Origin: a virus
Strand: one strand, 5' to 3'
Length of the DNA: 25,265 bases
Virus record (IMG/VR): IMGVR_UViG_3300020183_000422
Coordinates: 1 to 25,265 of that record
The translations under genes and the position numbers were made by a program. A model generated the notes under the pieces. That model was not told the origin of the DNA. It was given only the letters and a program-made list of their open reading frames with translations, and did not search any database. Below, piece by piece: positions 1 to 25,265 of this stretch (within the stretch, counting starts at the first letter, position 1; each line of letters starts with the position of its first letter).

Positions 1-33
1 CTTATTGCGGCTGACTCTACATCTAAGGTGTAA
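1..33 (+). CDS. C-terminal end of an upstream gene, possibly sliding clamp gp45 (partial)
   Basis: An open frame runs in from the left edge and stops at TAA 31-33, giving the tail LIAADSTSKV. The next gene starts 2 nt later, so the two are probably co-transcribed. In T4 and its relatives the gene directly upstream of gp44 is gene 45, the sliding clamp, and an Ile-Ala-x-x-x-Ser-type tail would fit that family. Only ten residues are visible, so the assignment rests on gene order and not on homology. Confidence 0.4.
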   Translation, partial: LIAADSTSKV

Positions 34-35
34 TC

Positions 36-986
36 ATGGAAGCCAATCGTGAGCAGTTTCTTTGGGTTGAAAAATATCGTCCGCGGAAAATCAGTGATTG
101 TATTCTGCCTGACAAATTGAAAAACACATTCCAGGAGTTTGTGGAACAGGACAACATCCCGAATATGTTGTTGTCTGGCACAGCTGGGACAGGTAAGACC
201 ACAATCGCTCGGGCTCTGTGTGAAGAATTGGGGTGCGACTACATCATCATCAACAGCTCGGAAGAGCGAAATATTGATGTGTTGAGGAATAAAATCAAAG
301 ACTTTGCAAGTACAGTTTCGTTGGCCGGCAAGGTCAAGGTCAAGGTGGTGATACTTGATGAGGCAGATTACCTCAATCCTAATTCCACACAACCCGCACT
401 TCGTGGATTCATCGAGGAGTACAGCAAGAATTGTCGGTTCATCTTCACGTGCAATTACAAGAACAGAATCATCCCGCCACTTCACAGCAGAACAACGGTG
501 ATTGATTTCAGGTTGGAGAAGGAGGATCGTCCTGTGGTGGCGACCAAGTTCTTCAAGCGTGTTCAAGAAATTCTGATAAAAGAGAATGTCACATTTGATT
601 CCAAGGTGGTGGCAGAGCTGTTGAACAAGCACTTCCCGGATTATCGTCGTGTGTTGAATGAGATGCAACGGTACTCTGTGTCAGGCACCATTGACGCTGG
701 CATATTGAGCAATGTGTCTGATGCCAACATGAAGGAGTTGTTGGTGACACTTCGTGAGAAGGACTTCAAGAAGATGCGAACCTGGGTGGTGAACAACATG
801 GACAATGATCCGAATTTGTTGTTCAGAAAGATATATGACTTCTTGTTGCCTGAGGTGGTTCAGGTTCCCCAGCTTGTGTTGCTGTTGGCTGATTATCAGT
901 ACAAGGCAGCGTTTGTGGCTGATGCTGAAATCAATCTAGTGGCGTGTCTGACAGAAATCATGGCTGCCTGTGAGATGAAGTCATGA
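36..986 (+). CDS. 44: Clamp loader large subunit (T4 gp44-like AAA+ ATPase)
   Basis: This is the ATPase subunit of the sliding-clamp loader, which opens the clamp and places it on primer-template DNA for the phage polymerase. The N-terminal WVEKYRPRK stretch is typical of the family. Walker A (GTAGTGKTT) lies at residues 48-56, Walker B (VVILDEAD) at 104-111, a sensor-1 Asn near 140, and the arginine-finger region reads SRT at 151-153, where T4 and cellular loaders usually have SRC. The length of 316 residues matches T4 gp44 (319). The ATG is preceded by AAGGTG at 25-30. The frame overlaps gp62 by 4 nt (ATGA), which fits translational coupling of the two subunits. Confidence 0.95.
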   Translation: MEANREQFLWVEKYRPRKISDCILPDKLKNTFQEFVEQDNIPNMLLSGTAGTGKTTIARALCEELGCDYIIINSSEERNIDVLRNKIKDFASTVSLAGKVKVKVVILDEADYLNPNSTQPALRGFIEEYSKNCRFIFTCNYKNRIIPPLHSRTTVIDFRLEKEDRPVVATKFFKRVQEILIKENVTFDSKVVAELLNKHFPDYRRVLNEMQRYSVSGTIDAGILSNVSDANMKELLVTLREKDFKKMRTWVVNNMDNDPNLLFRKIYDFLLPEVVQVPQLVLLLADYQYKAAFVADAEINLVACLTEIMAACEMKS

Positions 987-1438
987 CCGAGAAGAACCTT
1001 GATGGAGAAATCATCAAGGACTGGATTGTAGAAGATTACAAGATGCCGAAAATCAGTCCTTTTGATTTCGTGAATGCCATTAATTACACCAAAGAAAATT
1101 TGATGGTGGATGAGTGGAGTGAGAAGCAGTACAATTCGTTTGTTGTGAACAAGAGTTTGAGTTTCGGGGCTGACACAGTACACATAGCCAACGAAATGAA
1201 CAGTCGTCCGCATTTGGACAAGCGCCTCCAGTTTGACTTCCTTATAAATACCATTAGACCTCGAAAGAGGTATAACAAATGGTTGAAGGCTGATGAAGTC
1301 CAAAACCTTGAAGTGGTGAAACAGTATTATCATTACAATACTGAGAAGGCACAACAAGCTTTGAGGATCCTATCACCTGACCAAATAAATACTATTAAGG
1401 AACGTTTGAACACAGGTGGCTTAACAAATGGCACATGA
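983..1438 (+). CDS. 62: Clamp loader small subunit (T4 gp62-like)
   Basis: This is probably the non-ATPase subunit that completes the clamp-loader pentamer with gp44. At 151 residues it is shorter than T4 gp62 (187), as in many marine relatives. The sequence has no nucleotide-binding motif, as expected. The start overlaps the gp44 stop as ATGA, and its stop overlaps the RegA start by 11 nt, so gp44, gp62 and RegA form one coupled unit. The assignment rests mainly on position between gp44 and RegA plus the general size and the N-terminal DWIVEDYKMPKISPFDFVNA region, which resembles gp62 of T4-like phages. A TATAAATA string inside it at 1243-1250 is treated as chance. Confidence 0.85.
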   Translation: MTEKNLDGEIIKDWIVEDYKMPKISPFDFVNAINYTKENLMVDEWSEKQYNSFVVNKSLSFGADTVHIANEMNSRPHLDKRLQFDFLINTIRPRKRYNKWLKADEVQNLEVVKQYYHYNTEKAQQALRILSPDQINTIKERLNTGGLTNGT

Positions 1439-1847
1439 TTTAATTAATATACCTAGTATCCCAGGATACAATCCTTTGGAAGTGAAATTGGTGAATCAAG
1501 ATGACTTTCTGAAGGTTCGTGAAACACTCACTCGTATAGGTGTGGCTTCACGCAAAGACCAAACATTGTATCAGAGCTGTCACATCCTGCACAAGCAAGG
1601 CAGATACTTCATTGTGCATTTCAAGGAACTGTTTGCTTTAGATGGCAAACAAGCTGACTTGTCTGACAATGATTTGCAACGCAGAAACACCGTGGCTCAT
1701 CTGTTGGAAGATTGGGGTCTGGTGGAGATAGTGAATGATGATGTCTGTGAAGATACGGCACCATTGTCACAAATCAAAGTTCTGGCCTTTGGTGAAAAAA
1801 GAGATTGGAACTTGGTGGCAAAGTACAACATCGGTAAAAAGAAATAA
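1428..1847 (+). CDS. regA: RegA translational repressor
   Basis: RegA binds the initiation regions of many early phage mRNAs and blocks ribosome loading, including its own mRNA in T4. The match is clear by eye. The stretches DDFLKVRETLTRIG, LYQSCHILHKQGRYFIVHFK and LLEDWGLVEIV correspond closely to T4 RegA segments. The protein is 139 residues against 122 in T4; the extra residues are at the N-terminus and around residues 110-115. It follows gp62 with an 11-nt overlap, as in the T4 order 45-44-62-regA. Its stop codon lies inside an AATAAATA string (1843-1850) and is followed by the left arm of a long inverted repeat. Confidence 0.95.
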   Translation: MAHDLINIPSIPGYNPLEVKLVNQDDFLKVRETLTRIGVASRKDQTLYQSCHILHKQGRYFIVHFKELFALDGKQADLSDNDLQRRNTVAHLLEDWGLVEIVNDDVCEDTAPLSQIKVLAFGEKRDWNLVAKYNIGKKK

Positions 1848-1850
1848 ATA
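1843..1850 (+). promoter_or_regulatory. Possible late promoter box (AATAAATA) before hsp20
   Basis: The string differs from the T4 late box TATAAATA at its first base and overlaps the regA stop codon. A start site about 7 nt downstream would fall at the first bases of the inverted-repeat arm at 1854. AT-rich stop-codon context can produce this by chance, so the support is modest. Confidence 0.35.
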
Positions 1851-1853
1851 GAA

Positions 1854-1879
1854 GTACTTGATTGTAGGGGTGTTAGGAG
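1854..1879 (+). repeat. Left arm of 26-nt inverted repeat flanking hsp20
   Basis: This arm is the reverse complement of 2379-2404 at 24 of 26 positions. The two mismatches (1859-1860 against 2398-2399) are both G-U pairs in the + strand transcript, so the whole arm can pair in RNA. It sits between the regA stop and the hsp20 leader hairpin. Pairing does not extend outward past 1853/2405 or inward past 1880/2378. Confidence 0.9.
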
Positions 1880-1894
1880 TTATCATTAACCTTA

Positions 1895-1913
1895 GATACG
1901 CCGAAAGGGTATC
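1895..1913 (+). promoter_or_regulatory. Leader hairpin with GAAA tetraloop upstream of hsp20
   Basis: GATAC (1895-1899) pairs with GTATC (1909-1913) and CC (1901-1902) pairs with GG (1907-1908), closing a GAAA loop of the GNRA type. G1900 is a single bulge. The hairpin ends about 20 nt before the AGGAGG ribosome-binding site. A role in hsp20 translation or mRNA stability is inferred. Confidence 0.6.
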
Positions 1914-1942
1914 ACTAACACATTCGCTCGACAGGAGGAATT

Positions 1943-2368
1943 ATGACACGTACCTATACTTTCAACACATCCAGCATTGGTGGTCCATGGGCTATTGGTT
2001 TTGATAGTCTATGGGACCGTTTACACAACATTGAAACGGTGAATAGTTCCAGCAACTATCCCCCATACAACATCATCAAACATGATGCTGAAAACTGGAG
2101 CATCGAACTTGCTGTGGCTGGCTTCAAGCGCAGTGAGTTGGATATTGAATTGGCTGAAGGTGTTCTCACCATCTCAGCTAAGGCTGAATCCACTGATGAA
2201 CAGCAATATGTTCACCGTGGTTTAGCCAAGCGTGCGTTCACTAGAAAGTGGACACTCGCAGATGACGTAGTAGTTCGTGATGCTGCTTTGACTGACGGTG
2301 TGCTTTCCATCAAGTTGGAACGCATCATCCCAGAAGAAAAGAAGCCACGTAAGATTGACATTTCGTAA
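1943..2368 (+). CDS. hsp20: Small heat-shock protein (Hsp20 / alpha-crystallin)
   Basis: This is a 141-residue holdase-type chaperone of the small heat-shock family, which binds unfolding proteins without ATP. The alpha-crystallin domain covers roughly residues 35-135. Visible signatures are VAGFKRSELDIELAEGVLTI, the consensus A-x-x-x-D-GVL element near ALTDGVLSIKL, and a C-terminal Ile-x-Ile (IDI) that normally docks into a neighbouring subunit. Hsp20 genes are common in T4-like marine phages and are thought to help virion assembly. A strong ribosome-binding site (ACAGGAGGAA, 1931-1940) precedes the ATG. The cistron is enclosed by 26-nt inverted arms and has its own leader hairpin, so its expression may be controlled at RNA level. 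Confidence 0.93.
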   Translation: MTRTYTFNTSSIGGPWAIGFDSLWDRLHNIETVNSSSNYPPYNIIKHDAENWSIELAVAGFKRSELDIELAEGVLTISAKAESTDEQQYVHRGLAKRAFTRKWTLADDVVVRDAALTDGVLSIKLERIIPEEKKPRKIDIS

Positions 2369-2378
2369 TTAAGTAGTC

Positions 2379-2404
2379 CTCCTAACACCCCTACAATTGA
2401 GTAC
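2379..2404 (+). repeat. Right arm of 26-nt inverted repeat flanking hsp20
   Basis: This is the partner of 1854-1879. It begins 10 nt after the hsp20 stop and ends 3 nt before the ATG of the next gene, so a formed helix would cover that gene's initiation region. The overlapping heptamer TCCTCCT (2377-2383) is also complementary to the hsp20 ribosome-binding site AGGAGGA (1933-1939), giving a competing pairing. Confidence 0.9.
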
Positions 2405-2407
2405 ATC

Positions 2408-2710
2408 ATGGCTTTACTTTGCATCAAAACGCTTCTAGGCGAAGATTTAATTGGTGATGTTGAGATACGTGACAACACCGTAGACATTGACACACCACTC
2501 ATGGTGATGATTGTCCCAAACGAGAAGGGACAATACAGTGTGGGGCTGGCTCCCTACATGATTTTCTCAGCCACCCGAAAGTTCACGTTTGAAAAGAATC
2601 ATATCATTCTGTTCACGGAACCTGCTGATGAAATTCGGAATCAATATCATAACATCACAGGAAAAGGTATTGTTCTTCCCACCAGACCAAAACTTGAATT
2701 AGTTCCATAA
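2408..2710 (+). CDS. Conserved T4-like phage protein, possibly Sm-like fold
   Basis: This is a 100-residue protein with no catalytic motif that I can see. The pattern LCIKTLLGEDLIGDVEI followed by an IDTPLMVMI strand and LAPYMIFSA is the style of a small beta-barrel (Sm/Hfq-like) protein, and a similar short protein is common next to replication genes in cyanophages. An RNA- or protein-binding role would be inference. There is no good Shine-Dalgarno sequence, only a weak GAG at 2399-2401 that lies inside the right inverted-repeat arm, so translation may depend on coupling or on opening of that helix. The gene ends just before the gp43 terminator/promoter element. Confidence 0.75.
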   Translation: MALLCIKTLLGEDLIGDVEIRDNTVDIDTPLMVMIVPNEKGQYSVGLAPYMIFSATRKFTFEKNHIILFTEPADEIRNQYHNITGKGIVLPTRPKLELVP

Positions 2711-2711
2711 T

Positions 2712-2738
2712 AACAGGGGTGCTTGACATCCCTGTTTT
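2712..2738 (+). terminator. Compact terminator-like hairpin overlapping the gp43 promoter
   Basis: AACAGGG (2712-2718) pairs with CCCTGTT (2730-2736) and continues into a short T run (TTTT at 2735-2738). The loop contains the TTGACA -35 box of the next promoter. This resembles a small intrinsic terminator that would separate the upstream operon from gp43. The stem is only 7 bp and the T run is short, so termination may be partial. It could instead be an operator. Confidence 0.5.
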
Positions 2739-2751
2739 GCTGTGTTATATT
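2723..2751 (+). promoter_or_regulatory. Sigma70-type promoter for gp43
   Basis: TTGACA at 2723-2728 and TATATT at 2746-2751 are separated by exactly 17 bp. The bases TGTGT precede the -10 box, as in the promoter at 8744. The expected start is near 2758, leaving a leader of about 26 nt that carries GAAGGAGG before the ATG at 2784. Confidence 0.85.
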
Positions 2752-2783
2752 AACTGAAACATTCACGACCCGAAGGAGGTTGA

Positions 2784-5279
2784 ATGAAGAAGTTCTATAC
2801 TAATGTGTTGCAATTTGGTAACAAGTTGCTGGTGCGAGAAGTTCGTAATGGAAAAAAGGACAATCACAAGGTGGAGTTTCGTCCCACCATGTTCATCAAG
2901 TCCAAGAAGGAATCCAAGCACAAAAGTTTGTTTGGTGAAAATCTGGAGCCCATGAAGTTTGGTGACATCAATGATGCCAAAGAGTTCATGAAGAAATACA
3001 AAGAGGTGGAGAATTTTCCCATCTTCGGCAACACCTCCTTTGCCTATCAATACATCACAGAAGAATATCCAGAAGAGGTGGACTATGATATTAGTCAACT
3101 CACCATCTTCACTATTGACATTGAAACTGCCTCAGAGAATGGATTTCCTAGTGTGGACAATCCCATTGAAGAGGTGTTGTTGATTACTGTGCAAGACAAC
3201 ATCACCAAGAAGATTACTACATTTGGTGTCAAGAAGTTTGATGTGCAGAACATTCAGAAAAATTTCGAGTATGTGAAATGTAAGGATGAGGCTGACCTTC
3301 TTCTTACATTTCTTCGTTTCTGGCAGATGGCTGCTCCTGATGTGGTGACAGGGTGGAACACACAATTGTTTGACTTGCCTTATCTCATGGTTAGAATCAA
3401 GCGAGTATTAGGTGAGGATCGTGTGAAGGATCTGTCACCGTGGCGCATTGTGAATGAGCGACCTGTGACTGTGAATGGGCGTGAATATCTCACAGCCGAC
3501 ATCTATGGCATCAGCAACTTGGATTATCTGGACTTGTACAAGAAGTTCACCTATTCAGCACAAGAAAGTTACAAGTTGGATTACATTGCTCAACAAGAGT
3601 TGGGTCGTAGAAAGTTGGAACATAGCTACGAGACATTCAAGGAACACTACACAGAAGATTGGCAATCATTTGTGGAGTACAACATCGTGGACGTGGAGCT
3701 GGTGGATGCCTTGGAAGACAAGATGAAGTTGATTGAACTGGTCATCACTATGGCCTATGACGCCAAGTGCAACTTCACAGACATCTTCTCGGCAGTGAGA
3801 ACCTGGGATTGCATTCTACACAATCATCTCTGGGACAAGAACATCATTGTGCATCAGAAAAAGGAACATGAAGGCAGAACCATTGCTGGTGCCTATGTGA
3901 AAGAACCCACGCCTGGCAAGTATGATTGGGTGGTGGGTTTCGACGCCGCATCTCTGTATCCCAGCATCATCATGCAATACAACATGAGTCCTGAGACCAT
4001 GATGGTGGGTATCACGGCTGACGCCAGTCCAGAAATTCTGTTGCAAGGAGATGTGAATTTCCATGACTTCTTGAAGAACAAGAATTTTGCCATGGCAGCT
4101 AACGGCTACTGCTACACTCACAAGCATCAGGGATTGTTTCCTGAAATCGTGGAGAAGATTTTCACAGAACGTGTGTTCTACAAGAAGAAGATGATTGAGG
4201 CACGAAAAGAGTATGAGAGAACCAAGGATGTGAACCAGGTGAAGCTCATCAGCAAGTACAACAACATTCAGATGGCCAGAAAAATTCAATTGAACAGTTT
4301 GTATGGTGCCTGGGCCAATCAATACTTTCGATTCTATGATGACAGAATTGCCGAAGGCATCACTCTGACTGGTCAGTACATCATTCAGCATGTGGGTCGA
4401 GCCTTGAATGAATATCTGAACAAGGTGTGTGAGACAGAAGGTGTGGAGTACACATTCTATTCTGACACAGACAGTTGCTACATCACATTGGATCATTTGG
4501 TACAGAAACACTTCTCACATCTGGACAAGAACAAAGTGGTGGATGTGATTGACAAGTTTTGTAAAGACAAGGTGGCCAAGGTGTTGACAGATGCCTGCAA
4601 CCATATCATGCACGCCACAAATGGCTATGCTTCCAAAATGGAATTCAAACGAGAGGTGATTGCCGACCGTGCCATCTGGGTGGCCAAGAAGCGATATGCC
4701 TTGAATGTGTATGATAGTGAAGGTGTGCGATACAAGGAACCCAAGTTGAAGGTGCAAGGATTGGAGATTGTCAGAAGCAGCACGCCTGGCAGTGTTCGAC
4801 AGTATCTTCGGGATGCTGTGAAGATGGCATTGACCTGTACACAAAAAGAAATTCAAGACTTTATTGCTGATTTGGAACAGAAGTTTCATCAGATGACACC
4901 AGAAGAAATTGCCTTCCCTAGAAGTGCCAACAATCTGGAGAAGTATCATTCTGGTTCAACCATCTACGTCAAGGCCACGCCACTTCATGTACGAGGTGCT
5001 TTGTTGTACAACCATTATATCAAAGTGAAGAAATTGGACAAAAAGTATGAAATAATTAAGGAAGGAGACAAAGTGAAATACTTGTATCTGAAAGAGCCTA
5101 ATCCCATCAAGGAGAACAGCATCGCCTTCACAGTCAATTTACCAAAAGAGCTTGACTTACACAAGTATGTTGATTATCATACTATGTTCGACAAAAGTTT
5201 CTTGGAGCCTATGAGAACCATTCTGGATTGTCTGGGATGGAGTACAAATAAAGTTGCCACATTGGATGACCTATTCTAA
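2784..5279 (+). CDS. 43: DNA polymerase, family B (T4 gp43-like)
   Basis: This is the replicative DNA polymerase with proofreading 3'-5' exonuclease. Exo I is DIE at residues 112-114, the same numbering as T4 D112/E114. Exo II lies in VTGWNTQLFDLPYL and Exo III in YNIVDVELVD. Polymerase motif A is FDAASLYPSII with Asp near 387, motif B is KIQLNSLYGAW, and motif C is YSDTDSCY with Asp near 561 and 563. KKRY follows in WVAKKRYAL. The C-terminus LDDLF resembles the sliding-clamp-binding tail. The length of 831 residues is shorter than T4 (898) but typical for marine relatives, and the gene appears intact with no intein or split. A strong ribosome-binding site and its own promoter precede it. Confidence 0.97.
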   Translation: MKKFYTNVLQFGNKLLVREVRNGKKDNHKVEFRPTMFIKSKKESKHKSLFGENLEPMKFGDINDAKEFMKKYKEVENFPIFGNTSFAYQYITEEYPEEVDYDISQLTIFTIDIETASENGFPSVDNPIEEVLLITVQDNITKKITTFGVKKFDVQNIQKNFEYVKCKDEADLLLTFLRFWQMAAPDVVTGWNTQLFDLPYLMVRIKRVLGEDRVKDLSPWRIVNERPVTVNGREYLTADIYGISNLDYLDLYKKFTYSAQESYKLDYIAQQELGRRKLEHSYETFKEHYTEDWQSFVEYNIVDVELVDALEDKMKLIELVITMAYDAKCNFTDIFSAVRTWDCILHNHLWDKNIIVHQKKEHEGRTIAGAYVKEPTPGKYDWVVGFDAASLYPSIIMQYNMSPETMMVGITADASPEILLQGDVNFHDFLKNKNFAMAANGYCYTHKHQGLFPEIVEKIFTERVFYKKKMIEARKEYERTKDVNQVKLISKYNNIQMARKIQLNSLYGAWANQYFRFYDDRIAEGITLTGQYIIQHVGRALNEYLNKVCETEGVEYTFYSDTDSCYITLDHLVQKHFSHLDKNKVVDVIDKFCKDKVAKVLTDACNHIMHATNGYASKMEFKREVIADRAIWVAKKRYALNVYDSEGVRYKEPKLKVQGLEIVRSSTPGSVRQYLRDAVKMALTCTQKEIQDFIADLEQKFHQMTPEEIAFPRSANNLEKYHSGSTIYVKATPLHVRGALLYNHYIKVKKLDKKYEIIKEGDKVKYLYLKEPNPIKENSIAFTVNLPKELDLHKYVDYHTMFDKSFLEPMRTILDCLGWSTNKVATLDDLF

Positions 5280-5288
5280 GGAGATGTT

Positions 5289-6338
5289 ATGTCATTAGTC
5301 AATAAATTACGTAAAAATTCCACAATTCGTGAAACAGAAATTCTAACTGACAGCAAATTTTTCACAGCCAAGGACATGATTCAAACTCCAGTGCCTATGA
5401 TTAACGTGGCGCTGTCAGGTCGTTTGGATGGTGGGTTGACTCCTGGCTTGACGGTGTTCGCTGGGCCCAGCAAGCACTTCAAGACGGCTTTTGCCATGTT
5501 GTTGGCCAAGAGCTATCTGGAGAAGTATGATGATGCAGCCATCTTGTTCTATGACTCAGAGTTTGGTGCGCCAGCTGGTTACTTTCAGAGCTTTGGCATT
5601 GACACAGACCGTGTGATTCACACACCCATCACAGACATTGAACAACTGAAGCATGATATGATGTCACAAATCAACAACATTGAACGTGGCGAGCATGTCA
5701 TCATCATTGTGGATTCAGTAGGCAATTTGGCTTCCAAGAAGGAAGTGGAAGATGCTTTGGAAGGCAAAAGTGTGGCTGACATGACTCGCGCCAAGCAACT
5801 GAAAAGTTTGTTCAGAATGAGTACTCCTCACTTGACCATCAAGGACATTCCCATGGTGGTGGTGAATCACACCTACAAGGAAATTGGTATGTTCCCCAAG
5901 GACATTGTGTCAGGTGGCACAGGCATCTACTACTCGGCTGACAACATCTTCATCATTGGTCGTCAGCAGGAAAAGGATGCTGATGGGTTGACGGGTTACA
6001 ACTTCATCATCAATGTGGAGAAGTCTCGCTTTGTTCGTGAGAAGAGCAAGATTCCTGTTGAGGTGTCATTCGAGGGTGGCATCAGCACCTGGTCAGGTCT
6101 TCTGGACGTGGCTCTGGAATCAGGACACGTGGTGAAGCCGCAGAATGGATGGTATCAGAAAAAAGGTGAAGAAAAGAAATATCGTCAGAATGACACATAT
6201 GCCAAAGAGTTCTGGATGCCCATCTTGAAGGATGCATCATTCCAAACCTGGATCAAGGAGAACTACGCCATCTCCGCCACATCATTGGTGGCAGAGTTCT
6301 CTGATGAGATGATTAACCAGGAATATGACAATGCATAA
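5289..6338 (+). CDS. uvsX: UvsX RecA-like recombinase
   Basis: UvsX coats single-stranded DNA and drives strand exchange, supporting recombination-dependent replication and repair. Walker A is GPSKHFKT at residues 59-66 (T4 has GPSKSFKS), and Walker B is the hydrophobic run ending in VDS at 137-143. Flanking RecA-fold elements include LFYDSEFGAPAGYFQSFGID and the segment NHTYKEIGMFPKDIVSGG, which holds the L2-like region. The length of 349 residues is close to that of T4 UvsX (391) and matches cyanophage versions. It starts 9 nt after gp43 with AAGGAG at 5278-5283 and is presumably co-transcribed with it. Confidence 0.95.
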   Translation: MSLVNKLRKNSTIRETEILTDSKFFTAKDMIQTPVPMINVALSGRLDGGLTPGLTVFAGPSKHFKTAFAMLLAKSYLEKYDDAAILFYDSEFGAPAGYFQSFGIDTDRVIHTPITDIEQLKHDMMSQINNIERGEHVIIIVDSVGNLASKKEVEDALEGKSVADMTRAKQLKSLFRMSTPHLTIKDIPMVVVNHTYKEIGMFPKDIVSGGTGIYYSADNIFIIGRQQEKDADGLTGYNFIINVEKSRFVREKSKIPVEVSFEGGISTWSGLLDVALESGHVVKPQNGWYQKKGEEKKYRQNDTYAKEFWMPILKDASFQTWIKENYAISATSLVAEFSDEMINQEYDNA

Positions 6339-6696
6339 TTATAAAGTGAAACCCAATCACGATTACAAGGATAATATCAAATCGGATTACTATATTGAAA
6401 TCACAGATGGCCCTTTTCAAGGATTGTGTTTCGTGTTTGGCCCCATTGAGTTTGCTGGTGAAGATGAACAAGGTAATGGAAAAATCAATTTCGATTATCA
6501 CTTGTTGTTCATCCCTGAAACTGTTAACTTTGAAGAAGATAAGTTTGAGATAGAACAGATGGCGGCTGGTGTGCTGCAAAGAATTTTAGAAACTTTGGTG
6601 GAGAAGAACTCTAATGAAACTGGAACTGGTGATACTGAATCAACTGATGAAGGACGAAGATTATCTCAGGAAGGTGATACCCTTTCTGAAGGATGA
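6331..6696 (+). CDS. Hypothetical protein between uvsX and gp41
   Basis: I do not recognise a domain. The protein has 121 residues from ATG 6331; an alternative ATG at 6325 adds two residues. I prefer 6331 because AGGA at 6319-6322 is then 8 nt upstream. It overlaps the uvsX stop by 8 nt. The N-terminal 95 residues look folded (YYIEITDGPFQGLCFVFGPI, then a beta-rich segment). The last 27 or so residues are Gly/Thr/Glu/Ser-rich and lie in the 83 nt shared with the start of gp41, so that tail may be shaped by the overlap. A small gene here is common in T4-like cyanophages; a link to UvsX or helicase function is inferred from position only. Confidence 0.75.
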   Translation: MHNYKVKPNHDYKDNIKSDYYIEITDGPFQGLCFVFGPIEFAGEDEQGNGKINFDYHLLFIPETVNFEEDKFEIEQMAAGVLQRILETLVEKNSNETGTGDTESTDEGRRLSQEGDTLSEG

Positions 6697-7996
6697 GTAC
6701 TTCACAGACTGGTCTGAACGGAAGGTCTTTCAACATCTGAAAACATTTGTGGGACAATACAACGCCGCTCCCAGTTCAGCGGCTTTGAACATTTCGTTGC
6801 AGAATGACAAGTCGTTGACAGAAGAGGAGTTCACAAACATCACAGAAGTGGTCACACAATTTGGTGAAGCTCAATCCAACAAGGATTGGGTGTTGAATGA
6901 AACTGAAAAATTTTGCAAAGACAAGGCGGTGTATAATGCCATTGTACAATCCATTCAAATTATTGATGGTAAAGACAAGAAGTTCACTAACGAAGCTATT
7001 CCAGAAATTCTCAAAGATGCCCTCGGTGTCAGCTTCGACAATAGTGTGGGGCATGATTATTTGGTGGATTCTGATGATAGGTTCGAGTTTTATCACAGAC
7101 TAGAGGAACGTATTCCATTTGATTTGGATATGTTCAATAAAATCACAAAAGGTGGATTACCTAACAAGACTCTGAACATCGCTTTGGCTGGAACAGGCGT
7201 AGGTAAGAGCTTGTTCATGTGTCACATGGCAGCAGGGGCATTGAGTCAAGGCAAGAACGTGTTGTACATCACTATGGAAATGGCTGAGGAACGTATTGCA
7301 GAACGTATTGATGCCAATTTGATGAATGTCACTATGGATGACTTGAAGAATCTTCCCAAGCAGATGTTTGATGATAGAATTTCCAGAATTAAAAACAAGA
7401 CAGAAGGAAAGCTGATAATTAAAGAATATCCTACAGCATCAGCACATTCTGGTCATTTTCGAGCCTTGCTGAATGAATTGAATTTGAAGAAGGAATTTCA
7501 TCCGGACATCATCTTCATTGACTATCTGAACATCTGTGCCAGCAGTAGATTCAAGATGTCTGGCAGTGTGAACAGCTACATCTACATCAAGGGTATCGCA
7601 GAAGAACTTCGTGGCTTGGCTGTGGAATTCAATGTTCCCATCGTGTCGGCCACACAGACTACAAGGAGTGGATATGCAAACAGTGATATGGATCTTACTG
7701 ATACTAGTGAGTCATTTGGACTTCCAGCAACTGCGGACTTCATGTTCGGTATTATTTCCACAGAGGACTTGGAAAAGTTGGGCCAGCTGCTCATCAAGCA
7801 ACTGAAGAACCGGTACAATGACCTTTCGCATCACAAACGTTTTGTGATTGGTGTGGACAGAGCCAAGATGAGATTGTATGATGTGGACATCTCGGCACAG
7901 AGGAACATCATGCAGGAAGAGAAAATAGAACAAAAGCCAGCAGCGTTCACTTCCAAAGCGTTTGTGAAGAAGAATTTTGATGGAATTAAATTTTAG
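6614..7996 (+). CDS. 41: Replicative DNA helicase (DnaB-like, T4 gp41)
   Basis: This is the hexameric 5'-3' helicase that unwinds the fork and works with the primase gene found at 19239. The RecA-type motor starts near residue 165. Walker A is GTGVGKS at 193-199, and Walker B is DIIFIDYLN at 298-305. The DnaB hallmark YITMEMAEERIAERIDA follows Walker A, and a Gln-Thr-Thr-Arg element (SATQTTRSGYA) matches motif H4. The length of 460 residues is close to that of T4 gp41 (475). The ATG is preceded by GGAGAAG about 8 nt upstream, inside the preceding gene, so the 83-nt overlap looks genuine. It ends directly before a late-type promoter box. Confidence 0.95.
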   Translation: MKLELVILNQLMKDEDYLRKVIPFLKDEYFTDWSERKVFQHLKTFVGQYNAAPSSAALNISLQNDKSLTEEEFTNITEVVTQFGEAQSNKDWVLNETEKFCKDKAVYNAIVQSIQIIDGKDKKFTNEAIPEILKDALGVSFDNSVGHDYLVDSDDRFEFYHRLEERIPFDLDMFNKITKGGLPNKTLNIALAGTGVGKSLFMCHMAAGALSQGKNVLYITMEMAEERIAERIDANLMNVTMDDLKNLPKQMFDDRISRIKNKTEGKLIIKEYPTASAHSGHFRALLNELNLKKEFHPDIIFIDYLNICASSRFKMSGSVNSYIYIKGIAEELRGLAVEFNVPIVSATQTTRSGYANSDMDLTDTSESFGLPATADFMFGIISTEDLEKLGQLLIKQLKNRYNDLSHHKRFVIGVDRAKMRLYDVDISAQRNIMQEEKIEQKPAAFTSKAFVKKNFDGIKF

Positions 7997-8004
7997 TATA
8001 AATA
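7997..8004 (+). promoter_or_regulatory. T4-type late promoter box (TATAAATA)
   Basis: A perfect TATAAATA begins right after the gp41 stop. A start about 7 nt downstream would leave a leader of some 16 nt that still holds ACGGAGG before the ATG at 8027. In T4 this box is read by the gp55 late sigma factor with gp33 and the sliding clamp; those factors are not in this window. Confidence 0.7.
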
Positions 8005-8026
8005 CGAGAGTTGAGACGGAGGTTCC

Positions 8027-8713
8027 ATGTACCTGGCTAGCAAGATACACAAGGAACTGAAACACCATTTTCCTGCTGATGACATCATCGGGTCAGAATT
8101 GGCATATGGTGTTATCACCAAACGTTTGAACAAAGTGCTCCGTCCATTAGGAGCCAGAATTCGTGTGAAGCGTGACAAGGAACTGAAGGTGAAGCGTGGC
8201 AGCATCAAGCAGCCATACAATTTTTCTGGATACTTTGATACTGGAAAAAAGAAAAATGCCATTGTGTTGAATGCACATTTCACCCCCACCAGAAACACCT
8301 TCAAGTTCACACGACACAACTACAATGGATTTGTGTTCATGTTGTCTCAGATATTGCAACATGAATTGATTCATAAAAGTCAATTTGCTTTTCGTCCTGA
8401 ACAAGCTGAACGAAAAGTCAAAGTGTTCCATTCTGATAAGCTGTCCAAGAAACGGTTATCAGAAATTGAATACCTCAGAGAATGGTGTGAGATTGAAGCC
8501 TATGCGCATGACATTGCCATGGAAATCAATTACTACTATTCTGACCTCAGACCATCCACCGTTATCAAGCACATTGACAGCCGTAGAAAACTCTATAGCT
8601 ATATGTTCTATAAGCGTGCTTTTAAAGGGACAGATTGGACTCGCTTGAAAAAGTCTTTATTGCGTAAAATCTGGCGGTGGATACCCTCAGCACAAGGCCC
8701 CATCGCCGTGTAA
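8027..8713 (+). CDS. Putative zinc metallopeptidase with HELIH motif
   Basis: The 228-residue protein carries HELIH at residues 112-116 (Q-H-E-L-I-H-K-S), the HExxH zinc-binding signature, with Glu-113 as the likely catalytic base. A Glu in the helix CEIEAYAHDIAMEI near residue 150 could be the third zinc ligand, giving a gluzincin-like arrangement. There is no signal peptide, so action inside the host cell or in the virion is more likely than secretion. The C-terminus is basic (LKKSLLRKIWRW). Substrate is unknown; prohead maturation or host-protein cleavage are possibilities but not supported directly. A late-type promoter and ACGGAGG site precede the ATG. Confidence 0.65.
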   Translation: MYLASKIHKELKHHFPADDIIGSELAYGVITKRLNKVLRPLGARIRVKRDKELKVKRGSIKQPYNFSGYFDTGKKKNAIVLNAHFTPTRNTFKFTRHNYNGFVFMLSQILQHELIHKSQFAFRPEQAERKVKVFHSDKLSKKRLSEIEYLREWCEIEAYAHDIAMEINYYYSDLRPSTVIKHIDSRRKLYSYMFYKRAFKGTDWTRLKKSLLRKIWRWIPSAQGPIAV

Positions 8714-8743
8714 GTTGTTGATTTGCAAGCACTTAACTAGGGC

Positions 8744-8772
8744 TTGACAAATGGACAAAAATGTGTTATATT
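8744..8772 (+). promoter_or_regulatory. Sigma70-type promoter for the 8819 gene
   Basis: TTGACA at 8744-8749 and TATATT at 8767-8772 are 17 bp apart. The 11 bases ending in the -10 box (TGTGTTATATT) are identical to those of the gp43 promoter. The predicted start near 8779-8780 coincides with the first base of a GC-rich hairpin. Confidence 0.85.
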
Positions 8773-8779
8773 TCATATA

Positions 8780-8794
8780 GGGGATACACTCCCC
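8780..8794 (+). promoter_or_regulatory. 5'-terminal mRNA hairpin
   Basis: GGGGA (8780-8784) pairs perfectly with TCCCC (8790-8794) around a 5-nt loop. It lies at the predicted 5' end of the transcript, where a closed stem usually protects mRNA from 5'-end-dependent decay. The ribosome-binding site GGAGGG (8806-8811) remains free. Confidence 0.5.
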
Positions 8795-8818
8795 ATCACA
8801 TTCACGGAGGGCAGTATC

Positions 8819-9004
8819 ATGACAGAAAATTCGATGGACCTTCTTGGAACCACCAAGGGGATGGTAGTGAACACCACACGAACCTGGGCAGATGTGGATC
8901 TGGATGAACAGGAATATCTGGACCGTCTGGCCAGCTTTGGTGAAGGTTTCTACGACCTCTCTCAGTTCCTAGAAAATGGTAAAACTGATGCAGCAGGTGC
9001 TTGA
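8819..9004 (+). CDS. Small acidic hypothetical protein
   Basis: This is a 61-residue acidic protein (MTENSMDLLGTTKG through NGKTDAAGA) with no family I recognise. The ATG at 8819 is chosen because it follows GGAGGG with good spacing; the frame is open further upstream, but those codons lie in the promoter. It has a dedicated strong promoter and a structured leader, which suggests early, high expression of the kind seen for host-takeover or inhibitor proteins. That role is inference. Its TGA stop (9002-9004) lies inside the TTGACA box of the next promoter. Confidence 0.7.
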   Translation: MTENSMDLLGTTKGMVVNTTRTWADVDLDEQEYLDRLASFGEGFYDLSQFLENGKTDAAGA

Positions 9005-9029
9005 CATTTGGTAGTAATGATGTTAGAAT
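9001..9029 (+). promoter_or_regulatory. Sigma70-type promoter for the 9076 gene
   Basis: TTGACA at 9001-9006 and TAGAAT at 9024-9029 are 17 bp apart, with TGT before the -10 box. The -35 box contains the stop codon of the preceding gene. Expected start is near 9036, leaving a leader of about 40 nt with TGGAGG at 9063-9068. Confidence 0.8.
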
Positions 9030-9075
9030 TAAGGTGTAGGTGAGATGTTCAACTTCTTTCTCTGGAGGCTGTATT

Positions 9076-9393
9076 ATGCGTAATTCTGACAAGGTTTCTT
9101 TCGTTTGTTTCACTAACGGCGGCACGCGTGGCAATGGCAAGACCATTGGCACCAAGATTCGGTTCACTAACGACCGTACCCGCTACACCAAGGCGCTAGG
9201 CAAGCTCGGCGTGGCTTCTGTGGTTTGGGTGGATCTGCCCAATGCCATGACCAAGACCCAGGCTCTGGACTTTCTTCGTGGCTCAACTGATGCCTCGATT
9301 TCGGAGCAGGCATATCAGGATGCCATCTCGGCTGCGGCTCGTCGTCTCCGCCCTGCTAGCAAGGCTGCCAAGACTGTAAAGAAGGCGAAGTAA
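9076..9393 (+). CDS. Hypothetical basic protein
   Basis: This is a 105-residue protein, unrecognised, from ATG 9076 behind TGGAGG. The N-terminal half looks like a small beta domain (KVSFVCFTNGGTRGNGKTIG, then VASVVWVDLPN). The C-terminal 30 residues are Ala/Arg/Lys-rich and end in KAAKTVKKAK, which suggests nucleic-acid binding. Codon use is richer in GCC, GGC and CGC than in flanking genes, as is the next gene, so this pair may be very highly expressed or acquired recently. It has its own promoter and is followed by a strong hairpin, making a near monocistronic unit. Confidence 0.7.
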   Translation: MRNSDKVSFVCFTNGGTRGNGKTIGTKIRFTNDRTRYTKALGKLGVASVVWVDLPNAMTKTQALDFLRGSTDASISEQAYQDAISAAARRLRPASKAAKTVKKAK

Positions 9394-9402
9394 TTGTTTA
9401 TT

Positions 9403-9435
9403 GGAGCGCACGGTATCACGCCCGCCGTGCGCTCC
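9403..9435 (+). terminator. Strong hairpin after the 9076 gene, likely terminator
   Basis: GGAGCGCACGG (9403-9413) pairs perfectly with CCGTGCGCTCC (9425-9435) as an 11-bp GC-rich stem with an 11-nt loop. Only a weak T stretch (TTCATT) follows, so termination may be incomplete, or the hairpin may protect the 3' end of the upstream mRNA. It begins 9 nt after the stop of the 9076 gene and ends 31 nt before the next ATG. Confidence 0.65.
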
Positions 9436-9466
9436 TTCATTGAAAAGGGCGACAAGGAGATTTACT

Positions 9467-9709
9467 ATGTCACAGAATGACCGTTTGGTTCGTTTCCTCT
9501 CAACTGGTCGTACCATCAGCGTGGCTCAGGCCCGGAGCCGTTTTGGCATCCAGAACCTTCGCGCTCGTGTGAACGACCTTCGTTCTGAGGGTTTCTGCGT
9601 GTACACCAATCGTGGTGAGACCACGACCTATCGCATGGGTCGTCCTTCACGCGCCATCGTGGCTGCTGCCTACCAGACTGCTGGTAGCCGTATCTTCGGC
9701 GGTAACTAA
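9467..9709 (+). CDS. Small winged-helix / HTH DNA-binding protein
   Basis: The protein has 80 residues from ATG 9467, which follows AAGGAGA at 9454-9460. It reads as a winged helix: RTISVAQARSRFGI and NLRARVNDLRSEGFCVYTN give helix-turn-recognition helix followed by a beta wing (GETTTYRMG). Short proteins of this pattern are widespread in tailed phages and are usually annotated as HTH domain proteins. A role as transcription regulator or nucleoid-type protein is inferred. The C-terminal tail AIVAAAYQTAGSRIFGGN is typical of the group. Codon use is GC-rich like its upstream neighbour. No promoter is evident between the hairpin and the gene, so read-through may supply its mRNA. Confidence 0.75.
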   Translation: MSQNDRLVRFLSTGRTISVAQARSRFGIQNLRARVNDLRSEGFCVYTNRGETTTYRMGRPSRAIVAAAYQTAGSRIFGGN

Positions 9710-9731
9710 TTAACTGAACAGGGAGAACATC

Positions 9732-10067
9732 ATGGAATGGTATCATTATGTCATACTAATAATGTTCCTGGTCATGGTGTTCTCCCCTGTTTGGTTTTTT
9801 GGTAAGGTCAGTAAGTTTTTGTTTGATGAGGCTGAGCCTCATGAACCTGTTGTTCAATACGTTTCTCCTGGTAACATCATCCCTAATGAGGAGACTGTGG
9901 AAATGATTGACGCTGATGCCAAGGTGCTTCAGAATCTGGACAAGATGGTAAAGATGTCCAAAAAGAAGCATGTGAAACAAATGTGGAAGGTGAAGAAGTC
10001 CGAGTTTGAGCGTAAGCTTCGTTGGAATGCCACAGCGCAAAATTGGGAGTGGCGCGGCCATGTATAA
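9732..10067 (+). CDS. Small membrane-anchored hypothetical protein
   Basis: This is a 111-residue protein with one N-terminal membrane segment (YHYVILIMFLVMVFSPVWFF, residues 4-23) and a charged soluble tail rich in Lys, Asp and Glu. There is no lipobox or signal cleavage site that I would trust, so it is probably a bitopic inner-membrane protein. The sequence KVLQNLDKMVKMSKKKHVKQ suggests an amphipathic helix. GGGAGA (9720-9725) precedes the ATG. The stop overlaps the next start by 8 nt, so the two are likely coupled. Function is unknown. Confidence 0.7.
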   Translation: MEWYHYVILIMFLVMVFSPVWFFGKVSKFLFDEAEPHEPVVQYVSPGNIIPNEETVEMIDADAKVLQNLDKMVKMSKKKHVKQMWKVKKSEFERKLRWNATAQNWEWRGHV

Positions 10068-10374
10068 TCGTGAATCCACTTTGCAACTGCTGAAGAAGTT
10101 GGCTGAGATGAAGGCAGAAAATTATGAAATCAATTGGGAAGAATGGGAAGACAACCTGGACAGTGAAGAGCTGGAGTCCATGGTGAATGCTGGAGTTGAG
10201 GAACATGAAGAACATTTCATGAACCTGTCCTCAGACAAGTATGGTGAGAATGAGCTAAGTGAGGACATGGCCGAGGAGCTGGAACAGTTGATAGATGATT
10301 TGATTGCTGGATACATCTACCAGAACATGCTTCAAAAGAAAAAGGCTATCGAGGAGTTCATTTCATCCATTTAG
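10060..10374 (+). CDS. Acidic helical hypothetical protein
   Basis: This is a 104-residue strongly acidic and probably all-helical protein (for example ELESMVNAGVEEHEEHFMNL and DMAEELEQLIDDLIAGYIYQ). I recognise no family. I choose ATG 10060 because it overlaps the upstream stop by only 8 nt; an in-frame start at 10006 would add 18 residues but overlap the upstream gene by 62 nt and has no better ribosome site. Such acidic small proteins are often host-protein binders or DNA mimics in phages, but nothing here proves that. Confidence 0.65.
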   Translation: MYNRESTLQLLKKLAEMKAENYEINWEEWEDNLDSEELESMVNAGVEEHEEHFMNLSSDKYGENELSEDMAEELEQLIDDLIAGYIYQNMLQKKKAIEEFISSI

Positions 10375-10375
10375 A

Positions 10376-10383
10376 GATAAATA
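10376..10383 (+). promoter_or_regulatory. Late promoter-like box (GATAAATA)
   Basis: One base differs from TATAAATA. It lies right after the stop of the preceding gene and 25 nt before the ATG at 10408, the same geometry as the other late boxes here. A start near 10390 would give a leader of about 18 nt. Confidence 0.5.
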
Positions 10384-10407
10384 GTAGAAACCAGATACTG
10401 GACTGCT

Positions 10408-12198
10408 ATGGCTGCTAAAAGCGACAAAAATACACATCTAGAACACCTGGAAGATGATGTCATCAACCTGGGGTACAAAGGCGCCCAACAATCCATAGCG
10501 TTTGTTGAGGCGCTTTTTGACTTGTTCCAAGGAAAAACCAATAGAAAGATGAACATCACTGTGAAGTGGGATGGTGCCCCTGCCGTGGTGTGTGGCAAAG
10601 ACCCAGAAACCGGTAACTTTTTTGTTGCCACCAAGCACGCTGCGTTTTCTAACAATCAACGTTTGGCGTTTGATGAAATGGACATTGATATTCAATATGA
10701 AGGGAAAGGAGGATTAATTGATACATTGAAATATGTGTTTCGTGAATTGAAGCCTTTGAACATGACCAATGTTCTTCAGGGTGATGTGATGTTCACGCCC
10801 GATACAAAAAAAACACAGATTATTGATGGTGAACAATACATCACTTTCAAGCCTAATACCATCATGTATGCCGTGAAACCTACAGATCCTCTGGGTGAAA
10901 CCATAGAAAAAGCCAATGTTGGAATTGTGTTTCATACTAAATATTCTGGTAAGGGAGCCGTCAATGAAATGTCAGCTTCTTTTGGTGTTGATGTCAGTAA
11001 GCTAAAATCTAAAACAGCTTGGATTCAGGATGCGTCATATCAGGATATGTCTGGTAAAATGACGTTGACAGCCCAAGAAACCCGAACGGTTAGTTCTCTT
11101 ATTGCTTCTGTCAAAACCAATGCCACTTCTTCGAGAAAGTTTCTAGATGAATTAGCGACACAGACAACTGATTTGACAGTGGGATACATTTTCAAAATCT
11201 TCGTGAACAAACTGGTGAGAGATGGTAAAGCCATCAATGAACTTTCTCTCACGGGTCTGGAAGCCTTTGTGATGGATCGTGTGTCCAAGAAAGAAGCGGG
11301 GATGAAAACAACAGCAGGACGACAGAAGTATGCAGGATTGAAAAAAGAATTGCAAACATATCTAAGAAAGAACGCCACCAATCTTAGAGCCATGTTTAAA
11401 ATATATGCAAGTTTGTTACAAGTGAAAAATATTTTTGTGAAGAAGTTGAATGAATCTCAAGGCATACCCACCTTCATTGAAACACCTGAAGGATTCAAAG
11501 TCACTGACCCAGAAGGGTATGTTGCGGTAGACAAAGCAGGAAACGCAGTGAAGTTGGTGAACAGAATGGAGTTTTCGCAAGCCAACTTCAATGCTGTGAA
11601 GGATTGGAGCAGAACACCAGTAGGACCCACTGAGTTGGCCACAGAAGTGAAAACCTTGGTGTTCTCTTGGGGGAGGTTGAACCCACCCACCATCGGACAC
11701 AAGAAACTGGTGGACAAGGTGGTGAGTGTGGCAAAGAGTCGAAAGGCGGACCATGTTGTGTTGTTGACCAGAACACAAAAGGCACCTAAAGACCCATTGT
11801 CACCTGAGGACAAGGTGAGGTTTGCCAAGAAGATGTTTCCCAATGTGAATGTGATGGGGGCCACACCTGAGTTGAGCACCATCTTCAGTTGGTTGAAACA
11901 TTGGAATGGCACGTATGACAAACTGGTGTTGGTGTGTGGGTCGGACCGTGTGCCTGATTTTGAAAAAATAATTCATGCCTATAACGGAAAAGATTACACA
12001 TACAAAGCAGTGGAAGTGGTGTCGGCAGGCGAACGTGACCCGGATTCAGAAGGTGTCACAGGGATGTCAGCCAGCAAACTTCGTGCATTTGCAGCAGCAG
12101 AAGATTACAAGAATTTCAAAAAAGGATTACCCAGCACATTTCGTGAGGCAGATGCCAAGGCATTGTACGAAGCTGTGATAGAAGGAATGAAACAATAA
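10408..12198 (+). CDS. Large phage protein: ligase-like nucleotidyltransferase region plus C-terminal HIGH-type cytidylyltransferase domain
   Basis: This 596-residue protein resembles a large family common in T4-like cyanophages (probably DUF6267). The N-terminal part carries TVKWDGAPAVV with KxDG at residues 53-56, like motif I of the DNA/RNA ligase superfamily, where Lys is adenylated. EGYVAV near 369 and VKLVNR near 381-386 resemble motifs IV and V. From about residue 415 a separate Rossmann domain has WGRLNPPTIGHKKLV, an HxGH-type nucleotide-binding motif, and GMSASKLR near 552-558, matching the ISSTxxR position of adenylyl/cytidylyltransferases. It may therefore handle nucleotide transfer to nucleic acid, NAD-type cofactor or another substrate. 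The ligase reading is my inference. A late-type box precedes it, with no clear Shine-Dalgarno. Confidence 0.75.
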   Translation: MAAKSDKNTHLEHLEDDVINLGYKGAQQSIAFVEALFDLFQGKTNRKMNITVKWDGAPAVVCGKDPETGNFFVATKHAAFSNNQRLAFDEMDIDIQYEGKGGLIDTLKYVFRELKPLNMTNVLQGDVMFTPDTKKTQIIDGEQYITFKPNTIMYAVKPTDPLGETIEKANVGIVFHTKYSGKGAVNEMSASFGVDVSKLKSKTAWIQDASYQDMSGKMTLTAQETRTVSSLIASVKTNATSSRKFLDELATQTTDLTVGYIFKIFVNKLVRDGKAINELSLTGLEAFVMDRVSKKEAGMKTTAGRQKYAGLKKELQTYLRKNATNLRAMFKIYASLLQVKNIFVKKLNESQGIPTFIETPEGFKVTDPEGYVAVDKAGNAVKLVNRMEFSQANFNAVKDWSRTPVGPTELATEVKTLVFSWGRLNPPTIGHKKLVDKVVSVAKSRKADHVVLLTRTQKAPKDPLSPEDKVRFAKKMFPNVNVMGATPELSTIFSWLKHWNGTYDKLVLVCGSDRVPDFEKIIHAYNGKDYTYKAVEVVSAGERDPDSEGVTGMSASKLRAFAAAEDYKNFKKGLPSTFREADAKALYEAVIEGMKQ

Positions 12199-12216
12199 TT
12201 TTAACCGAGGACACAC

Positions 12217-12816
12217 ATGGATATTCAAAAGCTCAAGGGACACGTTCCCGACTCAGTAATCACACAAATTCCAGAAGTGATGGAAAAGTTTCAAATCAAC
12301 ACCCCTCTTCGTCTTTGCCATTTCTTGTCACAATGCGGTCATGAATCAGGCAACTTCAAGGCAGTGAATGAAAATCTAAACTATGGCGCCAAGGGCTTGT
12401 TGGGATTGTTCAAGAAGTATTTTCCAACCGAAGCCAAGGCTTTGGAATACGAACGTAAGCCTGAAAAGATTGCCAACTTGATTTACGGTGGCAGAATGGG
12501 TAACGGCCCAGAAGCCTCAGGTGAAGGCTACAAGTATCGTGGTCGTGGTTACATTCAATTGACCGGCAAAGACAACTACTCAGCATTTGACAAGGTGGTT
12601 GCTGAAGATATCACAGCCAATCCTGATTTAGTTGCCACCAAGTATCCTCTTCTTTCAGCTGCCTGGTTCTGGAACTCACGTGGCTTGAATGCTTTGTCAG
12701 ACAAGGGTGCCACAGATGCTGATGTTACTGCCATCACTAAAAAGGTGAACGGTGGCACCATTGGTTTGGAAGATAGAATCAAGCACTTCAAAGAATTCTA
12801 CGCTCTGTTGAAATAA
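12217..12816 (+). CDS. Endolysin, glycoside hydrolase family 19 (chitinase-like)
   Basis: This enzyme likely cleaves peptidoglycan glycan strands to release progeny. GH19 signatures are clear: CHFLSQCGHESGNFK with the likely catalytic Glu at residue 43, followed by GNGPEASGEGYKYRGRGYIQ and QLTGKDNY in the substrate cleft, and a late AAWFWNSRGLNALSD segment. The 199 residues form a single catalytic domain, with no cell-wall-binding domain and no signal peptide, so a holin or other export route is needed. None is obvious nearby, although small membrane proteins occur. It starts a lysis-like run with the lipoprotein at 12834 and the coiled-coil membrane protein at 13383. Confidence 0.92.
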   Translation: MDIQKLKGHVPDSVITQIPEVMEKFQINTPLRLCHFLSQCGHESGNFKAVNENLNYGAKGLLGLFKKYFPTEAKALEYERKPEKIANLIYGGRMGNGPEASGEGYKYRGRGYIQLTGKDNYSAFDKVVAEDITANPDLVATKYPLLSAAWFWNSRGLNALSDKGATDADVTAITKKVNGGTIGLEDRIKHFKEFYALLK

Positions 12817-12833
12817 CTTTAAGGAGAATTTAT

Positions 12834-13355
12834 ATGAAAAAACTTCTAGTGGTGTTAGGGTTGGTTCTCACCGCATGTGCATCACCAACAGCACCTGTTG
12901 AACCAGCTGAAGATTATTCGCTGGTAATGTTTGGAGAACAAGGGTCATCGTTGGAAGGTACTATGGGAGCACAACCTGCTAATCATCCTGTGGATGGTCG
13001 TACAGGTCGTGCACAGTTGCCTGATAGTTTGAAATTGACCCCACAACAAATGGCAGCCATCAAGGTGTTACGAGACAATTTCAAAGAAGCCAACAAGGCC
13101 CGTTTAGATTCATTACGTGACATCTTCACCCGCGCACGTGATGCTCGTCGTAGTGGTGCCACCCGAGAAGAAATTCATGCAATTTTGGTGACATCTCGTC
13201 CCATTGTACAAGCTCTTCGTCCTGCCGTGTTTCAACTACACGTGGCAATACGAGCAGTATTCACCCCAGCACAACGAGCATGGTTAGATGCACATCGCCC
13301 TCGTCCACCTGTGACTTGTATGGCATGTGCTCCTGTATGTAATAGTGGATGTTGA
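12834..13355 (+). CDS. Spy/CpxP-like (LTxxQ-type) lipoprotein
   Basis: This is a 173-residue predicted lipoprotein. MKKLLVVLGLVLTAC ends in a lipobox (L-T-A-C) with Cys-15, followed by ASPTAPVEP. The mature part is helical and Arg/Ala-rich with two LTxxQ-type elements, LKLTPQQMAAIKVL near residues 63-76 and VFTPAQRAWLDAH near 142-154, as in periplasmic Spy/CpxP chaperones. The end is Cys-rich (CMACAPVCNSGC). I know close look-alikes mainly from bacterial genomes, especially Gemmatimonadota, so it may be host-derived. Its place between endolysin and a coiled-coil membrane protein also makes an outer-membrane spanin-like role possible. AAGGAG at 12822-12827 precedes the ATG. Confidence 0.75.
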   Translation: MKKLLVVLGLVLTACASPTAPVEPAEDYSLVMFGEQGSSLEGTMGAQPANHPVDGRTGRAQLPDSLKLTPQQMAAIKVLRDNFKEANKARLDSLRDIFTRARDARRSGATREEIHAILVTSRPIVQALRPAVFQLHVAIRAVFTPAQRAWLDAHRPRPPVTCMACAPVCNSGC

Positions 13356-13358
13356 AGT

Positions 13359-13366
13359 AATAAATA
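13359..13366 (+). promoter_or_regulatory. Late promoter-like box (AATAAATA)
   Basis: One base differs from TATAAATA. It follows the lipoprotein stop by 3 nt and stands 17 nt before the ATG at 13383. A start near 13373 would cut into the AAAGGAG ribosome site, so this is weaker than the other late boxes. Confidence 0.3.
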
Positions 13367-13382
13367 TAAGAAAGGAGATGTT

Positions 13383-13979
13383 ATGAGACTGAAACTTCTT
13401 GGATTGTTGTTGACATTTGCGGGTGTGTTGTACTGGCAAGATTCCACAAGCGATGATGCCATGGACAAGTACATTGCTGAATACAAGCAGTTTCAGGCTC
13501 AAGCAGATTCAGCCTCAAAATTTGCTGACAGTTTGGCACAAGAAATTGTGATTGCAGACAATGAAGCTCGTGCAGCACAAAGTCGTGCCAACGTGTACAG
13601 CAAACAAGTTGTATCATTGAAAAATGAAACATCATTATTGAAGGATCGAACACAAGAGTTGACGGAGACTATCACCGATACACTAGAACTTGCCAGACAG
13701 ATACTACCATTAAAAGATTCAATAATTACAAAACAAGAAACAACTATTTCTACACAAGGTAATCAAATACAAGAATTAGAAACTGCCATACAGAAAAAAG
13801 ATGACGCTTTAAAACTTGCTTTACTCCGTGGTGATAGTCTCCAAACTGTTGTGAACAACATCCCGTCTGCTCCCAAGAACCCTAACAGAATGTTTGGCAT
13901 CAAGTTACCAAGCAGAAAGACCACATTCATTGTGGGTGTTGTGGCTGGTGTTGTGGTGGGTGGTGTAGTATTGAAATGA
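13383..13979 (+). CDS. Coiled-coil protein with N- and C-terminal membrane segments, spanin-like
   Basis: The 198-residue protein has an N-terminal hydrophobic segment (LKLLGLLLTFAGVLYW, residues 3-18). A long charged heptad-like region follows at about 25-150 (for example SKQVVSLKNETSLLKDRTQE), and a Gly/Val-rich hydrophobic C-terminus (FIVGVVAGVVVGGVVLK) ends the protein. Coiled-coil proteins with a membrane anchor next to an endolysin and a lipoprotein are often inner-membrane spanins. The second membrane segment at the C-terminus is unusual for a classical Rz-type i-spanin, and there is no lipobox Cys as in unimolecular spanins. AAAGGAG precedes the ATG. The stop overlaps the next ATG as ATGA. 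Confidence 0.7.
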   Translation: MRLKLLGLLLTFAGVLYWQDSTSDDAMDKYIAEYKQFQAQADSASKFADSLAQEIVIADNEARAAQSRANVYSKQVVSLKNETSLLKDRTQELTETITDTLELARQILPLKDSIITKQETTISTQGNQIQELETAIQKKDDALKLALLRGDSLQTVVNNIPSAPKNPNRMFGIKLPSRKTTFIVGVVAGVVVGGVVLK

Positions 13980-14977
13980 TTAAATTAAAAGAATTTCTTG
14001 AGCTGGAACAAGAAACCGCCATCTATCACGCAGAATTGAATCCTGTTGCTTGGGATGGTATGAAATTGAAGCCCGAGATTCGTCAGGCATTATTGAAAGT
14101 TGCTAGCAAGTTCATTGAAACCTGGGGTGTGAATTTAGAAGTTACTGATATTATTCTCACTGGATCCAACGCCAACTACAACTGGACCAAGTTCAGTGAT
14201 TTTGATTTGCATGTTGTGGTGCGTTTGGGTGGATATTCTGATGTCACTGTAGTTGAAAAACTTCTTCGTTCCAAGAAGGATGAATTCAACCGCCGACATA
14301 ACATCAGAATCAAAGGATATCCTGTTGAAGTGTATGCTCAAGGAAGCAACGAACATTTGATTGCCACAGGACAATTTAGTCTTGTGACAAATAGTTGGCT
14401 TGTTGAACCTCATATGAAGGCACCCTCATTTGAACATAAAGAAATTGGTGACATGGCAGACAGTCTCATCAAAGAAGCACAAGATGCCATTGCCGCCAAC
14501 AATGTTGACGCCATTCAACTTGTATTAGATAAAATTTCTGGACTTCGTAAATCAGGATTATCAAAGACAGGCGAATTTGGATTGCAAAACATGGTGTTCA
14601 AGGTAGTGCGTAATTCAGGCATGATTGAAAAGTTACGTCAAGCTCTTGTTGATTTGTCTGATAAAGAACTGTCACTGGATGAAGCCTTGACTCCTCAAGG
14701 ACGATACAAGAAGCAACGTACCATGAGAAAGTATCGTTGGAAATTACTACGTAGAAAAAAGATTACAGCAAAAATCAATGCCAGCGCCAAACGATTTCAA
14801 AGACGTTTAAACAAAGACGCATTACGAAAAGTATACAAGTCAGTGGGTGTGAAGAATAAAGCAAGATTGTCTAATACACAAAAATCTGCTATAGAACGTT
14901 TGGTGAAGCAACGTGCCAAGATATATAAAAAGTCTTTGATTCGTAAAGAACTTCCAAAATCCAAGAGAACCTACTAA
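13976..14977 (+). CDS. Pol-beta-type nucleotidyltransferase with basic C-terminal tail
   Basis: Residues 61-82 contain the nucleotidyltransferase signature: LTGSNANYNW then SDFDLHVVV, with Gly-63/Ser-64 and metal-binding Asp-75 and Asp-77. VEVYAQ near residue 118 supplies the third acidic residue, so the catalytic triad looks complete. The substrate is unknown; the superfamily adds nucleotides to RNA, proteins or small molecules. The last 100 residues are very basic (YRWKLLRRKKITAKINASAK), suggesting RNA or DNA binding. The N-terminus MIKLKEFLELEQE resembles the MKTYQEFIAEA capsid-targeting leader of T4 internal head proteins, so it might be packaged and injected; this is inference. The start overlaps the upstream stop by 4 nt. 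Confidence 0.75.
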   Translation: MIKLKEFLELEQETAIYHAELNPVAWDGMKLKPEIRQALLKVASKFIETWGVNLEVTDIILTGSNANYNWTKFSDFDLHVVVRLGGYSDVTVVEKLLRSKKDEFNRRHNIRIKGYPVEVYAQGSNEHLIATGQFSLVTNSWLVEPHMKAPSFEHKEIGDMADSLIKEAQDAIAANNVDAIQLVLDKISGLRKSGLSKTGEFGLQNMVFKVVRNSGMIEKLRQALVDLSDKELSLDEALTPQGRYKKQRTMRKYRWKLLRRKKITAKINASAKRFQRRLNKDALRKVYKSVGVKNKARLSNTQKSAIERLVKQRAKIYKKSLIRKELPKSKRTY

Positions 14978-15999
14978 TGAACGAAGATTTAAGAAACTGG
15001 TTTCGTGAGAAATGGGTAAATATCGCCAAGAAGAAAAAGTCTGGCGGTTATGAACCCTGTGGCACCTCAGGTAAAAAGAAAGGCTATGCCAAGTGTGTAC
15101 CAGCTGCCAAAGCAGCCAGCATGAGTAAAGATGAAATCAAATCTGCGGTCAGAAGAAAACGTGCAGCACAATCAGCCGCCGGCCGGCCCGGCAAAGACCA
15201 ACCTGGTCAAGGCAATAAACCCATCATGGTGAAAACTATGAAAGAAGAAATCTTACAAGAAAAGAACAAGCCCACCAACCCTAAACTTTGGGCTCGTGCC
15301 AAGAGCTTAGCTCGCTCCAAGTTTGATGTGTATCCCAGCGCCTATGCCAATGGCTGGGCCGCCAAATGGTATCGTAGCAAAGGTGGTGGATGGAGAAGCA
15401 CCAATGAAGCTGTAGGTCAAGGTCCTTGTTGGGATGGCTATCGTCAAGCAGGTATGAAGAAGAAAGGCGACAGGATGGTGCCTAATTGTGTGCCTGTCAC
15501 AAAAGAAGAATACGGCAAAGAAAATGAAATAGGTACACCAGAACGCACTAGAAAAATGTTGGAAGGCACGCCTGGTCAAGAAAATGCAGACATTCCAGTT
15601 TTGAAGAAGATGAAAAGCCTGAAAGAATTCATGATGTGTGACACACTTGCCAAGTATAACAACACATTGAAAGTGAATACAGGTGTTGAAGAACCAGAAG
15701 ATGAAATGGAAGACATGGATGAGGCTGCTCCAGCATGGCAACGCAAAGAAGGCAAAGACCCCAAGGGTGGATTGAACAGAAAAGGTATTGCCTCATATCG
15801 TCGTGCAAATCCAGGCTCAAAGTTGTCCATGGCTGTGACTACCAAGCCCTCCAAGTTGAAACCTGGCAGCAAGGCTGCAAAACGTCGCAAATCCTTCTGT
15901 GCTCGTATGGGAGGCATGAAAAAGCGTCTGACATCAGCCAAAACTGCCAATGATCCTGATTCACGCATCAACAAAGCCCTACGTAAATGGAATTGTTAA
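14977..15999 (+). CDS. Modular Lys/Cys-rich phage protein (DUF5872/DUF6321-like modules)
   Basis: This 340-residue, very basic protein is built of short modules separated by linkers. Residues 1-60 hold LRNWFREKWVNIAKKKKSGG and a pair of Cys (EPCGTSGKKKGYAKCVPAAKA). Residues 97-140 hold PKLWARAKSLARSKFDVYPS and AYANGWAAKWYRSKGGGW. Residues 148-173 hold GPCWDGYRQ to PNCVPV. The C-terminal 50 residues contain KSFCARMGGMKKRLTSAKTA and end in NKALRKWNC. I recall such modules in many large and T4-like phages under DUF5872 and DUF6321 names; exact mapping needs a search. Paired Cys could bind metal. A DNA-binding or head-internal role is inferred from charge and context. Confidence 0.7.
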   Translation: MNEDLRNWFREKWVNIAKKKKSGGYEPCGTSGKKKGYAKCVPAAKAASMSKDEIKSAVRRKRAAQSAAGRPGKDQPGQGNKPIMVKTMKEEILQEKNKPTNPKLWARAKSLARSKFDVYPSAYANGWAAKWYRSKGGGWRSTNEAVGQGPCWDGYRQAGMKKKGDRMVPNCVPVTKEEYGKENEIGTPERTRKMLEGTPGQENADIPVLKKMKSLKEFMMCDTLAKYNNTLKVNTGVEEPEDEMEDMDEAAPAWQRKEGKDPKGGLNRKGIASYRRANPGSKLSMAVTTKPSKLKPGSKAAKRRKSFCARMGGMKKRLTSAKTANDPDSRINKALRKWNC

Positions 16000-16010
16000 T
16001 GGTGTATTCT

Positions 16011-16018
16011 TATAAATA
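16011..16018 (+). promoter_or_regulatory. T4-type late promoter box (TATAAATA)
   Basis: A perfect TATAAATA lies in the 44-bp gap between genes, 25 nt before the ATG at 16044. It is flanked by a short inverted repeat (GGTGT 16001-16005, ACACC 16025-16029). It probably drives the structural block 16044-18579. Confidence 0.75.
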
Positions 16019-16043
16019 ATAGTAACACCTTACCAAACGCATC

Positions 16044-16628
16044 ATGGACGTCCGAGAAAAGCAAATTGAAACTCTAGTTCGGTTAGGCTTGATGCCAGTT
16101 CAATACCTGCCATTTCTACAAATGGCACTGAATGGTATTGGATCTGATGCATTTCTGCCATTGAACCAACGTCGAGTATTCTATGACTTCGTAAGGAAGT
16201 TGATGAATTTGACTTTGAATGACGAAATGATGTACCGTTTACTACGCCAGAGAGTTGCCATGACAAAGTTCGAAGAATTCAATCCCATTTCAGAAGAAGA
16301 TATTGACTTGAAGCGCACTCCAGAGGGTATGCTAGACAGCATGGCCAGCTCTTTGAAGAGCAAGAAACGTGCTGGTGGTCGTGTCTCAAAGGCAGAACAA
16401 CGTTTGGCATCACGCGCCAAGACAGAACTTCGTCGTCGTCGTGATAACAAAAAAGGTCGTGAAGATTACAAAAGCATGAAGGAAGATGTCATCATGACAG
16501 AATCCTATGAAAAGGCCTTTCTTGAAGTGCTCGCTACATACAATGTCAACAGTATAGCTGACCTTTCCAAAGATAACGTCAAAGAATTTTTCAACAAAGT
16601 CGAACAACTTTATAAATCAGGAGAATAA
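16044..16628 (+). CDS. Hypothetical late protein, basic middle region
   Basis: This 194-residue protein has a helical N-terminal domain (IETLVRLGLMPVQYLPFLQM, then NQRRVFYDFVRKLMNLTLND). A strongly basic stretch follows at about 105-145 (SKKRAGGRVSKAEQRLASRA, then ELRRRRDNKKG), and a C-terminal helical segment (YEKAFLEVLATYNVNSIADL). Similar proteins occur in T4-like cyanophages, but I know no assigned function. The late promoter before it and the structural genes after it suggest a virion or assembly protein. No Shine-Dalgarno is visible before the ATG, and the predicted leader is only about 19 nt. Confidence 0.7.
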   Translation: MDVREKQIETLVRLGLMPVQYLPFLQMALNGIGSDAFLPLNQRRVFYDFVRKLMNLTLNDEMMYRLLRQRVAMTKFEEFNPISEEDIDLKRTPEGMLDSMASSLKSKKRAGGRVSKAEQRLASRAKTELRRRRDNKKGREDYKSMKEDVIMTESYEKAFLEVLATYNVNSIADLSKDNVKEFFNKVEQLYKSGE

Positions 16629-16630
16629 CC

Positions 16631-17368
16631 ATGTCAGGTTGGGGTATTAAAGACGATAAAACGTCAACAGGTACAGTAGCTATCACCACAGGTGGTGCTG
16701 TTACCGGAACAGGTACAGCTTTCACCACAGAAGCACGTGTAGGTGATTTTCTACTAGCAGGAAGCCAAGAATTTGTAATCACAGCCATTGCAACTAACAC
16801 AGCATGCACAGTGATTGTTGCACGTGCTGGTGATAGCATCACCGCAGTGGCAGCAGGCACCAATTTTACACTTAGTGAAAAGCCCAAGTTCCTTCGGCAC
16901 GGGTTTTCAACTGGCGTAGACACCAAGACTGTGTATGGTGTGGATGCCACAGAAATGGGTGTCACAGAAGGTCCAGGTCATGCCGGATGGGTTCATGCTC
17001 GTAATGTGAAAACTGGTGCTATTGCAGCAGTTGACAACATCAGTGCTGCTGCAGGTGCACGTAAGGCAGGTATCTATCTAGTGGCAGGAAGCACATCCGG
17101 TTCAGGCACAGGACATCTGTTCCGCATCACTGTGTCAGCTGCAGGCGCAGCTTCAGTGATTGAAATTGTGCAAGCAGGTGCAGGACATGCTGACAATGAC
17201 ACCATCACAGTCACCGACTCATTGTTGGGTAGTGGTGGTGCAGCCAGTTTGACATTCCAAGTGAATGGTATCACAACCAAGAGACAGTATGAAACTCTGG
17301 TAACCTTGGGTGCCAACACTGCAGCCAGCATGGGTGATGCTGAAGATGCTGTGTTCCCAGACGCATAA
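16631..17368 (+). CDS. Virion structural protein (cyanophage-type)
   Basis: The 245-residue protein is Gly/Ala/Thr/Ser-rich and beta-like, typical of phage virion proteins. Residues 1-80 form a repeated-strand region (GTVAITTGGAVTGTGTAFTT and VGDFLLAGSQEFVITAIATN). The C-terminus YETLVTLG to DAEDAVFPDA closely resembles the ending of a conserved structural protein in marine T4-like phages. It probably forms part of the tail, neck or fibre, but the exact location is unknown. AGGAGAA (16619-16625) precedes the ATG, only 2 nt after the previous stop. Confidence 0.75.
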   Translation: MSGWGIKDDKTSTGTVAITTGGAVTGTGTAFTTEARVGDFLLAGSQEFVITAIATNTACTVIVARAGDSITAVAAGTNFTLSEKPKFLRHGFSTGVDTKTVYGVDATEMGVTEGPGHAGWVHARNVKTGAIAAVDNISAAAGARKAGIYLVAGSTSGSGTGHLFRITVSAAGAASVIEIVQAGAGHADNDTITVTDSLLGSGGAASLTFQVNGITTKRQYETLVTLGANTAASMGDAEDAVFPDA

Positions 17369-17380
17369 TAGGAACTATTC

Positions 17381-17830
17381 ATGGCAGATAGCAAAGTATC
17401 TGAATTGACCGCAGCCACGTCCGTCAACTCGGCGGACGTGCTCTATCTGGTGCAATCTAGCACAGATAAAAAACTTAGCATGTCCACATTGTTGGCCAAT
17501 CTTCCCAATACACTCACCAAGTTTTCAGGATTGATTGCGCTGAGCGCAGGCAGTCCACAAACACTTGTGGGTTCTGGCACCGTGAATTCTTCAAAATTCA
17601 TGACCACAATAAGTAATACAGCAGGAAGCTTTGCATTAACCATGGCAGATGGTACTCAGGATGGACAATTGAAACTCATCATGTGTACTTCTGCTACAGG
17701 CACCAGCACCATCAGCGATGGGTTGAAAGGATGCACTGCTGAATTCACAGAAACAGGTCACACCTTGTTATGCATGTGGTTTGACAATGACTGGTGGCCA
17801 ATTGGAGGCACAGCAACACTAACGTTCTAA
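17381..17830 (+). CDS. Probable fibre or appendage structural protein
   Basis: This is a 149-residue protein. It opens with KVSELTAATSVNSADVLYLV, a short assembly-type motif found at the N-terminus or in linkers of many phage fibre and appendage proteins. The rest is Thr/Ser/Gly-rich and beta-like, ending in DNDWWPIGGTATLTF, a common end for fibre-tip domains. It is short for a full fibre, so it may be a decoration or adaptor subunit. A strong GC-rich hairpin (17416-17440) lies in its first codons. It is closely packed between structural genes. Confidence 0.7.
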   Translation: MADSKVSELTAATSVNSADVLYLVQSSTDKKLSMSTLLANLPNTLTKFSGLIALSAGSPQTLVGSGTVNSSKFMTTISNTAGSFALTMADGTQDGQLKLIMCTSATGTSTISDGLKGCTAEFTETGHTLLCMWFDNDWWPIGGTATLTF

Positions 17831-17833
17831 ATT

Positions 17834-18214
17834 ATGCCTATTGAATTGACGCAGGACACATTTCTATTGTATGCAGCACAAAATTACAACAACACATCCT
17901 GTGTGTCATTACGGGAATTTGAAAGTGATTTGAAACGTTTCAAATACATCAAACGATTGTTGAAGCGGTACAAAAAAACACAGATGTTGAGTGAGCGCTT
18001 GATTCTGAATCATTTGATTTTGTTACACAATGTGTTTGCTGATGCGTTGATTCCCATGGTGTTTCTGAAGTTTGAACCTGAGTACTGGTCGGAGATGAAA
18101 ACATTTTTAGTGTTTCTGAACTACCTACCAGAGCATTATTCAATCACAAAATCTGTAAATGAAACTGATGTGCCGTTGGATAGGTACATCATCAACAAAC
18201 TGAGAAAAATATGA
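17834..18214 (+). CDS. Conserved T4-like phage hypothetical protein
   Basis: The protein has 126 residues. The pattern LTQDTFLLYAAQNYNN, FESDLKRFKYIKRLLKRYKK and ERLILNHLILLHNVF is one I recall as strongly conserved across marine T4-like phages (possibly DUF7207). It is mostly helical with no catalytic motif and no membrane segment. Its function is not known. It sits 3 nt after the preceding structural gene and overlaps the following mini-gene as ATGA, within the late structural block, so a role in virion assembly is plausible. Confidence 0.8.
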   Translation: MPIELTQDTFLLYAAQNYNNTSCVSLREFESDLKRFKYIKRLLKRYKKTQMLSERLILNHLILLHNVFADALIPMVFLKFEPEYWSEMKTFLVFLNYLPEHYSITKSVNETDVPLDRYIINKLRKI

Positions 18215-18333
18215 AAACATTTAACAAATTCTTGGAAGAAGTGGCAGCAAACAGTGTGGCAGGTGGGGGTGTTTCCACCTATGACCCCATCATGAAGTTC
18301 AAGATGTTTCGTCGTAAATCCAAAAAGAAATAA
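18211..18333 (+). CDS. 40-residue basic miniprotein with capsid-targeting-like N-terminus
   Basis: A short frame (ATG 18211, TAA 18331-18333) encodes MKTFNKFLEEVAANSVAGGG then VSTYDPIMKFKMFRRKSKKK. It overlaps the previous stop as ATGA, which supports coupled translation. The first ten residues resemble the T4 capsid-targeting leader MKTYQEFIAEA, and LEE at 8-10 matches the L/I-x-E pattern cut by the T4 prohead protease gp21. The remaining peptide would be small and very basic, like an internal head peptide. Short genes of similar wording occur in cyanophages. A coding-region hairpin (18261-18280) lies inside. Confidence 0.7.
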   Translation: MKTFNKFLEEVAANSVAGGGVSTYDPIMKFKMFRRKSKKK

Positions 18334-18342
18334 GGAGAAACT

Positions 18343-18579
18343 ATGATTTGGTTAGCAATTGCAATAGTATTGGCTGGTGTGTTCTACTGGACCTTCCTTC
18401 GTGAAGATGAAGGTCGAGTGACATTGAAAAGCATAACAGAAAAAGCTAAAAACGTGGCAGATGTCAACAAAGATGAACAGGTTGATGTCAAGGATGCTGT
18501 GGCAACTGTGGCTGAAGTGAAGAAAGAAGTGAAGAAGGTGAAGAAGAAGTATGGTGGTAAGGTCAAGAAAGCCAAGTAA
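18343..18579 (+). CDS. Small membrane protein with a dockerin/EF-hand-like loop
   Basis: This 78-residue protein has an N-terminal membrane segment (MIWLAIAIVLAGVFYWTFL), a central 12-residue loop and a Lys-rich tail (EVKKVKKKYGGKVKKAK). The loop DVNKDEQVDVKD at residues 40-51 has Asp, Asn, Asp, Gln, Asp and Asp at positions 1, 3, 5, 7, 9 and 12, the calcium-coordination pattern of EF-hands and dockerins. Only one loop is present, so binding would be weak or need dimers. Similar small membrane proteins occur in cyanophage structural regions. Function is unknown; a holin-related or membrane-regulatory role is possible. Confidence 0.7.
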   Translation: MIWLAIAIVLAGVFYWTFLREDEGRVTLKSITEKAKNVADVNKDEQVDVKDAVATVAEVKKEVKKVKKKYGGKVKKAK

Positions 18580-18582
18580 TAA

Positions 18583-19071
18583 ATGAGCTTAGAGACAGAA
18601 GTGGCAGTGTTGAAGAGTGATGTCAACAGAATGACATCGCTCTTTTCACGCTTGGATGCTGCCATTGAAAAGATGGGTGATGTGTCCAACAACATTGCCA
18701 AGATGTTGGCTGTTCATGAAGAACGGTTAAATAGACAGGAAGACACGGACGAGGAGTTGTTCTCATTGGTAGAAAAACGCCGACAAGAATTACAGAGTGA
18801 TATCAAAGAGTTGCATTCTCGTATCACCACGGTCAGTCGTGATATGTCCGATGACCTGACAGAAACAGAACAACGATTGATGACTGCCATGACTTATGGC
18901 CATTCAGAAATTAAAAAATGCATCACAGAAGAACACAAAGCCATCACAGAACAACAGGCTGAACTGGAAAAAAGAGTGGTGGAACTGGAACGATGGAAGT
19001 GGCTCATCATGGGAGGTAGTGTGGTGTTGGGTGCCATCTCTCATCAATTAATAGGTGAATTTCTGAAGTAA
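18583..19071 (+). CDS. Coiled-coil protein with C-terminal membrane anchor
   Basis: The 162-residue protein has a long coiled coil from about residue 3 to 137 (LETEVAVLKSDVNRMTSLFS and AITEQQAELEKRVVELERWK). A single C-terminal membrane segment follows (LIMGGSVVLGAISHQLIGEF). It is therefore probably tail-anchored with the coil on the cytoplasmic side. Similar proteins with this layout are common in T4-like cyanophages (possibly DUF7201), without known function. It starts 3 nt after the previous stop with no strong Shine-Dalgarno and is followed by a hairpin and a promoter region, so it probably ends the late transcript. Confidence 0.75.
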   Translation: MSLETEVAVLKSDVNRMTSLFSRLDAAIEKMGDVSNNIAKMLAVHEERLNRQEDTDEELFSLVEKRRQELQSDIKELHSRITTVSRDMSDDLTETEQRLMTAMTYGHSEIKKCITEEHKAITEQQAELEKRVVELERWKWLIMGGSVVLGAISHQLIGEFLK

Positions 19072-19108
19072 AACACCTGAAAAAATCTTTGTAAGACCCT
19101 GTTCAGAA

Positions 19109-19128
19109 AGACGCCTGGAAAGGTGTCT
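19109..19128 (+). terminator. Hairpin after the structural block, possible terminator
   Basis: AGACGCC (19109-19115) pairs with GGTGTCT (19122-19128), with one G-U pair and a 6-nt loop, followed by AAATTCTTCTCCT. The T content after the stem is modest. The 3' half can also pair as AGGTGT (19121-19126) with ACACCT (19073-19078), so two alternative structures exist. Confidence 0.4.
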
Positions 19129-19155
19129 AAATTCTTCTCCTAAAAATTTGGTTTT

Positions 19156-19163
19156 TATAAATA
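19156..19163 (+). promoter_or_regulatory. T4-type late promoter box (TATAAATA) before primase
   Basis: A perfect TATAAATA stands 76 nt before the primase ATG and 26 bp upstream of a sigma70-type promoter. If used, the primase operon would be transcribed both early and late. Confidence 0.5.
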
Positions 19164-19189
19164 AATTTGGTAGTCCGCACCATTAAAAC

Positions 19190-19218
19190 TTGACAAATAT
19201 GGTCACATCGTGTATCTT
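19190..19218 (+). promoter_or_regulatory. Sigma70-type promoter for the primase operon
   Basis: TTGACA at 19190-19195 and TATCTT at 19213-19218 are 17 bp apart, with TG just before the -10 box as in an extended -10. Expected start is near 19225, leaving a short leader that holds AGGAGG before the ATG at 19239. Confidence 0.75.
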
Positions 19219-19238
19219 CCAAGACAGGAGGAAACACG

Positions 19239-20252
19239 ATGTCCTATTTTATTGACACAAAATATCTGAACATGATTGGTCACAGACTTCCCTTGTTTGC
19301 CAAGAAAAAGGCAGACTTGTGGAATTGTCGTTGCATCATTTGTGGTGATTCCAAGACCAACAAGAAAAAGGCACGTGGCTATTTCTATCGGCAGAAAAAT
19401 GACTTGTACTACAAGTGTCATAATTGTGATGCCAGTCAACATTTCGGAACGTTTTTGAAAAACTTTGATGCTCACACCTATCAACAATATGTGTTTGAAC
19501 GCTACAGCAAAGGTGAAAACGGACCCAAAGCACACACAGATGCTGAACAACATTTCAAATTTGATGCTCCTGTGTTCAAACCCAAGTCCCTGTTGGATCA
19601 GGTGGCTGTTCGGTTGGACAAATGTGATGCTGACAATGAGGCAGTGAAATATTGTGTGTCCAGAAAAATTCCTGTTGACAAATATCAGGAATTGTATTAT
19701 ATTCCTTCAGTGAAGGACATTCAGAAGATTGCCCCTGAATATGATAGCATTCGCACCGAAGAACCTCGGTTGTTGCTCCCGTTTTATGATGAAGTTGGTG
19801 AACTCACGGGAGTGACAATGCGAGGACTTCGGGGTGAATCACTGCGATATATAATGATTAAGATGAAGGAAGATGCGCCGCTCATCTTTGGTATCAATCA
19901 TGTGGACAAGACCAAGCCCATCACCATTGTGGAAGGGCCCATTGATAGTTTGTTTCTGAACAACAGTTTGGCATGCGCAGGTACAGGATTCAGCAAGATT
20001 GAATCGTTGAATTTGCCGAAACATCTGGTGACCATTGTGTTTGACAATCAACCTAGAAACATCGAGGTGTGTAAACTTGTTGAGAAATACATCAATCTGG
20101 ATTACAAGGTGGTCATTTGGCCTTGTGGATATCGTGAAAAAGACATCAATGAATTTGTTGAGAGCGGAAGAAAAGTCCATGACCTTATTCGTGAAAACAC
20201 ATTTCAAGGACTTATGGCGAAACTGAAATTCACAGAATGGAGAAATTGTTAA
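19239..20252 (+). CDS. 61: DNA primase (T4 gp61-like)
   Basis: The primase makes RNA primers for lagging-strand synthesis and acts with the gp41 helicase encoded at 6614. The N-terminal zinc-binding domain has Cys-32/Cys-35 (CIIC) and Cys-60/Cys-63 (CHNC). The TOPRIM catalytic region shows IVEGPIDSLF with Glu near 231 and a second acidic site in TIVFDNQPRN near 268, where many homologues have DxD. The length of 337 residues matches T4 gp61 (342). It is preceded by a sigma70-type promoter and AGGAGG, and its stop overlaps the thyX start by 1 nt, so it heads the nucleotide-metabolism operon. Confidence 0.92.
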   Translation: MSYFIDTKYLNMIGHRLPLFAKKKADLWNCRCIICGDSKTNKKKARGYFYRQKNDLYYKCHNCDASQHFGTFLKNFDAHTYQQYVFERYSKGENGPKAHTDAEQHFKFDAPVFKPKSLLDQVAVRLDKCDADNEAVKYCVSRKIPVDKYQELYYIPSVKDIQKIAPEYDSIRTEEPRLLLPFYDEVGELTGVTMRGLRGESLRYIMIKMKEDAPLIFGINHVDKTKPITIVEGPIDSLFLNNSLACAGTGFSKIESLNLPKHLVTIVFDNQPRNIEVCKLVEKYINLDYKVVIWPCGYREKDINEFVESGRKVHDLIRENTFQGLMAKLKFTEWRNC

Positions 20253-20926
20253 TGAATGTACGTTTGATATCCCACACCATTGCATGTGCTGATGACATGA
20301 ATCATGTGGCAGAAATGAATGACCTGGTGGCATTTTGTGCCAGAGTAAGCAATCCCAGCAACCAGTACAACACAGAAACAGCAGACAAGTTGATTGGCTA
20401 TCTCATCAAGTGGAAGCATTGGAGTCCCTTTGAAATGGTGAACATTTGTTTGGAAATTGAAACCACCCGTGACATTGCCAGGCAGATTCTTCGACATCGC
20501 AGTTTCAGTTTTCAGGAATTCAGTCAACGATATGCTGACCCTGTGAAAGAATTGACATTTGAAACCCGTAAGGCAAGATTACAGGATGTGAAGAATCGGC
20601 AGAATAGCATTGAGACTGAAAACGAGGCCTTGCAACAGGATTGGGAACATCACCAGAACATTGTGATTCAACAAGCCAAGTTGGCCTATGAGTGGGCCAT
20701 GCAACATGGTATTGCCAAGGAAGTGGCACGTGCTGTGTTGCCTGAGGGATTGACCACGTCCCGTATGTATATGAATGGCACTTTACGAAGCTGGCTTCAC
20801 TATATAGATATACGTTCTGACAAAGCCACACAAAAGGAACACCGAATGATTGCTTGGGAATGTGCCAAAGTGATTGCTGAAATCTTCCCATTCATAAATA
20901 ACTTTTCACATAATGAGACTGAGTGA
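20252..20926 (+). CDS. thyX: Flavin-dependent thymidylate synthase ThyX
   Basis: ThyX makes dTMP from dUMP using methylene-tetrahydrofolate and FAD. The family motif RHRxxSxxxxSxRY is complete as RHRSFSFQEFSQRY at residues 81-94, and the downstream GTLRSWLHYIDIRSDKATQK region matches the substrate-binding part. The length of 224 residues is normal. I chose ATG 20252, which overlaps the primase stop by 1 nt; an ATG at 20237 would add five residues. It is followed at once by a MazG-like enzyme and ribonucleotide reductase, so the operon supplies dNTPs for replication. Confidence 0.95.
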   Translation: MNVRLISHTIACADDMNHVAEMNDLVAFCARVSNPSNQYNTETADKLIGYLIKWKHWSPFEMVNICLEIETTRDIARQILRHRSFSFQEFSQRYADPVKELTFETRKARLQDVKNRQNSIETENEALQQDWEHHQNIVIQQAKLAYEWAMQHGIAKEVARAVLPEGLTTSRMYMNGTLRSWLHYIDIRSDKATQKEHRMIAWECAKVIAEIFPFINNFSHNETE

Positions 20927-21317
20927 TATGCAAAATGATGTTCAGATTTTTATGGAAGCATGTGGTCAAGCAGTACATACTAGACCCAGTTTCACCGATG
21001 AGAATTACAAGCAAGCTGTCCTGTATTTAAACTTGATTCAAGAGGAGATGGCGGAGTTAGAAGAAGGATTTGAACACCAGGACATAGTAGAAACAGCAGA
21101 TGCTTGTGGCGATTTGATTTGGGTGATTCTCGGTCTGTGCAATACCTTAGGAATTCCTATGGGTTCTGTATGGCAGGAAATCACCTCATCAAACATGAGC
21201 AAAACTGTTGATGGTCAAGTCATCCGCCGTGAGGATGGCAAGATTTTAAAACCCAACACATATTTTCCTCCCAACATTCACCGAGCACTACAGCTCCAGG
21301 ATCCGACCCATGAGTAA
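20913..21317 (+). CDS. MazG-like nucleotide pyrophosphohydrolase
   Basis: This 134-residue all-helical protein resembles phage MazG/HisE-type NTP pyrophosphohydrolases. The metal-binding motif is visible as EEMAELEEGFE around residues 46-56, followed by VETADACGDLIWV with acidic residues near 65 and 69. The later SSNMSKTVDGQVIRREDGKI segment is typical of the phage branch. Such enzymes hydrolyse nucleoside triphosphates or (p)ppGpp-like alarmones, tuning host nucleotide pools. The start could be ATG 20913 (overlapping thyX by 14 nt) or ATG 20928, which just follows the thyX stop; I list the longer form. The stop overlaps the next gene by 8 nt. Confidence 0.85.
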   Translation: MRLSDMQNDVQIFMEACGQAVHTRPSFTDENYKQAVLYLNLIQEEMAELEEGFEHQDIVETADACGDLIWVILGLCNTLGIPMGSVWQEITSSNMSKTVDGQVIRREDGKILKPNTYFPPNIHRALQLQDPTHE

Positions 21318-23172
21318 GATGGAATTACCAGCCAAGATTTTATCAGACATCACTGTGTTCATGAAGTATGCCAAGTTCAACGACAAAAAGAATCGTCGGG
21401 AGAATTGGAAAGAATTGGTGGACAGAAACAAGAAAATGCACTTGGAAAAATTTCCCAATTTGAAAGAGGAAATCAATGAAGCATATAAATTTGTCTACGA
21501 TAAAAAGATACTTCCTTCCATGCGCAGTTTGCAGTTTGCTGGGAAACCTATTGCCATTAACAATGCTCGTTTGTATAATTGCTGTTTTCTACCTATTGAC
21601 CACGTGGATGCCTTTTCAGAAATCATGTTCCTGTTGTTGTCGGGAACAGGCGTAGGATATTCAGTTCAACAACATCATGTAGAAAATCTTCCTGAAATCA
21701 ACAGGCCTACAAAGAATCGTCGATATCTTATTGGCGATAGCATTGAAGGCTGGGCTGATTCTGTCAAGGTGTTGATGACAGCCTACATGAAGGGCAAGGC
21801 CATGCCTGTGTATGATTTCTCTGATATTCGTGAAAAGGGTGCGCCTCTCATCACATCAGGTGGCAAGGCGCCTGGGCCTGAACCATTGAAAGATTGTCTC
21901 CACAACGTTCAGAAAATTCTGGACAGGAAACAAAACGGTGACAAACTCACCACACTAGAAGTGCATGACATTCTGTGTTACATTGCTGATGCTGTATTGG
22001 CGGGTGGCATTCGTCGGTCAGCCATGATTTCATTGTTTGACATTGATGATGATGAAATGCTCACATGCAAGTTCGGCAACTGGTGGGAACAAAACTCACA
22101 ACGTGGTCGCGCCAACAACTCTGCTGTGATTGTTCGTTCCAAGGTGGAAGAAGAAGTGTTCTTTGATTTGTGGAAGAAGATTGAAGCCTCAGGATCAGGT
22201 GAACCTGGATTCTTTTTCACCAATGACAAAGATTGGGGTATGAATCCCTGTGCTGAAATTTCACTTCGCCCCTTTCAGTTCTGTAACTTAACAACCATTC
22301 ACGCAGGTGATGTGGCATCACAAGAAGATTTGAATGCACGTGCCAAGGCGGCAGCATTCATTGGAACATTGCAAGCATCATATACAAACTTTCACTATCT
22401 GAGAGACATATGGAAGAGAACAACAGAGAGAGAAGCCTTGATTGGAGTATCAATGACGGGGATTGCATCGGGTGGAGTTTTGAGATTGGACATGAAGGAA
22501 GCCGCAAACATTGTGAAGGAGGAGAATCAACGTGTCGCAGCTTCAATTGGTACGAACCCAGCAGCTCGTTGCACCACGGTGAAGCCTGAGGGCACATCCT
22601 CATTGGTGTTGGGTACATCATCAGGCATTCATGCCTGGCACAACAAGCACTACATTCGTAGAATTCGTGTAGGCAAGAATGAAAGCATCTACAACTATCT
22701 GGTGAACAATCATCCTGAACTGGTCACAGATGAATATTTCAAGCCCAACATTCAAGCTGTGATTGAAGTACCACAAAAGGCACCTGAAGGTGCTGTCACA
22801 CGCCAAGAATCTGCGTTGGATCTGTTGAAGCGTGTGAGCAAAGTGTGGAAGGAATGGGTGAAGCCAGGACATCGTAAGGGTGCCAACAAGAACAACGTAT
22901 CAACTACAGTATCCATCAAGGCAGATGAATGGGATGAAGTGGGTCGTTGGATGTGGGACAATCGTGACAACTTCACAGCTCTTTCAGTTCTTCCATACTC
23001 AGACCACAGTTACATACAAGCACCATTTGAAGATATTGATGAAGCCACATATCTTGAAGCTGTTCAGGTGCTACACAACATCAATCTGGATGATGTCAAA
23101 GAAATGAATGATGAAACCAATTTGCAAGGTGAAGCCGCCTGTTCAGCCAATGGTTGTGAAGTGTCATATTGA
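21310..23172 (+). CDS. nrdJ: Class II (B12-dependent) ribonucleotide reductase, monomeric type
   Basis: This enzyme reduces ribonucleoside triphosphates to deoxy forms using an adenosylcobalamin-generated thiyl radical. The active-site motif NPCAEIS gives the radical Cys-314 and Glu-316, and FCNLT gives Cys-325. The partner Cys is in LYNCCFLPID (91 or 92), and the C-terminal shuttle pair is Cys-611/Cys-616 in CSANGCEVSY. Together these match the Lactobacillus RTPR type. At 620 residues it is shorter than RTPR (about 739), suggesting a reduced allosteric N-terminal region. No NrdA/NrdB genes are in the window. Being oxygen-independent, it needs cobalamin from the host or environment. Confidence 0.92.
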   Translation: MSKMELPAKILSDITVFMKYAKFNDKKNRRENWKELVDRNKKMHLEKFPNLKEEINEAYKFVYDKKILPSMRSLQFAGKPIAINNARLYNCCFLPIDHVDAFSEIMFLLLSGTGVGYSVQQHHVENLPEINRPTKNRRYLIGDSIEGWADSVKVLMTAYMKGKAMPVYDFSDIREKGAPLITSGGKAPGPEPLKDCLHNVQKILDRKQNGDKLTTLEVHDILCYIADAVLAGGIRRSAMISLFDIDDDEMLTCKFGNWWEQNSQRGRANNSAVIVRSKVEEEVFFDLWKKIEASGSGEPGFFFTNDKDWGMNPCAEISLRPFQFCNLTTIHAGDVASQEDLNARAKAAAFIGTLQASYTNFHYLRDIWKRTTEREALIGVSMTGIASGGVLRLDMKEAANIVKEENQRVAASIGTNPAARCTTVKPEGTSSLVLGTSSGIHAWHNKHYIRRIRVGKNESIYNYLVNNHPELVTDEYFKPNIQAVIEVPQKAPEGAVTRQESALDLLKRVSKVWKEWVKPGHRKGANKNNVSTTVSIKADEWDEVGRWMWDNRDNFTALSVLPYSDHSYIQAPFEDIDEATYLEAVQVLHNINLDDVKEMNDETNLQGEAACSANGCEVSY

Positions 23173-23203
23173 AACAAATTGAACCGAGCATCAAGGAGCT
23201 AAT

Positions 23204-23779
23204 ATGGCAACAGATTTAATTACCACTGAAGAATCTAATAATGAATTCACCTTAACTACTAGTGATTTAAATATTACAGTACCTGTCATAGTGGATGCTA
23301 CTTTATCAGTGGATGGTGCTGTATCAATAGATGGTGCTGTATCAATAGATGGTGCTTTATCAGCAGGCAGCACCACCATCACTGGTAATGTAACCACCAC
23401 AGGCAATCTCACAGTAGGCGGTAATGCTGCCTGGGCTACATCTATTGTGGGCGTAACCAAGTTGTTTGATATTGAACATCCTACTAAACAGGACATGCGC
23501 CTTCGTCACGGCTGTTTGGAAGGTCCTGAATATGGAGTGTATGCCCGAGGCAAAACTTCTGAAGGCATCATCCCTTTACCAGATTACTGGTCAGGTCTTG
23601 TAGATGAAAAAACTATAACCGTGCACCTCACACCTACCAACATGGATCAAACCTTGGTGGTGAACAATGTGAACGGACTAACAATACAAGTGCTAGGAAA
23701 TTGTCGCCTGCCGTATTATTATTATGTGATGGCAGAACGCAAAGATGTCTCCAAGATAGAAGTGGAACAAAATGCATAA
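23204..23779 (+). CDS. Fibre-like structural protein with repeat region and conserved C-terminal domain
   Basis: This is a 191-residue protein. Residues 20-75 form a strand-repeat region with repeated VDGAVSIDGA units. From about residue 82 a conserved domain follows: TKLFDIEHPTKQDMRLRHGC then LEGPEYGVYARGKT. I know this domain from tail-fibre and other structural proteins of marine T4-like phages and some bacterial surface proteins. It is likely a receptor-contact or appendage subunit. The repeat region is encoded by an 18-bp tandem repeat, which could vary in copy number. AAGGAG (23193-23198) precedes the ATG, and the stop overlaps the next mini-gene by 8 nt. Confidence 0.75.
   Translation: MATDLITTEESNNEFTLTTSDLNITVPVIVDATLSVDGAVSIDGAVSIDGALSAGSTTITGNVTTTGNLTVGGNAAWATSIVGVTKLFDIEHPTKQDMRLRHGCLEGPEYGVYARGKTSEGIIPLPDYWSGLVDEKTITVHLTPTNMDQTLVVNNVNGLTIQVLGNCRLPYYYYVMAERKDVSKIEVEQNA
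23304..23357 (+). repeat. 18-bp tandem repeat, three copies
   Basis: Three in-frame units begin at 23304, 23322 and 23340. Units 2 and 3 differ only in the last base, and unit 1 differs from unit 2 at two bases. Each encodes one hexapeptide step (Ser-Val/Ile-Asp-Gly-Ala-Val/Leu). A degenerate further unit may precede them. Slippage could change the length without breaking the frame. Confidence 0.85.
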
Positions 23780-23930
23780 AATCATTGTTTGTTTAGTCTG
23801 TGAAGCAGAATTCACCATCAAGCATGATATGGATGATAACCATTATAGAGCTGAATTTTGTCCTTTTTGTGGTGAAATGTTGGAAAATGATGAAGATTAT
23901 GAATATGACATGGATGAGGATGAGGAATGA
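23772..23930 (+). CDS. 52-residue zinc-ribbon miniprotein
   Basis: A short frame from ATG 23772 encodes MHKIIVCLVCEAEFTIKHDM, then an EFCPFCGEML segment and a very acidic tail. Two Cys-x2-Cys knuckles (Cys-7/Cys-10 and Cys-30/Cys-33) form a zinc ribbon. The tail is about half Asp/Glu. It overlaps the upstream stop by 8 nt and the following GT2 gene as ATGA, which argues strongly that it is translated. Similar zinc-ribbon miniproteins are frequent in T4-like phages; they may bind RNA polymerase or RNA, but no role is shown here. Confidence 0.8.
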   Translation: MHKIIVCLVCEAEFTIKHDMDDNHYRAEFCPFCGEMLENDEDYEYDMDEDEE

Positions 23931-24634
23931 AAAACTTAGTCACCATCATCATACCCTGTAAAAATGAAGAAAAATATATTGGACATCTACTTGATTCTTT
24001 GTCACAACAAATGGGTATCGGAAATACTCGTATCCTTGTCGCAGATGCCGATAGTACCGATAATACTATCAATGTTGTAAAGCTATACGAGGATAGGTTG
24101 AACATTGAAGTCATCAAAGGTGGACCTGTGTCTGAAGGAAGGAACAATGGTGCCAAGTTGGCAACAACTCCATACATCTTGTTCTTGGATGCTGATGTTC
24201 GGTTGTTTCATCCATCCACCATCTATGATGCAGTGAACAAGATGGTGGTGTACAACTTGGATCTGGTGACAGCCAACATCAAAAACTACGGCCCGCATCT
24301 TCGAGCATCATTTCTATTTTGGAAATTCAATCTTGTGAACAAAATCATGACCAGGAAAACTCCATTTGCCATCGGAGCATTCTTCTTGACTCGTCGTGAC
24401 AAGTTTGAACAACTTGGTGGGTTTCCAAACAAATATGAAACATCAGAAGATTACATTCTAAGCAAACAATATGATGCCAAGAAGTTCATGATTGTGGACC
24501 ATTACTTCGGTCAAGATGAACGACGATTCACCAAGTTGGGATATCTAGGTATGATGTGGTACATGACCGTGAACTTCTTCAACCGAAACAACCTCAAGCA
24601 CTTTGAAAAAGCAAAAGTGAACTATTGGGATTGA
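23927..24634 (+). CDS. Glycosyltransferase family 2
   Basis: This 235-residue protein is a GT-A fold transferase that uses nucleotide-sugar donors. The N-terminal TIIIPCKNEEKYIGHLLDSL and the ADADSTDNT loop bind the nucleotide. LFLDADV at about residues 86-91 gives the metal-binding DxD. SEDYILSKQ near 176-184 provides the downstream acidic pair, and a hydrophobic C-terminal helix (GYLGMMWYMTVNFFNRNN) may contact membrane. The acceptor is unknown: host surface glycan or lipid, phage DNA, or a virion protein are all possible. Pairing with the LpxH-like gene next to it favours a cell-envelope target. It overlaps the zinc-ribbon gene by 4 nt. Confidence 0.88.
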   Translation: MKNLVTIIIPCKNEEKYIGHLLDSLSQQMGIGNTRILVADADSTDNTINVVKLYEDRLNIEVIKGGPVSEGRNNGAKLATTPYILFLDADVRLFHPSTIYDAVNKMVVYNLDLVTANIKNYGPHLRASFLFWKFNLVNKIMTRKTPFAIGAFFLTRRDKFEQLGGFPNKYETSEDYILSKQYDAKKFMIVDHYFGQDERRFTKLGYLGMMWYMTVNFFNRNNLKHFEKAKVNYWD

Positions 24635-24635
24635 T

Positions 24636-25265
24636 ATGAAGCATTACAAAGCCATCATTGTGTCTGATGTTCATCTAGGAACAGAAGATTGTAAAGCCGT
24701 GGAGTTCTTGAAGTTTCTGGAAGAACATCACACTGACATATTGATTATCAATGGTGACTTTGTGGATGGATGGTCTTTGTCCCGTGGTGCCAAGTGGCGT
24801 AGCAAACACACCAAGGTGATATCCAAAGTGTTGGACATCTCCAGAAAAATTCCTGTGGTCTGGATTCGTGGGAATCATGATGAGTTTTTGCATGAGTTTA
24901 TGCATATGCATCTTGGCAAATTACAAGTGGAAGAAAACTATATCCTTGACCTCGGTGAAGGCAAGAAGTATTTCATCTTCCACGGAGATATATTAGACGT
25001 ATTCGTTGCCAAATGGAAATGGATTGCCAAGATTGGGGCCAGTGGATATGAACTGGCACTTCGTTTGAATACTTGGTACAACAAATGGAGAGCATGGCGA
25101 GGCCTTCCCTACTACTCCATTTCCAAAGACATCAAGAATGGCGTGAAGGCGGCTGTGAACTACATCACAGATTTTGAAGTGGGAGCTGCCAGCCTGGCAC
25201 GACAACACAATTGTTCAGGTGTCATCTGTGGACACATTCACAAACCAGAAGATAGACAAATTGCT
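24636..25265 (+). CDS. LpxH-like calcineurin-type metallophosphoesterase (3' end cut by window)
   Basis: An open frame from ATG 24636 runs off the right edge after 210 codons. Metallophosphoesterase motifs are in order: SDVHLG at 10-15, INGDFVDGW at 38-46, RGNHDE at 78-83, FHGD at 115-118 and GHIH at 199-202, giving a complete dinuclear metal site. The order and the GDFVDGW wording resemble UDP-2,3-diacylglucosamine pyrophosphatase (LpxH), a lipid A pathway enzyme, and related phosphatases. Phage copies may act on lipid or sugar phosphates of the host envelope. The ATG lies 1 nt after the GT2 stop, so the two are co-transcribed. Fewer than about 50 residues are probably missing. Confidence 0.85.
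   Translation, partial: MKHYKAIIVSDVHLGTEDCKAVEFLKFLEEHHTDILIINGDFVDGWSLSRGAKWRSKHTKVISKVLDISRKIPVVWIRGNHDEFLHEFMHMHLGKLQVEENYILDLGEGKKYFIFHGDILDVFVAKWKWIAKIGASGYELALRLNTWYNKWRAWRGLPYYSISKDIKNGVKAAVNYITDFEVGAASLARQHNCSGVICGHIHKPEDRQIA

Follow-up and report, generated by a model that had tools for sequence, protein, structure and literature searches.

In a clade of freshwater T4-like phages, the hsp20 gene is enclosed by two inverted arms which very probably represent a real and conserved RNA structure. On the basis of sequence and predicted folds, the helix formed by these arms is best explained, with moderate confidence, as a gate that makes translation of the gene following hsp20 dependent on the promoter used; the product of this gene is, as judged by structural modeling, an Sm/LSm-like protein. 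The stretch of DNA analyzed here (the window) is an IMG/VR virus record of 25,265 nt, of which one strand was read, and it harbors a T4-type replication cluster in the order gp44-gp62-regA-hsp20-ORF-gp43-uvsX-gp41. The features of the hsp20 region are collected in Table 1.

Table 1. Features in and around the hsp20 region of the window
Feature	Position	Strand	Sequence or pattern	Remarks
T4-type late-promoter octamer	1243..1250	+	TATAAATA	Within gp62; upstream of both arms
5' arm	1854..1879	+	GTACTTGATTGTAGGGGTGTTAGGAG	regA-hsp20 gap; overlaps hsp20 promoter
Predicted sigma70-like hsp20 promoter	1858..1886	+	TTGATT-N17-TATCAT	In 5' arm
5' arm conserved core	1863..1879	+	TGTAGGGGTGTTAGGAG	
5' hairpin	1895..1913	+	GATACGCCGAAAGGGTATC	At predicted hsp20 transcript start; conserved
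Leader heptamer	1915..1921	+	CTAACAC	hsp20 leader; invariant in clade; complementary to GTGTTAG of 5' arm
ROSE-like hairpin	1922..1941	+	AUUCGCUCGACAGGAGGAAU	Masks hsp20 Shine-Dalgarno; bulged G, UYGCU motif
hsp20	1943..2368	+		141 aa; looped out by predicted helix
Anti-Shine-Dalgarno-like motif	2378..2382	+	CCTCC	Can pair with hsp20 Shine-Dalgarno in RNA without 5' arm
3' arm	2379..2404	+	CTCCTAACACCCCTACAATTGAGTAC	hsp20-LSm gap; core 2379-2395
Weak Shine-Dalgarno of LSm-like gene	2397..2401	+	TTGAG	TGAG invariant; pairs with -35 end in read-through RNA
Sm/LSm-like gene	2408..2710	+		100 aa; phrog_527; start site coverable by helix

Both arms are intergenic and lie 499 nt apart, and their pairing over 26 nt comprises 24 Watson-Crick pairs, one T-G and one G-T, the latter two being wobbles in the + strand RNA. 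This count, given previously in an initial annotation of the sequence, was borne out and lies far above chance: the longest exact inverted arm at a separation of 100 to 1000 nt in the window is 19 nt, and in 200 simulated versions of the window (first-order Markov model) the longest was 16 nt, with none reaching 18 nt. The two arms have 18 nt exactly in common, and an 18-nt core, when up to three mismatches were allowed, was found in the window at only these two places (expected number, 0.00). Folding of positions 1840 to 2420, a check which the same annotation had called for, formed all 26 pairs with a z score of -7.9, and the helix does end 3 nt upstream of the following ATG (position 2408), as had been claimed. 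A correction concerns the gene to which that ATG belongs, which is not gp43 but the 100-aa open reading frame; gp43 starts at position 2784. The interpretation of the two wobbles also requires revision. They had been read as a sign that pairing in RNA is selected, and the corresponding T-G and G-T differences between the arms do persist in at least 21 of the 24 variants; these two conserved outer-end wobbles are, instead, probably kept because the 5' strand must remain TTGA (the -35 element) and the 3' strand TTGAG (the ribosome site).

Relatives were gathered by searching IMG/VR with the arm, the hsp20 protein, the leader and the 3' arm. Within the clade, hsp20 identity to that of the window ranges from 62 to 100%, and both arms flank hsp20 in every clade contig of IMG/VR in which the hsp20 region is intact and complete. 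Relatives without arms, or with changes that fail to compensate one another, had been named in advance as findings that would speak against an RNA helix; the intact clade contigs were all found to carry the arms, and the changes within these proved compensatory. The third codon positions of hsp20, which served as a neutral yardstick, average 54% identity, and the arms are nearly fixed. Outside the clade, cyanophage-type hsp20 loci (48 to 58% identity) lack the arm sequence, and their duplex z scores are mostly near 0 with a lowest value of -3.5 (L107), compared with -3.4 to -9.1 in the clade; the two ranges overlap at their edges, and it is the absence of the arm sequence, rather than the duplex z score alone, which separates the two groups. 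Isolated phages with the same leader were absent from the collection searched, and an exact 20-mer scan of bacterial and archaeal genomes returned 0 matches. A scan with the leader motif produced many further unrelated matches that lacked the arms, and these were discarded on context.

The alignment was composed of 24 distinct arm pairs, from which L015 and L003/L066 were left out on account of deletions. In L015 (positions 3901 to 4281), hsp20 is shortened by a deletion and both arms are kept, while in L003 (reverse strand) and L066 the end of hsp20, the 3' arm and the start of the LSm-like gene are lost and two reading frames are fused; these deletions may represent assembly errors.

When a 24-bp helix was imposed on the alignment, 97.3% of the 566 cells paired, a proportion which fell to 41 to 52% when the partner strand was slid by one to three columns as a control. 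Changes on both sides of the helix were observed at four pairs (12 cells), and the covariation score of 0.104 compares with 0.074 ± 0.004 for shuffled alignments, being attained in 0 of 500 shuffles, a result that is not to be read as a probability since the counts are drawn from related sequences. Paired changes include A-U to G-C in L070/L124/L140/L161 (with a one-sided form in L065), G-C to A-U in L069 (with G-U forms in L137, L050 and L053) and U-A to C-G at the -35 end of the helix. The heaviest evidence for an RNA helix in the aligned sequences is provided by two separate co-deletions, in which one G of GGGG and one C of CCCC were lost together in L049 and, again, in L140/L145/L161, lineages which are separate on the regA+hsp20 tree. 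Both co-deletions, as well as the change from A-U to G-C, were located on this tree by eye, and a tree-based assessment of independent paired changes, itself underpowered, returned three independent starred pairs for one column pair. Within the 17-bp core, one-sided substitutions are of the G-C to G-U or A-U to G-U type with a single exception (U-U in L070); such changes would create mismatches in DNA, and the feature under selection appears to be an RNA helix.

The helix is not uniformly regular across the clade. A 1-nt deletion in the core of L062/L065 introduces a 1-nt bulge, C-A or U-U mismatches occur at the -35 end in some lineages, and the end adjoining the ribosome site is mispaired in the L124/L140/L161 subclade and in L070. 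The continuous helix measures 26 bp in the window and approximately 16 to 17 bp in L070, L140 and L161.

Assignment of the open reading frame downstream of the 3' arm is based on a profile match to PDB 3BY7 (E value of 1.3e-5) and on an AlphaFold model (pLDDT of 87) for which Foldseek returned 3BY7 as the top match (TM score of 0.84 to 0.89 by target length), followed by Lsm/Sm proteins. The 3BY7 protein is alike in fold and length, although sequence identity is only 18 to 20%, and RNA binding by the phage protein is putative. Homologs of the LSm-like protein (36 to 96% identity) are encoded directly after the 3' arm in all examined contigs that extend so far, with the ATG situated 38 to 41 nt past the hsp20 stop codon and at a near-fixed position relative to the 3' arm, whereas the distance to gp43 varies from approximately +760 to +2489 as measured from the hsp20 ATG. 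In the same region, the sequence TAATTAAGTAG at positions 2366 to 2376, which runs from the hsp20 stop codon onwards and lies outside the helix, is almost invariant in the clade and could be a site at which a protein, such as the LSm-like protein or RegA, binds the RNA.

The predicted hsp20 promoter, which the initial annotation had not noted, conforms, as a motif only, to a sigma70-like pattern which across the clade reads TTGAYT-N16/17-TAnnnT; the TAnnnT element is located 16 to 17 nt after the -35 element in 20 of 20 distinct promoter variants, and its middle triplet assumes 12 different forms. RNA from this promoter would start at approximately position 1893, and the conserved leader hairpin begins 7 to 11 nt after the -10 TAnnnT element in most variants. 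In a 178-kb relative (L042), 25 TTGACN-N16/17-TATnnT sites lie on the coding strand and 3 on the opposite strand, with 0 to 2 sites for a reversed-pattern control, and this strand bias suggests that this phage group uses sigma70-like promoters. Phage-type promoters of the form TTGACAAA-N17-TATATT occur in the same relative, and the hsp20 promoter represents a weak version of these sites. A strong sigma70-like promoter, TTGACA-N17-TATATT, precedes gp43 in the window at positions 2723 to 2751 and is of the type counted on the coding strand of L042. In L124/L140/L161 the -35 element of the hsp20 promoter is eroded, with the arms still present. A minus-strand promoter in the 3' arm was considered and rejected, as upon inspection the 3' arm showed no counterpart of the -35/-10 pattern present in the 5' arm.

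Because the hsp20 promoter is located within the 5' arm, RNA initiated at this promoter would be without the 5' arm and would, therefore, be unable to form the helix. No terminator-like site was found on the + strand between regA and the start of the LSm-like gene, and RNA from upstream should thus cross both arms. The same should apply to late RNA, since the late-promoter octamer in gp62 is upstream of the arms. This octamer is kept upstream of hsp20 in all clade members for which enough upstream sequence is available, in most of them at homologous codons, even though it requires the rare Ile codon ATA (16 of 188).

It is proposed that RNA from upstream, arising either by early read-through over gp44-gp62-regA or late from the gp62 octamer, would carry both arms, so that the 3' arm would become locked in a helix of 16 to 26 bp over the weak ribosome site of the LSm-like gene, with hsp20 looped out and its own start left free. 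RNA from the hsp20 promoter, in the absence of the 5' arm, would leave the LSm-like start open. Use of the promoters, formation of the helix in infected cells and lowered translation of the LSm-like gene are all elements which we infer from sequence and predicted folding. The predicted cost of opening the LSm-like start (-18 to +6; 25°C) is 4.4 to 8.1 kcal/mol in the own-promoter RNA and 17.5 to 35.4 kcal/mol in the read-through RNA in 19 of 19 relatives; in the window, it declines from 30 to 13.8, 8.1 and 6.0 when successively later RNA starts are taken, first within the 5' arm and then beyond it, and it amounts to 30 versus 5 if the hsp20 coding sequence is held open as though covered by ribosomes. 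These costs follow from the helix and so do not represent independent evidence of regulation, although they illustrate its strong reach onto the start site. Among the roles previously suggested for the helix, switching off the downstream gene provides the best fit, with the LSm-like gene and not gp43 as its object, while specific evidence for the excision or stabilization of an hsp20 mRNA was not obtained.

Several observations count against gating. The hsp20 promoter is weak, and the arms outlast the eroded -35 element in L124/L140/L161, a persistence which gating alone does not require. The helix end at the ribosome site is mispaired in places, and to this may be added the bulge in L062/L065 and the C-A and U-U mismatches at the -35 end. 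Furthermore, even an open ribosome site would be a weak one in the LSm-like gene, and the helix can form only after a loop of 500 nt has been transcribed. A temporal elaboration of the gate can be offered only tentatively: early RNA from the hsp20 promoter would yield the LSm-like protein, and late RNA from the gp62 octamer would fold over hsp20 and shut the LSm-like gene off, with hsp20, under its ROSE-like leader, remaining on and the 5' arm and the hsp20 Shine-Dalgarno sequence competing as partners of the 3' arm.

The principal alternative, which we consider somewhat unlikely, is that the duplex is a site for RNase III or a similar enzyme, cleavage of which would separate the regA, hsp20 and LSm RNAs without any direct role in ribosome access. 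The continuous 26-bp duplex of the window, the placement of the arms exactly in the two intergenic gaps and their survival beyond an eroded promoter would all suit such a site. An RNase III site would be expected to hold an uninterrupted duplex of some 20 bp or longer; the helices of L070, L140 and L161 are short for this enzyme, and neither the invariant spacing of TTGAG and ATG nor the strict association with the LSm-like gene would be needed for cleavage. The combination seen in L124/L140/L161 (an eroded -35 element, a helix of approximately 16 to 17 bp and a mispaired end) clearly favors neither gating nor cleavage. It is less probable still, and in our opinion doubtful, that the 3' arm serves mainly to control hsp20 itself, with CCUCC repressing the own-promoter RNA by pairing with the Shine-Dalgarno sequence GGAGG, and capture by the 5' arm freeing hsp20. 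C2378 lies outside the helix and is nevertheless invariant among variable neighbors, which hints that pairing of CCUCC with the hsp20 Shine-Dalgarno sequence may matter, and the mean probability of this pairing in own-promoter RNA reaches 0.4 to 0.95 in L024, L039, L046, L049, L053, L069 and L140 (25°C). The pairing is, however, weak in the window (0.16) and in L070 (0.05), the costs of opening the hsp20 start are nearly equal in the two RNAs, and a translating ribosome would clear the region of the stop codon.

Explanations at the level of DNA fare worse. The arms could be a pair of inverted protein-binding sites, engaged in operator function or looping, which change in concert by following one protein; the location of the 5' arm between the -35 and -10 elements, a typical operator position, and the 18 nt exactly shared accord with this reading. 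We regard it as very unlikely, given that the one-sided differences in the core preserve RNA pairing, that the long-lived T-G and G-T differences would be unexpected for DNA sites, that the window contains no third copy (at up to three mismatches) and that in the 178-kb relative exact copies of the 10-nt core are confined to the two arms. Inverted arms around one gene might, finally, mark the boundaries of an hsp20 cassette that is mobile or invertible. This scenario, exceedingly improbable, was rejected on the grounds of fixed synteny and orientation: the order gp44-gp62-regA-hsp20-LSm is constant in all relatives examined, and 0 inverted orientations were present among exact 18-mer matches. 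Target duplication was likewise not seen, and the arms are limited to the clade. The initial proposal that a + strand RNA helix, as opposed to transposon ends, is the selected feature is sustained by the compensatory changes and the fixed synteny.

The proposed gate has a close counterpart in the T4 genes e, soc, 49 and I-TevI. There, the ribosome site is concealed by a helix in transcripts that read through from upstream, whereas transcripts begun at a promoter within the 5' strand of the helix lack that strand and are translated (PMC3014915). A T4-type phage, a helix over a ribosome site, a promoter in the 5' strand and conservation in relatives are common to both cases, the helix and the promoter being predicted ones in the clade. 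In contrast to the local helix of T4 e and I-TevI, the arms of the present clade are 499 nt apart and surround another gene. The T4 promoter, moreover, is the octamer TATAAATA directly upstream of the controlled gene, whereas the promoter in the clade's 5' arm is of the sigma70-like type and has hsp20 as the first gene that it serves; as the late octamer of the clade precedes the two arms, the timing would be the opposite of that in T4, with the late RNA closed. In the RNA phage MS2, long-distance pairing hides the replicase start and is disrupted when the coat gene is translated, the upstream strand being situated in a coding region. The resemblance resides in long-range pairing within a polycistronic RNA by which the start of a downstream gene is, or in the clade would be, concealed, while in the clade both strands are intergenic and opening would depend on promoter choice. 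A long-distance structure concerning the RdRp is also mentioned in PMC9894550.

The arms thus look like a long-range form of the known T4 on/off mechanism that loops over a whole cistron. If this is true, the origin of a transcript would decide whether the next gene is read, by means of a helix spanning a complete and separately translated gene; the principle known from T4 gene e would be extended to the scale of an operon, and equivalents could be sought in other phage or bacterial operons as intergenic arms flanking whole cistrons. Three RNA-related elements, namely, RegA, a probable RNA thermometer and an Sm/LSm-like protein, would be encoded together in one short stretch.

The probable thermometer resides in the hsp20 leader, where UCGCU is paired to the hsp20 Shine-Dalgarno sequence in a 7-bp hairpin with a bulged G. 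This arrangement agrees with the definition of the ROSE motif, in which UYGCU lies opposite the Shine-Dalgarno sequence with a bulged G (PMC9450479), and resembles the ROSE thermometers of small heat shock genes (PMC9450479, PMC3669281). The likeness concerns the leader and not the arms, and the Rfam ROSE models gave 0 matches to the hsp20 leader up to an E value of 5; other Rfam families yielded nothing relevant in the region. The stem of the 5' hairpin also changes in pairs (GACAC/GTGTC and GTTAC/GTAAC), and the CTAACAC heptamer is a possible transient partner of the 5' arm, as suggested by their complementarity. Cyanophage hsp20 leaders contain a similar GCC-N4-GGG hairpin, and in some cyanophage-type loci a promoter-like sequence, a hairpin and a Shine-Dalgarno region follow one another in similar order without the arms. 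Leaders of the cyanophage type carry UUGCU before AAGGAGAU, and phage hsp20 genes may, therefore, be under the control of an RNA thermometer more widely. In cyanophage S-CREM1 (L116, positions 827 to 925), an annotated glnA riboswitch is located between regA and hsp20.
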